Shown here: one piece after another, positions 1 through 64,000 of the stretch
Position numbering within the stretch: position 1 is the stretch's first letter
Layout of the letters: each line of letters opens with the position of its first letter
DNA from: Parvularcula mediterranea
GTDB lineage: Bacteria; Pseudomonadota; Alphaproteobacteria; Caulobacterales; Parvularculaceae
DNA: 64,000 bases
Assembly (NCBI RefSeq): GCF_013085255.1
Contig: NZ_JABFCX010000003.1
Span: forward strand, 372,001-436,000
Direction: 5' to 3'
Notes under the pieces: model-generated
Seen by the model: only the letters and a program-made list of their open reading frames with translations
What the model was told of the DNA's origin: nothing
The model's database searches: none
Position numbers and translations under genes: made by a program

Positions 1-117
1 TGCCCGGTCTGCGACCGCCCGTTCACGTGGCGGAAGAAGTGGGAAAAGGTCTGGGACGAGGTCGTCTACTGCTCCGAACGCTGCCGCCGTGACAAGAAAG
101 GCAAGGCTTCCGCATGA
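1..117 (+). CDS. DUF2256 family small zinc-ribbon-like protein (3' part)
   Basis: The window opens inside this gene; the visible 38 residues start [14 protein letters not shown] and end in a TGA at 115-117. The paired cysteines (CPVC, then YCSERCR) and the [20 protein letters not shown] block are the signature of DUF2256, a short family of about 45-60 residues with no assigned activity that probably binds a metal. The stop codon overlaps the ATG of the next gene (ATGA), so the two are translationally coupled. From family knowledge, DUF2256 genes often sit beside cryptochrome/photolyase genes; that such a gene lies just left of the window is inference only. The start codon is outside the window. 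Confidence 0.85.
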
Positions 118-845
118 GCGCACTGACAAGCTTCCCGCAGGGGTTTCGCGCCGCCGTCTGGGGCGCATCGGGCGGCATAGGCCGGGCCTTCGCGAACCAC
201 CTCGCGGAAGACCCGGCCTGCGGTGAGGTCGTGACCCTCTCGCGCTCGGGGACAGGGGCAGGAGCGAGGCACGTCACCTATGACCCCGCGGACGAGCCCT
301 CCCTCAAGGTTGCCGCGGAGGAAGCTGCGGCAGGAAACCCGCTTCACCTCGTCATTGTCGCCACGGGCACGCTCCATTCCGACAGCTACCAGCCGGAAAA
401 GGCGCTGCGGCAGCTCGAGGAAGACGCCTTCCTCGAAGTGATGCGCATCAACGCCCTGCTTCCCGCGCTCATCGCGAAAGCAAGCGTCAATCATCTGGAC
501 AAGGAGCGTTCGGTCTTCGCAGCGCTCTCGGCAAGGGTGGGCTCGATCTCCGACAACAGGCTCGGCGGCTGGCACAGCTACCGCGCGTCGAAATCAGCGC
601 TCAACATGCTGCTCAGGAACATCGCCATCGAAACCGCCCGCAGGAACAAGGGCGCAGTCATCGCCGGTATCCATCCGGGTACGGTGGATACGGGCCTATC
701 CGAGCCCTTCCAGGGCAACGTTCCGGAAGGCAAGCTCTTCACGCCTGAGTACTCAGCAGGCGAAATGCTGAAAACCCTCGACGGCCTGACGCCGGAAAAC
801 TCAGGCGATTGCTTCGACTATGCGGGCAAGCGGATCGAATTTTGA
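114..845 (+). CDS. SDR family NAD(P)-dependent oxidoreductase
   Basis: Short-chain dehydrogenase/reductase of 243 residues, predicted cytosolic. The N-terminal dinucleotide-binding loop is GASGGIG (residues 17-23), the strand after it ends in a TLSRSG turn, and the catalytic Tyr-Lys pair is in [10 protein letters not shown] (Y156, K160) with serines at 139 and 144 upstream. [11 protein letters not shown] follows as the usual PG motif of substrate-loop-containing SDRs. It resembles the C-factor-like (CsgA-type) subgroup; the substrate is unknown. The ATG overlaps the stop of the DUF2256 gene, so both belong to one operon, of which this is the last visible gene. The next feature is a tRNA on the other strand. 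Confidence 0.88.
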
Positions 846-856
846 GATAAGGCCGG

Positions 857-931
857 TGGTGCGCGTACCAAGGATCGAACTTGGGACCCCTTCGATGTCA
901 ACGAAGTGCTCTACCGCTGAGCTATACGCGC
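857..931 (-). tRNA. tRNA-Val (anticodon GAC)
   Basis: Reading the minus strand gives a complete cloverleaf: acceptor GCGCGTA/TACGCGC, D-arm GCTCAGCGGTAGAGC, anticodon stem CTTCG/CGAAG with loop TTGACAT (anticodon GAC), and T-arm CCAAGTTCGATCCTTGG. A discriminator A is followed by an encoded CCA at 857-859. It lies 11 bases beyond the SDR stop, tail-to-tail with it. Unlike tRNA-Val(CAC) and tRNA-Ser in this window, its short trailer does not carry the three-hairpin repeat. Confidence 0.97.
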
Positions 932-974
932 TGAACCGCCGGAAGCGCGGCAATAGCGAAACAGGTGAGGCGGC

Positions 975-1838
975 TCAACCCTCTTTTTCGGGTTTGTAGC
1001 GGATAAGTCCCTCTTGCGCCGTGGAGGCCACGAGATCGCCGCTCTGGTTGAAGATCCGGCCCCTTGCGAAGCCTCTTGCGCCGCCGGACCAGCCTGAATC
1101 CATCGTGTAGAGATGCCAGTCACCGACCTGCGGGTCCGAATGGAACCAGACCGCATGGTCAATGCTCGCAGACTTCAGCCCCTTGTAGGTCCAGTGAAGC
1201 CCATGAGGCAGCATCGACGTCCCCAGCAGCGCAAAGTCCGAGGCATAGGCAAGCACTGCCCTGCCGGCGATGGCTGGGTCTGGCGGAGGCGCGGTCAGCC
1301 TGAACCACATGTGCTGGGTCGGCTCGGTCTTCCGCCCATAGAGCGGATCGAGGTTCACCCGCTTGAGCTCCACCCCCCGCTCCCGCGCCATGAAGTTGCG
1401 GAAGCCTTCGGGCAGGTGAGTAAGCTCCGGCGCGATCTCGGAATCAGAGCGCAGCTCCTCTGGCCCCGGCACGTCTGGCATCTCGTCCTGATGGCTGAGG
1501 CCCTCCTCCGGCTTATGGAAGGAGGTGATCATGTTGAGGATCGGCTCGCCGTTCTGCTGGGCGATGACCCTTCTGTTCGAAAAGCTCCCGCCGTCGCGGT
1601 CCCGTTCCACCCGGTAGATGATCGGCAGGGCGTCATTGCCTGGCCTGACGAAATAGGCGTGGAGCGAATGCGCGCGCCTGTCCTCGCTCACTGTCTGGGC
1701 GGCGGCGGCAAGCGCCTGGGCCACCACTTGGCCGCCAAAAACACGGCCCTTGGCCTCGGGGTCACGGGCCCCGCGGAAGAGGTTCAGGTCAAGCGTTTCG
1801 AGATCGAGAAGCTGCAGAAGCGATTCGGCTGGGGTCAT
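975..1838 (-). CDS. tesB: acyl-CoA thioesterase II
   Basis: Hydrolyses acyl-CoA to free fatty acid and CoA in the cytosol. The 287-residue protein has the double hot-dog layout of TesB: an N-terminal half with GRVFGGQVVAQAL and HSLHAYFVRPG, and a C-terminal half with LAYASDFALLG (catalytic Asp), SIDHAVWFH (Ser/Thr position, Ser here) and STAQEGLIR (catalytic Gln). I chose the ATG that gives MTPAESLLQLLDL because family members begin there. The frame stays open 47 codons further upstream, but that stretch encodes ILDLIQDPS-like text from a palindromic repeat, not a conserved N-terminus. The gene stands alone and is divergent from the RyR-SLOG gene. Confidence 0.93.
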   Translation of the reverse strand: MTPAESLLQLLDLETLDLNLFRGARDPEAKGRVFGGQVVAQALAAAAQTVSEDRRAHSLHAYFVRPGNDALPIIYRVERDRDGGSFSNRRVIAQQNGEPILNMITSFHKPEEGLSHQDEMPDVPGPEELRSDSEIAPELTHLPEGFRNFMARERGVELKRVNLDPLYGRKTEPTQHMWFRLTAPPPDPAIAGRAVLAYASDFALLGTSMLPHGLHWTYKGLKSASIDHAVWFHSDPQVGDWHLYTMDSGWSGGARGFARGRIFNQSGDLVASTAQEGLIRYKPEKEG

Positions 1839-1900
1839 TCCCCTTGGGTGCGCCGCAGCGAGCGGCTTGGCAAGAGCACGCGCGCTTCGATTCCTTCGAG

Positions 1901-1982
1901 ATGGATCCTGGATCAAGTCCAGGATGACGATAATGGGGAGGTGGTCTCTCCGGCCGTCATGCTTGACTTGATCCAGCACCCA
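1901..1982. repeat. Intergenic palindromic (REP-type) repeat upstream of tesB
   Basis: Two related palindromes face each other: ATGGATCCTGGATCAAGTCC with AGGATGACG at 1901-1929, and GTCATGCTTGACTTGATCCA with GCACCCAT at 1956-1983. This is the common alphaproteobacterial repeat that shows up as 'LIQDPS' in spurious translations. It lies between the divergent tesB and RyR-SLOG genes and inflates the apparent N-terminus of tesB. Confidence 0.75.
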
Positions 1983-2069
1983 TCAAGAAAAGAGAACACT
2001 GCGCTCAGACGTAGCGCGCACCCGCAACTTCCCCGAAGCTCCTGAGAAGGCCGAGGAGGACAGGCAGCG

Positions 2070-4457
2070 TTGGAATCACGGGTCGTCAGGCGTTTTCTGG
2101 GGTTCGTCCTCTTCTTCGTCGCTTTCCTTCTCACAGGGCTGATCGCCCTTGAGAGCAGTGGCGGCGGCACCGGCAACACGCTCCATGATGCCTACCGGAT
2201 CGTCGCCATGTTCGCCCTCAACGGCGATTGGGCCTTCGAGGAAGGCCCCGTCCTCAGGGGCATGAGCTTCATCGCGCCGCTCGCCACCGTGATCGGCATC
2301 GTCGAGCTCCTCGGCCGCAGCGTCGTTGCGAAGCTGAACCGCGACTGGAAGCTCCTCAGGATGCGCCGCCACGCCGTGGTCTTCGGCCTCAACAAGGAGA
2401 GCCTCCTCCTGATGGAGGGGATCAGCAAAGGCCGCAGGGCACCGCGCCTGATCGTCGTTGGCGAGGCCGCTGGTGAAGACGAACAGCTCGCCCTCTCCCG
2501 CATCGGCGCGGTTCTTCTCGAGGACTTCGGCACCGACGAGCTCTTCCAACAGGCCATGGTCGACCGCGCCGACGTGCTCATCTCCTTTATTCCCGATACG
2601 GATGAAGCGATCACCCTCCTCACCCGCCTAGACGGCTACCTCTCCGGCCGACCGAAGAAGCGGCCGCCGCTCGATCTTTGGATGCGGATTGATAATCCGA
2701 AGCTCGGCGATCAGCTAGCGGAGTATTTCGGCTACGGCCACTTGCAGGAACGCCTGCACCCCCGCTTCTTCAGCCTCGAAGAGACTTCGGCCAGGAGGCT
2801 GTGGAGAAGCTGGCCCCTCGACAGCGCGGCAGAGGCGCAAGGGCAGGACCAGCTCCATCTCGCCGTCTACGGCTTTAACCGCCTCGCCTCGCAGATCATG
2901 GTGGAAGCGGTCCGCCAGAGCAGACCCTCCCCGGACGCGCCCATGAAGATCACGCTGCTCACGGACGATGTCGAGGAAGCGCGAGAGAAGCTCTCTGCAT
3001 GGCGGCCCGGGCTCAAGAACTGCGCTGAGATCGACGTGCGCAAGCTCCCCTTCCACCGAACCGGCATCGCCAATGACGACTATCACTGCCTGCCCGAGGG
3101 CGCGACGGCGCATGTCGTCTGCCACGAGGACGCGACGGCCTCTGCCGCAACCGCCCTGTCCCTCAGGCGCCTCCTCTTGATGAAGCCAAACGGCACGCCC
3201 GCCGAAGAACCGCGCAGGCTCAACGCCCCGATCTTCGTCCGCTTCGAGCGACCGACCGGAATTGGCCAGCTCCTGAGCGGTGATCAGGGCACGGACGACG
3301 ACCATATCTCGAGCTGGCCCGATGGCGTCGAAACCTTCGGCGGCTATGACGCCATGCTTTCCGGCGATATGCGCGATCCTCTTGAGCCCACGGTCATCGA
3401 CACAGCCCGCGAAGCCATCGCACGGCACATCCACCTCTCCTACCAGCTCGGCGTCAACGAAGCTGCGAAGCTCCATGAAGGAGGCCAGGTCACACCCGCG
3501 GCTGAACGGAGCTGGCAGACCCTGGCGCCCGAGTTCCGGGACAGCTGCCGCCATGCCGCCGACCACCTCTGGACGAAAGCCAGGACCATCGGCTCACGGA
3601 TCATCGCGGAGCCGGGTTGGCGGAGCGATCTCAATCTCGGCGCTGACGCAACCGGGCGGCTAACCCGGATGGAGCACCAGCGCTGGACCCATGAGCGGTT
3701 CCTCTCTGGCTGGTCCTACGCCGAAAAGCGCGTCGACGCCGCCAAGCAGCATCCGCTGCTCCGCCCCTATGAAGAGCTGCCCGAAGACGCCCGCAAGATC
3801 GACGAAACCCTTGTCGCCCGCATGGGCGGCGCGCTCAGGGCGGCCAAGCTCTCAGTGCGCAAGGAGCATGTGGTGGGCATCACGGGGCACAGGCTCGGCA
3901 CCGACAGGCCCTTCGACAAGGCCCACGTCCGCGCACTGCTCATCGAGGCATTCTGCAGGCTGAAGGCCGAGCATCCCGAGGACGCCGTCACCCTCCTGAC
4001 CCCCCTCGCAACAGGTGCCGACAGCCTCGCCGCCGAAGCTGCCCGGGCTGCAGGTGTTCCTTACACAGCCGTTTTCCCGCTCCCCTTCGAGGCCAGCAGG
4101 CGGGACTATGAAGAAGAGGAAGGCGGGCTCAACACCTTCCTGAACCTCGTTGCAGGGGCCGAGCGGGTGATCGAGTTGCCCCTCCTATACGGCGACCTCG
4201 CGGACGTCGCTCCCGATGCAACTGGCGTGTCCGAGGCACGCGATCATCAGTATGCCCTCGCAGGGGGCTATATCGCCCGCCGCTGCCACACCCTCTTGGC
4301 TGTCTGGGACGAAGAGCCTGCTCGGGGCTTCGGCGGCACGGCAACCATCGTTGGCTGGGCGAAGGAAGGGACGGTTCCTGCCGACTACGCGCTCGAGAGC
4401 CCCTTCACCCCGCCGGAAAAGCCAGCGGAGATCGTGCTCATCTCACCGACAGCGTGA
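2070..4457 (+). CDS. Membrane protein with two TrkA-N-like Rossmann units, an RyR domain and a SLOG-like domain
   Basis: A 795-residue multidomain protein. Two hydrophobic segments (about 8-27 and 62-82) anchor it in the membrane. Residues about 101-245 start with VVFGLN and about 262-395 with LAVYGFNRLASQI, two TrkA-N-like Rossmann units. About 440-590 carries the RyR-domain signature (LTRMEHQRWTHERFLSGWSY followed by HPLLRPYEELPEDARKID). About 600-795 is a SLOG/DprA-like fold with VGITGHR, PLATGADSLAAEAA and AVFPLPFEASRRDY. In known families, TrkA-N units bind NAD(H) or nucleotides, prokaryotic RyR domains are linked to nucleotide-signal systems, and SLOG domains bind or process nucleotide-derived ligands. 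I infer a membrane-bound nucleotide or ADP-ribose-type sensor-effector. Start: TTG at 2070 preceded by GAGGAGGA; no ATG fits. It ends 3 bases from the convergent TIR-WD40 gene, which is the likely partner. Confidence 0.82.
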   Translation: MESRVVRRFLGFVLFFVAFLLTGLIALESSGGGTGNTLHDAYRIVAMFALNGDWAFEEGPVLRGMSFIAPLATVIGIVELLGRSVVAKLNRDWKLLRMRRHAVVFGLNKESLLLMEGISKGRRAPRLIVVGEAAGEDEQLALSRIGAVLLEDFGTDELFQQAMVDRADVLISFIPDTDEAITLLTRLDGYLSGRPKKRPPLDLWMRIDNPKLGDQLAEYFGYGHLQERLHPRFFSLEETSARRLWRSWPLDSAAEAQGQDQLHLAVYGFNRLASQIMVEAVRQSRPSPDAPMKITLLTDDVEEAREKLSAWRPGLKNCAEIDVRKLPFHRTGIANDDYHCLPEGATAHVVCHEDATASAATALSLRRLLLMKPNGTPAEEPRRLNAPIFVRFERPTGIGQLLSGDQGTDDDHISSWPDGVETFGGYDAMLSGDMRDPLEPTVIDTAREAIARHIHLSYQLGVNEAAKLHEGGQVTPAAERSWQTLAPEFRDSCRHAADHLWTKARTIGSRIIAEPGWRSDLNLGADATGRLTRMEHQRWTHERFLSGWSYAEKRVDAAKQHPLLRPYEELPEDARKIDETLVARMGGALRAAKLSVRKEHVVGITGHRLGTDRPFDKAHVRALLIEAFCRLKAEHPEDAVTLLTPLATGADSLAAEAARAAGVPYTAVFPLPFEASRRDYEEEEGGLNTFLNLVAGAERVIELPLLYGDLADVAPDATGVSEARDHQYALAGGYIARRCHTLLAVWDEEPARGFGGTATIVGWAKEGTVPADYALESPFTPPEKPAEIVLISPTA

Positions 4458-4460
4458 GGC

Positions 4461-6578
4461 TCAGCGCGCCTTCATCAGGGTCGCAGCACCCATCCACCTG
4501 ATCAGCCCAAGGACCGTCGCAGGAACGAACGCGAGCGTGCCCCACAGCATCGCTGCTTCAGCAGGAAGCGCCGAGAGCATGAGGAGGGCATAATACCCGA
4601 CCCCTGCCGCAAAGAGCGCTGGCGTCACCAACCTCGCGGCATCCTTGAGCGGCGTCAGTGCAAGGATCGTCTTCAGCACGAGGCCGATGAGCAACAGGCC
4701 AAATCCAGCTGCGAGCCCTTTGCCGAGAAGCATTGCCGTGCGCTCCTTGTCGTCAAGGAACGCCACCGAATGCGGCGCGCGAGACGCAACGGCCACGGGC
4801 GGAAGATCAAGCGCAAAGGGAAGCTCCAGCGCCGAGCTGATATGGCCCACCACCTGCCGCTCAACGCCCGTCGAAGCCTCCCAGACCCGAGCCGTGTTGT
4901 CGCGTGAGCCGCTGACGAAAAAGGTGCCTTCTGCATCCGCATCCACATCACGGATGGCATCTCCGTGCCCGGAGCTTTCGAGAAGCGTCGCGCCTGAGGC
5001 GATATCGAAGATCCGCAGGACCCCGTCGATCGAACCCACCGCCACGCGCTCTCCGGCAAACGCAATCCCGAAGGCCTTGCCCGGCACCGAGGCCCGCATC
5101 ACGGAGTTGCCGCGCAGGTCCCAGACCCTGACCGCGCCACTATCGCTGACCGCGCCGATGCGCTGGCCGTCCTGGCTGAAGGCGACCTCGTTCCACTGGG
5201 CATTGCCGCTGCCGATCGTGCGCTGGAAAGCGCGACGCCCGACGTTCCACAGGAAGACCTTGCCGTCCGCGCCAGCCGACGCGATCCACGTGCCGTCAGG
5301 CGAAAACGCGACCGAGCGCACATCATCAGTATGCCGCGTCATCGCCGCCAGCGAAGAGCCGTCTTCAACCGACCAGAGCCGCACGGTCTTGTCGCTTGAA
5401 CCCGACGCGATCATCGCGCCGTCCGGCGAGTACTTCGCATCGTAGACGGAGGAGCGGTGCCCTTCTAGCACGAGCCGTTCTTTCCGCGTCGAGGCATCCC
5501 AGACGCGGATCGAAACGTCCCGTGACGCGGTGGCGACCTCTGAGCCGTCCGGGCTGAAATCAGCTGACCAGACCCAATTGCTGTGGCCTGAGAAGGTGCC
5601 GAGCCCGACACCGCTTCGGGCATCCCAGACACGCGCTTCGCCATCGTCGGACACCGTCACCAGCCGCTCTCCGCGGGGCCCGACGGTCACGCCGTTGATG
5701 TCCGCGCCTTCAATGCCGGCGATCTGCACGTCCTTGAGCGCGCCAGCGTAGAGCCTGCCCTCCATCACCAGGGGAGCAATCGAAATCGCAGCCAGGCCAA
5801 AGAGCGTGATGAAGGAACCTGACATCAGCCGCATGGACGCCGCGCCCGTCGCCTTGTCAGCGCCGAATGAGGCGAACCGTGCAAGGAAGGTCAGTGCAAA
5901 GATGATAGCAACGAGGACGGGCCGCCACTCGGGAAACACGAAGTCAGATGTGTAGGCGATCGCACCGAACCCGCCTGCCACCAGCGCTGCGAGCAGGAGG
6001 GCGTTGAAGATCAGCTTGGTCCTGATCCCCTTCCCCGTCACGGTATGCTTTTGCTTGCGCTTCTTCGGCTGCTGCATCTTGGGCTCGCGGCGCTTCATGG
6101 CCTTGGTCCGCTGCATGGCCTGACGTGGCTGTTCAGGGGACGCGGCGGGCACGTTCTCAACAGGTGCGGATGCACGCCGCCTGCTGCTACCACCCGCGGC
6201 CTCATGGATGGCCCCGATGAAGCTCTTGAGCGCAGCATCATTCCTGCCGCCCCGCCAATGGGTCAGGTCAGCCGTCTGGATCTGGCGAAAGCCGAGAGGG
6301 ATATCGACGAGTTCGATCAGTGCAGGGAACAGATTGCCCCGCTGGGCACCTTCATCGGCCTCGTCGCAAACAAAGCGCGAAGCCGCAGAAAGACGCGACC
6401 AGACAACGATCACCAGACCAGCTTCGTCGAGCTTCTCCGTGATCTCCTGCCGGTAGGCGTGGCCAGTCGTCAGGTGCGAGTCCCACCAGACCCTCAGCCC
6501 ACTGCGCTCAAGCTCTTCGGCAAGGACGCGCACTCGCTCCTTGTCGCCCCGTGAATAGGAAATGAATACGTCAGTCAC
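4461..6578 (-). CDS. TIR domain - transmembrane - seven-bladed WD40 - transmembrane protein
   Basis: About 705 residues. The N-terminal 130 are a TIR domain: TDVFISYSRGDKERV (strand A, box 1), GLRVWWDSHL, then RFVCDEADEG, whose Glu (about residue 73) matches the catalytic Glu of NAD-cleaving TIRs. A basic linker leads to three membrane segments (about 189-210, 217-237, 252-273). Seven WD40 repeats follow (about 293-572; blades end in WDARSG, WDAST, WSVED, WNVG, WDLRG, FDIASG, WEAST). Hydrophobic segments follow the propeller (about 617-640 and 650-695). I chose GTG at 6578 because GGGAG precedes it and it gives MTDVFISYS; ATGs at 6611 and 6626 are possible. It runs tail-to-tail with the RyR-SLOG gene with a 3-base gap. 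Likely role: membrane TIR NADase or signalling protein in defence or stress; inferred. Confidence 0.85.
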   Translation of the reverse strand: MTDVFISYSRGDKERVRVLAEELERSGLRVWWDSHLTTGHAYRQEITEKLDEAGLVIVVWSRLSAASRFVCDEADEGAQRGNLFPALIELVDIPLGFRQIQTADLTHWRGGRNDAALKSFIGAIHEAAGGSSRRRASAPVENVPAASPEQPRQAMQRTKAMKRREPKMQQPKKRKQKHTVTGKGIRTKLIFNALLLAALVAGGFGAIAYTSDFVFPEWRPVLVAIIFALTFLARFASFGADKATGAASMRLMSGSFITLFGLAAISIAPLVMEGRLYAGALKDVQIAGIEGADINGVTVGPRGERLVTVSDDGEARVWDARSGVGLGTFSGHSNWVWSADFSPDGSEVATASRDVSIRVWDASTRKERLVLEGHRSSVYDAKYSPDGAMIASGSSDKTVRLWSVEDGSSLAAMTRHTDDVRSVAFSPDGTWIASAGADGKVFLWNVGRRAFQRTIGSGNAQWNEVAFSQDGQRIGAVSDSGAVRVWDLRGNSVMRASVPGKAFGIAFAGERVAVGSIDGVLRIFDIASGATLLESSGHGDAIRDVDADAEGTFFVSGSRDNTARVWEASTGVERQVVGHISSALELPFALDLPPVAVASRAPHSVAFLDDKERTAMLLGKGLAAGFGLLLIGLVLKTILALTPLKDAARLVTPALFAAGVGYYALLMLSALPAEAAMLWGTLAFVPATVLGLIRWMGAATLMKAR

Positions 6579-6776
6579 AGCCCGCTCCCGAACGTATGAC
6601 GTAGCTGTCATTATTAACCATCTCAAGCCGACAGCCCGGCAAGACTGCGTTTCAGGCCAGTACAGACCTGCCTACTTTCGAGGAGCACGCTGGAAGCATC
6701 TGTTTTCGGTCAATAAAGCGTGTGCGATGGACGGAGTAGCTAGGCCCTAGTCCTGCGCAAACTCTCAAGCGGACCG

Positions 6777-6873
6777 GTGGAGGGTTGCGATCGAAGATCG
6801 AACCCGAAACAAGACGCCGACCGGCGTCCGGGCGGCCAGCCCTCCCCATCGGAGGGCCCACGGCCCGTGAGAT
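6777..6873 (-). repeat. tRNA-trailer three-hairpin element, copy A
   Basis: Read on the minus strand, the same strand as tRNA-Val(CAC): ATCTCAC; hairpin 1 GGGCC-GTG-GGCCC; linker TCCGATGGGG; hairpin 2 GGGC-TGGCC-GCCC; hairpin 3 GACGCC-GGTC-GGCGTC. Then comes a TTGTTTCGGGTTCGATC stretch that can fold on the following GATCGCAACCC. It is the second of two tandem copies downstream of the tRNA. The stems differ from copies B and C but remain paired. Confidence 0.75.
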
Positions 6874-6882
6874 CAGGAAACA

Positions 6883-6979
6883 GTGGAGGGATCGATCAAA
6901 GATCGAACCCGGAACAAAGCCGCGACCGCGGCCCGGACCCACTGGTCCGCCCCATCGGAGATGCCGCGCATCGTGAGAT
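6883..6979 (-). repeat. tRNA-trailer three-hairpin element, copy B
   Basis: It begins about 8 bases after the CCA of tRNA-Val(CAC) on the minus strand. Order: ATCTCAC; hairpin 1 GATGC-GCG-GCATC; linker TCCGATGGGG; hairpin 2 CGGACC-AGTG-GGTCCG; hairpin 3 GCCGC-GGTC-GCGGC; then GGGTTCGATC/GATCGATCCC as a fourth stem with one mismatch. Hairpins 1 and 2 have quite different sequences from copy A, yet pairing is perfect and both linkers are identical. Confidence 0.75.
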
Positions 6980-6987
6980 AGAAAAAA

Positions 6988-7062
<75 letters not shown>

Positions 7063-7114
7063 ACGAAGCGGGGGCATAGCCCCCGCCATCTGTCGCTGCA
7101 AGCGGGAGATTTCC

Positions 7115-7312
7115 CTATTCGGCGAGGGGTTCTTTGCAGGTGAAGCCGGTGCTCGACACCTTGGCGACATTTCCTGCGCCGCAAGCTTCAACGGCGAGGC
7201 GCGTCCGCTCCTGAAGCGAGGTCTTGTCGCTGTAGCCATCAGTGTCGGTGATGATGCAGCCGGAGAGCGCAACGGCGCTGAGAACGGCGAGCGGGAGTGC
7301 GATCTTTTTCAT
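7115..7312 (-). CDS. Small predicted lipoprotein
   Basis: A 65-residue protein starting MKKIALPLAVLSAVALSGC: a lysine n-region, hydrophobic core and lipobox LSGC with Cys19 as the predicted lipidation site. The mature part (about 46 residues) has two more cysteines (EACGAG and FTCKEP) that could form a disulfide. A purine-rich GGAAAAGGGCCC stretch precedes the ATG. I recognise no family; a periplasmic, membrane-anchored location is inferred from the signal. It is followed by tRNA-Val(CAC) on the same strand. Confidence 0.75.
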   Translation of the reverse strand: MKKIALPLAVLSAVALSGCIITDTDGYSDKTSLQERTRLAVEACGAGNVAKVSSTGFTCKEPLAE

Positions 7313-7410
7313 GGAAGGGCCCTTTTCCTCTTACCGTAAGACGATAAGAACGCCGCCTGCTCCCTTCAAGGAACGGCGGCGCAAAAAAGCGAGCGAGATC
7401 GCAGTTTTTT

Positions 7411-7770
7411 CTATGCGGCGATCAGCCGATCGACCTCATCCACAAGGTCGCGCAGGTGGAAGGGCTTCGAGAGAACCTTCGCTTCCTGCGGGGTGCGGTT
7501 GGCCGGGTTGAGGGCGACAGCCGCAAAGCCTGTGATGAACATGATCTTCATGGCCGGATCGATGTCAGCCGCCCTGCGGGCCAGCTCGATACCATCCATG
7601 ACGGGCATCACGATGTCGGTCAGGAGGAGGTCGAACTCGCGAAGCTGAAGCTCCGACAGGGCATCGTCACCCTGCGAACTATCGACGACCACATGGCCTG
7701 CCTTTTCAAGCGCGCGCTTGAGGAATGCGCGCATCGAGTCATCGTCTTCGGCCAAGAGGATGGCGGCCAT
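7411..7770 (-). CDS. cpdR: Response regulator CpdR (single receiver domain)
   Basis: A stand-alone CheY-like receiver of 119 residues with no output domain. Acidic pocket EDDDSM (residues 8-13), phospho-acceptor D52 in LLLTDIVMPVMDG, and the switch Lys in VLSKPFHLRDLVDEV. The segment KIMFITGFAAVAL and the C-terminal PFHLRDLVDEVDRL are highly typical of CpdR. In Caulobacter and relatives, unphosphorylated CpdR delivers substrates to ClpXP (PdeA directly, CtrA proteolysis through the adaptor hierarchy), and the CckA-ChpT phosphorelay switches it off. The gene is monocistronic and divergent from the N-formylglutamate amidohydrolase gene. Confidence 0.92.
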   Translation of the reverse strand: MAAILLAEDDDSMRAFLKRALEKAGHVVVDSSQGDDALSELQLREFDLLLTDIVMPVMDGIELARRAADIDPAMKIMFITGFAAVALNPANRTPQEAKVLSKPFHLRDLVDEVDRLIAA

Positions 7771-7943
7771 GGATTCTGATCCTTCTCATCTGCGCGGTCA
7801 TTCTACTTACTTCGATATTAATGTGCGGTGAAGCCAGAGCCGCCCTGCCCCCCGGCAAATTTGTCCCCAATGTTACACATTTAGGTCTGGCCGCTCGCAG
7901 CAACCTTGGTTAGCGTTATCACTTAGGGCGTCTTGGGGACGGC

Positions 7944-8816
7944 ATGGTCGCGCGTATCGTCAAGGACAATTATCCGGGCCACGTCCTCACAGAAGCTGAG
8001 GACTGGCGGCAGCCCTACATCTTCTGCTGCCCCCACGCTGGCCGCGACTATCCCCGCAAGCTTCTAGGTCAGTCCCCCCTGCCGCTCGAAACACTACGCC
8101 GATCAGAAGACGCCTATGTCGACCAGCTGATCCCTCGGTTCGCGACGGAGTTCGCGCCGGTGCTCGAGGCGAAGTTTCCGAGGCTCTTCGTCGACGTGAA
8201 CCGCTCCCCGGGCGAGCTCGATCCTTCGATCTTCCAGGGCCAGGTCGAGGGCGCTGACGAGTTCCGCTCCAGCCGCGTCGTCGCCGGCTTCGGCGTCATC
8301 CCGAAGCTCGCAGCAGACGGCCGAACCATCTACCGGAGCCGCCTCCCCAATTCAGAGGCCAAGGCCAGGCTGAAGAACTGCTTCCAGCCCTACCACGACG
8401 CCCTCCGGAGCCTCGTCGCCAAGGGCCGGAAACGATTCGGCCGTGTCGTGGTCGTGGATTGGCATTCCATGCCATCCTCCGCCCTCGCCAATGGCAAGCT
8501 CCACGACATTGTCTTGGGCGATCTGCACGGCGTCAGCTGCGATCCGAGGGAAGCAGAGCTCTGGCAGGAAGCCTTCGCTGCGGAGGGATTCTCGGTCGCG
8601 AGGAATGCTCCTTACGCAGGCGGCTACGTCGCCGGGCACTATGGCAGCCCCGATTCGGGCGTTTCGGTCCTTCAGATCGAGATCAATCGCCGTCTCTACA
8701 TGGATGAACGCCGCGTTGCGCGCAGCCGCGACTTCCACCGTTTTACCAAACGAATCGAACAGGTTGTCGATCGGGTGGTCATGGCAAGGGCCCCAGGGGC
8801 CGTTGCGGCAGAGTAA
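7944..8816 (+). CDS. N-formylglutamate amidohydrolase family protein
   Basis: A 290-residue cytosolic hydrolase of the FGase family, which removes a formyl group from N-formyl-L-glutamate or related N-acyl amino acids. Family hallmarks: IFCCPHAGRDYP near the N-terminus (metal-binding His), EDAYVDQL, FVDVNRSPGELDP, VVDWHSMPSSA (second His region), and VLQIEINRRLYMDE near the C-terminus. A GGGGACGGC stretch precedes the ATG. No histidine-utilisation genes lie nearby, so the true substrate may differ from that of HutG. Transcription starts in the 173-base gap shared with cpdR. Confidence 0.88.
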   Translation: MVARIVKDNYPGHVLTEAEDWRQPYIFCCPHAGRDYPRKLLGQSPLPLETLRRSEDAYVDQLIPRFATEFAPVLEAKFPRLFVDVNRSPGELDPSIFQGQVEGADEFRSSRVVAGFGVIPKLAADGRTIYRSRLPNSEAKARLKNCFQPYHDALRSLVAKGRKRFGRVVVVDWHSMPSSALANGKLHDIVLGDLHGVSCDPREAELWQEAFAAEGFSVARNAPYAGGYVAGHYGSPDSGVSVLQIEINRRLYMDERRVARSRDFHRFTKRIEQVVDRVVMARAPGAVAAE

Positions 8817-8903
8817 CAGTCCCACGTTGTCAACGCGGAATGTCGCAGATTGTTACGAATAGCTGTTGCAGCGATGCACTGCTTCTGACAGCTAGGCACC
8901 CAT

Positions 8904-8934
8904 AAAAAAAAAGGCCGCGACCGAAGTCGCGACC
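8904..8934 (-). terminator. Rho-independent terminator of the candidate small RNA
   Basis: Nine-pair stem GGTCGCGAC/GTCGCGGCC (one G-T pair) with a TTCG tetraloop (8913-8934), followed on the minus strand by a run of T (A8904-A8912 on the plus strand). On the plus strand no T run follows, so it acts only on minus-strand transcripts. Confidence 0.85.
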
Positions 8935-8985
8935 AGTCTAGGGAGGAAACGCCCGGAAGGGCATGTTGGCAGCGCCAACACCCCT
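8904..8985 (-). ncRNA. Candidate small RNA with exposed CCUCCC (anti-Shine-Dalgarno type)
   Basis: On the minus strand the order is: hairpin TGTTGGC-GCT-GCCAACA (8964-8980), hairpin GCCC-TTCC-GGGC (8951-8962), an unpaired GTTTCCTCCCTAGACT (about 8935-8950), then terminator hairpin GGTCGCGAC-TTCG-GTCGCGGCC with an 8-9 base T run. No reading frame on this strand leads into the terminator, so it has no obvious mRNA to serve. A short hairpin-rich RNA with an exposed CCUCCC matches the design of alphaproteobacterial sRNAs that mask ribosome-binding sites. The 5' end is a guess; no clear promoter was found. Confidence 0.55.
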
Positions 8986-9132
8986 TTTGTGGCACCTGCG
9001 AACGAATTTTGCAAGTGCGTTTTTGCACTGCACAACGCAGGATTACAAAAAACCAAAGACTAGCTGACAGGTGATCGAGGTGGCTGGCGAAAGCCGGGTG
9101 ACACGACACCTGCAGCAGTTTATCCCCACGCC

Positions 9133-10332
9133 ATGACAACACCGCCCGAAGAAGCTTCGCCGCAGGCTGAAACCAGCCGTCTCAAGAACATCGGGCGGAA
9201 GGTGCGCAACCTGCCCCGGCCCAAGCGGAAGTTCGAAATGCCGAACTCCGAAAGCGGCCTGAAAGTCGTCATCGCCACCGACGCATGGAAGCCGCAGCTG
9301 AACGGCGTGGTGACAACCCTCGACACCCTCGGCGAGATCCTCACCGAGAAGGGCAACCAGGTCCTCTATATTACCCCGCAGGATTTCCACTCGGTTCCGA
9401 TGCCGAGCTACAATGAGATCCGCCTGTCGCTCTTCCCGAACCGGAAGGTCGCGTCGATGATCAACACGTTCCAGCCGGACGCGATCCACATCGCCACCGA
9501 AGGCCCCATCGGCCGGGCAACGCGCAGGTTCTGCAAGCGCCGGAAGTTCCCATACACGACAAGCTTCCACACCCGCTTCCCCGAGTACGCCTACGACCGG
9601 ATCCGCTTCCCCATCGACTGGGGCTATGCCCTGCTCCGTGACTTCCACAATGACGCTGAGACCCTGATGGTCGCAACGCCGGGCCTCATTGAGGAGCTCG
9701 AAGGCAAGGGCTTCAAGAACATGAAGCTCTGGGCCCGCGGCGTGGACACGGAGAAGTTCCGGCCGATGGAGACCGATGTCTTCGAAGGCCTGCCGCGCCC
9801 CATCATGACCTATGTCGGCCGCTTCGCCGTTGAGAAGACGATCGAGGACTTCCTCGACCTCGACTTACCCGGCACCAAGGTCATGGTCGGCCACGGCCCT
9901 CAGGAAGAAGAGCTCAAGGCCAAGTACAAGGGCAAGAATGTCCACTGGGCCGGCACTCACTACGGCGAAGACCTCGTGAAGCACTTCGCGGGGTCGGACG
10001 TCTTCGTCTTCCCGTCCCGCACCGACACCTTCGGCCTTGTCAACGTCGAGGCGCTGGCCTGCGGCGTGCCCGTCGCCGCCTACCCGGTGCGCGGCCCGCT
10101 GGAGATCCTTGCCGAGGCTCCCGAAGGCGCAGGCTGCATGGATGAAGACCTCAAGGTTGCGATCGAGACCGCCCTCAAGAACCGCGACCCCGAAGCCTGC
10201 CGCGCCCACTCCATGAACTTCAGCTGGGAAGCTGGCGCACGCCAGTTCATCTCGAACCTCGAGATCCCGGGCTTCGACCAGGAATGGTGGCTCAAGTCCG
10301 CCAAGATGGCCGACGACGCAATTCTTCCGTAA
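9133..10332 (+). CDS. Glycosyltransferase family 4 (GT-B) protein
   Basis: A 399-residue cytosolic or membrane-peripheral glycosyltransferase. The donor-independent half opens with KVVIATDAWKPQLNGVVTTLDTL (about residues 44-66), a signature of the GT4 mannosyltransferase-like group. SFHTRFPEYA follows, then the C-terminal Rossmann half with YVGRFAVEKTIEDFLDL, VGHGPQEEELKAKY, and the E-x7-E type region FPSRTDTFGLVNVEALACGVPVAAYPVRGPLE. It most resembles enzymes that add sugars to lipids (sulfoquinovosyl or mannosyl transferases); donor and acceptor are not determined. It is encoded 41 bases before plsX on the same strand, so a role in lipid or glycolipid synthesis is plausible. The first 40 residues are basic and poorly conserved; a later start at Met37 is possible. 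Confidence 0.85.
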   Translation: MTTPPEEASPQAETSRLKNIGRKVRNLPRPKRKFEMPNSESGLKVVIATDAWKPQLNGVVTTLDTLGEILTEKGNQVLYITPQDFHSVPMPSYNEIRLSLFPNRKVASMINTFQPDAIHIATEGPIGRATRRFCKRRKFPYTTSFHTRFPEYAYDRIRFPIDWGYALLRDFHNDAETLMVATPGLIEELEGKGFKNMKLWARGVDTEKFRPMETDVFEGLPRPIMTYVGRFAVEKTIEDFLDLDLPGTKVMVGHGPQEEELKAKYKGKNVHWAGTHYGEDLVKHFAGSDVFVFPSRTDTFGLVNVEALACGVPVAAYPVRGPLEILAEAPEGAGCMDEDLKVAIETALKNRDPEACRAHSMNFSWEAGARQFISNLEIPGFDQEWWLKSAKMADDAILP

Positions 10333-10373
10333 GCGGCCTGTCCGCTGCGGTCACCGAATGACGAAAGGGCTTT

Positions 10374-11453
10374 ATGGCCACCGAGAATAAAGACCGACCC
10401 CTGACGATTGCTGTCGACGCGATGGGCGGCGACAAGGGACCGTCAGAAGTCCTCGCCGGCTGTGCGGAAGCGATCCGCCGCGGCCTGACGGCTGAGCTTG
10501 CGGTGTTCGGTCGTGAGGACGAGCTCGAGGCCGGGAAGAACCACTCGGAGCTTGCGGGCCACCCTATCAGCTACATTCACGCTGAAGACGTCATCAAGAT
10601 GGACGACAAACCCTCGCGGGTCCTGCGTCGTTCCAAGGGCACCTCGATGTGGCAGGCCATCGGCCACGTCAAAGAGGGGCATGCTGACGGTATCGTCTCT
10701 TGTGGCAACACCGGCGCGCTGATGGCTATCTCGCGCATGCAGCTGAAGATGATCCCCGGCGTCGACCGCCCTGCCGCATCGGCCCTGTGGCCGAGCATGA
10801 ACGGCCACGCCGTTGTTCTCGATGTCGGCGCCAACGTCGAGGTCACCGCCGAACAGCTCGTGCAGTTCGCCATCATGGGCGAGGCCTACTGCCGCGCGCT
10901 CATGGAAACCGACCGCCCCCGCGTCGGCCTCCTGAATGTCGGCGAGGAAGACCTCAAGGGCAGCACACTGATCAAGAACGCAGCGAAGATCCTCCGCGAG
11001 GCAGACCCGGAGATGAACTTCACGGGCTTCGTCGAAGGCGACGATATCTCTCGCGGCGAGGTCGATGTGGTCGTCACCGATGGCTTCACCGGCAATGTCG
11101 CGCTGAAGACGGCCGAGGGCACGGCCCGCATGATCGGCGACTGGGTCAAGGAAGCGCTCACCGCGAACCTCCTCTCTAAGGCAGGTGCCGCGCTGATGAT
11201 GCCGTCCCTCAAACGTCTCAAGGCGCGCATGGACCCTGCATCCGTGAACGGAGCACCGCTCCTCGGTCTCAACGGTCTCGTGGTGAAGAGTCACGGCGGC
11301 TCCACCGCAGAGGGCTTCGCCTCGGCACTCATGAAGACCGAGAAGCTGGCGAAGAAGCCCTTCATCGAACCCATCGCCAAGACTGTGGCCAAGGTGACCA
11401 AGCGCGCCGAGAACGTCGAAGTCGAAGAGCTGACCCAGGCGGCTGCTGAGTAA
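10374..11453 (+). CDS. plsX: Phosphate acyltransferase PlsX
   Basis: Converts acyl-ACP to acyl-phosphate, the donor for PlsY in glycerophospholipid synthesis; peripheral membrane enzyme of usual length (359 residues). Conserved blocks: [18 protein letters not shown] at the N-terminus, [79 protein letters not shown] and [18 protein letters not shown]. The stop TAA overlaps the fabH ATG by one base (TAATG), indicating coupled translation. First gene of the plsX-fabH-ihfA-merR block conserved in alphaproteobacteria. Confidence 0.96.
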
Positions 11454-12412
11454 TGATGCGAGCAATCCTCCGCGGCGTGGGAAGCGCCCTGCCCAAGCGC
11501 GTCGTGACCAATGGCGACCTCGCCGAGAAGATCGACACGTCGGACGAATGGATCCGTGAACGGACGGGTATCCACCAGCGCTACATCGCTGGCGATGACG
11601 AGACCACCGTTTCGCTCGGCACTGATGCTGCGAAGCGGGCCCTCGAAGACGCAGGGCTTGAACCAGGCGACATCGACCTGATCGTCCTCGCCACCGCGAC
11701 GCCGAACCAGACCTTCCCCGCCAGCGCGGCCCTCATCCAGCGTGAGCTCGGCATCCGCCACGGCGCGGCGTTCGACATCGCCGCCGTGTGCTCCGGCTTT
11801 CTCTACGCCATGAGCATGGCCTCGAGCCTCCTCGAGACGGGCCAGCACAAGCGCGCCCTCGTCATCGGGGCGGAGACCTTCTCCCGCATCCTCGACTGGG
11901 AAGACCGCAGGACCTGCGTCCTCTTCGGCGACGGCGCAGGCGCTTTTGTCCTCGAAGCCGAAGAAGCGGAGGACAGCGGCGTCCTCGCCTCGATCATGCG
12001 CTGCGACGGCAGCTTCTCCGACATCCTCTATGTCGACGGCGGACCCAGCGCGACAGGCACCGTCGGGCACCTCAGAATGGACGGTCCGAAGGTCTTCAAA
12101 GAGGCCGTTTCGCGAATCAGCCGGGCGATTGTGGAGTGCGCAGAGCGCGCAAACGTCGAAATTCCTGACATTGACTGGTTCGTTCCGCACCAGGCGAACC
12201 AGAGGATTCTCCTCGGCGTCGCGAAAAAGCTGAAGCTCGACGAAAACCGGGTCGTTTCGACCGTTTCTGAACATGCAAATACTTCAGCAGCTTCCATCCC
12301 CCTTGCCTTCGACAAGGCATGGAAAGATGGCCGGATCGGTCGCGGACAACTCTGCATGCTTGAAGGAATGGGTGGCGGGCTCACTTGGGGAGCAGTGCTT
12401 CTGCGCACCTAA
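11453..12412 (+). CDS. fabH: Beta-ketoacyl-ACP synthase III
   Basis: Starts fatty acid elongation by condensing acetyl-CoA with malonyl-ACP. At 319 residues it has the thiolase-fold triad: Cys113 in [11 protein letters not shown], His246 in [10 protein letters not shown] and Asn276 in [27 protein letters not shown] and [10 protein letters not shown]-like [12 protein letters not shown] are also typical. The gene overlaps plsX by one base; the first of two consecutive ATGs is used here, though the second is equally possible. About 75 bases separate it from ihfA. Confidence 0.96.
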
Positions 12413-12488
12413 ACTTTGATCAATCGGTCAGCCGTGCTAACAAAGATCAACTTCCGGACCCTCGGAAACCCTTATCTTTGGCTGGCCT

Positions 12489-12797
12489 ATGACCCGAACC
12501 AGAACGCGCGCAGACCTCACTGATGCAGTCCACCGCCACGTTGGCCTCTCCAGATCGGAGTCGGCATCCTTCGTGGAAAGCCTCCTGAACCATGTGACCG
12601 AGAGGCTCGAGGACGGCGAGACAGTCAAGCTTTCGAGCTTCGGGACCTTCCAGACCCGCGAGAAGTCTGAGCGCATGGGACGGAACCCAAAGACTGGCGA
12701 AGAGGTCCCGATTACGCCCCGCCGCGTCCTGACCTTCCGGGCCAGCCACGTGCTCAAGGACCGCATCAACGAAGCGATGCGGGACGGAGGAAGCTGA
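12489..12797 (+). CDS. ihfA: Integration host factor subunit alpha
   Basis: DNA-bending HU/IHF-fold protein of 102 residues, acting as a heterodimer with IhfB. Typical parts: [21 protein letters not shown]-type N-terminal helices, [30 protein letters not shown] (the beta-arm that inserts in the minor groove, with the conserved Pro in RNPKTGE) and the C-terminal helix [10 protein letters not shown]. The alpha-subunit assignment rests on its place between fabH and a merR gene, the standard alphaproteobacterial order. Its stop overlaps the next ATG by one base. Confidence 0.92.
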
Positions 12798-13198
12798 TGG
12801 CTTCCCGTTCGCAGAAAGAGCCCACGGCTTTCCGGACCATCTCCGAGGCCTCAGAAGAGCTCGGCGTTGCTCAGCACGTGCTGCGTCACTGGGAAGACGT
12901 CTTCTCACCTGTCCGCCCGATGCGCAGGGCCGGCGGCCGCCGTCTCTACCGGGTGCAGGACATCGAACTCCTTCGCGGCATCAAGCGCCTCCTCCATGAT
13001 GAGGGCTACACGACCAAGGGCGTTCAGAAGATCTTGAAGTCCGACGGCGCAGATCACGTATCGGCGATCGGCCGGGGCGATGTCGCCCCCTCCTCCGCCG
13101 GGACGAAGGGTGATGAAGCGACCGCGCTCCTCAACGAGTTCCAGCTTCTCCTCAAGGATATCGGCTCCCTGAAAAAGTCCGTGCAGCGCATCGCCTGA
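12797..13198 (+). CDS. MerR family transcriptional regulator
   Basis: A 133-residue protein with an N-terminal MerR winged helix: FRTISEASEELGVAQHVLRHWE (helix-turn-helix), FSPVRPMRRAGGRRLYRVQDIELLRGIKRLLHDEGYTTKGVQ. The C-terminal part is a short charged linker and helix (about residues 100-133) with no effector domain or cysteines, so a small-ligand sensor role is not evident. It is translationally coupled to ihfA (one-base overlap). This ihfA-merR pair is conserved across alphaproteobacteria, but the target genes are not known to me. Confidence 0.9.
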   Translation: MASRSQKEPTAFRTISEASEELGVAQHVLRHWEDVFSPVRPMRRAGGRRLYRVQDIELLRGIKRLLHDEGYTTKGVQKILKSDGADHVSAIGRGDVAPSSAGTKGDEATALLNEFQLLLKDIGSLKKSVQRIA

Positions 13199-13321
13199 GG
13201 CGAAAGGTCCATCACGGCTCCGTTAGATCATCGGTGTAGAGACGGTAACGATTTGTCCCACTCCGGAACAAGTCGCTTCTGATCCCTGTTCTTTTGTCAG
13301 ACGCCACCACGGTGAAAGACA

Positions 13322-14317
13322 ATGAAGGAACACATCTCGAAACCCCTCCGCCTCGCCGCGACGCTCGCGCTCGGTACAGCGCTGACTGCGTGCGCAAGCG
13401 ATCGGTATACCCCGCCCGTCACCTATGTCGGCACACCGACGGCATCGAGCGCCGCGCTGACGAATGGTTATGACCGGTACGGACCAGTTCCAACCCGAGC
13501 GGGCTACGTGCCTGACCGCGTTGCCCCGGCAAGCCGCGTTCAGTTCGCAGGCTATGACGGCAGCCGCCGCGCCCACATGGTTTATGACGACTACACCGCG
13601 GAGCGCCTCGACGGCCAATGCGAGAGCGTCGTCAGGCTCAGCTATGGCGACACACTCAGCGACATTGCGGAGTACTGCGACACAACTGTCCGTGCCCTGA
13701 TGGCCGCCAACCCCACGATCTATGACGTCCGCCGCCTTGATGTTGGCCAGCGTATCGTCGTTCCGAATGTTCGGGGTACGGTCTATGAGGGCACTCGCCT
13801 CGCAGCCACTCCGCGCACGGTCTTGCGCCAGCCTGCACCGCTGCTCCGCAACCGTCCGGTCACGCCGGTTCCGCGTGTCGCAGACCGCGTCGCCCCGACC
13901 CGTTCGCTGCAGCCGGTTCCGACGAACCGCGTCGTGACAGCTCCCGCAGCTGCCCAGAACGCGCCGGTCGTCATCTACATCAATCCCTCGGCGACCCAGC
14001 AGGTCGGGACCACTCAGGGGTCAGCCGTGATCGCCATCGACACCGATGACCGGATCGCACCGATCACGAGAACCACCCGCACGGTCACGCCGGGTGCCCA
14101 TCTCGACCGGGTGGACGATCTGCGCCCGACCTATACGATCCGCGCGCGCCTGCCGGAAAACGAAGGCGCCTATGATGATCTGGGTACGGCCTGCATGTCC
14201 GATGATGTACCAGGCGACGAGCCCCGCATCTTCGAAGCCAGCCTCAGCGCATCGGGCCCGGCCTGCCTCGAAGGCCGCCCGGTCAGGCTCTACAAACCAG
14301 CACGCCTGTCGCGTTGA
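13322..14317 (+). CDS. LysM-domain lipoprotein
   Basis: A 331-residue envelope protein. The signal peptide ends in a lipobox at LTAC (Cys24). A LysM domain at about residues 100-145 carries the pattern LSYGDTLSDIAEYCDTTVRALMAANP and LDVGQRIVVPN, which binds peptidoglycan. The rest is low complexity and Pro/Arg/Thr-rich (TPRTVLRQPAPLLRN, VTPVPRVADRVAP). It probably anchors to the outer membrane and touches the murein; no catalytic domain such as M23 is present. It lies 124 bases downstream of the merR gene, with no clear terminator between them. Confidence 0.85.
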   Translation: MKEHISKPLRLAATLALGTALTACASDRYTPPVTYVGTPTASSAALTNGYDRYGPVPTRAGYVPDRVAPASRVQFAGYDGSRRAHMVYDDYTAERLDGQCESVVRLSYGDTLSDIAEYCDTTVRALMAANPTIYDVRRLDVGQRIVVPNVRGTVYEGTRLAATPRTVLRQPAPLLRNRPVTPVPRVADRVAPTRSLQPVPTNRVVTAPAAAQNAPVVIYINPSATQQVGTTQGSAVIAIDTDDRIAPITRTTRTVTPGAHLDRVDDLRPTYTIRARLPENEGAYDDLGTACMSDDVPGDEPRIFEASLSASGPACLEGRPVRLYKPARLSR

Positions 14318-14380
14318 TCAGTGCTTGCCGACCCCCCGGCCCTTTGCTAGGGGCCGGGACCTGCCTGCAAGGCAGACGGT

Positions 14381-14457
14381 CGGAGTGTAGCGCAGCCTGG
14401 TAGCGCACTTTACTGGGGGTGAAGGGGTCGTCGGTTCGAATCCGGCCACTCCGACCA
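14381..14457 (+). tRNA. tRNA-Pro (anticodon GGG)
   Basis: Cloverleaf on the plus strand: acceptor CGGAGTG/CACTCCG, D-arm GCGCAGCCTGGTAGCGC, anticodon stem CTTTA/TGAAG around loop CTGGGGG (anticodon GGG), T-arm GTCGGTTCGAATCCGGC, discriminator A, encoded CCA at 14455-14457. The trailer is short and lacks the three-hairpin element. Confidence 0.96.
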
Positions 14458-14476
14458 TTTTCTACCAACAGACAGT

Positions 14477-14986
14477 TCAGTCCCTGAGGGACTTCAGCAC
14501 GTCGAAGGGATTGCTTCCTTCGCCGGTGCCTGGATCCTCGGGGGCTTCTGCGCCCTCCTTGCGGGGATGCGGGCTCATGGCGAGAACCACCTGCTCGAGC
14601 AGCACATTGCGCAGCTCGATCGCATCGCCATCGATGGGCTCAGGCGCGTCGAGATCGGCTTCGACCTCCTCGCCATCAACGTCATGGCGTTCCGTCGTGA
14701 ACTCCGCGGTGAAGTCCTCGGCGATCTTCTCTTCCATCGGCTCAAGGCTGACGACGCAGGTCCGTCCGAGGACCGCTTCGACACTACCCGCGACGCGCAC
14801 GAGGCTCGCGTGGCGGGTCACGTCGAAGTCGCCCTTGAGAAGCTCCACGCTCCGGATGTCGAACTGCTCGGCGACCGCTTTCCGATCCGCTTCGTTCGCT
14901 TCGAGAGAGACGTGACGCGCTTCACCGTCCAGCTCGGACAGCTTCAGCTCGTGGGAGATCGATGAGAGTTCATCCGTGTTCGTCAT
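14477..14986 (-). CDS. YceD/DUF177 family protein
   Basis: A 169-residue acidic cytosolic protein of the DUF177 (YceD) family, whose E. coli member affects 23S rRNA accumulation. Family features: a central LGRTCVVSLEPMEEKIAEDFTAEF region where the single Cys sits in the usual R-C-x-x-x-L-E-P motif, followed by the acidic DAPEPIDGDAIELRNVLLEQVVLAMSPHPR block. The ATG overlaps the TGA of the upstream chaperone gene. In many alphaproteobacteria this pair precedes plsX on the same strand; here it lies beyond plsX-fabH-ihfA-merR and in the opposite direction. Confidence 0.9.
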   Translation of the reverse strand: MTNTDELSSISHELKLSELDGEARHVSLEANEADRKAVAEQFDIRSVELLKGDFDVTRHASLVRVAGSVEAVLGRTCVVSLEPMEEKIAEDFTAEFTTERHDVDGEEVEADLDAPEPIDGDAIELRNVLLEQVVLAMSPHPRKEGAEAPEDPGTGEGSNPFDVLKSLRD

Positions 14987-15546
14987 GCTGCATCGGTCTC
15001 CATGGCTTGCGGCTCGGGAAAGGTGAACTGGCCGCGCGCGATTGCATCTGCGCCCTGCTCCTCAAGTGAGCGGGCCGCAAGCGCTACATAGCCAGCCAGC
15101 CCCTTGGCAACCGCCGGGTCGTCAGAGGTATAGACATTCCGCGCCAGCGCATCCGCCAGCGGCTCCTTGCCCGCGAGCGCTTCTTCATAGGCGAGCGCGC
15201 GGCCGAAGAAAGCCTCGGCATACTCGCGCACTTTCTTGCCGACCTTCAGGTCACCCACGCCCATCTCGCGCAGTGTGTCGTCGACGTTGCGGAACATCAC
15301 GTCGAAGACGAGCTGCGCCAGATTGGCCGTTTCCTGCTTCTTCGTCTTGAGGGTCCTGAGCACGAGGATGATGTGGATGCTCAGCATGTCGTACCGGCCC
15401 TCGACGGTGTCGGGCACGTCATAGTCGGCGTAGAAGGCTGGCTGGCGCGAGGCTTCCGCGGCCTTCACATAGATCTCGTGAGCCGTCCTCCGCTCGGCGT
15501 CGCGGCCGAGGAACCTGCTCACAAACTCTTTTCCACGCTCAAACAT
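14983..15546 (-). CDS. Ubiquinol-cytochrome c chaperone family protein
   Basis: Homologue of the mitochondrial Cbp3/UQCC1 assembly factor for cytochrome bc1, 187 residues. Typical parts: the helix with IYVKAAEASRQPAFYADYDVPDTVEGRYDML, IHIILVLRTLKTKK, LAQLVFDVMFRNVDDTLREMGVGDLKVGKKVREYAEAFFGR. The start is the ATG at 15546, 5 bases after GGAGG; an in-frame TTG four codons earlier lacks such a site. It is translationally coupled to the DUF177 gene (ATGA overlap) and divergent from bamE. Confidence 0.9.
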   Translation of the reverse strand: MFERGKEFVSRFLGRDAERRTAHEIYVKAAEASRQPAFYADYDVPDTVEGRYDMLSIHIILVLRTLKTKKQETANLAQLVFDVMFRNVDDTLREMGVGDLKVGKKVREYAEAFFGRALAYEEALAGKEPLADALARNVYTSDDPAVAKGLAGYVALAARSLEEQGADAIARGQFTFPEPQAMETDAA

Positions 15547-15675
15547 CAGGGCCTCCAATGGCCTGCAGATAGGCCAGCTTCGCTGCAGGAGAAAGGCGGG
15601 CGGGACATTCTTTCGCGGAACTCATTCACTCAAACTCGAACGGAGATTGACGCGCGACTGTGTCTCAGACATCAC

Positions 15676-16164
15676 ATGCGGATGAAGCGTGTCATTGTCT
15701 CAGCAGCCCTCGCAGCGGTGGTTCTTTCGGGGTGCGTCTCCACCCGTTCCCAGCATGGCTACGTGGTCGAGCTCGGCGAGAGCGGTCTCAATGCCATTCC
15801 TGGCGTCGACAGCCGCGAATCGATCATCGCGCGTTTCGGCGAGCCCTCGGTCAGGCCCCCGCTTCATGACGATGTCTGGTACTACATTACCCAGAACAAC
15901 AACTCCCGCGCCTTCTTCCGCAGCCAGGTCTACGACCGCCGCGTCGTGGCCTTCCGCTTCGACGGTGGGGGCATGGTCGAGGGTGTCGATACTTTGACCC
16001 TCGCGGACGGCACGAACATCGACATCGTCTCCCGCACCACGCGGACCCGCGGCAAGGAGCTGAGCTTCTTCGAGCAGCTCCTCGGCGGTGTTGGCCAGGT
16101 CGGCCTCCCGCAGCAGGGACCAGGCGGTCCGGGCGGCCCCGGTGGACCCGGCGGTCCCCGCTAA
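15676..16164 (+). CDS. bamE: Outer membrane protein assembly factor BamE
   Basis: SmpA/OmlA-family lipoprotein of 162 residues, a small subunit of the BAM complex. The signal peptide ends in LSGC (Cys20). The conserved core includes GVDSRESIIARFGEPS and DVWYYITQ, followed by the beta strand RRVVAFRFDGGGMVEGVDTL. The C-terminus is an unusual Gly/Pro-rich tail of repeated GPG units (about residues 145-162). The start is the ATG at 15676, since everything upstream overlaps the divergent chaperone gene; a second ATG two codons later is equally usable. Confidence 0.92.
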   Translation: MRMKRVIVSAALAAVVLSGCVSTRSQHGYVVELGESGLNAIPGVDSRESIIARFGEPSVRPPLHDDVWYYITQNNNSRAFFRSQVYDRRVVAFRFDGGGMVEGVDTLTLADGTNIDIVSRTTRTRGKELSFFEQLLGGVGQVGLPQQGPGGPGGPGGPGGPR

Positions 16165-16298
16165 CCAACGAGACCTCACTCACTCAGCATGACTATCGTC
16201 CTTGGGGTGCAGCGCAGGCACTGCGCTAACCCTTTGAACCGCTCCATCGGGTGAGACAGAACTTTCCTCGAAACTCAGAACAGAGGGGTAAGTTCCGT

Positions 16299-16754
16299 AT
16301 GAAAAACGTCGACGATCTCACAAGCTGCCTGAAGCCCGCTATCACCATCATTGCGTCTGCTTTCCTCCTGGCGGCATGCAGCCCAAAGACCAGCGACGGC
16401 GTCTCCTACGAGAAGAAATCAGACGGTGAGCTCACCAAGGTCTGCAAAGGCACGCTCGAAGACTATGTCGAGGCCGTACGACTGGGCGGGCGAGCACCGA
16501 AGAAAGACATCAACCGCGCCATCAAGAGCTGTTGTAAGGGTCTGAAAGAAACCACCCGGAAGTTCAGCGCTGAACAGAAGGCCGCAACCTGGTACAGTCT
16601 CCAACGCTCCCGCGACCTGACTCTCAGCAGAAATGAAGTCGAAGCGGCTTCTCGCATCCGAGAGGCCCTGCTCAACGACCTGCCTACACCGGAGCGGTTG
16701 GAAGTCATTCGCGCCAAATCGAGCGTTTCGATTTGCATGGCACAGAGCTTCTGA
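16299..16754 (+). CDS. Predicted lipoprotein of unknown family
   Basis: A 151-residue protein with a long n-region and signal core ending in the lipobox LLAAC (Cys27). The mature part is mostly helical and charged, with a CKGTLEDYVEAVR segment, a CC pair in IKSCCKGLKE and a final cysteine in SICMAQSF, so two disulfides are possible. GAGGGG stands about 10 bases before the chosen ATG. No family recognised. It stands alone between bamE and a convergent membrane protein gene. Confidence 0.72.
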   Translation: MKNVDDLTSCLKPAITIIASAFLLAACSPKTSDGVSYEKKSDGELTKVCKGTLEDYVEAVRLGGRAPKKDINRAIKSCCKGLKETTRKFSAEQKAATWYSLQRSRDLTLSRNEVEAASRIREALLNDLPTPERLEVIRAKSSVSICMAQSF

Positions 16755-16781
16755 GCGCGGTCAGTCGTCCTTTCGCCTCGC

Positions 16782-17489
16782 TTAGTAAGGCGCGGTCGGT
16801 TCTTCGACTTCCTCGGCTTCACCAATCGGCACGACGATGATGGCCTCAGGGCCGTCATCTTCCTCCACGATCACCACCGGCTCTTGCTCTTCGTAGGTCG
16901 CCAGCGTCGGGCGCATGTCCGCAGCAGCGCGCGCGGTCTGCGCCGCGTCGATCCGGGCTTCGCGAAGCTCGTCCCGCGCATCGGCAGCACGTTCAGCAGC
17001 ACGCTGGGCTTCAAGCTTGCTCTCCTCGACACTCGCCACCATCGCGGCGGCTTCACGAGCCTCGTCAGCCAGCCGCTCGGCTTCGGTCAGGCGGGCCTGC
17101 AGCTCGTTTGCATAGCTGCGCATCAGCGCTGCAGTCCGCTCGGCATTCTGCGCGGCGGCGATCGTCGTCATGCGCGAAGTTGCAGCGGCGGAGTTGGTCG
17201 AGACCAGCGTCTGGATAGAGTTCGCGGCTTCGTAGGCGTCGGTGCTGCGCTGCTCGAGCTCACTGGCGAGGCGCTCGGCGCGCTCGGCGTTGCGGAGCGC
17301 GTCTTCAAGCACCTGATCGAGTGAGCGGGCGGCATCTTCGCCATTATCTGCAACGCGATTGGCGCTGCGTGCTTCGGCGGGAAGATCGGTCCGAAGCGGC
17401 GAATCCACGCCGTTCATACCGCCGATCATCATCCAGCCGACGAAGCCGAGAATCCCGAAGAAAAGAAGCGAACCAAAAAACTTGCCCAT
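16782..17489 (-). CDS. Membrane-anchored coiled-coil protein
   Basis: A 235-residue protein. One N-terminal membrane segment (about 5-24, SLLFFGILGFVGWMMIGGM) is followed by an Ala/Glu/Arg-rich helical region (about 45-195) with heptad-like spacing such as AERLASELEQRS and AERLADEAREAAAM, a likely long coiled coil. The C-terminus is very acidic (VVIVEEDDGPEAIIVV, EEVEEPTAPY). AAGGAGAG precedes the ATG. The family is not recognised. Location is probably inner membrane with the coiled coil on one side; the side is not determined. Confidence 0.75.
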   Translation of the reverse strand: MGKFFGSLLFFGILGFVGWMMIGGMNGVDSPLRTDLPAEARSANRVADNGEDAARSLDQVLEDALRNAERAERLASELEQRSTDAYEAANSIQTLVSTNSAAATSRMTTIAAAQNAERTAALMRSYANELQARLTEAERLADEAREAAAMVASVEESKLEAQRAAERAADARDELREARIDAAQTARAAADMRPTLATYEEQEPVVIVEEDDGPEAIIVVPIGEAEEVEEPTAPY

Positions 17490-17631
17490 TTTGCTCTCCT
17501 TGGAGGCCTTGGGGAGTAAACGGCTGTCGGTCCTCTTCTGTTCCTTGCGGGTTCCCAGCTCCCGTAAACGTGCGGAGACGCCAGGTTCTCACCCGGCGCC
17601 TCCTGGTCCTCATGAGGGTTTAGGCGTCCGC

Positions 17632-18105
17632 TCAGAGGTTAATGGTGTCGCTATCCGACTGGCCGGAGCGTTTCTGCTCCCAGGCGCGCTTGAAGTTGTC
17701 AAACTCCGAGCGGTCGCGGGCCATGCGGAGCTCTTTCATGTGCTCCTCAAAGGCATCGCGAGCCTCATCCAGCTTGCGCTTCTCTTCACGCAGGCGCTCG
17801 ATCTCGGCTTCGCGCCATTCGTCGAAGGCTGCATTGCCAGAGCTCGGCGTGGTGCGGTTCGAAGCCCAGGAGAAACCCTTGTTTGCAGCGCGCTTGGCGC
17901 TGGACTTGGCATCGCCCCAATTGGACAGGTCGAGGCCCATCTCCTTGCCGTACATCATGTAAACGATGGCTGCGAGGCCGAGCGGCCAGAGCCCCGTCAC
18001 GAAGAACAGGATCATCAGCGCGATATTCACCGGCGTCCATGCCGGGCGAAGCTGATGCTTGAACGTCTTCTCGTCGAACATCTTGTCTGCAGTCTTACTG
18101 GTCAA
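17632..18105 (-). CDS. DUF2852 family membrane protein
   Basis: About 157 residues. FKHQLRPAWTPVNIALMILFFVTGLWPLGLAAIVYMMYG is the DUF2852 hallmark, giving one or two membrane passes. It is followed by a Ser-rich linker and a long charged coiled coil (FDEWREAEIERLREEKRKLDEARDAFEEHMKELR). This layout, membrane segment plus cytosolic coiled coil, is common in alphaproteobacteria and its function is unknown. I chose a TTG start at 18105, six bases after GAGGAGG; the ATG at 18081 (MFDEKTFK) is the alternative. It is separated from the next minus-strand gene by about 140 bases. Confidence 0.8.
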   Translation of the reverse strand: MTSKTADKMFDEKTFKHQLRPAWTPVNIALMILFFVTGLWPLGLAAIVYMMYGKEMGLDLSNWGDAKSSAKRAANKGFSWASNRTTPSSGNAAFDEWREAEIERLREEKRKLDEARDAFEEHMKELRMARDRSEFDNFKRAWEQKRSGQSDSDTINL

Positions 18106-18189
18106 AATTCGCCTCCTCGTCTTGAAGGCACCTCTCGGCGCCATGACTAGGAGATGGTGATCATATCGACTATCGACAAGAGGCAGGGT

Positions 18190-18645
18190 TCAGATTTCGT
18201 TCTCTTTTAGGATTCTGACGGGCCGCGGCGGTGGATTGAACACCCAGTCTGTTTTGAAGATAAGCCAGAGTACGGTCGCCCAGTAGGCTAGCCAGACAGC
18301 TATCTGCACTGCACCAGGCAGCACAAGTAGATCAATCCAGACCGAGAAAGCGACGAGACTGGTCACTACCAATGCCTGCATCAGAAACCATCTAACGGCA
18401 GCCAGAACATCGGGCGCCCGCCACCTTCCGATCTCCACGACAAGATCACCTCTCCCCTCCGCAACAAGCGGACGCGAAGGAAAGATCCCGTCGTAGACCC
18501 GAAAGACTGCGCCCTCGTCCAACTGAACGAAGTCGTCGCCGTCGAGCGCCACTTCGCCTCGACACTCTTTGCCCACAAAGACTGCGACTGACCGAAGCTT
18601 TTTCAGCGCCTTACGGGACTCATACCGCGCGCTGATCTTTGGCAT
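18190..18645 (-). CDS. Hypothetical membrane protein, partner of the Coq10-like gene
   Basis: A 151-residue protein starting MPKISARYESRKALKKL. The N-terminal half (about 15-75) is a predicted soluble beta-rich segment (VAVFVGKECRGEVALDGDDFVQLDEG). The second half has two membrane segments (about 88-108 and 115-133). The C-terminus ends in a Pro-rich tail (VFNPPPRPVRILKENEI). I recognise no family. The ATG follows the stop of the upstream Coq10-like gene with a one-base gap, so the two are co-translated and may work together in the membrane. Confidence 0.7.
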   Translation of the reverse strand: MPKISARYESRKALKKLRSVAVFVGKECRGEVALDGDDFVQLDEGAVFRVYDGIFPSRPLVAEGRGDLVVEIGRWRAPDVLAAVRWFLMQALVVTSLVAFSVWIDLLVLPGAVQIAVWLAYWATVLWLIFKTDWVFNPPPRPVRILKENEI

Positions 18646-18646
18646 C

Positions 18647-19105
18647 TTAGGCCCCGACAGGCTCGTAGCGCTTGCCAGCTTCCTTGATGAACGCGCCGGA
18701 CATGCGTTTGAAGCCATGGTCCACGAACTTCATCGCCGCGGCCTGCATCAGGCGGTTGTTGAAGGCGAAGTCCAGCCGGAAGTCGATGCAGCACCCCTTC
18801 TCATGGGGCTCGAACTTCCAGTTGTTGGTGAGGTTCTGGAGCGGCCCCTTCACATAGCGGATGTCCACCGTGTGCCCTTCCCGCGCAGCCGTCACTTCGG
18901 AGCGGAAAGTTTCTCTGAACACGGAGTACCTGACCACCATATCGGCGCAGAGCTGCCCGGTCCCATCCTCGGCCCGGTCATCACTCGTCACCCGCAACGC
19001 CTCCACGAAGGGAATGAAGCGCGGATATTTCCTGACATCCATGACCAGCTCGAACATCTGATCAGGCGTATACGGCACAAGAATACGTTCGTGGTGGGCG
19101 GTCAT
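18647..19105 (-). CDS. Coq10/RatA family START-domain protein
   Basis: A 152-residue START-like lipid-binding protein. It begins MTAHHERILVPYTPDQMFELVMDVRKYPRFIPFVEAL, the standard Coq10 N-terminus, and continues with the concave-sheet strands and the C-terminal helix FVDHGFKRMSGAFIKEAGKRYE. Coq10 proteins bind ubiquinone and help the respiratory chain use it; the RatA name comes from an E. coli translation-inhibitor report and should not be taken as toxin evidence. I chose the internal ATG because the upstream extension in this frame reads through a repeat (SGHGSRTFAQRIPGERS). In many alphaproteobacteria this gene follows lipA, as here. Confidence 0.92.
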   Translation of the reverse strand: MTAHHERILVPYTPDQMFELVMDVRKYPRFIPFVEALRVTSDDRAEDGTGQLCADMVVRYSVFRETFRSEVTAAREGHTVDIRYVKGPLQNLTNNWKFEPHEKGCCIDFRLDFAFNNRLMQAAAMKFVDHGFKRMSGAFIKEAGKRYEPVGA

Positions 19106-19128
19106 TTTACTACTCCGCTCTCCCGGAA

Positions 19129-19228
19129 TTCGCTGAGCGAATGTCCGGGACCCATGGCCTGACCTGAAGCGCTCTCGCAACGGGCGGTCCATGGATCCCG
19201 GATAAGCCTCACGGCTTTCCGGGAAGAC
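19129..19228. repeat. BIME-type palindromic repeat between lipA and the Coq10-like gene
   Basis: Two hairpins in mirror arrangement: CTCCCGGAATTCGCTGAGCG and AATGTCCGGGACCCATGG on the left, and CCATGGATCCCGGATAAGCC with TCACGGCTTTCCGGGAAGACG on the right. The GGACCCATGG/CCATGGATCC arms can pair with each other. Near-identical elements occur at 24961-25061 and 25578-25678. Confidence 0.8.
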
Positions 19229-19229
19229 G

Positions 19230-20189
19230 TCACTTGCTGCCCTTCGCTTCCCGGGCCGCCTTCATCTCCGCAAAGTCCGCGTCCGCGTGATAGCTCGACC
19301 GGGTCAGCGGGCTGGCGGAGACCATCAGGAAGCCCTTGGCGCGCGCCAGGACTTCGTAGCTCTTGAACTCTTCGGGCGTCACGAACCGGTCCACCGGAGC
19401 GTGCTTGCGCGTCGGCTGGAGGTATTGGCCGATGGTCAGGAAGTCGATGCCGGCGGAGCGCATGTCGTCCATCACCTGCATCACCTCTTCCTTGCTCTCA
19501 CCGAGGCCAACCATCAGGCCGGACTTGGTGAACTGATCAGGCGCACGCTCCTTCACCCGCTCCAAGAGGCGCATCGAGTGGTAGTACCGCGCGCCCGGCC
19601 GGATGTTCAGGTAGAGCCGCGGCACGGTCTCAAGGTTGTGGTTGAAGACGTCAGGCCCCGCATCGATCACCTTGTCGAGCGCCCAGGCAGGCTTCCGCAG
19701 GAAGTCAGGCGTCAGGATCTCGATCGTCGTGCCGGGCGAGGCCGCGCGGATCGCTTCGATCACATCGACAAAGTGCTGCGCGCCGCCATCTTCGAGGTCG
19801 TCGCGGTCAACAGACGTGATCACCACGTGTTTGAGGCCCATCTCCGCCACAGCCTCGGCCACCCGGCGAGGCTCATCGGTATCGACCGCATTCGGCAGGC
19901 CAGTCCGCACATTGCAGAACGCGCAGGCGCGGGTGCAGATCTCGCCCAGGATCATCATGGTCGCGTGCTTCTTGTCCCAGCACTCGCCCATGTTCGGGCA
20001 GGCCGCTTCTTCGCACACGGTGACGAGGTTCTTGGACTTCACGATATCCCGGGTCTCGAGATAGCCCTTGGATGTCGGCGCTTTCACGCGAATCCATTCC
20101 GGCTTGCGCAGGATCGGGCTCTCCGGATTTTTCTGCTTCTCCGGGTGCCTGAGCGCGGGGCGTTTATCGAGATCAATGAGCGTGGCCAT
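19230..20189 (-). CDS. lipA: Lipoyl synthase
   Basis: Radical-SAM enzyme that inserts two sulfurs into protein-bound octanoyl groups to make lipoyl cofactors of the 2-oxoacid dehydrogenases. At 319 residues it has both [4Fe-4S] motifs: [12 protein letters not shown] (auxiliary cluster, C59, C64, C70) and CTRACAFC (radical-SAM CX3CX2C, C85, C89, C92). The C-terminal Ser motif is [11 protein letters not shown] chose the second ATG (MATLIDL), as relatives begin there; the first gives three extra residues. The gene is separated from the Coq10-like gene by a BIME repeat. Confidence 0.95.
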
Positions 20190-20242
20190 AAGGGGCATCT
20201 AAGAGGGAATGCCCCAAGGCTCAAGCGCGGCAAGGTGTGCGG

Positions 20243-20347
20243 TTAGCGCCTGCGCAATTCGTCCTTCAGGGCGAAAAACGTGACCCCCGAGAAGAAGATC
20301 AGGGTCATCCCGACGATGACCATGAGTTCCGGTCCTGTGATGGTCAT
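20243..20347 (-). CDS. Small single-pass membrane protein
   Basis: A 34-residue peptide, MTITGPELMVIVGMTLIFFS then GVTFFALKDELRRR: one hydrophobic helix of about 20 residues followed by a charged, Arg-rich cytoplasmic tail, as in many short bacterial membrane proteins. The longer frame starting at 20488 reads through a palindromic repeat and is unlikely. It lies 53 bases upstream of lipA on the same strand and may be co-transcribed with it. Function unknown; coding status is supported only by the hydrophobic pattern. Confidence 0.45.
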   Translation of the reverse strand: MTITGPELMVIVGMTLIFFSGVTFFALKDELRRR

Positions 20348-20416
20348 GAGTGAAGCATACCAGCACTCACCGATATCTTGAAGCTCGCCACGGGGTCCTA
20401 GCTCAGAAAGTACCGC

Positions 20417-20531
20417 CTCCCTCTCCCGATCGCGGGAGAGGGAGCGAGGGTGAGGGCTCAAGCATTCCGGCTCCGCCGATCCCCTCACCCGAAATCAGAT
20501 AGATTTCGACCTATCCCGTGATCGGGAGAGG
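20417..20531. repeat. Palindromic intergenic repeat (CCCTCTCCCG type)
   Basis: CTCCCTCTCCCGATCGCGGGAGAGGGAG is a near-perfect palindrome. It is followed by GAGGGTGAGGGCTC and, in mirror order, CCCCTCACCCG with CCTATCCCGTGATCGGGAGAGG. This is a widespread kind of extragenic repeat in high-GC bacteria. It fills the gap between ftsB and the small membrane protein gene. Confidence 0.75.
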
Positions 20532-20537
20532 TAGGCC

Positions 20538-20927
20538 TCACGCCCCCTGATCGAGCAATGCCGTTGCGATCAAGCTCGTCAGGGCCGCGCTCGTGGAAAC
20601 CTCCAGCGAGGCCACCTCATCGAGCTCTGCCACGGCGATCCGGTACTCACCGGGGCGCATGTGGCCGAGGTTCGCGCGGACGCGCTCATCGAGGAGGTCA
20701 TCGTCGAGGCTCGCCAGAACCAGCCGGTCCGCCCTCGCCTCCAGCGACGCCTGACGCTCCTGCAGCGCAAGCAGGTCCGCCTCGGCTTCGGCACGAATTT
20801 CAGCCAGCTGCTCGGCACGGCTGAAGCCGTCCGGGCCGTTCATCGCCATCAACGCCTGATACGCAGCACCAACGATGAGGGCTGCGGGAAGGACGGAAGA
20901 CAGGACAAATGACTGAATAAGGTGCAT
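20538..20927 (-). CDS. FtsB/DivIC-family septum formation initiator protein
   Basis: A 129-residue bitopic membrane protein: a short N-terminus, one membrane helix (about 2-22, LIQSFVLSSVLPAALIVGAAY), and a coiled coil (FSRAEQLAEIRAEAEADLLALQERQASLEARADRL). The C-terminal region contains LDEVASLEV. This is the FtsB/DivIC plan; FtsB joins FtsL and FtsQ in the divisome. Its position just downstream of eno on the same strand is the standard proteobacterial location of ftsB, which supports the call. A terminator separates it from eno, so it probably has its own promoter. The start may be 10 codons earlier. Confidence 0.82.
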   Translation of the reverse strand: MHLIQSFVLSSVLPAALIVGAAYQALMAMNGPDGFSRAEQLAEIRAEAEADLLALQERQASLEARADRLVLASLDDDLLDERVRANLGHMRPGEYRIAVAELDEVASLEVSTSAALTSLIATALLDQGA

Positions 20928-21056
20928 ACTGATCAACTCACTGGGACGACTCACCATCTACCAAGGAGAGTTACCGTGGAGTGAATCAAACAGCAGAATC
21001 CGGGCCCTGTTGGTAACACCTGTTAGAGCTGGATTAATGCCGCTCTTCCCGTGCAT

Positions 21057-21092
21057 TAAAAAACCCGCCGGGCCAAGGGCGCGGCGGGTTTG
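21057..21092 (-). terminator. Rho-independent terminator after eno
   Basis: Minus-strand stem AACCCGCCG/CGGCGGGTT with an 11-base loop, followed by TTTT. It begins about 20 bases beyond the eno stop. Confidence 0.85.
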
Positions 21093-21112
21093 GCGTTAAT
21101 CTTGGTGAACGC

Positions 21113-22820
<1,708 letters not shown>

Positions 22821-22831
22821 TGCCACAAACA

Positions 22832-22861
22832 GAAAAAGCCGCGAGGGCGGACCCACGCGGC
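22832..22861 (-). terminator. Rho-independent terminator after rpmF
   Basis: Minus-strand hairpin AGCCGCG/CGCGGCT with a 12-base loop, followed by TTTTC. It begins about 40 bases beyond the rpmF stop. Confidence 0.8.
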
Positions 22862-22902
22862 TCTTAACCTTGCGAAGCTGGAAACCCTAAGAGGGCTCCG
22901 GC

Positions 22903-23085
22903 TTAGTCTTCCTGCGGCTCGAGGACCTGGCGGCCGTTATAGGTGCCGGCTTTCAGGTCGATGTGGTGGTTGCGGCGCAGGTTGCCAGTCTTGCTGTCCT
23001 CGATGAAGGACGGGGCGTCGAGGCGGTCGTGCGCACGGCGCATGCCGCGCTTCGACTTGGTGATTTTACTCTTGGGGACGGCCAC
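22903..23085 (-). CDS. rpmF: Ribosomal protein bL32
   Basis: Large-subunit ribosomal protein of 60 residues, beginning [20 protein letters not shown] and containing [22 protein letters not shown]. The four zinc-binding cysteines of the C+ type are absent, so this is the C-minus form usual in alphaproteobacteria. A GGAGAG site precedes the ATG. Monocistronic with its own terminator. Confidence 0.97.
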
Positions 23086-23161
23086 GGGGCTCTCTCCTGG
23101 TGTTCTGTAAGCCGCGCCAGCTAACCCAAGTGCGCTGCCCTGTCCACAGCCAAATCCGCCC

Positions 23162-23431
23162 TAAGGGCCCAGCCTCATAAATCTCACGGGTTTGGCGTCC
23201 AGTCCCTCACCCGCTCGGCTAGAAGCTGAGGAGCCGGAATGGCTGGCCCTTTTGGTTCCTCAGCGCCGACGTCCGACGGGCGAGGGTCGGACGTCCGAAG
23301 GATCGGGCGGTCTGGCACTCTGTCGTCGTTGCTGAGCCTTGAAAGGGCTGGCCATTCCGGCGGCCCAGCTCCTAGCCAGCGCGCCAGACCACCTCGACCA
23401 AACCCGTGAGATTTGTGAGTCTGGGCCCTTA
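23162..23431 (+). repeat. MITE-like 270-bp palindromic element, copy 1
   Basis: Terminal inverted repeats of about 32 bases: AAGGGCCCAGCCTCATAAAT with CTCACGGGTTTGG at the left end, and CCAAACCCGTGAGATTTG with TGAGTCTGGGCCCTTA at the right, differing at two positions. The interior is also an imperfect palindrome, with a perfect central stem GACGTCCGAC/GTCGGACGTC. A second copy at 45381-45650 in the same orientation is mostly identical. No transposase is encoded, so it would move in trans if at all. It occupies most of the 458-base gap between rpmF and the next gene. Confidence 0.85.
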
Positions 23432-23544
23432 ATGAATGCGGCGGCAAGGTTAATTCCGGTCGCTCAATTTTGCCCGCTCGGCCTGACCGAACCTGAACCC
23501 CTCCCTGTTATATCGGAACGCTGAAACACGGGGGTGTTGAAAAT

Positions 23545-23832
23545 ATGCCGATTATCAAACTGATGGCCGTCGCGATGCTGGTGGCCACCACTGCGGGCTC
23601 TGTCGGGTCAGAGACACACTATATCCGCGCCGAGGCCACCTGGGCGCAGCTCAGCTCGGACCAGCGCGAGATGATCGACCTTGTCGCCGCTGATATCTGG
23701 TCGACCGAGCGTGAGGGCGGGAAGCGCGTCCTTTATCGGGACCTGAATGAGCGGCTCAAAACGGATCTTCGCCTTCAGGCGATGGACCGTCTCGGCTTTG
23801 AACACCGTCCGGTGCGCGGCGTCGAAGTCTAA
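23545..23832 (+). CDS. Small secreted protein of unknown function
   Basis: A 95-residue protein with a signal-like N-terminus (MPIIKLMAVAMLVATTAGSV). The mature region is predicted helical (WAQLSSDQREMIDLVAADIW, LNERLKTDLRLQAMDRLGFEHRPV). There is no cysteine and no lipobox. No family recognised. GGGGGTGTTGAAAAT precedes the ATG. Periplasmic location inferred. Confidence 0.65.
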   Translation: MPIIKLMAVAMLVATTAGSVGSETHYIRAEATWAQLSSDQREMIDLVAADIWSTEREGGKRVLYRDLNERLKTDLRLQAMDRLGFEHRPVRGVEV

Positions 23833-23972
23833 GTCTTCTGGGAGAAGAGGTAGAGCGGGTTCGGCGGAAACGCCGGGCCCGCTTTGCTTTTCCTGCGTGC
23901 TGCAGGCGCGAAGGCGCTCCCAGAGATACACCCTGAGCGGGAATCTGGCCCGCTTCTTGAAACGACCCCGGC

Positions 23973-24938
23973 ATGGTTCGCACGCCGGGACATATTCTTC
24001 TCTCTCTCCTCGTGAGTGCAGCGCTCATCAGCGCCGATGCTCAGGCTGAGGAGAAAGGCACCCTCACCTTCACAGTCGAGAACGACGTCGTCTCGGGCCA
24101 GGACCGCCACTACACCAACGGCCTGCGCCTCGCCTATGTCACCGCTCCGGTTGAGCCCAACGCCTTCGAGCGCCTCTTCACCGGCGAAGACACCGTCGTC
24201 CGCCGCAGCTTCGCAGGCAGCCAGCAGATCTTCACCGGCGAAGACATCACCATCGCCAACCCGTCCGACGATGATCACCCTTACGCAGGCTACCTCTTCG
24301 GCGAATACGCACTCCTCACCGAGGATGACGGCAAGTGGCAGCTCTTCACGCTGGAAGCTGGCGTGGTCGGCCCCTCGGCGCTCGGCGAAGACACCCAGAA
24401 CTGGTTCCACCGTTCGCTGAACTTCTACGAAGCCCAAGGCTGGGACCGTCAGCTTGAAGACGAGTTCGCGCTCAACATCGCCTATGACTGGAAGGGCCGC
24501 TCGATCGCCAACGGCAAGCTCGGCGGCCTCGACATGGAGCTCACCCCCGTCGCAGGTGCGAGCTTCGGCAATGTCGCCGTCAACGCCCGCGGCGGCGCCA
24601 TGTGGCGCATGGGCCCGAACCTCAAGCCGAACTTCGGCCCGGCCCGCATCCGTCCGTCGCTCACCGGCTCGGGCCACTTCGCCCGCGAGGACAGCTGGTT
24701 CCTCTTCGCAGGCATCGAAGGCCGCGTCGTCGCCCACGACCTCTTCATCGACGGCAGCCTCTTCCAAGACGGTCCGTCTGCAGACAAGAAAGCTTTCGTC
24801 GCCGATGCCCAGGCCGGTGTCGTCTTCGACTTCGGCGGCGCCCAGCTCAGCTGGACCATGGTCGCCCGCTCCAAGCGCTACGAAGTGCAGGAACGCGGAG
24901 ACGTCTTCGGCGCCCTTTCGATCAGCGTGAAGATGTAA
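23973..24938 (+). CDS. LpxR-type lipid A deacylase family outer-membrane protein (DUF2219)
   Basis: A 321-residue protein with a cleavable signal peptide (about 1-25) and a predicted 12-stranded beta-barrel. Family markers: LTFTVENDVVSGQDRHYTNGLRLAYV near the N-terminus, DDHPYAGYLFGEYAL, and NFYEAQGWDRQLEDEFALNIAYDW. These hold the Asn, Asp and His residues that line the LpxR active site, and a C-terminal strand ends in ISVKM as expected for BAM targeting. LpxR removes the 3'-acyloxyacyl chain of lipid A; activity of this member is not shown. It could instead be a non-catalytic DUF2219 barrel. Confidence 0.82.
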   Translation: MVRTPGHILLSLLVSAALISADAQAEEKGTLTFTVENDVVSGQDRHYTNGLRLAYVTAPVEPNAFERLFTGEDTVVRRSFAGSQQIFTGEDITIANPSDDDHPYAGYLFGEYALLTEDDGKWQLFTLEAGVVGPSALGEDTQNWFHRSLNFYEAQGWDRQLEDEFALNIAYDWKGRSIANGKLGGLDMELTPVAGASFGNVAVNARGGAMWRMGPNLKPNFGPARIRPSLTGSGHFAREDSWFLFAGIEGRVVAHDLFIDGSLFQDGPSADKKAFVADAQAGVVFDFGGAQLSWTMVARSKRYEVQERGDVFGALSISVKM

Positions 24939-24960
24939 ACGGGCCCAACGCCCCTCCCCG

Positions 24961-25061
24961 TTCTCCCGGAATTTGCGCAGCAAATATCCGGGACCCATGA
25001 ACCAACCTCCTCAATCCTCCGGACGGTCCGTCCGTGGATCCCAGGTCGACTCCGGGAAGAC
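24961..25061. repeat. BIME-type repeat, second copy
   Basis: Left hairpin CTCCCGGAATTTGCGCAGCA then AATATCCGGGACCCATG; right hairpin GTGGATCCCAGGTCGACTCC then GGGAAGACG. The layout matches 19129-19228 and 25578-25678, with substitutions in the loops. Confidence 0.78.
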
Positions 25062-25085
25062 GAAATCTGAGAGCTGATCTTGCTA

Positions 25086-25120
25086 CCCCGTCATCCTGGA
25101 CCCCGATCCAGGATCCATCG
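25086..25120. repeat. REP-type palindrome
   Basis: CCCGTCATCCTGGACCCCGA followed by TCCAGGATCCATCG: arms ATCCTGGA/TCCAGGAT around CCCCGA. It is related to the palindrome near 1901 in front of tesB. Confidence 0.65.
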
Positions 25121-25462
25121 AGAAAAAAGAGCAAAGCTCCACTTATCCCCGCCACCTATCCATCACCTACTCTTACCCCGTCTTCCGAAGGTGACGGGCC
25201 TGACCGGTCGTTCCAGCCAGCGCTTCGGAAGCGGTGCCGATGGCCTGCGCGGCCTAACGATCCGCACACGCTGTTCGAGAGTTTGAAGTGCTTAGCCGCC
25301 GGCCTCAAAACCCCGCGGACATGGCCTCTCGCACAAAGCACCGCCGGGCGCGGCTTGGCTCGCGCACAAAAAACTTAGTCAGAGCATGGCCCAAACCGCG
25401 CCCGGACACCCGTCTTCTCAAAAAAACCGACACGGGCGGGCACGTCCCCCTGCCCAAAACCC

Positions 25463-25552
25463 TGTCATTCCGGGGCAGGCGCAGCCTGAACCCGGAACCC
25501 ATACGCCGAACTTATGGGTTCCGGGCCCGCTCTCCGAGCGACCCGGAATGAC
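25463..25552. repeat. Mirror-image palindromic repeat (GTCATTCCGGGG type)
   Basis: The ends GTCATTCCGGG and CCCGGAATGAC are inverted copies. Inside lie CCCGGAACCCAT and ATGGGTTCCGGG, also inverted. This is a common genomic repeat in high-GC alphaproteobacteria. Confidence 0.75.
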
Positions 25553-25577
25553 AACGAATGAGATTTCCAAAACCCCG

Positions 25578-25678
25578 CTCTCCCGGAATTTGCACGGCAA
25601 ATATCCGGGACCCATGGACCATCCGGCTCAACCGTTGGAACACTCAATTCATGGATCCCGGATCAAGTCCGGGAAAAC
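25578..25678. repeat. BIME-type repeat, third copy
   Basis: Left hairpin CTCCCGGAATTTGCACGGCA then AATATCCGGGACCCATGG; right hairpin CATGGATCCCGGATCAAGTC then CGGGAAAACGC. It ends about 20 bases beyond the pyrG stop and may act as an mRNA end or a spacer. Confidence 0.78.
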
Positions 25679-25699
25679 GCTGGTGGAAAGAGCGGAAAA

Positions 25700-27752
<2,053 letters not shown>

Positions 27753-27903
27753 GGCGTGAAAACCCCTTTGTTTATGCGGCCTCCGGGGCCACTCGCGCGA
27801 GGCTAGAGAGAGTTTTCCGTGCCCGTCAAAGGGGAATTTCCCTGAAACCCAGCATTTCTGCGGGTTCCAATTTTAGAGAGCTGTTTTTGCTGCGTTATTT
27901 AGA

Positions 27904-28212
27904 TCACTCAGAACGCAGCTTTTCCCAGATTTTCGCCTCATGTGCGATGCAGCATTCGATCAATTCTCGCCATACGGGCTCTGCGATTCGTGGCGAGAGG
28001 CCTTCAGATTCCGAGGTTTTCAGGACTTTTTCGACCACATCCTCGATGCGCCAGGGCACCCGGACATCCTCCGCACGCGGTTTGATCCGGGCAGCAGCCT
28101 CCATGTAGCCCTGCCTGATGGCGAGGATCCGCACGAGCTCTCGGTCGAGTTCATCAACGCCCTCGCGGACGTCTTCCATGGTGGCGCACTGGGCAGGCTG
28201 TTTCGCTTTCAT
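27904..28212 (-). CDS. Chorismate mutase (AroQ type)
   Basis: A 102-residue all-helical chorismate mutase that converts chorismate to prephenate for Phe and Tyr synthesis. The N-terminal helix has MEDVREGVDELDRELVRILAIRQGYMEAAARIK with the catalytic Arg and Lys pattern, and the C-terminal helices RVPWRIEDVVEKVLKTSESEGLSP and VWRELIECCIAHE fit the family. No prephenate dehydratase or dehydrogenase domain is fused. A similar stand-alone enzyme is common in alphaproteobacteria. It is followed by a short gap and then hupB on the same strand. Confidence 0.88.
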   Translation of the reverse strand: MKAKQPAQCATMEDVREGVDELDRELVRILAIRQGYMEAAARIKPRAEDVRVPWRIEDVVEKVLKTSESEGLSPRIAEPVWRELIECCIAHEAKIWEKLRSE

Positions 28213-28265
28213 AGGCGGCAGGTAGGACTTTCCTCCTCCGATGGGAAGGCGGTTCCTTCGCGGCG

Positions 28266-28784
28266 CTACCGGCGGCGGAGGGGAAGCCTTGCGAGCTTGG
28301 GGAAGACGCTGCGTTTCGGCATCATCAGGCGTTGGGTCGGCTGGGCTTCGACCAGCTCAGCAGCAATGCCGAAGCGTTTCCTAAGTGCCGGAGCCACGAC
28401 GACACCGCCAACTCCCGCTCTCGTCGTGCTTCGCGCTTCTAGCATGGCGAGGATCACCGCGAGGACCGCGTCGCGTTCCTTCGCGGATTTGAGCGCCTGC
28501 TTCGGTGCGAGCACCTTGACGGTTTCGGGATGGCGGATCTCGTCACCGAGGCTGAGGAGGCGCTGGCGGATCAGACCCGTCTTCGCATCGACGTCGGGGT
28601 TCGTCTCGCCCGCTTCCAGGCGATATCCCCGCCCCGTCAGGAAGCCGTAGGATCGCCCCTTGAGGCTCAGGACCCAGAAGGAGGTGTTGGTCGGCCAGTC
28701 GAGATGCACCATCCGCGCAAGCGTCTTGCTGCCCGCGACCTTCATGGTGAGACCCTTGTTATCGGGATCGATCGTGATGCCCAT
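28266..28784 (-). CDS. Hypothetical protein
   Basis: A 172-residue protein beginning MGITIDPDNKGLTMKVAGSK. The first 60 residues look beta-rich (MVHLDWPTNTSFWVLSLKGRSYGFLTGRGYRLE). The rest is predicted helical and basic, ending LARLPLRRR. I recognise no family. It lies between lon and the chorismate mutase gene on the same strand, with the lon terminator upstream. Codon use resembles its neighbours and the opposite frames are broken or shadows, so it is probably real. Confidence 0.6.
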   Translation of the reverse strand: MGITIDPDNKGLTMKVAGSKTLARMVHLDWPTNTSFWVLSLKGRSYGFLTGRGYRLEAGETNPDVDAKTGLIRQRLLSLGDEIRHPETVKVLAPKQALKSAKERDAVLAVILAMLEARSTTRAGVGGVVVAPALRKRFGIAAELVEAQPTQRLMMPKRSVFPKLARLPLRRR

Positions 28785-28839
28785 GTTCCACCCACTTTTT
28801 AGGAGAGTGGACCAGAGGACGAGCTAGGGGTCCATATGA

Positions 28840-28867
28840 CAAAAAAAGGCGGGCCGGAGCCCGCCTT
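28840..28867 (-). terminator. Rho-independent terminator after lon
   Basis: Minus-strand stem AGGCGGGC/GCCCGCCT with a four-base loop, followed by TTTTTTT. It begins about 22 bases beyond the lon stop. Confidence 0.9.
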
Positions 28868-28889
28868 TCTCGTTCAGTTCTCGATGAGC

Positions 28890-31304
28890 TTAGTGCGTCA
28901 CCACGGAGCCCGGATCGCTTGGTGTCTCGGTCTTGGCGGCTTCCTGCTTCTGCAGGGCCTCCTCCTCCGGGTCCCATTCGATCGGCGTCAGCGGGCCGGT
29001 GAGGGCCAGCTTGAGGACGTCGTCGACGTGCTCGACCGGGATGATCTCGAGGCCATCCTTCACATTCTGAGGGATGTCCGCGAGGTCCTTTTCGTTCTCC
29101 TCAGGGATAAGGACAGTCGTCACCCCTGCCCGCATCGCGGCCAGCAGTTTCTCCTTGAGGCCACCGATAGCGAGAACACGGCCACGCAGCGATATCTCGC
29201 CGGTCATGGCGATGTCCTTGCGCACCGGGATACCGGTCAGGGCACTGACGATCGCGGTGGCCATGGCGACACCTGCGGAAGGGCCGTCCTTAGGCGTCGC
29301 GCCTTCGGGGACGTGGATGTGGATGTCGGTCTTCTCGAAGACAGGCGGCTTGATGCCGAACTCCACGGCGCGGCTGCGCACGTAGGATGCGGCGGCCGAG
29401 ACCGATTCTTTCATCACGTCCTTCAGGTTGCCGGTCGGGGTCATGCGGCCCTTGCCCGGCATGGTGACACCCTCGATCTTGAGGATATCGCCGCCCACGG
29501 AAGTCCAGGCGAGGCCTGTCACGATGCCGACGGCATCGTCGCCGTCGATCTCGCCATAGCGGTACTTCGGCACGCCTGCGAAGTCAGCGAGATTATCCGT
29601 GGTCACACGAACGCTCTCGGTGTCTTCTTCCTTCTCAAGCACCGTCACCGCCTTGCGGGCGAGATTGGCGAGCTCACGCTCGAGCGAGCGCACGCCGGCC
29701 TCGCGGGTGTAGGTCCTGACGAGCTGCATCAGCGCGTCGTCCTCGATCACCCACTCCTCGTCCTTCAGGCCATGCTCCTTGCGGAGACGCGGCAGGACGT
29801 GGCGGACAGCGATCTCCATCTTCTCGTCTTCCGTGTAGCCCGGAATACGGATGATCTCCATCCGGTCGAGAAGCGGCTGAGGCATGTTGAGCGAGTTGGC
29901 CGTGGTGATGAACATCACGTCCGACAGGTCGTAATCGACCTCGAGATAGTGATCCGAGAACGTATCGTTCTGCGCCGGATCAAGCACCTCGAGAAGCGCC
30001 GCAGACGGATCACCGCGGAAGTCGGAGCCCATCTTGTCGATCTCGTCGAGGAGGAAGAGCGGGTTCGTCTTCTTCACCTTCTTCATCGACTGGATGATCT
30101 TGCCAGGCATCGAGCCGATATAGGTCCGGCGGTGACCGCGGATCTCGCTCTCGTCACGCACGCCGCCAAGCGATACGCGCACGAACTCACGGCCCGTGGC
30201 TTCCGCGACGGACTTGCCGAGCGAGGTCTTACCGACACCCGGAGGGCCGACGAGGCAGAGGATCGGGCCTTTCAGCTTGCCGGTCCGCTTCTGCACGGCG
30301 AGATATTCGACGATCCGCTCTTTGACCTTGTCGAGACCGTAGTGATCACGGTCGAGGACATCCTCAGCCTTCTGAAGATTGGTCTTCAGCTTGCCGCGGG
30401 TGTTCCACGGGATCGACAGGATCCAGTCGAGATAGTTGCGGACGACCGTGCTCTCAGCCGACATGGGCGACATCTGGCGGAGCTTCTTGAGCTCAGCCTC
30501 GGCCTTCGTGCGGGCTTCCTTGGTGAGCTTGGTGCGCTCGATCTTTTCTTCGAGTTCGGTGAGCTCGTCCTTGCCCTCTTCGCCGTCGCCGAGTTCCTTC
30601 TGAATGGCCTTCATCTGCTCATTCAGGTAGTACTCGCGCTGGGTCTTCTCCATCTGGCGTTTGACACGTCCACGGATCTTTTTCTCGACCTGGAGAACCG
30701 ACATCTCGCCTTCCATGAAGCCGTAGACGGCTTCGAGGCGCTGCGGGACGGAGGTGATCTCGAGGAGCTCCTGCTTCTCGGCGATCTTGAGGTTGAGGTG
30801 CGAAGCGACCGTGTCGGCGAGCTTCGAGGCATCGTCGATCTGGCCGATCGAGACGATGACTTCGGGGCTGACGCGCTTGTTGAGCTTCACATAGCTCTCA
30901 AACTGGGCGTTCACCGAGCGAGCGAGGGCTTCGATCTCGGCCTCTTCGCCTTCGTTCTCTTCGAGCTCGACGGCTTCGGCTTCGAAGTAGCTCTCTTCTT
31001 CGGTATAGTTGGTGATCTCCGCGCGGCGGCCGCCTTCGACCAGCACCTTCACGGTGCCGTCGGGCAGCTTGAGGAGCTGGAGCACCTTGGCGACCACGCC
31101 GAGGCGGTAGATGTCGTCCTGGGTCGGATCATCGTTGCCGGCGTCTTTCTGGGCAACGAGAAGAATCTCGCGGTCAGCTTCCATGACCGTTTCGAGGGCG
31201 CGCACGGATTTATCGCGGCCGACGAACAGCGGCACGACCATGTGCGGGAACACGACAATGTCGCGCAGGGGAAGGACGGGATAGGTCCTGGTGTCTTCGT
31301 TCAT
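28890..31304 (-). CDS. lon: ATP-dependent protease La (Lon)
   Basis: AAA+ serine protease of 804 residues, cytosolic; in alphaproteobacteria it degrades DnaA, CcrM and SciP as well as misfolded proteins. N-terminal LON domain ([23 protein letters not shown]), coiled-coil linker, AAA+ module with Walker [14 protein letters not shown] and Walker [11 protein letters not shown], and protease domain with catalytic Ser in [10 protein letters not shown] and Lys in [14 protein letters not shown]. The start is the ATG at 31304 after AAGGAG; the 43 upstream codons are not conserved. Its terminator lies just beyond the stop. A plus-strand open frame of over 1,000 codons across it is a shadow. Confidence 0.97.
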
Positions 31305-31404
31305 GAAGAACTCCTTTCGGCAGTCTCCGGCAAAGCCCGCCTGGTTCGTCAGCGCAGCCTCCGCCGCCGCCGCGCATGGATGAGGGGTGCGCAGCAGCTT
31401 AAAC

Positions 31405-31434
31405 GATGTCGGGTGCGCCCCGGTTCGATGCAAG
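31405..31434 (-). promoter_or_regulatory. Possible heat-shock-type promoter of lon
   Basis: Minus strand: CTTGCA, a 16-base spacer, then CCGACATCG, about 100 bases upstream of the lon ATG. This loosely matches the alphaproteobacterial RpoH pattern (CTTGAA, then CCCCATNT), and lon is a usual RpoH target. The -10 match is weak. Confidence 0.3.
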
Positions 31435-31475
31435 CGCTGGTTTTACGCAGTTCGCGTGAACGAACAGTCACACTA

Positions 31476-31688
31476 TCACGCAGGATCAGGCGCCCTTTGT
31501 GGATAACTCCGGAAAGGCACGCAGGACCACGCCTTCTCGTGGACGAGATAGGCTGCGGTCTGGATCAGCGGCTCGATCAGACCGATTGCCGCGGCCGCTT
31601 TCCAGCTCCCCGTGAGCGAAAAAGCGACCGTGAAGGCGACGGCGAAGTGCATTACCGAGTAGGTCGCGGTCTTGGCGGCGGTGCGCAT
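31476..31688 (-). CDS. DUF2061 family membrane protein
   Basis: A 70-residue protein starting MRTAAKTATYSVMHFAVAFT, with two hydrophobic segments (about 8-30 and 33-55) and the family pattern MHFAVAFTVAFSLTGSWKAAAAIGLIEPLIQTAAYLVHEKAW. DUF2061 proteins are small inner-membrane proteins of unknown function. It starts 33 bases after the transporter stop on the same strand and may share its transcript. Confidence 0.82.
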   Translation of the reverse strand: MRTAAKTATYSVMHFAVAFTVAFSLTGSWKAAAAIGLIEPLIQTAAYLVHEKAWSCVPFRSYPQRAPDPA

Positions 31689-31721
31689 AGGCTTACTTTT
31701 GCGAATGACTCGCAAGAGCAA

Positions 31722-33086
31722 TTAGGCGGTCGCTTCCTTCGTTTCAACAGCCTCAGGTGCCGCACCCTGCGCCCTCGCCCAGTCCTTGGGCAGCGTGCGC
31801 GCTGTGATCAGGAACAGGATGACGGACAGGGCGTAGCTGACCGACAGGAGCAGCAGCGACCAGCGGAGGCCCGTGAGCTGATCGCCCGTCTCCACCGCGA
31901 AGACGTCGTACATGAAGCCTGTGAACGATGGCCCGCCACCCAGCGCGATGAGGTTCAGGACGAAGAAGAACACTGCCGTGGAGGTCGCCCTGACAGACAC
32001 CTTGGCGAGGTTCTGCGCCACAGAGAAACTTGGCCCGAGGTAAAACCCGAGGAAGAAGATATAAATGCTTAGGCAGATGAAGAAAATCGTCGGTGAGCTC
32101 GTCATCCATGCGAAGGCGATGGCGACCGCTGCGATGGCGATCGTGACTGCCGGCACAAGGGCGTACGCCGCTACGTTCTTCTTGCCGAGCCGGTCAGCGA
32201 TATACCCACCGAGGAACGTGCCGGATGCGTAGAAAATGGCGTTGCCGATGCCGAGTCCGATGAGGAGCGGCTGCAGGGGCAGGGTCACGAAGGCGCCGAC
32301 CCATGCTGCCGTCTCAGCCGTCGGCTCGCCATAGATGTAGAGGGTGAGGAACGTGTTCACGGCGTAGGAGCCAAAGCTGGCGAACGCGATGCCGAAGGCC
32401 ATCGTCCAGTAGCTCGGTATGGTGCCGAGCTCCTTGATCGCCTTGCCGAACGGCATGGGCGTGACCTTGGCGCCGTCCATACGGCCGCGCTCTGGCTCAG
32501 GGATCAGGATCTTGGTGATGATGGCGACCGGGATGCCGAGGGCACCGATGACGATGAAGGCGAGACGCCAGTCCACCGTGCCGCCACCGACGAAGAAGGC
32601 ACTGGCGAAATAGGCGAGCATAATGCCGAAGGGGATGCCGAGCGCATAGGTGCCAAGCGCCCTGCCCCGCTCATTTGGTGCGTAAAGGTCGGAGAGCAGC
32701 GAGTGGCTTGGCGGCGAACAGCCCGCCTCGCCGACGGCAACGCCGATCCTCAAGATTGCAAGGGCGATGAAGCCGCCTGCAAAACCTGTGAGCAGCGTGA
32801 AGCCTGACCAGGTGGCAAGGCTCAGCGCGATGATCGTGACGCGGTCGAAGGTCAGCCCGCCGATCTTCTTGGTGTTGTCCACCATCGACGCGATGGGGAT
32901 GCCAATCACTGTGTAGAAAAGCGCAAAGACAAAGCCCGAAAGCAGGCCGATCTGCGTCCCCGTCAGGTTCAGGTCCGCCTTGATGAACGGTGCCAGCACG
33001 CCGACGATCTGCCGGTCGATGAAGTTGAACACGTATACGAGCGTGAGGAGCGCGAGGATCGTCCCGCGGTTCTGGAGCTTCTTCAC
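31722..33086 (-). CDS. Major facilitator superfamily transporter (spinster-like)
   Basis: A 454-residue inner-membrane transporter with 12 predicted helices. VFNFIDRQIVGVLAPFIKADLNLTGTQIGLLSGFVFALFY (first helix and loop) is characteristic of spinster-type MFS proteins, followed by RIGVAVGEAGCSPPSHSLLSDLYAPNERGRALG, the motif A-like loop. The substrate is unknown. The start is a GTG (VKKLQNRG) at 33086 preceded by CAGGGAAACGCC; a TTG at 33128 would add 14 residues. It is divergent from the quinone oxidoreductase gene, with an 84-base intergenic gap. Confidence 0.87.
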   Translation of the reverse strand: MKKLQNRGTILALLTLVYVFNFIDRQIVGVLAPFIKADLNLTGTQIGLLSGFVFALFYTVIGIPIASMVDNTKKIGGLTFDRVTIIALSLATWSGFTLLTGFAGGFIALAILRIGVAVGEAGCSPPSHSLLSDLYAPNERGRALGTYALGIPFGIMLAYFASAFFVGGGTVDWRLAFIVIGALGIPVAIITKILIPEPERGRMDGAKVTPMPFGKAIKELGTIPSYWTMAFGIAFASFGSYAVNTFLTLYIYGEPTAETAAWVGAFVTLPLQPLLIGLGIGNAIFYASGTFLGGYIADRLGKKNVAAYALVPAVTIAIAAVAIAFAWMTSSPTIFFICLSIYIFFLGFYLGPSFSVAQNLAKVSVRATSTAVFFFVLNLIALGGGPSFTGFMYDVFAVETGDQLTGLRWSLLLLSVSYALSVILFLITARTLPKDWARAQGAAPEAVETKEATA

Positions 33087-33170
33087 TGGCGTTTCCCTGC
33101 AACCCTTCCGGGCTTGTTGTTTCCGCAACCGTGCCTAGTGTCCCCGCAAAGAACAAGCGGGAGATGCGCC

Positions 33171-34166
33171 ATGAGAGCACTGATGTCAGTTCAGCCCGGT
33201 GGGCCTGAGACCCTTGAGATGGTCGAGCAGGAGACGCCGAAACCCGGTCGTGGGGAGGTGCTGATTCGCATCCATGCCGCCGGGTGCAACTTTCCGGACA
33301 CGCTGATCATCAAGGATCTCTACCAGTTCAAACCGCCCCGGCCTTTTGCTCCGGGCGGTGAGGCTGCTGGCGTGATTGAGGCGGTCGGCGACGGGGTCGA
33401 TGCTTCGCGGGTGGGCCAGCGGGTGGCCGCAGCCGTTGGAGCGTTCGGCGGCTACGCGACCCATGCCGTGTGCGGAGAGCATGCGGCGATGCCGATCCCG
33501 GACGCGATGTCGTTCGAGGTCGCAGCCGGGTTCATCATGACCTACGGAACGAGCTACTACGCTTTGAAGAACCGTGCGGTGCTGAAGGCTGGCGAGAAGC
33601 TCGTGGTGCTCGGCGCAGCGGGCGGTGTCGGCTCGGCAGCTGTTGAACTTGGCAAGGCGATGGGCGCGCATGTGACGGCCTGCGTCAGCTCTGAAGCCAA
33701 GGCGGAGTTCTGCCGCGAGCTGGGTGCTGACGAGACGATCGTCTATCCGCGCGAACTCGACCGGGATGCTTCGAAGGCGTTTGCCGGTGCCATCAAGGAG
33801 AAGACCGGCGGCGGCGCGGATGCACTGTATGACCCGGTGGGCGGCGCCTATTGCGAGCCCAGCTTGCGGGCGATGGCGTGGGAAGGCCGCTACCTCGTGG
33901 TCGGTTTCCCCGCGGGGATCCCGAACCCTCCCCTCAACCTGACGCTGCTCAAGAGCTGTCAGATCATGGGCGTATTCTGGGGCGCCGCCGTGATGCGCGA
34001 TCCCGCGGGGCATGCGGAGAACATGGGCCAGATTGCGAGCATGATGGCCGACGGGAAGCTGAAGCCGCGAATCACCAAGACCTTCCCGCTGGAAGAAGGT
34101 GCGGAAGCGCTGAAGCTTCTCGAAGGCCGGGAGGCGACTGGCAAGATCGTGCTGACGGTCAACTGA
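33171..34166 (+). CDS. NADPH:quinone oxidoreductase family protein (zinc-free MDR)
   Basis: A 331-residue medium-chain reductase. The N-terminal GroES-like domain starts MRALMSVQPGGPETLEMVEQ and has FAPGGEAAGVIEAVGDGV. The nucleotide-binding domain has VVLGAAGGVGSAAVELGKAMGAHVTACVSS, the AAGGVG motif of QOR-type NADPH binding, and VYPRELDRDA. No zinc ligands are visible. GGGAG stands before the ATG. Tail-to-tail it overlaps the acetyltransferase gene by 8 bases. Substrate is probably a quinone or enone, not determined. Confidence 0.9.
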   Translation: MRALMSVQPGGPETLEMVEQETPKPGRGEVLIRIHAAGCNFPDTLIIKDLYQFKPPRPFAPGGEAAGVIEAVGDGVDASRVGQRVAAAVGAFGGYATHAVCGEHAAMPIPDAMSFEVAAGFIMTYGTSYYALKNRAVLKAGEKLVVLGAAGGVGSAAVELGKAMGAHVTACVSSEAKAEFCRELGADETIVYPRELDRDASKAFAGAIKEKTGGGADALYDPVGGAYCEPSLRAMAWEGRYLVVGFPAGIPNPPLNLTLLKSCQIMGVFWGAAVMRDPAGHAENMGQIASMMADGKLKPRITKTFPLEEGAEALKLLEGREATGKIVLTVN

Positions 34167-34629
34167 CGTCGAGATGGTAGGTGAGGAAGGTGGCACCCAT
34201 CAGCTGCCCCTCACCCGCATATCTTGCGCCAAGGCGTTCGAGGGCACGGCGCGCGCGTCGGGTGGTCGCCAGCCTGAAGATCAGCGTACTGATTCGTGGA
34301 TCCTTCCGAGCGAAGGCGATCGCCTTGCTTGCGATCGGCAGCCCGAGACCGAAATCCTCCGGCCTTAGAACCAGGGCGAAGTCCCAGCCCTCCTCCTTCT
34401 CGAAGCCGCCCCAGCCGACATAGCGGTCGCCGAAGAGGAAGGCCCAGTGGCCGAGCCCGTCACGGGCCCACGCTTCTTCCTTGCCTTCGACCCAGTCGCG
34501 GGTTCGCTCCTCGTCCCAGCCGGGTGTGAGGAGCGGCATGTGCTCTGCGAGCCGGGGGTCGTTCAGGTGCTCGGAGAGGGTCGCGAGCGGCACCTCGGTG
34601 AGGCGTGCGAAGGTAATATCACTCGGCAT
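34159..34629 (-). CDS. GNAT family N-acetyltransferase
   Basis: A 156-residue acetyltransferase-like protein. Likely GNAT elements are the strand-loop FLFGDRYVGWGGFEKEEGWDFALVLRPEDFGLGLPIASKAIAFARK (motif A region) and the C-terminal TLIFRLATTRRARRALERLGARY with the typical helix before the last strand. The acetyl-CoA loop (Q/RxxGxG/A) is not canonical, so activity is uncertain. The start is the ATG at 34629 (MPSDITFARL) with GGAGGAGGG about a dozen bases upstream; the longer frame reads through a repeat and terminator. Confidence 0.75.
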   Translation of the reverse strand: MPSDITFARLTEVPLATLSEHLNDPRLAEHMPLLTPGWDEERTRDWVEGKEEAWARDGLGHWAFLFGDRYVGWGGFEKEEGWDFALVLRPEDFGLGLPIASKAIAFARKDPRISTLIFRLATTRRARRALERLGARYAGEGQLMGATFLTYHLDVS

Positions 34630-34678
34630 CGCTTCTGTTCCCTCCTCCGCCGCGCCACTGCCGTGGCCTTGCTTCGCT

Positions 34679-34703
34679 GAAAAAGCTCCACTGGAGCTTT
34701 TTC
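34679..34703. terminator. Bidirectional terminator between maoC and the acetyltransferase gene
   Basis: GAAAAAGCTCC-ACT-GGAGCTTTTTC is a perfect stem with T runs on both sides. On the minus strand it follows the MaoC stop by about 18 bases; on the plus strand it would also stop any readthrough. Confidence 0.82.
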
Positions 34704-34721
34704 TCAGGCTTCGCCTGATCG

Positions 34722-35180
34722 CTACGCAAGCATCTGCATCGTGACCCACTCGGCGATCAGAGCGGGTTTGTCTTCGCCCTCGATCTCGACCTCGATCTTG
34801 TAGGTCATGACGTGGGTGCCGGGCTTTGATTCCTTATGGGCGATCAGTTCGAAGTGGCCTCGCACCCGCTTCCCCGCTCTCACGGGATTGATGAAGCGCA
34901 CCTTGTTGAAGCCGTAGTTCACTCCGGCCTTGATGCCTTCGATGACATAGCTCGCGTCGGCAGCCATCTTCGAAAGCAGGGAGAGAGTGAGGAACCCGTG
35001 GGCGATAGTGCCGCCAAATGGCGTAGCCTTTGCAGCCTCCTCGTCCACGTGGATGAACTGGTGATCCTCCGTCACGTCGGCGAATTGATTGATGCGCTCC
35101 TGGTCGATCGGGATCCACTCGGAGCTCTCCCGACTGTTGCCAATCTGCGACAGAAGCGTCTCCAGCGAGATAATATTCAT
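34722..35180 (-). CDS. MaoC family dehydratase (R-specific enoyl-CoA hydratase-like)
   Basis: A 152-residue hot-dog-fold protein. The signature ADVTEDHQFIHVDEEAAKATPFGGTIAHGFLTLSLL contains the catalytic Asp-His pair (D and H in EDHQFIHVD), and the C-terminal WVTMQMLA closes the sheet. It probably acts on 2-enoyl-CoA in fatty acid metabolism. Monocistronic with its own terminator; upstream is the large TonB receptor gene in the opposite direction. Confidence 0.88.
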   Translation of the reverse strand: MNIISLETLLSQIGNSRESSEWIPIDQERINQFADVTEDHQFIHVDEEAAKATPFGGTIAHGFLTLSLLSKMAADASYVIEGIKAGVNYGFNKVRFINPVRAGKRVRGHFELIAHKESKPGTHVMTYKIEVEIEGEDKPALIAEWVTMQMLA

Positions 35181-35360
35181 CTAAAGGACCTTTCACGAAC
35201 AGCGGATTACGTTAAGTCTGACCCCAACTAGCGTATCCTGCGGTGCTGTTAAGGCGCATTTTCAGCATCGGGGACAGGACACGAAAGCTACCGTTAACGC
35301 CTCGGTAAGGGCGATTGGCGTCATTGAAGTCCCGTTCAAGGGACACAGGGAGGACCAACT

Positions 35361-38096
35361 GTGAAACGAAATCTATTTCTAGCCACAACTGCGCTTTTCG
35401 GCGCCTCGGCATTTGCCCAGGCTGCTGCGCAGGACACCATCGTCGTCACCGCGACGAAGCGTGAGCAAACGCTCCAGGAAGTTCCGATCGCCGTCTCGGT
35501 TGTTCAGGAAGAAGTCCTGGAAGAAACCCAGATCATCGACGCTCTCGACCTGCAATCGGTCGTCCCCTCGCTGCGCGTGAGCCAGCTTGAGCGTACGTCG
35601 AACACCACCTTCTCGATCCGTGGCTTCGGCTCGGGCGCCAACAACCCGGGCATCGAGCCTTCGGTCGCTGTCTTCATCGACGGTGTCTTCCGTAGCCGCG
35701 CCGGTTCGGCTCTTGACGACCTCATCGGTCTCGAGCGTGTTGAGGTCCTCAAAGGCCCGCAATCGACCCTCTTCGGCAAGAACGCTGCTGCTGGTGTTGT
35801 CTCGCTCGTCACCAAGAAGCCTGAGTTCGAATTTGGCGGTCAGGTCGAAGCCACTGCAGGCAACTTCGACAGCCGTATCCTTCGCGGTCGCGTCACCGGC
35901 CCGATCAACGACATCATGGCCTTCTCGCTCGCCGGTTCGTACAACCAGCGCGACGGCTACTTCGACAACTCGGTAGGCGGCACGGACGACTACAACAACC
36001 GTGACCGTTACTCGTTCAGCGGCCAGCTCCTTGCTCAGCCGACCGAGAACTTCGAAGCCCGCCTGATCGCTGACTACGCAGAGATCAACGAGCGCTGCTG
36101 TGGTACCGCACGTGTCACCGATGGCGACGCCGGCGGCATCATCCGCGACATCCTGATGGCGGAAACCCCGGACTTCAACGACCCGTTCGGCTATGCGATC
36201 GCCAACGACATCGCGAACGAGACCGAGATCACCAACACCGGCATCTCGCTCCAGATGGACTGGGACCTGAATGCGGACAACACGCTGACCTCGATCACGT
36301 CGGGCCGTCGTTATGACGACTTCATCGACTACGAAGGCGACTTCACGACCCTCGACCTGCTTGGGACGAACGTGCGCGGCATCGACGCCGACACCTTCAC
36401 CCAGGAGCTTCGTCTCGTCGGTGCCAAGGATCGCCTGAGCTACATTCTTGGTGGCTACTACTTCTACGAAGACACCGACATCAAAGACGAGCGCCTCTAC
36501 GGCACGGACGCACGTGCCTATGTCGACCTTCTCGGTGCGGCAGCTGCTGGTGCCTTCGTTCAGGTTGCTCCGGGTGTCTTCATCCCTGACGCATCGCAGA
36601 GCCCGCTGACCGGTGTTGAAGTCGCTCTCGGCCTGCCGATCAGTCAGACCTTCTACCAGGACGGTGGCGGTACGGCCTTCAACGTCACCCAGAAGGACAC
36701 GCAATTCACGCTGTTCGGCCAGGTCGACTTCGAAGTCACCGATCGCCTGACGCTGACCGGCGGTATCTCGTACTTCCAAGCTGACAAGGAAGTCGACTTC
36801 ACCGACGTCACGCGGACCAACCCGTTCTCGGACATCAACCTCGTTGAGCTCGGCTTTGGCGCCCTGTTCCAAGGCGTGACCACTCTCGCCCCGACGCCTG
36901 CCAACGTCGGCGCCTTCGCCGGTGCAAGCGCCCAAAACGCTGCGATCGTTCAAGCTCTTCAGGCTGCTTCGATCACGCGTGACTCGGAAGCACTCGCCAA
37001 TGGCGGTGTCCTGGTCAACGGTACGGTCGTCGATCCGAACACCGGTCTCCCGCTGTCGAACGCCTTCCTCGGCCTCTTCGACGCCGGCCTCCAGCCGCTT
37101 GGCCCGCTGACCACGTTCCCGAACTCGGTCGAAAACGGCGAGTCGAGCGACAGCGATGTTCCGTTCACGCTCCGTGCATCGTTCGACGCCACCGCGCGCA
37201 CGAACCTGTACCTCAGCTACGCGACGGGCTTCAAAGCCACCTCGTGGAACCTGACCCCGGACACCCGTCCGTTTGCATCTGACGTCCCGGCTCTCCTGGC
37301 CGCAGGCGACCTCGCAAACGATGGCTCCTTCGGTTCGGGCAACGTTGTCCCGACCGGCCTGGCTCTCGAGCTGGCAGGCGTTCCGAACCAGTACTCGGGC
37401 ACCCGCTTCGCTGATCCTGAGACCAACAAGGTCCTCGAATTCGGCCTGAAGACGCGCTTCTCCTGGGGCTCGCTCAACGTCGCCGTGTTCAATCAGGTCG
37501 TCGAAGACCTTCAGTCCTCGATCTTCCAGGGTACAGGCTTCGTCGTTTCGAACGCTGGTGAGCAGGAAGTGAATGGCTTTGAGTTCGACTCGATCATCGA
37601 CGTCCAGTTCATCCCGGGCCTGACGCTGAACCTCTCGGGTATGTATCTCGACGCTCAGTTCAATGACTTCCCGAACGCTTCGGTCCTCCGCGGTAGCGAC
37701 GCTGACCTTGCTGACGGTGTCATCGACGGCATCGGCGACCTCGACGGTGAACGTCCGGCCGGTACGCCTGAGTTCTCGGGTTCGTTCGGCTTCGACTACC
37801 GCCGCGACTTCATGAACGCTGGTGAGATGTTCATCCGTGCTGACTACCAGTACGAGACGGAAGTCCAGGTCGTTCAGAACGTGCCGGAAGACATTCTCGG
37901 CCGTGAAGTGAACCTCCTGAACGCTTCGATCGGTATCAACCTCGACAATGGCCTCGAAGCCATGATCTGGGGTCGGAACCTGACCGAAGACGAGTTCTTC
38001 ACCTCGGGCTTCCCGACCACCCTGCAGGCTGGTTCGATCTCGGGTTACCCGAACATTCCGCGCACCTACGGTGTCACGGTCCGCAAGCGCTTCTAA
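35361..38096 (+). CDS. TonB-dependent outer-membrane receptor
   Basis: A 911-residue receptor. Signal peptide MKRNLFLATTALFGASAFAQ ends near residue 23. Plug domain: TIVVTATKREQTLQEVPIAVSV, SIRGFGSG, FIDGVFRSR, and GLERVEVLKGPQSTLFGKNAAAGVVSLVTKKP. The barrel follows, with NKVLEFGLKTRFSWGSLNVAVFNQVVEDLQ near its end and the terminal strand YGVTVRKRF. It is longer than the usual 700-800 residues because of inserted loops around 380-430 and 510-590. Codon choice (CGT, GGT, GCT, CTC) differs from most neighbours and suggests high expression. The substrate is unknown; no TonB-linked regulator or transporter lies nearby. Confidence 0.93.
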   Translation: MKRNLFLATTALFGASAFAQAAAQDTIVVTATKREQTLQEVPIAVSVVQEEVLEETQIIDALDLQSVVPSLRVSQLERTSNTTFSIRGFGSGANNPGIEPSVAVFIDGVFRSRAGSALDDLIGLERVEVLKGPQSTLFGKNAAAGVVSLVTKKPEFEFGGQVEATAGNFDSRILRGRVTGPINDIMAFSLAGSYNQRDGYFDNSVGGTDDYNNRDRYSFSGQLLAQPTENFEARLIADYAEINERCCGTARVTDGDAGGIIRDILMAETPDFNDPFGYAIANDIANETEITNTGISLQMDWDLNADNTLTSITSGRRYDDFIDYEGDFTTLDLLGTNVRGIDADTFTQELRLVGAKDRLSYILGGYYFYEDTDIKDERLYGTDARAYVDLLGAAAAGAFVQVAPGVFIPDASQSPLTGVEVALGLPISQTFYQDGGGTAFNVTQKDTQFTLFGQVDFEVTDRLTLTGGISYFQADKEVDFTDVTRTNPFSDINLVELGFGALFQGVTTLAPTPANVGAFAGASAQNAAIVQALQAASITRDSEALANGGVLVNGTVVDPNTGLPLSNAFLGLFDAGLQPLGPLTTFPNSVENGESSDSDVPFTLRASFDATARTNLYLSYATGFKATSWNLTPDTRPFASDVPALLAAGDLANDGSFGSGNVVPTGLALELAGVPNQYSGTRFADPETNKVLEFGLKTRFSWGSLNVAVFNQVVEDLQSSIFQGTGFVVSNAGEQEVNGFEFDSIIDVQFIPGLTLNLSGMYLDAQFNDFPNASVLRGSDADLADGVIDGIGDLDGERPAGTPEFSGSFGFDYRRDFMNAGEMFIRADYQYETEVQVVQNVPEDILGREVNLLNASIGINLDNGLEAMIWGRNLTEDEFFTSGFPTTLQAGSISGYPNIPRTYGVTVRKRF

Positions 38097-38127
38097 TCGA
38101 AGCGCTTCGCGATCCACGCGAACAAAG

Positions 38128-38160
38128 AACCCCGCCGAGCGATCGGCGGGGTTTTTCTTT
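38128..38160 (+). terminator. Rho-independent terminator after the TonB receptor
   Basis: Perfect 11-pair stem AACCCCGCCGA-GCGA-TCGGCGGGGTT followed by TTTCTTT on the plus strand, about 30 bases beyond the stop codon. Its minus-strand face has a weaker T run and may also end the ankyrin transcript. Confidence 0.9.
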
Positions 38161-38232
38161 GGGCGGATGCTCGGCGGTCTGAGGTCTCTTCAAAGTCTGA
38201 TGCGGAGGGGCTCAGATCGTAGGGTGCTGGTG

Positions 38233-38862
38233 CTAGAGGCCCAGGGCCTGGGAGAGATCCTGATGCGCCCTTACCTTCGCGGACTGGCGCCAGACGTCTT
38301 CGACTTCAGAGCCAGCGGCTACAAGCAGCGCCGCGCACCGAGGCGCTTCCCCTTTCGAGCCGCGCGGAGGAGACAGAGTCCCCTCGACCGCCCATCCGAG
38401 CGGTGTGCAGGCGAACTCTGTGTCGCGTCTCGCAAGTTCATCTGAGGGCAGCAGGCGCTCGACGATTGTCGCCATACCCATGATCGCCGCCCAGTAGATC
38501 GCGCTGGCATCGAACAGGCCGCGCGCGTCCGCCGAAGCTCCGCAGTCCAAGAGCATGTGCGCAATTGCGGGTGCACCGAGGCTGATGGCCGTGATCAGGA
38601 GGCTATCGCCGCTTGGGACGGGCGGAGGATTGGCTGCCGCCCCCTCATCAAGCAGCACACGGACGAGCGCTGTCCCGCGCTCGTCCGAGATACGGCCGTC
38701 GAAGATGCAGTCGCAAATCGCGTGGATCGGGACCACTGCGTGCCCCTCCCCACATGCGATTGGCCGGTTGGCAGCGTCCGGATTACCTCGAAGCGCCGCA
38801 TGCAGAGCATCCGCGCTGCCAGCGTCGATGGCGGAGCGGAGGGGATGCGGCTCTTCGCTCAT
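38233..38862 (-). CDS. Ankyrin-repeat protein
   Basis: A 209-residue protein with about four ankyrin-type repeats, for example HPLRSAIDAGSADALHAALRGNPDAAN, DSLLITAISLGAPAIAHMLLDCGASADAR, ASAIYWAAIMGMATIVERLLPSDELA and ALLVAAGSEVED. No signal peptide is visible, so it is likely a cytosolic protein-binding module. The ATG overlaps the TGA of the upstream VOC gene (ATGA), so both belong to one transcript. Partners unknown. Confidence 0.82.
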   Translation of the reverse strand: MSEEPHPLRSAIDAGSADALHAALRGNPDAANRPIACGEGHAVVPIHAICDCIFDGRISDERGTALVRVLLDEGAAANPPPVPSGDSLLITAISLGAPAIAHMLLDCGASADARGLFDASAIYWAAIMGMATIVERLLPSDELARRDTEFACTPLGWAVEGTLSPPRGSKGEAPRCAALLVAAGSEVEDVWRQSAKVRAHQDLSQALGL

Positions 38863-39236
38863 CCCGTGGTCTCGTCGAAGAAGCAGAGCTTGTTGCTGTC
38901 GAGATCACGAGCATAGCCCATGTACCACGTGTCGTTCCGCTTGCCCGGTGCACCTTCGTCCTGGCCGCCAAGCTCGAGGGCTTTGGCGTGGAGCGCATCG
39001 ACTTGCTCGGCGGACTTGCAACGCAGCGCGACCATCATGCCGTTCCCGACTGACGCTTCCTCGCCGTCGAAGGGCTTGGTGACGATGATCGAGGGCTGGC
39101 CCTTGCCACCGGCGAAACCGATGTCGGTACTGAACTCACCGATGACCTTGGCGCCGAGGCCTTCGACGAGGATGTCCTTGTAGAAAGCCTTGGCTTTTTC
39201 GAGATCGTTGGTGCCGATGGTGACGTAAGCGATCAT
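38859..39236 (-). CDS. VOC (glyoxalase/bleomycin resistance) family protein
   Basis: A 125-residue vicinal-oxygen-chelate protein with the paired beta-alpha-beta-beta-beta units: IAYVTIGTNDLEKAKAFYKDIL, MMVALRCKSAEQVDALHAKALELGG, and YMGYARDLDSNKLCFF, where the last block holds the usual D-x-x-x-N-x-x-x-F ending. Metal and substrate are unknown. The start is the ATG six bases after AAGGAG, two codons into the local ATGATCATG run. Coupled to the ankyrin gene by an ATGA overlap. Confidence 0.88.
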   Translation of the reverse strand: MIAYVTIGTNDLEKAKAFYKDILVEGLGAKVIGEFSTDIGFAGGKGQPSIIVTKPFDGEEASVGNGMMVALRCKSAEQVDALHAKALELGGQDEGAPGKRNDTWYMGYARDLDSNKLCFFDETTG

Positions 39237-39311
39237 GATCATCTCCTTGTTGGGCGTTGCCCTTTCTTGGAGATGATGTGTCCGCCCTGCCCCTGCGGGC
39301 AAGGCTTTCGC

Positions 39312-42300
39312 TCAGCTGCAGCCTGAGGACGCGCCACAGCTTTCGCAGCGCAGGCAGGTGCCGTTCCGGACCATCGTGAACTGACCGCACTCTCCGCAGG
39401 CGTCGCCTTCATAGCCTTTCAGGCGAGCTTCCTCGCGGTCGTCATGGTCAGCGCCCACAGCGCGCAGGGGCTGCGGCTTAGCCACGGGCTCAGGCGGCTC
39501 GGGATCGAGATCGGTGTCTTCGTCCGCTCCGTCGTTGGCGACATCGTCCTTTTTGCGGAAGCGGTCGAAGTCACCGCCGCGCAGGACGACGAGGTTGTCG
39601 ATCTTCTTTGAGCGCGTGAGGCCCTTCGAGATGAACTTCTGCGCCTCTTTTTCGACGCCTTCTTTTTCGACGCCGCTGCCGACGGTGAAGGTGCCGTCGC
39701 CCTCGGGCACGTGGCCGAGGTCGGAGCGGCCGAGATAGGAGATAGCCAGCTCACGGAAGATATAGTCAAGGATCGAGGTCGCGTTCTTGATCCGGTCATT
39801 GCCGGTGACGGGCCCTGCCGGCTCGAACCGGGTGAAGAGATAGGCGTCCACGAACTCCTCCAGCGGCACGCCATATTGCAGACCGAGGGAGATCGCGATG
39901 GCGAAATTGTTCATCAGCGAACGGAAGGCTGCGCCTTCCTTGTGCATGTCGATGAAGATCTCGCCGATTTCGCCGTCTTCGAATTCGCCCGTGTGCAGAT
40001 AGACCTTATGCCCGCCGACGGTGGCCTTCTGGATGTAGCCCTTGCGGCGGTCGGGAAGCTTGCGGCGGCCCGGGGTGCGCTCGACTATCTTCTCGACGAC
40101 GCGCTCGGCGAACACGCGGCCGCGCTCGCCTTGGGGCAGGTCGAGGAGGTCTTCGGCTTCAAGCTCGTCGACCGCGGCTAGCGTGCTGGAAAGCGGCTGG
40201 CTGAGTTTCGAGCCATCGCGGTAGAGTGCGACGGCCTTGAGGCCCTGACGGTGAGCGGCGTTGTAGGCTTCGATGCAGTGGTGGACCTGCGCGGCGGCTG
40301 GCAGGTTGACGGTCTTGGAGATTGCTCCGGACACAAAGGGTTGGACAGCGGCCATCATGTCGATGTGAGCCGCGACGGAGAGCGCGCGGCTGCCGATCCT
40401 GCCGCAGGGAGCGGCGCAATCGAAGACCGGCAGATGCTCGCGCTTCAAGTGGGGCGCGCCTTCCAGCGTCATTGTCCCGCAGCAATAGAGATTGGCGCGG
40501 TGGACGTCTTCGTCAGTGAAGCCTAGATCGCGGAGCGTTCTGTACCCTGACTGGCCGAGCTGTTCGTCGTCGAAACCGAGCGTGCCTCGGAGGAAGCTTT
40601 CGCCGAGGACCTCCCGGGTGAAGACGTAGGAGACGTCGAAGGCTGTCTTCAGGGCGTCTTCTACGGCCTGAATCTGGCGCTCGCCGAAGCCCTCATCGCG
40701 CAGGGCGTCGAAGGGAACGCCGGGGGCGCCTTCGAGGGTCTGGCGACCGAGGGCGTAGGTGGTGATGTCGCGGATTTCGGCTTCGGAATAGCCGAGGCGC
40801 TGGAGCGCTCTTGGTACGGACTGGTTGATGATCTTGACCGTGCCGCCGCCGACGAGCTGCTTGAATTTGACGAGCGCGTAGTCGGGCTCGACGCCGGTGG
40901 TGTCGCAATCCATTAGGAGGCCGATGGTCCCCGTGGGCGCGATGGCGGAGACCTGGGCGTTGCGGATGCCATGCTCGGTGGAGGCGGTGACGGCATCGTC
41001 GAGGGTGGTCGCGGCTGCCTGAGCGAGCCCTTCGAACGGCACGACGGCCTGGTCGAGGGTCATGGGCTCTATCGAGAGGTTCTCATAGTGATGGCTGCCG
41101 AGGCCTGCGCGGTGGTTGCGCAGCACACGGAGGGCTGGCTCGCGGTTGGCTTCGAAGCGGTCGAAGGCGCCGACTTTCTCAGCCATCTCTGCCGAGGTGC
41201 CGTAGGCGACGCCTTGCATGAGGGCGGAGATGGCGCCTGCGGCGGCGCGGCCTTCTTCGCTGTCGTAGGGGATGCCGGAGGACATCAGGAGCCCGCCGAG
41301 GTTGGCGAAGCCGAGGCCGAGGGTCCGGTAGCGCCAGCTCCGCTCTGCGATCGCCGCGGAGGGGTAGCTGGCCATGCCGACGGAGATTTCGAGGGCGATG
41401 GTCAGGAGACGGCAGGCGGCTGCGAGGCCGTCATGGTCGAAGCTTCCATCCTCGCGGAGGAACTTGATGAGGTTGACCGAGGCGAGGTTGCAGGCCGTGT
41501 CGTCGAGGAACATATATTCCGAGCACGGATTGGATGCGGTGATCTCGCCATCGTTCGGGCAGGTGTGCCACTCATTGATGGTGTCGTGGAACTGGACACC
41601 CGGATCAGCGGAGGCCCATGCCGCCTCGCCGATGGTCTGCCAGAGGTCCGCTGCTGGAACCGTGCGGACCTCCGCGCCATCGACGCGGCGCTTGAGGGAC
41701 CAGTCGGCGCCCTCCTCCACAGCCTGCAGGAAGGCATTAGTGATGCGCACGGAGAGGTTGGCGTTCTGGCCGGAGACCGTGCGGTAGCCTTCTGAGTCCC
41801 AGTCGACGCTGAAGACAGGCAGCGAGAGCGCCGCACCGCTCTCGCGCAGCATCCTCAGGGCACGGTCGATCAGTCCCGCGGGCACACCATCACGCTTGGC
41901 AGCAGCGACGGAGCGGCGGAGGCGGTCATTGCCTTTGACGTCGAAGCGGACGCTGTCGGGGGCGTCTTCCGTGGCCTTGGCAATGCGGCGGAGGTGGCGT
42001 TCGATGACGACGGAACCAGCTGCGAGGCAGGCGACCTTTTCCTCTTCCTGGCGCTTCCAGAGGACGAATTCCTCGATGTCGGGGTGGTCGGCGTCGAGGA
42101 CGACCATCTTGGCCGCACGGCGGGTGGTGCCGCCTGACTTGATGGCGCCTGCCGCGGCGTCGGCGACTTTCAGGAAGCTGATGAGCCCCGAGGTTGATCC
42201 GCCTGCGGAGAGAGGTTCACCGGCCGAGCGCAGGGCGGAGAAATTGCTGCCTGAGCCCGAGCCATATTTGAAAAGCTTCGCCTCGCGGGTGATGAGGTCG

Positions 42301-42884
42301 AAGACGCCGTTCTCACCGACGAGGCTGTCCTCGACCGACTGGATGAAGCAGGCATGGGGCTGGGGGTGTGCGTAGACATCGGCGACTTCGACAGCCTCGC
42401 CAGCTTGCGGGTCATAGCGGAAGTGCCCGCGGCTTTCCGAGCTCAGGCCGTAGGCCCAGTGGAGGCCCGTGGAGAACCATTGGGGCGAGTTGGGCGCGGC
42501 GATCTGCTGCTCGAGGAGCGCGAAGATCTCGTCGCGGAAGGTTTCGGCGTCTTCGGGGCTGAGGAGGCCCTGCTTGATGCCGTGATAGGCCCAGGCGGAA
42601 GCGATGCGTCCGAAGGCTCGGCGAGCGTCGGTCTCGCTTCCGAGCTCGGCGCCGTCGGCAGGTTTGCGGGGCTGGAGGCTTTCGGGGATCCCCTGCTCCT
42701 TAGCCGCCGCGACGGTCGCCGAGGGAACGCCGCGCTTCCTGAAGTACTTCCGCGCGAGGATGTCTGTCGCCAGCTGCGAGAAGCCCTCGGGCACCGAGAC
42801 GGTGAGCGCCCCAGTGTCCAGCATCACCTCGCGCTCTTCGTAGGCGGGGGCGGGTCTCTTCGAAAACAGCGGTTCGATACGCAT
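39312..42884 (-). CDS. nrdJ: Vitamin B12-dependent (class II) ribonucleotide reductase
   Basis: Reduces ribonucleotides for DNA synthesis using adenosylcobalamin; 1,190 residues, normal for alphaproteobacterial NrdJ. Blocks in order: [29 protein letters not shown] with the substrate site, [55 protein letters not shown] (active-site Asn, Cys and Glu region), and a TRMS-like TSASEHG type loop in [23 protein letters not shown]. The C-terminus has a zinc-ribbon tail CGECGQ and [14 protein letters not shown]. Start at the ATG 42884, with AAGGAG about 11 bases upstream. No intein is present. A cobalamin riboswitch is not evident. Confidence 0.95.
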
Positions 42885-43081
42885 GGCGGCCGGTTCTCCT
42901 TGCCGAAGCATAGACTACCATTGGCAGTGCTTCGCGGCGAATGGGAAGCCCATCCACGACCCCAAACATTTCATAGCCTTCATACGCTGAACTGCTGTGC
43001 AACTGCGCAAAGCAGTGGCCGGATGGATGACAAAAAGCCGCTGCGAACCTATTCTATGCTCTCAACTTGGGAGTGCGCAGC

Positions 43082-43621
43082 ATGACCGACGGCACGCCAG
43101 AGGGCCACCGTTCGGACGGCGACACCGCGGAAGTTCGTGAGATCCGCGGCACGGTCAAATGGTTTGACCAGACCAAGGGCTATGGCTTCATCACTCCCGA
43201 CGATGGCTCCTCGGACGTGATGCTGCACAGCTCCTGCCTGCGTTCCAGTGGGCACGGCACGCCGGAGGAAGGCGCGCTGATCGTCTGCGAGGCGATCAAG
43301 CGGGCCAAGGGTCTTCAGGCTGTTCGGGTGATCGACCTCAAGGGCGGGACGGCAAAGCCGATTGCCCCTGCCCCGATGCCGCCCGGCAGCGAGGAGCCTC
43401 AGGGCCCGATGAAGGTCCTGACCGTGAAGTGGTTCAGCCGCGCCAAGGGCTATGGGTTCCTGCTCGAGGATGGCTCGACCGAAGACATCTTCGTCCACAT
43501 GGAAACCGTCAGGGCCGGAGGGTTCACCGAGCTTGAGCCGGGTCAGCTTGTGATGGGGAGCCTTGTGAGAGGACCCAAGGGCCTGCTCGCGAAGACCATA
43601 GGGCCACACCGGACCCACTAA
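43082..43621 (+). CDS. Double cold-shock-domain protein
   Basis: A 179-residue RNA/DNA chaperone with two CSD folds. First: [28 protein letters not shown] (RNP1 KGYGFI). Second: [27 protein letters not shown] (KGYGFL and DIFVH). A Pro-rich linker (about 100-115) separates them. Two-domain CSPs of this length are typical of alphaproteobacteria. GGGAG precedes the chosen ATG. The gene is convergent with the LysR gene, 2 bases apart. Confidence 0.93.
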
Positions 43622-43623
43622 GG

Positions 43624-44517
43624 TCAGAGCTCCTTGCGCAGGCCGTCAGCTATCGCATCGAAGACGACGCGTATCTTCCGGCTGGTGCGCAGCTCCCTGT
43701 GGGTGACGAGCCAGACCGGTACCTCGATAGGCTCGGCATCGGGGAAGACTTTCTCCATGCCTTCCACCGCCTCCACAGCATCGCGGGTCAGGATGCTGAT
43801 GCCGAGACCGGATTTTACGAGTTCGAGGTAGAGAGGCCCGCTAGTCGTCGTGATGGGCAGGTTCGCCTCTGATGCAGGAAGGCCCATGCTGCTCAGCACA
43901 GGGAGCACCACGTTCGCGGCCTCGAACCCGATGAAGTCGAGCTGAGCGAGATCGGCCGGGGTCTCCGGCCGCCCTTTGTGGTCGAGGTAGCTCCGGTGGG
44001 CATAGAGGTAGGCGTCGATCGTGCCGACCTGCTTGCCGATCAGCTCAGCCTGCATGGGCCTTGTATGGCGAATGGCGATGTCGGCGTCACGGCGGGTCAG
44101 GTCCTGAAGCTGGTTCGACGTGAGGACGTGGATCCTGAGGTTCGGGTGCTCCTCGCGCAGTGCACGGAGGATTGGCGGCATCGTGTGGACGGCGAAGAGG
44201 TCGGTCGAGGTGATCGAGACCTCGCCGCTGATCTCTTCGGACTGACCCGACGCGATGAAAGAGAGCTTCATGGCGCTGTCGCGCATGGCCCGGGCGTGAA
44301 CGAGCATCTCGCGGCCTGACTCGGTCAGGATCATCGTCCTCGGCCCGCGCTCGAAGAGGGTCACGCCGAGCTGAGTCTCAAGCGCTGTGACCTGCCGGCT
44401 GAGCGTTGGCTGGGTCTGGCCGAGCGCCCGCGCGGCTGCTGACAGGGAGCCCTCCTCGGCCGTGGCGAGGAAGGCCCTGACTTGGGACCAGTCATAGGTG
44501 ATGGCGCGCCAGCTCAT
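43624..44517 (-). CDS. LysR family transcriptional regulator
   Basis: A 297-residue regulator. N-terminal winged helix-turn-helix YDWSQVRAFLATAEEGSLSAAARALGQTQPTLSRQVTALETQLGVTLFERGPR, then a periplasmic-binding-protein-like effector domain (about 93-290; SGEVSITSTDLFAVHTMPPILRALREEHPNLRIHVLT). It is transcribed divergently from a SAM methyltransferase gene, with an 11-base perfect inverted repeat in the gap that is the likely operator. Ligand unknown. Confidence 0.92.
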   Translation of the reverse strand: MSWRAITYDWSQVRAFLATAEEGSLSAAARALGQTQPTLSRQVTALETQLGVTLFERGPRTMILTESGREMLVHARAMRDSAMKLSFIASGQSEEISGEVSITSTDLFAVHTMPPILRALREEHPNLRIHVLTSNQLQDLTRRDADIAIRHTRPMQAELIGKQVGTIDAYLYAHRSYLDHKGRPETPADLAQLDFIGFEAANVVLPVLSSMGLPASEANLPITTTSGPLYLELVKSGLGISILTRDAVEAVEGMEKVFPDAEPIEVPVWLVTHRELRTSRKIRVVFDAIADGLRKEL

Positions 44518-44520
44518 CTA

Positions 44521-44566
44521 TCTGCGTATAGCAAACCTGCAAGTTCCGGCAATTTCTATACGCAGA
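44521..44566. promoter_or_regulatory. Probable LysR-type operator
   Basis: A perfect inverted repeat, TCTGCGTATAG (44521-44531) and CTATACGCAGA (44556-44566), lies in the 103-base divergent gap between the LysR gene and the methyltransferase gene. Half-sites of this size and a 24-base spacer are compatible with a LysR tetramer binding region that controls both promoters. Confidence 0.6.
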
Positions 44567-44620
44567 CCGCACTCATAGATCAGCCTCGTCAACAGAACGA
44601 ACGCGGCAGGAGATCAGAGG

Positions 44621-45448
44621 ATGCAAGGTCAAACGGCGATGGTAGAGCGGGAGCCGAGAACGATCCCGGTGGCGTCGCGCAGCTTTGGCTCGTGGCGGGT
44701 CGCGGTGGAGCGGGAGGTCCTGGAGACGGACCGGCTGGCGCAGCGATACGACGAAGAGGCCAAGGGCTGGAAGAAGACCCTCCGCAGGCTGGGCGTTCCC
44801 CAGGCCTACAGGTCTGTGTTCGAGACCTGGCGCAACAGGCGCGGCCTCGGCCCGATGGAGGCGCGCGGGTTCAAGGTCCTCGATGCAGGGATCGGCGACG
44901 GCGCCTTCGCAGCGGGGATCGTCGGTGCCCTTGGCAGCATGATCCATGTCACCGGCCTCGATATCGCACCGGGGATGCTGGACCTTGCCGGTGAGCTTTT
45001 CGAGGGGCTTGGCGTGAAGCACGCTCTTCAGGTGGGCGATGCGCGGCAGCTGCCCTTCCCTTCGAACAGCTTCGACGTCGTGATCTCGGCGCACATGCTG
45101 GAGCATCTCGACGATCCGCTGACGGCACTACGGGAGATGCTCCGGGTGCTGAAGCCCGGTGGGGAGCTGATCCTCGCCATAACGAAGCGGAGCTTGCCCG
45201 GGAGGCTGGTCCAGCTTCTCTGGCGGACCCATGCCATCGAAGCTGGGGACGCACTCGGATGGCTGACGGACACAGGGTTCGAGGCGGCATCGCTGCTCGA
45301 GTTGCAGGGTGCCTCGCTGGTGCGCGCGCTGAGTGTCTTCGTCACTGCAACCAAACCCAACCAAGATGCGGGCGATGCCCTAGGGTCCAGACCCATAAAT
45401 CTCGCGGGGTTTGGCGTCCGGTCCCTCGCCCGCTCGGCTAGAAGCTGA
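44621..45448 (+). CDS. Class I SAM-dependent methyltransferase with repeat-derived C-terminus
   Basis: A 275-residue Methyltransf_11-type enzyme. SAM motifs: FKVLDAGIGDGAFAAGIVGAL (motif I), VTGLDIAPGMLDLAGEL (motif post-I) and FDVVISAHMLEHLDDPLTALREMLRVLKPGGELILAI (motifs II-III). The first 60 residues form an N-terminal cap. Substrate unknown. From base 45381 the frame continues into the 270-bp palindromic element, so the last 22 residues come from the repeat and the native C-terminus has been replaced. Divergent from the LysR gene and likely its target. Confidence 0.85.
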   Translation: MQGQTAMVEREPRTIPVASRSFGSWRVAVEREVLETDRLAQRYDEEAKGWKKTLRRLGVPQAYRSVFETWRNRRGLGPMEARGFKVLDAGIGDGAFAAGIVGALGSMIHVTGLDIAPGMLDLAGELFEGLGVKHALQVGDARQLPFPSNSFDVVISAHMLEHLDDPLTALREMLRVLKPGGELILAITKRSLPGRLVQLLWRTHAIEAGDALGWLTDTGFEAASLLELQGASLVRALSVFVTATKPNQDAGDALGSRPINLAGFGVRSLARSARS

Positions 45449-45650
45449 GGAGCCGAAATGGCTGGCCCTTTTGGTTCCTCAGCGCCGACGTCCGACGGGC
45501 GAGGGTCGGACGTCCGAAGGATCGGGCGGTCTGGCGCTCTGTCGTCGTCGCTGAACCTTGAAAGGGCTGGCCCTTCCTGCGGCCCAGCTCCTAGCCAGCG
45601 CGCCAGTCCACCTCGACCAAACCCCACGAGATTTGTGGGTCTGAACCCTA
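45381..45650 (+). repeat. MITE-like 270-bp palindromic element, copy 2
   Basis: Terminal inverted repeats begin TAGGGTCCAGACCCATAAAT at the left and end ATTTGTGGGTCTGAACCCTA at the right. Between the copies, ACCCA/TGGGT arms here replace CCTCA/TGAGT in copy 1, keeping the pair. It starts inside the coding region of the upstream methyltransferase gene and ends exactly at AAGGAG, the ribosome-binding site of the next one. Confidence 0.85.
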
Positions 45651-45661
45651 AGGAGTCTCTC

Positions 45662-46282
45662 ATGAAAGACGCAACATTCTGGGACCGGATGGCGGAGAAG
45701 TACTTCGCCAAGCCGATCGACGACCAAGAAGCCTACGAGACCAAGCTGCGGCTGACCCAGGAGCACCTGTCTCCTGACGCCGAGGTCTTGGAGATCGGCT
45801 GCGGCACAGGCGGGACGGCCCTTCGGCACGCGGCGCATGCCAAGCATATCCATGCCGTGGACTTCTCCTCGGAGATGATCCGTATCGGCCGGGAGCAAGC
45901 TGCGCGGGATGGGGTCGGCAACGTCTCCTTCGAGGTCGGCGATGCGGTTGGGTACGAGGCCGAGCGGGAGGGCTATGACGCTGTGCTGGCGCTGAGCGTT
46001 CTTCACCTGCTTCGCGAGCCGGGGGCGTTCATCGCGAAGGCGGCAAGCTGGCTGAAGCCCGGCGGGGTCTTGGTGTCGAGCACGGCATGCCTTGGCGACA
46101 ACATGGCATGGTTCAAGCTGGTGGGCCCCGTGGGAAGAGCTGTCGGCAAGATGCCCTACCTCAATGTCTTCAAGGAGGAAGACCTGCTCGGCATGCATCG
46201 CGAGGCTGGCTTGACGATCGAGACCCATTGGAAGCCGGGCACGGGCCCTGCGCTGTTCCTGATCGCGAAGAAGGCGGCCTGA
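45662..46282 (+). CDS. Class I SAM-dependent methyltransferase
   Basis: A 206-residue Methyltransf_25-type enzyme beginning MKDATFWDRMAEKYFAKPI. Motif I is AEVLEIGCGTGGTALRHA, then IHAVDFSSEMIRIG, VSFEVGDAVGYE and YDAVLALSVLHLLREP, with LKPGGVLVSSTACLG. It resembles methyltransferases that act on small molecules or quinones; the substrate is unknown. The ATG lies 7 bases after AAGGAG, and the leader upstream is the palindromic element, so translation may be affected by its hairpin. Confidence 0.88.
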   Translation: MKDATFWDRMAEKYFAKPIDDQEAYETKLRLTQEHLSPDAEVLEIGCGTGGTALRHAAHAKHIHAVDFSSEMIRIGREQAARDGVGNVSFEVGDAVGYEAEREGYDAVLALSVLHLLREPGAFIAKAASWLKPGGVLVSSTACLGDNMAWFKLVGPVGRAVGKMPYLNVFKEEDLLGMHREAGLTIETHWKPGTGPALFLIAKKAA

Positions 46283-46320
46283 CTTTCTCCCAAGTGCGCG
46301 GCTGTGCTAGCGGCCGCGCG

Positions 46321-47085
46321 ATGACTTCCGATCCTTCCTCTCCCGCCCAGCCGCTGATCGTTCTTGTTCGTCCCCAGATGGGGGAGAATATCGGTGCGGC
46401 GGCTCGGGCGATGCTGAACTTTGGCCTGACGGGCATGCGGATCGTGGCGCCTCGCGATGGCTGGCCCAATCCCAAGGCTACAGCGATGGCTGCGGGTGCT
46501 GGATCGGTGCTCGATAGCGCGCGGGTCTTCGATACCGTGGCCGAGGCGACGGCGGACTGCTCCTACGTCGTAGCGACGACGGCGCGCCAGCGGGGCCTGT
46601 TCCTGCCTGTCCATGATGCCGAGGAAAGCGCGCAGCTGATCCGTCAGAAACAGGCAGGCGGCGAGCGTTGCGCGATCCTCTTCGGCGGGGAGAAGTCGGG
46701 CCTAGCCACCGATGATGTGGCCCACGCCAACCAGATCCTGACCCTGCCCGTGAACCCTGAGTTCAGCTCACTGAACCTCGCACAGGCTGTCCTTCTCACC
46801 GCCTATGCGTGGCGGCGGGCGGAGGATGCGTCCCTGCCGTTCGAGAGCCCTTACGAGAACGTGCCTGCGCCTCGCGAAGAGCTCGACGGAATGCTCAGCC
46901 ATTTGAATGGCGTCCTCGACGACGCGGGCTACTTCTACCCCGAAGACAAGAGGAAGACTCTCGAGCGCAACGTCAGGACGCTGTTCACCCATGCCGGTTT
47001 CACCGAGGCGGAGATCCGTCTCTTCCGCGGCATGATCAGGCAGCTCGGCTACTGGGGGCGCAGGGAGGACAGCACCTCAGAGTAG
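46321..47085 (+). CDS. trmJ: tRNA (cytidine/uridine-2'-O)-methyltransferase TrmJ
   Basis: SpoU-family (SPOUT) enzyme of 254 residues that methylates the ribose of residue 32 in tRNAs. N-terminal IVLVRPQMGENIGAAARAMLNFGL, then CAILFGGEKSGLATDDVAHANQILTLPVNPEFSSLNLAQAVLLTAYAWRR, the trefoil-knot motifs 2 and 3. The C-terminal helical extension (LNGVLDDAGYFYPEDKRKTLERNVRTLFTHAGFTEAEIRLFRGMIRQL) is typical of TrmJ. I chose the ATG at 46321; the frame extends upstream but overlaps the previous gene. Confidence 0.92.
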   Translation: MTSDPSSPAQPLIVLVRPQMGENIGAAARAMLNFGLTGMRIVAPRDGWPNPKATAMAAGAGSVLDSARVFDTVAEATADCSYVVATTARQRGLFLPVHDAEESAQLIRQKQAGGERCAILFGGEKSGLATDDVAHANQILTLPVNPEFSSLNLAQAVLLTAYAWRRAEDASLPFESPYENVPAPREELDGMLSHLNGVLDDAGYFYPEDKRKTLERNVRTLFTHAGFTEAEIRLFRGMIRQLGYWGRREDSTSE

Positions 47086-47167
47086 CAATTCTTAGCCGGT
47101 CTCCTCTAAGGCGTGCGGTAAGAACGAGAGCAGCGGCGGCCTCGAGGCCACTGCGGACGGGTGGACG

Positions 47168-48571
47168 ATGACACGACGACTGGTTGGCGTATCGAACAGG
47201 ACCGCGGCAGGCGGGCCCAAGGCCGGCGGTTTGGCGGTGGCGCTCTGGGACGCTCTGGTCCAGCGCAAGGGCCTGTGGTTCGGCTGGTCGGGCGAAGTGA
47301 ACGAGCAGCTCCGGCGCGGCGTCGAGCTGTTCGAGGAGGAAGGCGTCGAGTTCGCCGTCACGGACCTCACCGACAAGGAGCATGACGGCTACTATCTTGG
47401 CTATGCGAACAGGTCTCTCTGGCCGGTGCTTCACTACCGCGTCGACCTCGCGAATTTCGATGAGGAAGAGTACTCCTGCTACCGCGACGTCAATCGCCGG
47501 TTCGCCAAGCTGCTCTTCCCACGCCTGCGCGATGATGATCTCGTCTGGATCCACGACTATCATTTCTTCCCGATGGCGCAGGACCTGCGCGATCTTGGCT
47601 GGACCGGGAAGACGGGGTTCTTCCTCCACGTCCCCTTCCCTCCGCCAGAGATCTTCAAGTCTGTCCCGAACCACCGTGCACTGACGATGGGCATGTGTGC
47701 CTCAGATGTCATCGGCTTTCAGACCGTCAGCGACCGGGACAATTTCGCGAAGTACTGCGTCAGTGAACTGAAGGCCGAGCAGGCCTCGCCCGAACTCCTC
47801 CAGTTGAATGGTCGTGAGATCCGTATCCGCGCCTACCCAATCGGCATTGACGCCAAAGAGTTCGAGCGCATCGCCGAGGAGGAAGAGGCGCGCAACGCGA
47901 CGGAGATGATCAACCCGTTCCTGGGCGACAGCCGTGCTCTGATCCTCGGCGTTGACCGGATGGACTATTCCAAAGGCATCCCCAACCGCTTCCAGGCGGT
48001 GGGCCGTCTTCTCGACAATGAGCCCGAGCTTCACGGCAAGATCGCCTACACCCAGATCGCGCCCCCCTCGCGGGAGAAGGTGGAGGAGTATCAGGAGCTG
48101 CGCGAACAGCTCGATACCCTCGCTGGACGGATCAATGGTGACTATGGCGACCTCGACTGGATCCCCATTCGTTACCTCGCGCGGAGCTATGGTCGGGAAC
48201 AGCTTGCGGGCCTTTACAGGCTGGCGCGGGTGGCGCTTGTGACGCCTCTTCATGACGGGATGAACCTCGTCGCGAAGGAGTTCGTCGCTGCTCAGAACCC
48301 GGAGGATCCGGGTGTGCTGGTGCTCTCGCAGTTCGCAGGCGCGGCGGAGCAGCTGAAAGACGGCGCGCTCCTCGTGAACCCGCACGACATCGCAAACATG
48401 GCCGACACGATTGGCGAGGCGCTGTCCATGCCTCTCTCCGAGCGCAAGCGCCGGTTCGAGAAGCTCTCCGCGTCTGTCTTCGGGCAGGATATCGCATGGT
48501 GGCGCGAGACGTTCCTCGCTGACCTCGATCCGACGATCGACGCTGCGGAAACCATTGCGGCGCATCGCTGA
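47168..48571 (+). CDS. otsA: Alpha,alpha-trehalose-phosphate synthase
   Basis: GT20 enzyme that joins glucose from UDP-glucose to glucose-6-phosphate to give trehalose-6-phosphate; 467 residues. Donor and acceptor motifs: VSNRTAAGGPKAGGLAVALWDAL, VWIHDYHFFPMAQDLRDLG, GFFLHVPFPPPEIFKSVPNH, LGVDRMDYSKGIPNRFQAVGRLL, QIAPPSREKVEEYQELREQ, and VALVTPLHDGMNLVAKEFVAAQ. First gene of an operon with otsB and a GH15 enzyme. Trehalose protects against osmotic stress and desiccation; induction is not visible in the sequence. Confidence 0.95.
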   Translation: MTRRLVGVSNRTAAGGPKAGGLAVALWDALVQRKGLWFGWSGEVNEQLRRGVELFEEEGVEFAVTDLTDKEHDGYYLGYANRSLWPVLHYRVDLANFDEEEYSCYRDVNRRFAKLLFPRLRDDDLVWIHDYHFFPMAQDLRDLGWTGKTGFFLHVPFPPPEIFKSVPNHRALTMGMCASDVIGFQTVSDRDNFAKYCVSELKAEQASPELLQLNGREIRIRAYPIGIDAKEFERIAEEEEARNATEMINPFLGDSRALILGVDRMDYSKGIPNRFQAVGRLLDNEPELHGKIAYTQIAPPSREKVEEYQELREQLDTLAGRINGDYGDLDWIPIRYLARSYGREQLAGLYRLARVALVTPLHDGMNLVAKEFVAAQNPEDPGVLVLSQFAGAAEQLKDGALLVNPHDIANMADTIGEALSMPLSERKRRFEKLSASVFGQDIAWWRETFLADLDPTIDAAETIAAHR

Positions 48572-48601
48572 GCTGCGGCTTGAGGTTTGAGGGAGTTTCG
48601 T

Positions 48602-49318
48602 ATGGGCCTCATCACCGCTGAGACGGCGTTGTTTCTCGACTTCGACGGGACGCTCGCACCGCTTCAGGATGACCCTGACGCCGTGGGCCTGCCTGAGGGC
48701 GGAGCGGAGCTGCTGCTTGGGTTGAGCGAGAAGTTGGGCGGCGCGCTGGCGCTGGTTTCAGGGCGTGATGCGCGGGACCTGTCACGGCGTGTGCCCAATG
48801 CGCTGTGGCGGGCGGGCAATCATGGGGACATGATCATTCCGCCGGGTACGGATGAGCCATCCAAGGTGGAGACCGCGCCTGCTGCGCTTCTTGAGGGAGC
48901 GAAGGCCCTCGCCGACCGGCTTGAAGGTGTGCGGCTGGAAGAGAAAGCCCGGGTCATCTGCATTCATTCGCGCACAGCCCCTCAGCATGCCGACGAGATC
49001 GCGCAGAAAGTTGAGGAGCTGGCAGCGGCTGTCGGCGGCTACAAGGTCCAGCGCGGCAAAGATATTGTCGAGCTGAAGCCCGAGGGCGTCGACAAGGGCG
49101 CGGCCATCGAACGGCTCATGACCGAAGACGCCTTCCGAGGGCGCAAGCCGCTGTTCATCGGCGACGACACCACCGACGAGGACGGCTTCATCGTCTGTAT
49201 TCACCGCGGCGGTTCTGCCGTGAAGGTTGGCGAGGGGAAGACCCTCGCGCCGCACCGTCTTTCGTCTACGGACGATGTCTGGGAATTCCTGAAGGGAACG
49301 CTTCATGACCTCGCTTGA
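48602..49318 (+). CDS. otsB: Trehalose-phosphatase
   Basis: HAD-superfamily phosphatase of 238 residues that releases trehalose from trehalose-6-phosphate. Motif I LFLDFDGTLAPL with the nucleophile D13 and general acid D15; SGRDARDLSRRV (motif II); a Lys-containing IVELKPEGVDKGAAIERL (motif III); and FIGDDTTDEDGF (motif IV). GAGGGAG precedes the ATG. It lies 30 bases after otsA and overlaps the GH15 gene by 14 bases, so all three are co-translated. Confidence 0.94.
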   Translation: MGLITAETALFLDFDGTLAPLQDDPDAVGLPEGGAELLLGLSEKLGGALALVSGRDARDLSRRVPNALWRAGNHGDMIIPPGTDEPSKVETAPAALLEGAKALADRLEGVRLEEKARVICIHSRTAPQHADEIAQKVEELAAAVGGYKVQRGKDIVELKPEGVDKGAAIERLMTEDAFRGRKPLFIGDDTTDEDGFIVCIHRGGSAVKVGEGKTLAPHRLSSTDDVWEFLKGTLHDLA

Positions 49319-51074
49319 ACTTGGCATTATCGGCAATGGCTCGATCGCGGGACTGGTCGATGACCACGGCGCCTACCAGTGGATGTGCCTGCCCCGCTTT
49401 GACGGCCAGCCGGTGTTCAATGAGCTCCTCGGCGGCGGCGGCGAGATGCGCTGCGAGCTCTCTAACTGTGTGTCCACGGAGCAGAGCTACATCCGCAACA
49501 CGGCGGTCCTGAAGACGACTTTGAAGTCGTCCGATGGGTGCGAGGTCGACATCATTGATTTCTGCCCCCGCTTCATCGCCAAGGGCCGGAGCTTCCGCCC
49601 CATGAGCTTTGTCCGGCGGATCATTCCGCGCTGCGGCAACGCGCGGATCACTCTGTCGATCACCCCTTCGCGGGGCTGGTCGAACGAGCCGATGAGCACC
49701 AAGCGTGGCACGTCGCATATTCGGTACACGGCGGAAGACAATACTATCCGCATGACCACGGATGCGCCGATCTCCTACGTCATGTCAAAGACGCAGTTCA
49801 CCCTCGACCGGCCGATCAACATCATCTTCACGCCAGACGAGAGCCTGTCCGATGCCCCGGAGCAGCTGGCGCGGGACTGGGAAGAGCGGACCATCGACTA
49901 TTGGCAGGAATGGTCGCGCCGGCTGGCCGTGCCGTTCGATTATCAGGACGCAGTGATCCGCGCGGCGATCACGCTGAAGCTCTGCGTGTTCGAAGAGACG
50001 GGCGGCATTGTCGCTGCACTGACGACTTCGGTGCCGGAGCACCAGGGGTCGGAGCGAAACTGGGATTACCGCTTCTGCTGGATCAGGGATTCCTATTTCA
50101 CCGTGACGGCGCTCAACCGCCTGTCGTCGGTGTCGACGCTTGAATACTATCTCCGCTATCTGAGGAATGTCGCAGCTCATACGGACGGCGGGCATATTCA
50201 GCCGGTCTATGGCGTCGGTGTCGAGGCGGATCTCGAAGAGCATATCGTCAAGACGATGCCGGGCTACAAAAGCCATGGACCCGTGCGCCGGGGCAACCAG
50301 GCGGCGGAGCATATCCAGCACGACGTCTACGGACAGGTGATCCTCGGTGCAGCGCAGGCCTTCTTTGACAGGCGCCTGCGTGCCCCTGCTGGAGAGCTCG
50401 ATTTCCTCGCGCTCGAGAAGATCGGCGATCGGGCTTTTGAGATGCACGACAAGCCGGACGCGGGGATTTGGGAATACCGGACCATCGCCAGCGTCCACAC
50501 TTCCTCGGCGCTGATGTGCTGGGCGGCCTGTGATCGGCTGGCGAAGATTGCGGAGCATCTTGGCAAACCTGACCGCGAGAACCACTGGCGCGGGCGGGCG
50601 AAGATCATCCGTGAGGTGATCGAAAAGGAAGCCTGGAACGAAGAGCGCGGGGCCTATACCGGCGCGTTCGGCGGCGAGGCCCTCGACGCCTCGGTGCTTC
50701 TGATGATTGAGGTCGGCTTCGTGGACGGCGAGGACGAGCGTTTCCGCAAGACCGTGGACCTGGTCGACAAGGAGCTGCGCGTTGGCAACGCCGTCTACCG
50801 CTATCGGCATGCGGATGATTTCGGCAAGCCGGAGACGGCCTTCACGGCCTGCACCTTCTGGCACATCGACGCCCTTGCGATGACCGGACGGCGGAAAGAG
50901 GCGACGGAGCTCTTCGAATACGTCCTCGCCAATCGGACCAAGCTGGGTCTCCTGTCGGAGGACATGGTGCCGGAGACGGGCGAGCTGTGGGGCAACTTCC
51001 CGCAGACCTACTCGATGGTGGGCATCATCAATTCCGCGACAAGGCTGTCACGAAGCTGGGCGAGCGTGTGTTAG
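49305..51074 (+). CDS. Glycoside hydrolase family 15 protein (glucoamylase/trehalase-like)
   Basis: A 589-residue enzyme without a signal peptide, therefore cytosolic. N-terminal beta-rich domain (about 1-220), then the (alpha/alpha)6 barrel with QGSERNWDYRFCWIRDSYFTVTALNRL, KPDAGIWEYRTIASVHTSSALMCWAACDRLAKIAE, and SEDMVPETGELWGNFPQTYSMVGIIN containing the predicted catalytic Glu. In trehalose operons of other bacteria such proteins act as trehalase or glucan glucosidase; which applies here is not known. It overlaps otsB by 14 bases, which strongly suggests use in the same pathway, possibly trehalose turnover. Confidence 0.9.
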   Translation: MTSLELGIIGNGSIAGLVDDHGAYQWMCLPRFDGQPVFNELLGGGGEMRCELSNCVSTEQSYIRNTAVLKTTLKSSDGCEVDIIDFCPRFIAKGRSFRPMSFVRRIIPRCGNARITLSITPSRGWSNEPMSTKRGTSHIRYTAEDNTIRMTTDAPISYVMSKTQFTLDRPINIIFTPDESLSDAPEQLARDWEERTIDYWQEWSRRLAVPFDYQDAVIRAAITLKLCVFEETGGIVAALTTSVPEHQGSERNWDYRFCWIRDSYFTVTALNRLSSVSTLEYYLRYLRNVAAHTDGGHIQPVYGVGVEADLEEHIVKTMPGYKSHGPVRRGNQAAEHIQHDVYGQVILGAAQAFFDRRLRAPAGELDFLALEKIGDRAFEMHDKPDAGIWEYRTIASVHTSSALMCWAACDRLAKIAEHLGKPDRENHWRGRAKIIREVIEKEAWNEERGAYTGAFGGEALDASVLLMIEVGFVDGEDERFRKTVDLVDKELRVGNAVYRYRHADDFGKPETAFTACTFWHIDALAMTGRRKEATELFEYVLANRTKLGLLSEDMVPETGELWGNFPQTYSMVGIINSATRLSRSWASVC

Positions 51075-51090
51075 CGCGGCGGAGGTTCCC

Positions 51091-51582
51091 ATGATCCGAT
51101 TTGCAGTCCTCGCCTTGCCCTTCGCCCTCGCCGCCTGCGCGGGCGTCAGCGGGATGCCGGTCGAAGATGACGACCTGCCTCCGGTTCAGAGATCCGAGAA
51201 CTGGAAGGACTGGGGCCGCGAGGAGAACGTCGCGCGCCGGGTGAGCGGGACGCCTCTTGGCACCGAAGCGTTGAAGGCGCGGCTGGTCGGGAATGTGTTA
51301 TCCGGCTGTTACCCGAACGAGCAAACCTTCTCGGAGCGGCTGACGACGGATGGCAACGTCATCGAAGCCGGGACCGGGAAGCAGCTCGCGAAGTATGCGA
51401 TCCAGAGCGACCAGCTCTGCTTCCAGTACCCCAACCAGCCCGTCGCTTGCTACACGGTGACCGAGGATAGGGACCGCCTGCTCTTCTACTCCGCCGGCGG
51501 TTTCAGGCTGGTCGCGGCGACTGGATGTCCTTTTCCGAAGGACGTGAAGGGCGTGGCTGAAAGCCCGAGCTCAAGCGGCTAA
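51091..51582 (+). CDS. Predicted lipoprotein
   Basis: A 163-residue protein with signal peptide and lipobox LAAC (Cys16). The mature part has GCYPNEQTFSERLTTDGNVIEAG and further cysteines (LCFQYPNQPVACYTV, ATGCPFPKD), possibly two disulfides. Family not recognised. It starts 16 bases after the GH15 stop and may be the last gene of the trehalose operon. Location: periplasmic face of a membrane, inferred. Confidence 0.75.
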   Translation: MIRFAVLALPFALAACAGVSGMPVEDDDLPPVQRSENWKDWGREENVARRVSGTPLGTEALKARLVGNVLSGCYPNEQTFSERLTTDGNVIEAGTGKQLAKYAIQSDQLCFQYPNQPVACYTVTEDRDRLLFYSAGGFRLVAATGCPFPKDVKGVAESPSSSG

Positions 51583-51681
51583 GCAGCCGCCGGGCCGGGA
51601 GAGAGAAAAGGCTCTCCTGAGGGCTAAAATCCGAACAATCCGGGTGAGTTTGGGGCAAGGCTCCCGCGCTAAACTGCACCC

Positions 51682-52299
51682 ATGGACCTCCAGGCCACTA
51701 GCCCCAAGGGCTCGCGCCCTCTCACCCAGCCAGAGCCTCGTGCCGATCTGGCCGATGGCGGTGCACGGCCGAGCGAGGCTGCGCCTGCGCAAGCCGTGAC
51801 GCGGGCCGAGGAGACCCCTGAGCTTGGCGACAAGAGGGAGGAGCGCCGCGCTGGCGAGCTGACCGATGGCGAGAAGGCCGTTGTTCAGAAGCTGAAGGCT
51901 CGCGACCGCGAAGTCCGTGCTCACGAGCAGGCGCACAAGGCTGTCGGCGGTGAGTATGCCGGCGCGATCTCCTACGACTACCAGCGCGGACCCGATGGCC
52001 AGAACTATGCGATCGGCGGCTCGGTCCCAATCGACACGAGCACGGAGCCAACGCCGGAAGAGACCATTATCAAGATGCAGGTCGTCATCCGCGCCGCCCT
52101 CGCCCCCGCGGAACCCTCTGGCCCTGACCGCGCCATCGCCGCGGCGGCCCAGGCGAAGCTCGCCCAGGCCCAAGCGGACCTGCAGGTGAAGAAGGCCGAA
52201 GAACGCACCGAAAACGCCGCGAAAGCTGGCCGGGCCGTAGGCGTCTACGCCGCTGCAGAGCAGGATCAGAGCACCACGCGCGTCGACGTCGCGGCTTGA
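51682..52299 (+). CDS. Putative metalloprotease of the CJM1_0395/SprA-related family
   Basis: A 205-residue protein. The diagnostic segment is RDREVRAHEQAHKAVGGEYAGAISYDYQRGPDGQNYAIGGSVPID, with an HExxH zinc motif (HEQAH, residues 81-85). Flanking regions are Ala-, Glu- and Gln-rich and probably disordered or helical. The family is known only as a putative metalloprotease. No signal peptide is visible. It stands alone just before tRNA-Ser. Confidence 0.85.
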   Translation: MDLQATSPKGSRPLTQPEPRADLADGGARPSEAAPAQAVTRAEETPELGDKREERRAGELTDGEKAVVQKLKARDREVRAHEQAHKAVGGEYAGAISYDYQRGPDGQNYAIGGSVPIDTSTEPTPEETIIKMQVVIRAALAPAEPSGPDRAIAAAAQAKLAQAQADLQVKKAEERTENAAKAGRAVGVYAAAEQDQSTTRVDVAA

Positions 52300-52358
52300 T
52301 TACCCACAATCGTCACAAATGGTTGCAAGCCCAGAAGGCTTGGGGCAAACCCGGCGAC

Positions 52359-52451
52359 GGAGACGTGGCCGAGTGGTCGAAGGCGCTCCCCTGCTAAGGG
52401 AGTAAGCGGTTTGTAGCCGTTTCGAGGGTTCGAATCCCTTCGTCTCCGCCA
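52359..52451 (+). tRNA. tRNA-Ser (anticodon GCT)
   Basis: Long-variable-arm tRNA: acceptor GGAGACG/CGTCTCC, anticodon stem CTCCC/GGGAG around CTGCTAA (anticodon GCT), a large variable arm (TAAGCGGTTTGTAGCCGTTT), T-arm GAGGGTTCGAATCCCTTC, discriminator G, CCA at 52449-52451. The trailer carries the three-hairpin element on the same strand from 52460. Confidence 0.97.
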
Positions 52452-52820
52452 GTTCTTTTATCTCACGGGCCGTAGGCCCTCCGATGGGGCGGGCTGGCCG
52501 CCCGGCGACCGGGTTGGTCGCTTGGGTGCCGCCCATTGGTTTGATCCGAAGCTGCTGAGATCAAAGCTGGGTCCGGCGCGAGGTTTCCTCGCCCCCAAGA
52601 TTCAATTTTTCTGCGCCTCCCTGCTCCCGAAAACTGCCTTCTTGAGACTACGTTGCCATCCGCTGTTCTGCTTGGGTGGAGGCGTTCTGTGCACGGTGCA
52701 TGTGATGCTCGTGAGCGGCGCAACACCGCTTAGGATAAGGGTTTCATTGCGTTTCCTGCTTGGAGACTGGCGCGGCTCCGCTATCATCGGGTGCAACGAT
52801 AAAGACCTGAGGAACGCCCC
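52452..52820. other. Gene-free stretch between tRNA-Ser and the pullulanase gene
   Basis: About 370 bases. Positions 52460-52570 are the three-hairpin trailer element. The rest has no credible coding region; the plus frame at 52522-52824 has no family features. A weak sigma70-like promoter, TTGGAG then a 16-base spacer and TATCAT, lies near 52759-52786 and could serve the pullulanase gene. No other structure seen. Confidence 0.5.
52460..52570 (+). repeat. tRNA-trailer three-hairpin element, copy C
   Basis: On the plus strand after the tRNA-Ser CCA: ATCTCAC; hairpin 1 GGGCC-GTA-GGCCC; linker TCCGATGGGG; hairpin 2 CGGGC-TGGCC-GCCCG; hairpin 3 GCGACC-GGGTT-GGTCGC; then TTTGATC and GATCAAA as a fourth stem with a longer loop. 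The linkers are identical to copies A and B, while hairpin 3 has a different, fully paired sequence. Confidence 0.75.
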
Positions 52821-55421
52821 ATGATCCGACCCCTTGCCTTTGCCGCGATGCTCCTTTCCTCCGTGTCCGTTGCGGCGGCGGAAACGCCTGCTCTCGATGG
52901 AGCGAAGGCGCATTGGATCGACAAGCGGACGGTTCTCCTGCCGCCGGGAGGCCCTAGTGTTCCCGTGCTTGAAGCGGGCGGAGAGACGATCGAGCTGAAG
53001 GAAGGCAAGGCGAAGGGCCTCGCCGATCGCTATCCGCATCTGCAGGAGTATGACGCCTACAAGCTGCCGCGTATGTCACGGACCAGGCTGAGTGAGCTGC
53101 TGCGCGGCCCGATCTACGTCACGACGGGCGGTCCTGAGGCGCAGGCGTTCGCGACGGGGCTTCAAATCCCGGGCGTGCTGGACGAGCTTTATGCGAACGA
53201 GAAGCCTCTGGGGGTCCAGCTAAAGGACGGTGTGCCGACGCTCTCGGTCTGGGCGCCTACGGCTGCGAATGTCAGTCTGCGGCTCTTTGCTGATGGTAAC
53301 GAGCAAAAGGTCGAGATGCGCCGCGACCACAGGACGGGGATCTGGTCGGCTGAAGGCGACGAGGACTGGATGGGCGCGGCCTATCTCTACGAAGTTGACG
53401 TCTTCGCGCCTGCTGAGGGGCGCATGGTGACGAACCTTGTCACCGACCCCTATTCTCTTGCTCTGACCACGGACAGTGAGCGCAGCCTGATCGTGGACCT
53501 GTCCGATGAGGCGCTGACGCCTCAGGGCTGGGATGATCTCGACAAGCCAGCGCTCGAAGCGCCGGAAGACATCGTTATCTATGAACTGCACGTCCGCGAT
53601 TTTTCCATCAGTGACGAGACGGTCGACGAGAAGGCTCGCGGCAAGTTCGCTGCGTTCACGGAGGAAGACAGCCTCGGCATGGGTCACCTTTTGAAGCTTG
53701 AGGAGGCTGGGCTCACTCACATCCACCTGCTGCCTAGCTTTGACTGCGCGACGATCCCTGAGGACATGAGCGTCCAAGTGGCCTCGGAAAGCTTTGCTGG
53801 TCTGCCCCCAGCCAGCGAGGAGCCGCAGGCGCGGTCAGGCGAGACGCGGGGCAGCGACGGGTTCAACTGGTGCTACGACCCCTATCACTACACCGTGCCT
53901 GAGGGCTCATATGCGGTGGACACGGACGGTCCAGCGCGGACGCTTGAGTTTCGTGAGATGGTGCAGTCGCTGAACGAGCGTGGCCTGCGCGTCGTGATGG
54001 ATGTGGTCTATAACCACACGACGTCCTCCGGGCAGGCAGAGAAGTCTGTTCTCGATAAGATCGTACCCGGATATTACCACCGGCTGGAGCTTGATGGCTC
54101 TGTCTCCACGTCGACCTGCTGCGCCAACACGGCGACGGAGCATGCGATGATGGAGCGCCTGATGATCGACAGCCTGCTGACGTGGGCACGCGCCTACAAA
54201 GTCGACGGCTTCCGGTTTGACCTGATGGGGCACCATAGCCGCGAGAACATGATGGCGGTGAAGGATGCGCTCCAGTCGCTGACGGTTGAGAATGACGGCG
54301 TGGACGGATCAAAGATCTATATCTACGGCGAAGGCTGGAACTTTGGCGAGGTCGCGAACAACCAGCGGTTCATTCAGGCGACGCAAGCCGAAATGGGCAA
54401 GACCAGCGGCATTGGCTCCTTCAACGACCGCCTGCGCGATGCCGTGCGTGGCGGCAGGCCGTTTGACGTGGGCGTGCAGCATGTCGAGAACCAGGGGCTC
54501 GCAAATGGTCTCTACACGGACCCCAATGAACTGCGCGCAGCGGATGAGCGGGCGCGGGACGAGTGGCTGGCCTATGCCGACCTTGCGCGGCTCGGTCTTG
54601 CGGGCCAGCTGACGGATTATCAGTTTGAGGGCGCGGATGGCGAGATGGTCCGTGGTGCGGACGTTCTCTACTTTGGCGATCCAGGCGCGGGGTATGCTTC
54701 CGATCCTCAGGAAGCGATCAATTACGCCGCTGCTCACGACAATGAGACTCTTTACGATATCAACGCTTACAAGCTTCCCCGGGATGCTTCGGCGGAGACC
54801 CGTGTCCGGAGCCAGGTGCTCGCGTCGAGCTTCGTTCTTCTCGCGCAGGGTATCCCTTTGATCCACGCAGGGCAGGACATGCTGCGGTCGAAGTCGCTTG
54901 ACCGGAACAGCTATGACAGCGGCGACTGGTTCAACATTCTCGACTTCTCCTACCAGACCAACGGCTGGGGCCGTGGGCTCCCTCCCCGGCATGAGAACGA
55001 GGCGAACTGGGAGGAGCAGGCGGACTTCCTCGGTGACGAACGTATCTCCGTTGATGGCGACGACATCGAGCTAACCGCTGCCCTGACCCGCGAGTACATC
55101 GCCCTGCGCAAGGCAGAGCCGCTCTTCCGCCTACGGAGCGCGGATGATGTGCAGGCCAAGGTCAGGTTTCACAATACTGGCGAGGAGCAGGAGATCGGCC
55201 TCATCGTGATGAGCCTTGGCGAGGATGAGGCTGCGCCTGAGCTCGTTGTCCTGTTCAACACCAAGGCGGAGGAAGCGGAGTTCTCGCTGGAACTCGATAG
55301 CGACTACCAGCTTCACCCTGTCCAGCAGGGGTCGGAAAGCGCTTCAATCCGCGCGGCTTCCTTTGACGCAGGGACGATCTCGGCGCCGGGGCTTACGGCG
55401 GTGGTCTTCAAGCGGCAGTAG
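52821..55421 (+). CDS. Pullulanase-type alpha-1,6-glucosidase (GH13)
   Basis: Debranching enzyme of 866 residues with a Sec signal peptide (about 1-20, ending VAAAE), so secreted to the periplasm or beyond. N-terminal beta domains (about 25-230) are followed by the GH13 barrel: VVMDVVYNHTTSSG (region I), VDGFRFDLMGHH with the nucleophile Asp (region II), IYIYGEGWNFGE with the acid Glu (region III) and AAHDNETLYD (region IV). The pullulanase motif YNWGYDP appears here as FNWCYDP. It most resembles the PulA subfamily, cutting alpha-1,6 links in pullulan, glycogen or limit dextrins. It stands alone between tRNA-Ser and a lipoprotein gene. Confidence 0.93.
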   Translation: MIRPLAFAAMLLSSVSVAAAETPALDGAKAHWIDKRTVLLPPGGPSVPVLEAGGETIELKEGKAKGLADRYPHLQEYDAYKLPRMSRTRLSELLRGPIYVTTGGPEAQAFATGLQIPGVLDELYANEKPLGVQLKDGVPTLSVWAPTAANVSLRLFADGNEQKVEMRRDHRTGIWSAEGDEDWMGAAYLYEVDVFAPAEGRMVTNLVTDPYSLALTTDSERSLIVDLSDEALTPQGWDDLDKPALEAPEDIVIYELHVRDFSISDETVDEKARGKFAAFTEEDSLGMGHLLKLEEAGLTHIHLLPSFDCATIPEDMSVQVASESFAGLPPASEEPQARSGETRGSDGFNWCYDPYHYTVPEGSYAVDTDGPARTLEFREMVQSLNERGLRVVMDVVYNHTTSSGQAEKSVLDKIVPGYYHRLELDGSVSTSTCCANTATEHAMMERLMIDSLLTWARAYKVDGFRFDLMGHHSRENMMAVKDALQSLTVENDGVDGSKIYIYGEGWNFGEVANNQRFIQATQAEMGKTSGIGSFNDRLRDAVRGGRPFDVGVQHVENQGLANGLYTDPNELRAADERARDEWLAYADLARLGLAGQLTDYQFEGADGEMVRGADVLYFGDPGAGYASDPQEAINYAAAHDNETLYDINAYKLPRDASAETRVRSQVLASSFVLLAQGIPLIHAGQDMLRSKSLDRNSYDSGDWFNILDFSYQTNGWGRGLPPRHENEANWEEQADFLGDERISVDGDDIELTAALTREYIALRKAEPLFRLRSADDVQAKVRFHNTGEEQEIGLIVMSLGEDEAAPELVVLFNTKAEEAEFSLELDSDYQLHPVQQGSESASIRAASFDAGTISAPGLTAVVFKRQ

Positions 55422-55477
55422 CGGCGGGCTACCCGCCTCCTGCCTGGGCTGCTACGCTCTTATGAGAGGAGCGGCGC

Positions 55478-56506
55478 ATGGCTCGGAACGCGGCGAACAT
55501 GGTACTTGCGGGGCTGATGGCCGTGTTGCTGGCGGCCTGCGCCACCACGCCGGCTCAGATCGCGACTTTGCCCGGCGCCATTTCGGTGCCCTACGAACTG
55601 AGCGAAACCGGGCTTTTTGTCGTTGATGTCGGGGTCAATGGCGGCCCGCCGCGGCCGTTTTTCGTAGACTCAGGTGCGTCGACGTCGGCGATCTATGACC
55701 GCAATCTCAGCGCCTTCGGGCTGTCCGAAACGGGTGAGAGCGTGGTGGTGCGAGGACTCGTCAGCACGGGCGAGCGGCCCAAGGTCGAGGGCGTGACGTT
55801 TACCATCGGTGCGCTGACGACGCCTGTGCAGTCGATCGTGTCGCTGAAGCCCTCGACGGCCTCGTTCGATGTGGTCGGCCTTATCGGGCTTGATGTCCTG
55901 TCTGATTACCTCGTCATGTTCGATGTCGAGACGAAGCTTGCGACCTTCATCCCTGCTTCGTCCGTCAGCCCACGATCCTTTGTTGGGTGGCGGTTGACGG
56001 AGCTGCAGGAAGGGGCGCGGGGATATCCTAATCTCGGGCTCCATTTTGCTGACCTACGGGTGGGGACGGAGGAGTATCTGGCGCTGATCGATACAGGCTC
56101 CGATACGTCGATCATCAACTGGCCGCTTGCGCTGAAGAACGGGAAGATGCGCCGTATTCGTAGGGACTTGAGGCAGGAATGGGAGATCCAAGGGGCGATC
56201 GGTACCTTCTCACCCCGCGCTTCGGTCGACCTTGGCGGGGTTGTTCTGGGACGAAACTACTGGCCGCAGGTGAATGTGGTGGTGATGGATATGGACAACC
56301 TGTCCACGATCGCACCGACCGATCAGCCGATGATGATTGCTGGCTCCAACCTGTTCCGCGAGCGGACGGTTGCGTTCGATTTCGCGAACGATGCGATCTA
56401 CATCCTTCCCCTGCCGAATGATCCGAGGCCGCCGAGCGTTGATCCGATCTACGTGGTTGGCGACGTTTCAGAAGTGCAGCGCGAGATCCGAAGCAGCCGG
56501 GATTGA
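55478..56506 (+). CDS. Aspartic-protease-like lipoprotein (retropepsin fold)
   Basis: A 342-residue protein with a lipobox at LLAAC (Cys21). Two aspartate motifs, FVDSGASTSAIYD (D64) and LIDTGSDTSIIN (D205), mark the two lobes of a pepsin/retropepsin-like fold in a single chain, as in bacterial aspartyl-protease families. The sequences between lobes include PVQSIVSLK and VVGLIGLDVLSDYLVMFDVETKLATF, the latter typical for the hydrophobic G-x-D strand. Substrate unknown. It ends 6 bases before the convergent TonB receptor gene. Confidence 0.85.
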   Translation: MARNAANMVLAGLMAVLLAACATTPAQIATLPGAISVPYELSETGLFVVDVGVNGGPPRPFFVDSGASTSAIYDRNLSAFGLSETGESVVVRGLVSTGERPKVEGVTFTIGALTTPVQSIVSLKPSTASFDVVGLIGLDVLSDYLVMFDVETKLATFIPASSVSPRSFVGWRLTELQEGARGYPNLGLHFADLRVGTEEYLALIDTGSDTSIINWPLALKNGKMRRIRRDLRQEWEIQGAIGTFSPRASVDLGGVVLGRNYWPQVNVVVMDMDNLSTIAPTDQPMMIAGSNLFRERTVAFDFANDAIYILPLPNDPRPPSVDPIYVVGDVSEVQREIRSSRD

Positions 56507-56512
56507 GCCCCG

Positions 56513-58423
56513 CTAAAGGCTGAGCCTCAGCCCGCCTCGAGCCGTTCTTCCCGGAGCGGGGAGGCCGAGCTGGGGCAGGATGTCGGCGTCGAAGGCGTTC
56601 TCTACCCGGAGGAACAAGTCGAGGCTGCGGTCCTTAGCGAGGAAGCGGTAGGAGAGCTCTGCGTCCAGCTCTTGCGAGGCTGGAAGACGGATGCGTTCGC
56701 CTTCGGCACCGATGGAGAAAGCCTCACCGCGGTGGCGCAGGAAGAGGCTTCCTCCGATGCCGCTGTCGGCGGTGTAGATCAGCCTTGCTTCGCCTTGGTT
56801 TTCGGGACGCTCTGCTGGGAATTGCGTTTCGGTGACGTCTTGAAAGCTGAGGGCCGTTGCTGTCGCACTGATGTGGAGGGCGCTCGACAGTTCGAGGTTG
56901 GCATTCACTTCGAGGCCGAGGGACGAGAAGCCGTCCTGATTGATCCGCTGGCGGAACAGCTGGTCATCGATGAGGACGACGCGCTGCCCGATTCCGTCGT
57001 TGCTGCGTTCTGCGAAGCCGGTGGCTGTAAAGGTGAAAGGGCCTGCGAGCCGGCTGACGGAGAGGGATGCGACGTTGCGGCTTTCGGGCTTGAGGTCTGG
57101 ATTGATGAGGAACCTGCCGAGCTGTTCTCCGTAGAGCTCGCGCAGGCTTGGGAGGCGGCCGAGGCGGGCGGCTGAGAGCCGAACCTCCCAGTCTGTGTCC
57201 GGACGATAGGCGGCGCTGATTCTGCCAGTGAAGAGGCCGAAGTGAGGAGCCTCAGGACGGCCGCCAGACTGGAGGGACTCTGAGCCCTCGAAACGGAAGG
57301 ATCCTGAGAGCGACGTACTGTTCTGGTCGATCTCAGCGGAGAGCCATGCCGCGCCTTTGCGCCGGGCGAACTTCTCATCTTCGGGGCTGGCCTGGTCGTG
57401 GGAGAGACGGCGCAGCTCGCCCCCTGCTTTGACCGAGGAGCTGCCCCCGCTGTGCTCGGCGCTGATCGCTGCGCCTGTATCCTTGCTGGATGCGTCTTCG
57501 GTACTGGTCGGGGTCAGGAAGCTGGCGTCGGGGAAAATCTCGATCCGTCGGTCCGTGCGCTGGTGCCAGAGGCGTGTACGGATGGTCCCAGCAGACTGAG
57601 TGAGTGCGCCGTAACCCCCGAGAAGGAGCCGGTCATCCTCCGGCACACGCCAGTAGCGGATCTGGTCGCCTTCGGGATCAAGATGGTTCTCGGGCGGGAC
57701 GCCATAGCTGCTAGCGGAGGAGAGCGCGAAGGCTCCTCCTTGGAACGGGCCCCTTGCGAACCGCGCAGCGGCGCTGAGCGATGATAGTACGCGATCGGAA
57801 TTGGTCCTTTGCCTCTGCCCGTTTTGGCTATCGAAGGCATCCGATGCTGAGCTCAGAGGCGCGCCTGATCGTTCCGTGTGTAAAGCATCGACCACGATAC
57901 TTGAGAGGCTGGCGGTGAGCTGGGCCGAGGCGAGGTCGCCGGTGCCCTTCTCGGCCATGCCTGAGAGACGTGGCGGATCGCTGATGAGATCGAAGGCGAC
58001 AACCGAGCCGCTGGCGAAAGCAACGTCGCCCTCGGGTGCGACCTGCGCCGCTCCGATCAATCCTGCGGGGAGCGCGGCGAAGTTCACCCGGCCGTCCCAC
58101 GGGTCGTTCAGCGGAATGCCTTCGAGGGTCACGAGGGTTTCCCGCTCTCCCCTGCCCCTGACGGCGGCCACGCTCTCCCCACGGGAGTTCTGGGCGAGGC
58201 TGATCGAAGGAAGGCTGCGGACAATCTGATCAAGCGTCCGTGGCCTGAGCGCTTCTATCGTGGGGTCACCTATCTCAAGCGGTGACGCAGCACCGCGCAT
58301 GCGGCCGGCGACGGTGACTACGTCGCCTTCCAGAGTGTTGGCTTCGGAAGAACCTCCCCACGCAGGAACGACCAGCGTGAGGAGGAAGATGCAGTGACGC
58401 TTACTCAGACGGGATGGCACCAC
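56513..58423 (-). CDS. TonB-dependent receptor-like outer-membrane protein
   Basis: About 636 residues: signal segment (SKRHCIFLLTLVVPAWGG), a plug with VVTVAGRMRGAASPLEIGDPTIEALRPRTLDQIVRSLPSISL, VRGRGERETLVTLEGIPLNDPWDGRVNFAALPAGLIGAAQVAPEG, and a barrel ending RTARGGLRLSL. The LPSLRELYGEQLGRFLINPDLKPESRN block is the conserved barrel motif of the family. I chose GTG near 58423 (VVPSRLSK), because the ATG at 58483 overlaps the upstream gene by 80 bases; an ATG is not available between them. It overlaps the 3' end of the BNR/VPS10-type gene, so they are translationally coupled and may handle the same ligand. Confidence 0.86.
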   Translation of the reverse strand: MVPSRLSKRHCIFLLTLVVPAWGGSSEANTLEGDVVTVAGRMRGAASPLEIGDPTIEALRPRTLDQIVRSLPSISLAQNSRGESVAAVRGRGERETLVTLEGIPLNDPWDGRVNFAALPAGLIGAAQVAPEGDVAFASGSVVAFDLISDPPRLSGMAEKGTGDLASAQLTASLSSIVVDALHTERSGAPLSSASDAFDSQNGQRQRTNSDRVLSSLSAAARFARGPFQGGAFALSSASSYGVPPENHLDPEGDQIRYWRVPEDDRLLLGGYGALTQSAGTIRTRLWHQRTDRRIEIFPDASFLTPTSTEDASSKDTGAAISAEHSGGSSSVKAGGELRRLSHDQASPEDEKFARRKGAAWLSAEIDQNSTSLSGSFRFEGSESLQSGGRPEAPHFGLFTGRISAAYRPDTDWEVRLSAARLGRLPSLRELYGEQLGRFLINPDLKPESRNVASLSVSRLAGPFTFTATGFAERSNDGIGQRVVLIDDQLFRQRINQDGFSSLGLEVNANLELSSALHISATATALSFQDVTETQFPAERPENQGEARLIYTADSGIGGSLFLRHRGEAFSIGAEGERIRLPASQELDAELSYRFLAKDRSLDLFLRVENAFDADILPQLGLPAPGRTARGGLRLSL

Positions 58424-61400
58424 CGACCGTCCACGGAGCGCCTGCTTCTGCGAGCGCCCGTTCGACGTCAGGCATGTCGTCATTCGTCAGCTTACGGAGG
58501 TCTGCGATGACTTCGCCGAGGGCTTCTTCGGCCCAGTCGAGGGACTCCTCGTGCTGCGGCGTAGGACCGTAGGTCGAGTTGCTTGTGCCGCTGACTGCGT
58601 ACCAGAGGCGGCCTGAGACGGTGGCTTCCTCCTGCTGCCCGATCGTGCCCTTGGCTTCGTTGCCGTAGAGCTTCTCGCTGAGGCTGTTCACCTGCAGCTG
58701 CAGGCCAGCGATGTCGTCCATCATGTCAGCCGGGGCGGACGAGCGGCGGAAGGCGGTGGCCATGGCGCCGATCTTGGTCTCCGCTTCGGAGAGGACGTTT
58801 TGGGTTGCCGAAAGCTTGGCCTGAAGACCGCGGATGCGCTCCCAGAAGGCTGCGACTTCTGCAGGCTCGGCTCCGTCGAGTGCGCCTTCACGCATACGGA
58901 CGACGTTGAACTCCTGCGGGCCAACAAGCTCCTCCGTCTCGCTGCGGTGGCGTTTCGCGAGGGAGACCTTGTAGGTGCCCGGCGCGACCATGAAGCTGCC
59001 CCGGTCCATGTCGGCGCTCGTGCCTTCATTGACGGCCCAGGGGCTTGGTCGGGTGAGGTCCCAATTGACGCGCTGGAGGCCTTTCTTGGCAGGCGCTTCG
59101 ATGTGGCGGACGACGTTGCCGTCTGCATCGGTGACTGTGAGGATGAGCTTGGGGGCTTCTTCTTGAAGTTCCTCCGTAAGCGCATCGAACGACGGCATGA
59201 CCGTACTGTCCTGGCCCTCTTCAGCTTCCTGACGCTCCTGCTGGAGGGTCTTCATCTCGTCACGGACATAGACCGTGAAGACCGCGCCGAAGGGCGGGTT
59301 GTCGGCCACGAAGTAGCCGTCGCCTTGGCTCGCCTTGCCACTGTCGCCAAGCGGACGCTCTTCGATGTACCAGTGCGCGTCGCGCCCGGCCCAAAGCATG
59401 ACTTGCTCTTCAAGGGCCTCGGCGTCGATGTCCCTCAGCGGTGAGATGTCGTCGAGGACGTAGAAGCCCCGGCCGAAGGTCGCTGCGACGAGATCATTCT
59501 CCCGGCGCTGGATGGTGATGTCCCGCAAGCTGATCGTCGGCAGGCCCGTGGAAAGTTCCGTCCACTTATCACCGCCATCGACGGTGACGAAGGCGCCGAA
59601 CTCCGTGGCTGCGAAGAGGAGGTCTTCGTCCTCATGGTCCTGCACGATGCGCCAGACGAGGTGCTTCTCTGGCAGGGTGTCTGCCATGCTTTCCCAAGTC
59701 TCGCCGCGGTCCTCGGACTTCAGGAGATACGGCGCGTAGTCGCCGTATTTGTGGTTATCGAGGGCGACGTAGACCGTGTCCTCGTCGTGGAGGTCGGCGC
59801 GGATGTCGTTGACGAAGGCGGTCTCGGGCACGCCCGGGAGCGCGCCAACTTCGACCTTGCGCCAGTTCTCGCCGCCATCGTCGGTGATCTGAATGATGCC
59901 GTCATCCGTCCCGACATAGAGGAGGTCTTCGTTGAGGGGGCTCTCACCCAGCGAGGTGATCGTGTTGTAGTTGGACATCGCGTAGAGGTCCCAACCAGCA
60001 TCCCACGACCACTGACGATCCATGACCGGAAGCTCGACCCTGCGCTCGTCGCGGGTCAGGTCGCCGGAGATCGCTTCCCAGCTGTCGCCGCGATTGTCCG
60101 ACCGCCAGAGTCGCTGCGACGCAAAGTAGAGGCGCGTCGGCTGGTGCTGGCTGACGAGGATCGGCGCGTCCCAGTTGAAGCGCTCATAGGGCTCGCCCGG
60201 TGCCGCGTGGGGCTTGATGTAGACGTTCTCGCCCGTCGTTCGGTCATGGCGCATCAGGTTGCCCTGCTGCCACTGGGCGTAGACGATGTCAGGGTTGCCC
60301 GGCTCGGTCGCAGACTGATGGCCGTCGCCGCCAAGGGTGATGAACCAGTCAGAGTTGCGGATGCCGTTCTCGTTGGCGGTGCGCGATGGCCCGCCTTGCG
60401 AGTTGTTGTCCTGCGTCCCTCCGTAGACGTTGTAGAAGGGGACCGCGTCATCGACGGCGACCTTGTAGAATTGGGTCAGGGGTAAGTTGTCGATGAAGCG
60501 CCAGGTCTGGGTCTGGTCATAGCTTTCGTAGATGCCGCCGTCTGAGCCGAAGAGGACATAATCCTTATGCGTCGGATGAAAGGCGAGCGCATGGTCATCG
60601 ACGTGCTTGGTGGAGTTGTTGATGTACTCGAACGTCTCGCCGTGATCGTTCGATACCTGCGAGTAGTTCGACAGGAGGAAGATCTGCCCCTCATGGTGGG
60701 GACTGGCGTAGAGCTCCTGGTAGTAATGCGGGCCGGTGCCGCCCGAGACGGCGTCGGACTGCTTGGTCCATGACGCTCCGCGGTCGGAGGACATCCAGAT
60801 GCCCCCTTCCCTGCGGTCGAGCTCGATCGCAGCGTAGATCCGGTCGGGGTTCTGGGGCGAGATGGCGAGGCCGATCTTGCCCATGTTGCCCGAAGGCAGG
60901 CCGGAGGATAGCTCCGTCCACGTCTTACCGCCATCCTCAGACATGTGGATGCCGCTCTCCGGGCCACCGCCGACATAGTTGGCGACGGTGCGGTGATGCT
61001 GCCAAGTGGCGGCGTAGAGGCGCTCAGGGTTACGCGGGTCCATGACGAGGGACGCGATGCCGGTGTAGTCGCCTGCGCTGAGGGTGTTCTCCCAGGTCTC
61101 GCCGCCATCTTCGGAACGGTAGAAACCGCGCTCGCCGCCGCCGGACCACAGGGGCCCCTGCGCTGCAACGTAGAGGACGTTCGGATCCTCAGGGTGCACG
61201 ATGATCTTGGTGATGTGCTCGGACTCTTCGAGGCCGACATGCTCCCAGCTCTGCCCGCCGTCCTTCGAGCGGTAAACGCCGTCGCCGAAGCTGATGTGCC
61301 GGCCACCATGGTCCTCGCCGGTGCCGACATAGATGACGTCTTCATTGTGCGGGCTAATCGCCACCTCGCCAATGGAGTAGACGCTCTGCCCGTCGAAGAG

Positions 61401-61661
61401 TGGCGCCCATGTGGTGCCAGCGTTTTCGGTCTTCCAGACACCGCCGGAGCCGACGCCGACATACCAGGTGGCAGGGTCGGAAGGCAGGATTTCGATATCG
61501 GCAATCCGGCCGCTCATCAGCGCTGGGCCGATGGAGCGCCATTTCATGCCTGAGACGACCTCTGCCGGAAGAGCCGCATCGTCGCCGTGATCGTCAGCGA
61601 GAGCCTGCACACCGAAGAGAGCACTCGTGCTCGCCAGCAAGGCCAAATATCGCATACCCAT
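58401..61661 (-). CDS. Secreted BNR/VPS10-type multi-propeller protein
   Basis: A 1,086-residue protein with a Sec signal peptide (about 1-22). About 30-760 is a tandem of beta-propeller repeats with the Asp-box pattern S-x-D-x-G-x-x-W (for example YRSKDGGQSWE, YRSEDGGETWE, MSEDGGKTWTE, SSDRGASWTK, SDNRGDSWE, KSEDRGETWE). A beta-sandwich follows (about 850-950) and a helical C-terminus (ERIRGLQAKLSATQNVLSEAETK). Such proteins are often annotated as glycosyl hydrolase or sialidase-like, but no sialidase active-site Arg triad or FRIP motif is visible, so the catalytic role is doubtful. They are common in gliding and marine bacteria. It is upstream of and overlaps the TonB receptor gene. Confidence 0.85.
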   Translation of the reverse strand: MGMRYLALLASTSALFGVQALADDHGDDAALPAEVVSGMKWRSIGPALMSGRIADIEILPSDPATWYVGVGSGGVWKTENAGTTWAPLFDGQSVYSIGEVAISPHNEDVIYVGTGEDHGGRHISFGDGVYRSKDGGQSWEHVGLEESEHITKIIVHPEDPNVLYVAAQGPLWSGGGERGFYRSEDGGETWENTLSAGDYTGIASLVMDPRNPERLYAATWQHHRTVANYVGGGPESGIHMSEDGGKTWTELSSGLPSGNMGKIGLAISPQNPDRIYAAIELDRREGGIWMSSDRGASWTKQSDAVSGGTGPHYYQELYASPHHEGQIFLLSNYSQVSNDHGETFEYINNSTKHVDDHALAFHPTHKDYVLFGSDGGIYESYDQTQTWRFIDNLPLTQFYKVAVDDAVPFYNVYGGTQDNNSQGGPSRTANENGIRNSDWFITLGGDGHQSATEPGNPDIVYAQWQQGNLMRHDRTTGENVYIKPHAAPGEPYERFNWDAPILVSQHQPTRLYFASQRLWRSDNRGDSWEAISGDLTRDERRVELPVMDRQWSWDAGWDLYAMSNYNTITSLGESPLNEDLLYVGTDDGIIQITDDGGENWRKVEVGALPGVPETAFVNDIRADLHDEDTVYVALDNHKYGDYAPYLLKSEDRGETWESMADTLPEKHLVWRIVQDHEDEDLLFAATEFGAFVTVDGGDKWTELSTGLPTISLRDITIQRRENDLVAATFGRGFYVLDDISPLRDIDAEALEEQVMLWAGRDAHWYIEERPLGDSGKASQGDGYFVADNPPFGAVFTVYVRDEMKTLQQERQEAEEGQDSTVMPSFDALTEELQEEAPKLILTVTDADGNVVRHIEAPAKKGLQRVNWDLTRPSPWAVNEGTSADMDRGSFMVAPGTYKVSLAKRHRSETEELVGPQEFNVVRMREGALDGAEPAEVAAFWERIRGLQAKLSATQNVLSEAETKIGAMATAFRRSSAPADMMDDIAGLQLQVNSLSEKLYGNEAKGTIGQQEEATVSGRLWYAVSGTSNSTYGPTPQHEESLDWAEEALGEVIADLRKLTNDDMPDVERALAEAGAPWTVGGAIPSE

Positions 61662-61787
61662 AGGTCGTTCCCACCCTTACGCTTCAACTCAATCTGATAC
61701 TGTGCAACGATAAACATTGTGCTTCGGAAGGCCAGCCTTCACCGCAGGAGCCGATGCCGTACGTCTGATCGAAGGAATAGACCGCCC

Positions 61788-62333
61788 GTGAAGGCTCAGA
61801 AACTGCTCCGGGATATCCACCATTGGGCCTCGCCGCTCGTCATGCTGCCGCTCGGCCTCGTGATCGCGACGGGCGTTCTCCTGATGCTGAAAAAGGACCT
61901 CGCCTGGATCCAGCCGCCGACCCAGAAATCTGAGATGGCCGGAGAGCTGCCGCAGCGGAGCTTTGAGGAGCTGTTCGCGGCCGCGCAGAGCGTGCCTGAG
62001 CTCGAACTGACTGAATGGCGAGAGCTCGACCGGGTGGACGTCAAACCGGACAAGGGCATCATCAAGTTCGTCGCCAGCAATGGCTGGGAAGCGCAGATCG
62101 ACGGGTCCACCGGCGAGGTGCTTCAGGTGGCGCAGCGGCGCTCGGACCTGATCGAGAGCCTGCATGATGGCTCGTTCTTCGCCTCTTGGACGAAGAAGTG
62201 GGTTTTCCTGCCGAGTGGCCTCGTCCTGCTCGTGCTCTGGGGGAGCGGGATCTACCTCTTCGTCCTGCCGCATTGGAAGAAGGCGCAGAAGCGGCGGCGC
62301 GCAGAACGCAAGGCGCAGGTGCCTGCCGAGTAG
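61788..62333 (+). CDS. PepSY-associated membrane protein
   Basis: A 181-residue protein. An N-terminal membrane helix (LLRDIHHWASPLVMLPLGLVIATGVLLML) opens the PepSY-TM pattern, followed by a periplasmic part with a PepSY-like unit (VPELELTEWRELDRVDVKPDKGIIKFVASNGWEAQIDGSTGEVLQVAQRR) and a second helix (WVFLPSGLVLLVLWGSGIYLFVLPHW) with a basic C-terminus. PepSY proteins inhibit or chaperone periplasmic proteases or take part in ferric reduction. Start chosen as GTG at 61788 with AAGGA upstream. It is divergent from the BNR/VPS10-type gene. Confidence 0.8.
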   Translation: MKAQKLLRDIHHWASPLVMLPLGLVIATGVLLMLKKDLAWIQPPTQKSEMAGELPQRSFEELFAAAQSVPELELTEWRELDRVDVKPDKGIIKFVASNGWEAQIDGSTGEVLQVAQRRSDLIESLHDGSFFASWTKKWVFLPSGLVLLVLWGSGIYLFVLPHWKKAQKRRRAERKAQVPAE

Positions 62334-62469
62334 GTTTCGACCTACCGTACGCTGACGTTCTCTGTCCGGAGTGATGGACTGCATAACGTTCTGCAGTCAG
62401 GGCCTTTTCCCGGTTGGCGTTGCGGTCTAGGTTTTGTCGATATTCGATGAAGCTGACTGGACGTCCCCT

Positions 62470-64000
62470 ATGCGTGCCCTTCTCTCCTCCACAGCCGCGA
62501 TCCTCGCTTTCGCCAGCGCCTCGGCGTTCGCGGACAATGCCTACCGGCTGCCCCCGCAAGAGATCTCCGATATCGTGACCCGCGCGCCTGCGCCTTCGGT
62601 GACGATCTCTCCCAATGGCGAAGTGATGCTGCTCCTCCAGCGCGAGGCGCTGCCTCCGGTGTCTGAGCTTGGCAAGGAGATGGAGCGGCTCGCTGGGATG
62701 CGGCTCGACCCCGCGACTAACGACGTTTTCAATCCGCGCAATGTCGTTGGCCTGCAGATCAAGGACATAGTCACGGGCGAAGTTCGCGATGTGAGCCTTC
62801 CCGGCGAGGTGGACCTGTCGGACTTCAACTGGTCGCCCGATGGCCGCTACGCTGCCTTCTCCCAGACCAATGCCGACAGCATGTCGCTTTATGTTCTGGA
62901 TACGGAGAGCGGTAAGGCACGCCGGGTCCTGCGTGATGGGCTGAACCTTGTGTTTCAGGAGCCGCGCTGGCTGCCTGACGGGCGACTTCTGGTCATGACG
63001 ATCCCTGACGACCGTGGCGCGCGACCTGAAGAGCCTCGGACGCCTGTGGGGCCAGCGATTCAGGACGCTGCGGGCGGTCAGGAAGCCCAGACGCGGACCT
63101 ATCAGGATCTCCTGAAAGACCAGCACGATGAAGAGACCTTCCGCTGGCTGACGACCAGCCAGCCGGTGATCATCCGCCCCAACGGTCGCGGCGCCACCGA
63201 AGTCGGTGAGCCTCGCGTATATACAAATGTCGCGCCATCTCCGGATGGTGAGTACCTGCTGATGGAGTGGCTGGAGGAACCTTTCTCTTATCAGGTGCCG
63301 TGGTCCCGCTTTCCGGTGACGAGTGCGGTCTTCACGCTCCGTGGACAGAAGGTCGCGACCATTGCGGAGCAGCCGCTGGCTGACAGCCTCCCCGTGCAGG
63401 GCGTCGTGACAGGTCGTCGCCAGATCACCTGGCACCCGACAGCGGACGCTCTCATCATGTTCGCTGAAGCGCAGGACGGCGGCGATCCTCGGGTGAAGAC
63501 CGACCATCGCGACACGCTCTACGCGCTTCAAGCACCCTTTGACGGCGAGGCCCGTGAGGTCGCGAAGTTCGAAGACCGTTACTACGGCTTCCTTGGTATG
63601 GAGGACACGGATGACGTGATCTCGGTCGAGTATGACCGGGACACGCGCGAGCTGCGCCGTTCGATGATCGACGTTCTTGGTTCTGATGACCCCAAGGTGC
63701 TCGAGTTCAGGAACCTGCAGGACGCCTATGCCGACCCCGGCTCGCCCATCATGACCATGACCGACGAAGGCTTTGGCGTAGCGGCCGTCAATGACGGGGC
63801 GCTTCTCCTGTCGGGTCAGGGCGCGACGCCGGACGGCAACCGTCCGTTCCTCCGCCGCTTTGACCTTGAGACGCTGGAAACTGAAGAGATTTGGCGGAAC
63901 AGCGGGGAGAGCTACGAGTATGTCGTGGACGTCCTTTCGGACGATGGCTCGTCCTTTGTGACGTCCTATGAAGATCCGTCGACGCCGCCGAACTACCGTC
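62470..64000 (+). CDS. S9 family peptidase (prolyl oligopeptidase-like), C-terminus beyond the window
   Basis: The visible 510 residues begin MRALLSSTAAILAFASASAF (signal peptide to about residue 21) and continue with a beta-propeller: PSVTISPNGEVMLLLQREALPP, DFNWSPDGRYAAFSQTN, VFQEPRWLPDGRLLVMTIPDD, PSPDGEYLLMEWLEEPFSYQVPW and ITWHPTADALIMFAEAQDGGDP. The last visible residues are YEDPSTPPNYR, which typically precede the alpha/beta-hydrolase domain with the catalytic Ser, Asp and His, so the active site lies outside the window. It resembles the glutamyl/acylaminoacyl peptidase subgroup and is probably periplasmic. No frameshift seen. Confidence 0.88.
   Translation, partial: MRALLSSTAAILAFASASAFADNAYRLPPQEISDIVTRAPAPSVTISPNGEVMLLLQREALPPVSELGKEMERLAGMRLDPATNDVFNPRNVVGLQIKDIVTGEVRDVSLPGEVDLSDFNWSPDGRYAAFSQTNADSMSLYVLDTESGKARRVLRDGLNLVFQEPRWLPDGRLLVMTIPDDRGARPEEPRTPVGPAIQDAAGGQEAQTRTYQDLLKDQHDEETFRWLTTSQPVIIRPNGRGATEVGEPRVYTNVAPSPDGEYLLMEWLEEPFSYQVPWSRFPVTSAVFTLRGQKVATIAEQPLADSLPVQGVVTGRRQITWHPTADALIMFAEAQDGGDPRVKTDHRDTLYALQAPFDGEAREVAKFEDRYYGFLGMEDTDDVISVEYDRDTRELRRSMIDVLGSDDPKVLEFRNLQDAYADPGSPIMTMTDEGFGVAAVNDGALLLSGQGATPDGNRPFLRRFDLETLETEEIWRNSGESYEYVVDVLSDDGSSFVTSYEDPSTPPNYR

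Follow-up and report, generated by a model that had tools for sequence, protein, structure and literature searches.

The tRNA-Val(CAC) gene of Parvularcula mediterranea is followed by two tandem copies of a three-hairpin element that probably belongs to a REP/MITE-like family of mobile hairpin DNA, devoid of a RAYT and targeting the 3′ ends of genes, rather than being an RNA of the tRNA trailer. The tandem would be a pair of small mobile DNA repeats, non-autonomous and inserting in sense immediately behind gene 3′ ends, i.e., in tRNA trailers first and also behind rnpB, terminator T-runs and stop codons. The mobilizing enzyme, a putative recombinase supplied in trans or lost, would recognize a folded single DNA strand, with T-rich 3′ flanks as its preferred target.

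Anatomy and covariation of the element

A covariance model (R1) was built from 16 copies found in the own genome, and R2 is an improved version of it. In the window (the whole stretch of 64,000 nucleotides that was analyzed), the model matches bear out the sequence-only reading as to the two tandem three-hairpin copies, their place and the stems listed for them, and also as to a third copy. The features are the following.

6988–7062 (−): tRNA-Val(CAC), host gene of the tandem (ARAGORN and Rfam tRNA)
6980–6987 (−): T-rich stretch from the CCA to copy 1, TTTTTTCT (by sequence)
6915–6979 (−): element copy 1 (R2, 77.5 bits, match 6985–6915)
6979–6977 with 6956–6954 (−): copy 1, helix P0, ATC/GAT, internal loop TCAC/TCC
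6972–6960 (−): copy 1, hairpin H1, GATGC/GCATC
6949–6934 (−): copy 1, hairpin H2, CGGACC/GGTCCG
6933–6918 (−): copy 1, hairpin H3, GGCCGC/GCGGCT, loop GGTC
6880–6914 (−): spacer between the copies, GGGTTCGATC..GATCGATCCCTCCA, a T-loop/CCA-like palindromic remnant (by sequence)
6809–6879 (−): element copy 2 (R2, 72.6 bits)
6873–6871 with 6850–6848 (−): copy 2, helix P0, ATC/GAT
6866–6854 (−): copy 2, hairpin H1, GGGCC/GGCCC
6842–6830 (−): copy 2, hairpin H2, GGGC/GCCC
6828–6813 (−): copy 2, hairpin H3, GACGCC/GGCGTC, loop GGTC
6777–6808 (−): second T-loop/CCA-like palindromic tail, GGGTTCGATCTTCGATCGCAACCCTCCA (by sequence)
52359–52451 (+): tRNA-Ser(GCT), host gene of the third copy
52454–52524 (+): third element copy, directly 3′ of tRNA-Ser(GCT) (R2, 76.5 bits)

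The tandem folds more stably than all of 200 dinucleotide shuffles (z −3.8). It probably originated by repeated insertion or by duplication of a unit of ∼106 nt, which would include the spacer resembling a tRNA 3′ end. The window also contains a suhB/mmgR small RNA (RF00519, 60.4 bits) at 8898–8969 (−).

The element measures ∼70–85 nt, with a core of ∼70 nt that contains the three hairpins. Its consensus order is T-run, NNC, TCAC, H1 (5 bp), TCC, GNN, GGGG, H2, H3 (5–7 bp) and CTT(G/C), after which comes a short variable tail. A fourth helix of 3 bp (P0), in which the NNC ahead of TCAC pairs with the GNN after TCC, encloses H1 and was also predicted independently by RNAalifold. This helix is wholly Watson-Crick in 101 of 118 distinct copies and occurs as ATC/GAT, GCC/GGC, GTC/GAC, CGC/GCG, GTT/AAC, GCT/AGC, ACC/GGT, CTC/GAG, GGC/GCC and AGC/GCT. 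Near fixity is confined to the internal loop TCAC/TCC. The linkers ATCTCAC and TCCGATGGGG, previously taken as invariant, thus contain a helix (ATC/GAT) that covaries in other copies, and the H3 loop GGTC, described as fixed, is simply the commonest one, GCTT, AGTC and CGTC being present as well. A closing helix ATCTCA...TGAGAT appeared in a few copies and was dropped, since it was inconsistent over the set.

That the stems diverge while pairing is kept had been noticed from the letters alone, and the covariation is indeed far above chance. Among 92 copies, 93.2% of the cells were paired (69.3% in shuffled alignments) and double changes were found in 17 of 20 pairs. The values for 58 distinct copies from outside the genus were 92.8% and again 17 of 20, in an alignment that leans towards structure because it was fitted to R2, a model that part of this set had also served to build.

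Several other features were observed in or near the copies. In the own genome (G000) the 3′ tail adjacent to H3 reads CGGCGGAACCG, and in the congener G003 CCGTTCCGCCG; the two are near reverse complements, as if this end had been inverted. A third module, GCGCTAYCGCTTCGCTAYTTGAGCGC, appears in tRNA trailers and is also embedded in element copies, in their linker or in H2, as though it had been inserted there (L053, L057, L059, L060 and L061 in G000; L195 and L198 in G003; L203–L205 in G006; L220 in G007). Many own-genome copies (e.g., L034, L036, L041) have palindromes of the type CCCTCTCCC..GGGAGAGGG located 50–100 nt further downstream.

Dispersal and insertion behind gene 3′ ends

The element is dispersed, with 28 significant copies in the own genome (3.2 Mb) and presence in 28 of 61 genomes drawn from its genus, family and order (both with R1). 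Sequence comparisons were made on the stretches surrounding copies and tRNAs. Counts in congeners range from 0 (G004) and 1 (G002 and G007) to 39 (G003). Exact-pattern matches were found in Parvularcula maris, P. lutaonensis and P. dongshanensis, and also in MAGs labeled Neomegalonema, Marinosulfonomonas, Devosia and Rhodobacterales. Over the class the presence is patchy, at least 24 of 385 alphaproteobacterial genomes with R2, a minimum figure since the number of candidates scored in each genome was small. No Rfam family matched at the gathering score, with chance-level matches only at E up to 10, in agreement with the earlier remark that no family with this layout was known. The literature searched, mostly outside subscription journals, contained no description of a tRNA-linked repeat family like this one in Alphaproteobacteria.

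The position of the copies is strongly biased. Thirteen of the 28 own-genome copies lie at most 120 nt downstream of a tRNA, all of them in sense; ten start 4–8 nt past the end of the tRNA model, one at 41 nt, the tandem partner at 112 nt and a further one at 114 nt. By chance, some 0.01 copies would be expected within 60 nt downstream of tRNAs, so that the enrichment is real and strand-specific. Similarly, sense copies within 250 nt of a tRNA amounted to 18 of 38 in G003, 8 of 13 in G005 and 8 of 9 in G006, with a single nearby copy in the opposite orientation. A copy also follows rnpB in the own genome and, judging by sequence, in G003. The sequence-only reading had held that copies scattered at random, unrelated to tRNAs and without strand preference, would speak against it. 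This applies by half, as 15 of the 28 copies are indeed elsewhere, but their strand and position are not random. Eighteen copies have a gene upstream in sense, and for 11 of them heuristic gene calls place its stop codon 2–13 nt from the element, while the distances to neighbor genes on the opposite strand were spread out.

The T-run is also found in copies that are not behind tRNAs. Starts rich in T/C are common in tRNA trailers that have no element, so the T-run could be part of the target or of the element itself. A target rule of the kind “stem-loop plus T-run” fits single cases (hflC, and tRNA-Leu/Thr in G003) and was abandoned as a general rule, the hairpins ahead of non-tRNA copies being no stronger than in control stretches. 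Neither does the element have the layout of an intrinsic terminator, in which a GC hairpin is followed by a T-run; here the T-run precedes and there is none after H3.

Mobility is indicated by orthologous sites that are filled in one genome and empty in another, and these show insertion (gene names by sequence recognition). At sdhA, the own genome has the element right after the stop codon, and it is absent in G003, G005, G006, G007 and G009; 3′ of the element, the own genome keeps a terminator that closely resembles the one in G005. The site behind an acyl-CoA synthetase gene holds the element in the own genome, whereas that of G003 and G005 is empty. At hflC it is filled in the own genome, directly after the terminator T-run, and empty in G003, G005 and G009, and at rpoH it is filled in the own genome, and twice in G003, and empty in G005, G006, G007 and G009. 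The reverse situation is that of tRNA-Val(GAC), empty in the own genome (15 nt to the conserved downstream sequence) and filled in two congeners; in G005 there are about 520 nt with two element copies before a downstream sequence that is 80% identical. One copy behind tRNA-Met and another after the acyl-CoA synthetase CDS are 100% identical. The nearest relative of a copy was in the same genome for 32 of 35 copies in G003, 9 of 9 in G006 and 11 of 24 in the own genome. No terminal inverted repeats or target duplications were seen by eye in the copies and the filled/empty pairs, which come from strains too distant to place the junctions.

At some tandems and single copies, what follows the element is a degenerate copy of the 3′ end of the host tRNA, from the T-loop to the CCA. 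Such copies were present at 9 of 44 element-bearing tRNAs and 3 of 63 controls (p 0.026), mainly Ser and Leu, and they may be duplication units that include the tRNA end or att-like repeats. As only this minority carries one, a universal attR-like copy was discarded. Other sequences at tRNA 3′ ends were also recorded. A second hairpin family starts at the tRNA CCA end (TTCGC... AAAAGGTCYGGGGGACCTTTT ... GCGAATG), pairs by its base with the tRNA CCATT and is often followed by the three-hairpin element (L122, L131 and L123 in G000; L038, upstream of the element; L170, L174, L175 and L200 in G003; L214 in G005). Perfect palindromes with the tRNA 3′ end as the 5′ arm (e.g., CTACCATTCCGGCCGGAGGCCGGAATGGTAG; L176, L187 and L196 in G003, L213 in G005) are often next to a T-run, as terminator-like hairpins overlapping the mature tRNA end. 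In G004 (L156), ∼94 nt behind tRNA-Trp(CCA), 25 nt of the tRNA 3′ end recur without a mismatch, which may represent the attR of an integrated element.

Regarding candidate movers, no match to Y1_Tnp/RAYT (PF01797) was found in the own genome, G001, G005, G006, G008 or G009, with one weak partial match in G003; given its absence from the own genome, a RAYT was rejected as the mover. A group II intron or retron origin was likewise rejected, as no reverse transcriptase (PF00078) was detected in the own genome, G005 or G006. A Y2 search found nothing, and the control genomes gave no response either.

Transcribed RNA or mobile DNA

Selection on a transcribed structure in the resident copies should result in G·U far exceeding A·C. 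In the element stems of these copies the proportion of G·U to A·C was 28:27, and 22:25 in a second set, whereas the acceptor, anticodon and T stems of 110 tRNAs of the same loci gave 120:4 (Fisher 7e-13). Two edge pairs of ambiguous alignment, which lean to G·U, were excluded from this count; with both included, the proportions become about 50:27 and 33:26, still far from that of the tRNAs. The stems of the resident copies therefore decay strand-symmetrically, and the selection on RNA structure initially proposed for this tRNA trailer finds no G·U excess to sustain it. The comparison covers resident copies; the covariation itself could have arisen in active lineages, where recognition of a folded DNA strand, template correction or RNA could have built it.

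Against mobile DNA we have counted the strictly sense placement behind transcripts, with which an RNA would also be in line, the negative outcome for a transposase, terminal inverted repeats and target duplications, the tRNA sites occupied in several species (Ser(GCT), Arg(TCT)), and the lean of the two edge pairs to G·U. A cis-acting RNA, in which the transcribed three-hairpin trailer directs 3′ processing of the upstream tRNA, RNase P RNA or mRNA, protects it or terminates it, nevertheless appears unlikely. It would be in line with the location right behind tRNAs, rnpB and stop codons, with the strong covariation of the stems and with the exact-pattern matches in distant genera, which are also found after CCA ends. 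In addition, the combination of a U-run and structure is similar to the entry site of RNase E. However, besides the missing G·U excess and the 15 own-genome copies that are not behind tRNAs, most tRNAs lack the element and those occupied differ between species, a turnover that, together with the filled and empty sites, speaks against the reading as an RNA trailer. At several G003 loci a complete terminator-like hairpin with its T-run separates the tRNA from the element, and the congener G004 has 38 tRNAs and not a single copy.

A domesticated repeat, spread by movement and with a subset of copies kept for a function as RNA or DNA such as the insulation of gene ends, we consider improbable. Some sites are occupied in several species, namely tRNA-Arg(TCT), in three of them with synteny, and tRNA-Ser(GCT), as are rnpB and rpoH in more than one. 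However, by our own estimate, occupied sets overlapping by chance would produce about as many shared tRNAs, and the similarity of copies from different species at one and the same tRNA (0.78) does not exceed that among the copies of a single genome (0.78).

Known systems and significance

Mobile DNA aimed at gene 3′ ends remains the preferred reading, and it can be compared with several known systems. Integrative elements use tRNA 3′ ends as attB, the same target, and a minority of copies has a degenerate tRNA 3′ end beyond the element. However, the latter is about 0.1 kb long, has no integrase, is also found at stop codons and rnpB, and at most sites there is no T-arm copy. With MITEs and other small mobile repeats, as described in PMC10969869 and PMC2229807, it shares being a non-autonomous dispersed repeat with insertion polymorphism (filled and empty sites), but it displays no visible terminal inverted repeats or target duplications and has an internal multi-hairpin fold. 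The palindrome located about 10 bp behind tRNA genes in Methanopyrus kandleri, proposed as a processing signal (PMC5217627), is similarly placed behind many tRNAs, but it is single and short, belongs to one archaeon only and has no evidence of mobility there.

REPs are the closest in behavior. According to PMC3733652, they are extragenic, lie no more than 20 bp from ORF 3′ ends and are amplified in a species-specific manner; GTAG REPs are single stem-loops of 20–40 bp with GTAG at one end and a cognate RAYT, while CGTC REPs, whose families predominate in Alphaproteobacteria without a dedicated transposase, have a stem of 8–9 bp with AT in the first positions, a CGTC tag and a CCA tail. Like these (including RPE-4/RPE-6 and dRS3), our element is a short, extragenic, multi-copy palindromic sequence hugging ORF 3′ ends and amplified species-specifically, i.e., a REP in the broad sense. 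Unlike them, it has three hairpins of GC-rich stems (H1 and H3, 5–7 bp) plus a covarying helix in a ∼70-nt core, ends in T-run...CTT(G/C), has neither a GTAG or CGTC tag nor a CCA tail in its consensus, and is strongly linked in sense to tRNA trailers, in a host without RAYT. Owing to this mismatch in architecture and tags and to the absence of RAYT, we have not filed it under either superfamily, although it works like a REP. An ordinary REP system of the GTAG or CGTC superfamily is hence very improbable, all the more as PMC3733652, in the parts searched, reports no association with tRNA trailers.

We suggest, tentatively, that this is a new mobile multi-hairpin family extending over the Alphaproteobacteria, in which a putative non-RAYT recombinase might read the folded strand (TCAC/TCC loop and P0) and target gene 3′ ends in sense. 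Such a class-wide family would be an addition to the small mobile repeats of bacteria, and its preference for inserting in sense just 3′ of tRNAs and stop codons demands a mechanism and an enzyme. A strong covariation of stems behind tRNAs need not mean a functional RNA, and comparing G·U to A·C with the tRNAs of the same genomes separates the RNA and DNA readings. Finally, the element partly explains the strong variation of tRNA trailers between congeners.

Follow-up and report, generated by a model that had tools for sequence, protein, structure and literature searches.

The tRNA-Ser(GCT) gene in the window (i.e. the whole stretch of 64,000 nucleotides from Parvularcula mediterranea that was analysed) is trailed on its own strand by a short three-stem element, of which related copies are found throughout this genome and in other Alphaproteobacteria. 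We give about even chances to the reading that this element is a non-autonomous, dispersed palindromic repeat that occurs in one orientation at the 3' side of genes and strongly favours a site 6-10 nt past a tRNA's CCA. It looks like an undescribed repeat family, in that the open-licence papers searched describe it nowhere (an earlier account elsewhere is possible), and its copies may have an additional role as hairpin clusters at transcript ends. The copies in the window, their parts and the tRNA genes that they follow are:

52359..52451, plus strand: tRNA-Ser(GCT), the gene trailed by the element (ARAGORN and Rfam RF00005)
52452..52459, plus strand: T-rich gap GTTCTTTT between the CCA and the element (sequence)
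52460..52527, plus strand: element copy 3, 68 nt, full match to covariance model R1 (64.5 bits, C2:424460-424527)
52460..52485, plus strand: region of stem 1, the outer 3 bp of which are 95% paired and covary over 117 distinct copies
52490..52504, plus strand: stem 2, CGGGC-TGGCC-GCCCG (sequence, covariation)
52505..52521, plus strand: stem 3, GCGACC-GGGTT-GGTCGC, followed by TT only, without a U-tract (sequence, covariation)
6988..7062, minus strand: tRNA-Val(CAC), trailed by two tandem units (ARAGORN)
6912..6979, minus strand: element copy 1, 8 nt past the CCA of tRNA-Val(CAC) (covariance-model match)
6874..6911, minus strand: spacer between the tandem units; its T-arm-like GGGTTCGATCTTTGATCGATCCC looks similar to the 3' end of a tRNA in degenerate form (by eye)
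6806..6873, minus strand: element copy 2, the second tandem unit (covariance-model match)

The sequence-only reading had let the copy at tRNA-Ser(GCT) start nine bases after the CCA on the strand of the tRNA, and it indeed starts at the ninth base, with 8 nt in between; the linkers ATCTCAC and TCCGATGGGG and the stems GGGCC/GGCCC, CGGGC/GCCCG and GCGACC/GGTCGC that it had listed were all found within 52460-52521. The interval 52460-52570 that it had assigned to the element does contain it, but the element proper ends near 52527 and the remaining bases of the interval are flanking sequence. The ten-base linker TCCGATGGGG occurs 3 times in the window versus 0.24 expected, and three was reached by no shuffle. 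ARAGORN detects four tRNA genes in the window. As had been claimed, the element trails two different ones in co-orientation, namely tRNA-Ser(GCT) (plus strand) and tRNA-Val(CAC) (minus strand, tandem pair), and tRNA-Val(GAC) and tRNA-Pro(GGG) lack a copy. The window further holds an Rfam match (60.4 bits) to the suhB/mmgR alphaproteobacterial sRNA family, at 8898-8969 on the minus strand.

What had been taken for simple linkers between hairpins turned out to be part of the fold: ATC of the first linker (52460-52462) pairs with GAT (52483-52485) inside the second, and since these bases both pair and covary the element has three stems. Stem 1 comprises this outer helix, an internal loop TCAC/TCC and the GGGCC/GGCCC hairpin (52467-52479). 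The first copies were aligned by hand-set stems and padded with N, so that the alignment, on which the covariance model was built, leans to structure; the model collected 120 copies, and 117 distinct copies were used for the outer-helix and per-position counts. The outer ATC/GAT pairing is absent from model R1, and the fit to that model can therefore not be its source. In the model-collected alignment this helix is ATC/GAT in 57 cases, GCC/GGC in 22, GTC/GAC in 11 and CGC/GCG in 7, with CTC/GAG, GTT/AAC and GGC/GCC as rarer types. For the whole four-helix structure the covariation score was 0.513, versus 0.146 after shuffling and at most 0.09 with slid partners, and 20 of the 21 pairs show changes on both sides. 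RNAalifold, applied to a free MAFFT alignment of 20 copies, yielded the same outer helix plus a UUU/GGG extension, i.e. the T run with GGGG; in a single-sequence fold with the tRNA, U.G pairing of the T run of gap GTTCTTTT with GGGG (52486-52489) is possible as well and gives a longer stem 1. RNAalifold and covariation together imply that stem 1 reads (UUU)AUC-[UCAC hairpin UCC]-GAU(GGG), with stems 2 and 3 behind it. The unpaired bases TCAC and TCC are conserved, as is GGGG, and behind stem 3 position 66 is T in 107 and position 67 in 74 of the 117 copies, after which mostly G or C is found. The folding energy of the window copy is unexceptional by itself (z -1.08; -2.56 together with the tRNA). 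A loop-loop kissing interaction between stems 2 and 3 (GACC/GGUC), looked for by eye, fits some copies and not others.

The source genome (a marine Parvularcula, Alphaproteobacteria, 3.2 Mb, 39 tRNAs by RF00005) was found to hold 28 copies by covariance-model search. Fourteen of these lie directly 3' of 13 of the 39 tRNAs and on the tRNA strand, one faces a tRNA in the opposite orientation and 13 lie elsewhere. If copies were scattered randomly over the intergenic DNA, assumed to make up 12% of a genome, about 0.5 tRNA-side copies would be expected here (P about 1e-17), and 0.2-0.7 in each of the four Parvularcula genomes considered next. Over four Parvularcula genomes, 50 of the 91 copies are found 3' of a tRNA, co-oriented and within 350 nt, with two in opposite orientation and one on the 5' side; the enrichment has a P of 5e-11 to 1e-21 per genome, where it should be kept in mind that the copies are related and their counts thus represent non-independent events. 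The other three genomes contribute 18 of 39 copies at 17 tRNAs (P. maris, G003), 8 of 14 at 7 tRNAs (P. lutaonensis, G005) and 10 of 10 at 8 tRNAs (G006). Measured from the RF00005 end, the distances in the four genomes cluster at about 9-13, 30-47, 78-91, 117-123 and 192-198 nt, which fits a first unit 6-10 nt past the CCA and later units behind intervening modules. Where the nearest 5' neighbour is a tRNA (62 studied copies), 61 copies are co-oriented with it and one is opposite. With respect to the tie to tRNAs suggested by the sequence-only reading the genome-wide census gave a divided answer: in raw count the copies are about evenly split between tRNA and non-tRNA sites, whereas relative to the number of genes the excess behind tRNAs is huge.

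The distribution within the genus is patchy, the copy number ranging from 0 to 39, with none in G004, a 99%-complete genome in one contig. The trailer of tRNA-Ser(GCT) carries the element in G000, G003, G006, G011, G017 and G030 and lacks it in G001, G002, G004, G005, G007, G009 (P. dongshanensis), G010 and others. Near-identical copies behind Leu(CAA), Met and Tyr, as well as at two sites without a tRNA, form a subfamily that has spread recently. No clean empty site, i.e. a pair with alignable flanks, was found in the species-level collection (one genome per species).

Copies also occur behind other genes. One follows the RNase P RNA gene rnpB on the same strand (RF00010 at L058), others start 2-6 nt past a stop codon, including those at rpoH of the source genome and of P. 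maris and at ilvE in another family, and at hisG and hslO of other Parvularcula species a copy is found within 12 nt. Using ORFs defined by a GC3 heuristic, 14 of the 17 non-tRNA copies within 30 nt of an ORF end are co-oriented with the 5' gene. The copies behind rnpB and behind stop codons imply that the address of the element is "3' end of a gene", of which tRNAs are by far the favourite per gene. Among the protein-gene copies (L075, L081, L118, L184, L186) we noted rpoH, hslO (Hsp33) and an FKBP-type isomerase, i.e. genes of protein folding and stress, a theme that at such a number is probably due to chance.

Downstream of the element, several tRNA-Ser and tRNA-Leu loci contain the 3' end of their own tRNA once more, in degenerate form, and after it another module; the longest arrays count four or five units (L156, L188, L114, L247). 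Over 59 loci the match to the last 19 nt of the own tRNA averages 11.0 of 19, versus 10.45 +/- 0.14 when permuted (maximum of 10,000 permutations 10.98, below the observed value), yet the duplication is clear in only about 11 of the 59, mostly Ser and Leu. It is not evident downstream of the Ser copy in the window, and the spacer 6874-6911 has no significance by itself in the own-versus-other tRNA 3'-end test. Different serine tRNAs within a single genome, and those of a second species, have near-identical units of the CGCTCACGCGCCGAAGGCGC type in common, and a Neomegalonema MAG contains exact 87-bp tandem units.

Several further sequences were noted at tRNA trailers or near the element. A second, unrelated tRNA-trailer repeat (AAAGGTCCGGGGGACCTTTT ... 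GCGAATGCCCCGGCAGGGGCT) lies directly behind tRNA-Leu(TAG), Thr(CGT) and Tyr(GTA) and, in a weaker form, Val(TAC); at Tyr it sits between the tRNA and the three-stem element, which is also the case in P. maris. Its loci (L237 to L241) in G000 are:

C1:713329-713412, minus strand: AAAGGTCCGGGGGACCTTTT ... GCGAATGCCCCGGCAGGGGCT repeat
C1:843837-843914, plus strand: same repeat
C2:489985-490066, minus strand: same repeat
C1:1237465, plus strand: same repeat
C2:947819, plus strand: same repeat

A hairpin module GCGCTACCGCTTCGCTACTTGAGCGC separates tRNA and element or two array units, or takes the place of part of the TCCGATGGGG linker (L074, L077, L078 and L079, near position 1520-1560; also L066, L099, L103 and L156), and from this varied placement the modules seem to be exchanged. 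The repeat CCCTCTCC...GGGAGAGGGATCGAGGGTGAGGG is found at a constant distance downstream of many copies of the GGCGC subfamily (L054, L055, L058, L059, L061, L076). Displaced 3' halves of tRNA-Arg(CCG), tRNA-Leu(TAA) and tRNA-Ser(GCT) were observed as well (L127/L183 in P. dongshanensis, L126 in a Devosia MAG, and G004:C1:994558-994619); they resemble leftovers of integrase-type insertion, and those of tRNA-Arg(CCG) and tRNA-Leu(TAA) are still trailed by the element.

Outside the source genome, an exact-pattern search of named genomes returned Parvularcula species and MAGs of Neomegalonema, Rhodobacterales, Marinosulfonomonas, Devosia and unplaced Alphaproteobacteria, with the matches mostly behind a tRNA or a tRNA 3' fragment with a CCA-T-rich end; a match in Phycisphaerales is intragenic and looks like chance. 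In an alphaproteobacterial sample of 385 genomes, strong matches were obtained in 10 besides the source genome, spread over several families, and some of these copies form arrays behind tRNA-Ser or tRNA-Thr. The viral contigs yielded no exact match that would indicate a phage-borne element.

Functional RNA stems keep G.U pairs and lose A.C pairs. In the resident stems of the element the mismatched cells comprise 65 G.U versus 61 A.C, whereas the tRNA stems of the same loci, counted in the same way, gave 84 versus 1; for the tRNA-side copies alone, with helix-end pairs left out, the numbers are 13 and 22. Counted per base, mismatches in the stems are about as frequent as changes at the conserved unpaired sites. 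The equality of G.U and A.C speaks against a sense-strand RNA fold being under selection, although it could also arise if both strands matter (e.g. in a two-way terminator), so that it is an argument and not a proof. We infer that selection acts on the structure in the source or while it moves, and that copies, once resident, decay. Rfam 15 has no family that matches the element at gathering score, nor a credible weaker match; a weak match to sX4 overlaps the tRNA and lies far under the cut-off.

According to the palindromic-repeat reading, new copies would arrive by insertion or by templated copying that recognises the 3' ends of tRNAs or other transcripts; the stems would have their role while the repeat is moved or copied as single-stranded or cruciform DNA, and not as RNA selected at each site, and a resident hairpin cluster would be tolerated behind a gene and possibly be useful there, since it can end or trim transcripts that run on past a tRNA. 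The idea, raised in the sequence-only reading, that the element targets tRNA 3' ends is supported by the 61 of 62 co-oriented copies, the fixed short spacing, the presence or absence at orthologous tRNAs and the duplicated tRNA 3' ends. A more specific version, in which 70-110 bp three-stem mini-mobile elements specific for tRNA 3' ends, each with an isotype-matched tRNA end, form ordered arrays across Alphaproteobacteria and are moved in trans, we regard as doubtful. Against the repeat reading as a whole speak that the species-level collection yielded no clean empty-site pair, that the clear duplications are confined to a minority of loci, that the pairing of the T run with GGGG would form on the sense strand only, and that a mobilising enzyme was not found: a RAYT/REP system and copying driven by a reverse transcriptase both fell away, the Y1/RAYT transposase (PF01797) and the reverse transcriptase (PF00078) having no match in the source genome (PF01797 has one weak match in G003, the genome with 39 copies). 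Moreover, the rpoH copies in two species and the copies 2-6 nt past a stop codon would fit a functional 3'-end element as well. The latter is the main rival, which we consider rather unlikely but deserving serious attention: a portable terminator or 3'-end barrier, in which the hairpin cluster directly downstream of tRNAs, rnpB and some stop codons would bring RNA polymerase to a halt or keep 3' exonucleases out, and selection at transcript ends would set orientation and tight spacing. The co-orientation of the non-tRNA copies, their closeness to the ends of rpoH, ilvE, hisG and hslO, the RNase P RNA copy and the T at position 66 all favour it, as do published hairpin clusters without poly-U (PMC8355165). 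Only about two T follow stem 3, however, two thirds of the source-genome tRNAs lack the element and most of those lack a canonical terminator too, one copy (L073) lies behind and another (L068) in front of an intrinsic-terminator-like hairpin, and the resident stems do not prefer G.U over A.C as a selected RNA hairpin would. A strict alternation with canonical terminators does not hold, few tRNAs with or without the element having one. The repeat and terminator readings are compatible, as copies would survive best where they are harmless or of some good.

Recombination between tRNA loci only, i.e. gene conversion or unequal crossing-over via shared tRNA 3' ends and no mobilising enzyme, would explain the near-identical units at serine tRNAs, the tandem arrays with duplicated 3' ends and the exact 87-bp units; we nevertheless hold it improbable as the sole process, in view of the fact that roughly half of the copies have neither a tRNA nor a tRNA remnant beside them, and that near-identical copies adjoin tRNAs of different isotypes as well as coding genes. 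Homologous exchange between tRNA loci probably does add to the spread, because different serine tRNAs share near-identical units. Least probable in our estimate is a small RNA (sponge or regulator) released from tRNA precursors like the 3' external transcribed spacers of E. coli, to which the co-orientation with tRNAs, the conserved internal-loop TCAC/TCC and GGGG and the U-rich stretch ahead of the structure could point. The presence or absence among close relatives, the absence of a wobble signature and of an Rfam family, and the many copies of different stem sequence argue against it, and the role in the tRNA transcript (sponge, processing) proposed in the sequence-only reading was not upheld, given also the genus members that lack the element.

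Compared to known systems, the element shares with REP/BIME sequences associated with RAYT that it is a short, GC-rich, dispersed and extragenic palindrome, preferentially 3' of genes, that forms tandem clusters and varies in copy number between relatives. It differs from these in its three stems with a conserved internal loop, its strict orientation, its preference for tRNA 3' ends, the lack of a Y1/RAYT transposase in the source genome, and in having conserved unpaired bases (TCAC, TCC, GGGG) and no GTAG/GGAG-type tetranucleotide at the foot of the palindrome. No landing sites of large integrative elements are better known than tRNA 3' ends, and in the attachment scars of integrases on genomic islands inserted DNA is flanked by duplicated, isotype-specific tRNA 3' ends, a feature that the element may share in part; here, the unit is only about 70-110 bp, no integrase is linked to it, and the duplicated ends are degenerate and limited to a minority of loci. 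The sponges encoded in tRNA 3' external transcribed spacers of E. coli lie in the tRNA trailer on the same strand, a location that the element shares, although it is a repeat family that shows no sign of selection as RNA; with a structured RNA gene as described in Rfam it has covarying helices in common but not the avoidance of A.C or a match to a known family. Like an intrinsic (rho-independent) terminator it places GC hairpins directly behind the 3' end of tRNAs, rnpB and stop codons, but no U-tract comes next to them. Clusters of hairpins that lack poly-U are present at many termination sites and have been put forward as terminators in common use (PMC8355165), and these too are GC-rich and close behind the gene; the element differs in being one homologous repeat family with a patchy presence, and is a candidate terminator. 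The closest published case found is the archaeon Methanopyrus kandleri, in which half of the tRNA genes have a palindromic motif about 10 bp downstream (PMC5217627). In both cases a short and fixed distance separates the palindromic sequence from many of a genome's tRNA genes, whereas the archaeal motif consists of one short palindrome that was described as confined to M. kandleri (PMC5217627) and the element has three stems, forms arrays and is widely but patchily spread in Alphaproteobacteria.

A 70-base repeat with a tRNA-end address, a fixed orientation and arrays that include copies of the tRNA end would be a simple system for the study of site recognition and of the evolution of tRNA trailers. 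If, instead, the element ends transcripts, it would constitute a portable terminator family without a U-tract, which would account for tRNA 3' ends in a group in which canonical terminators are scarce.
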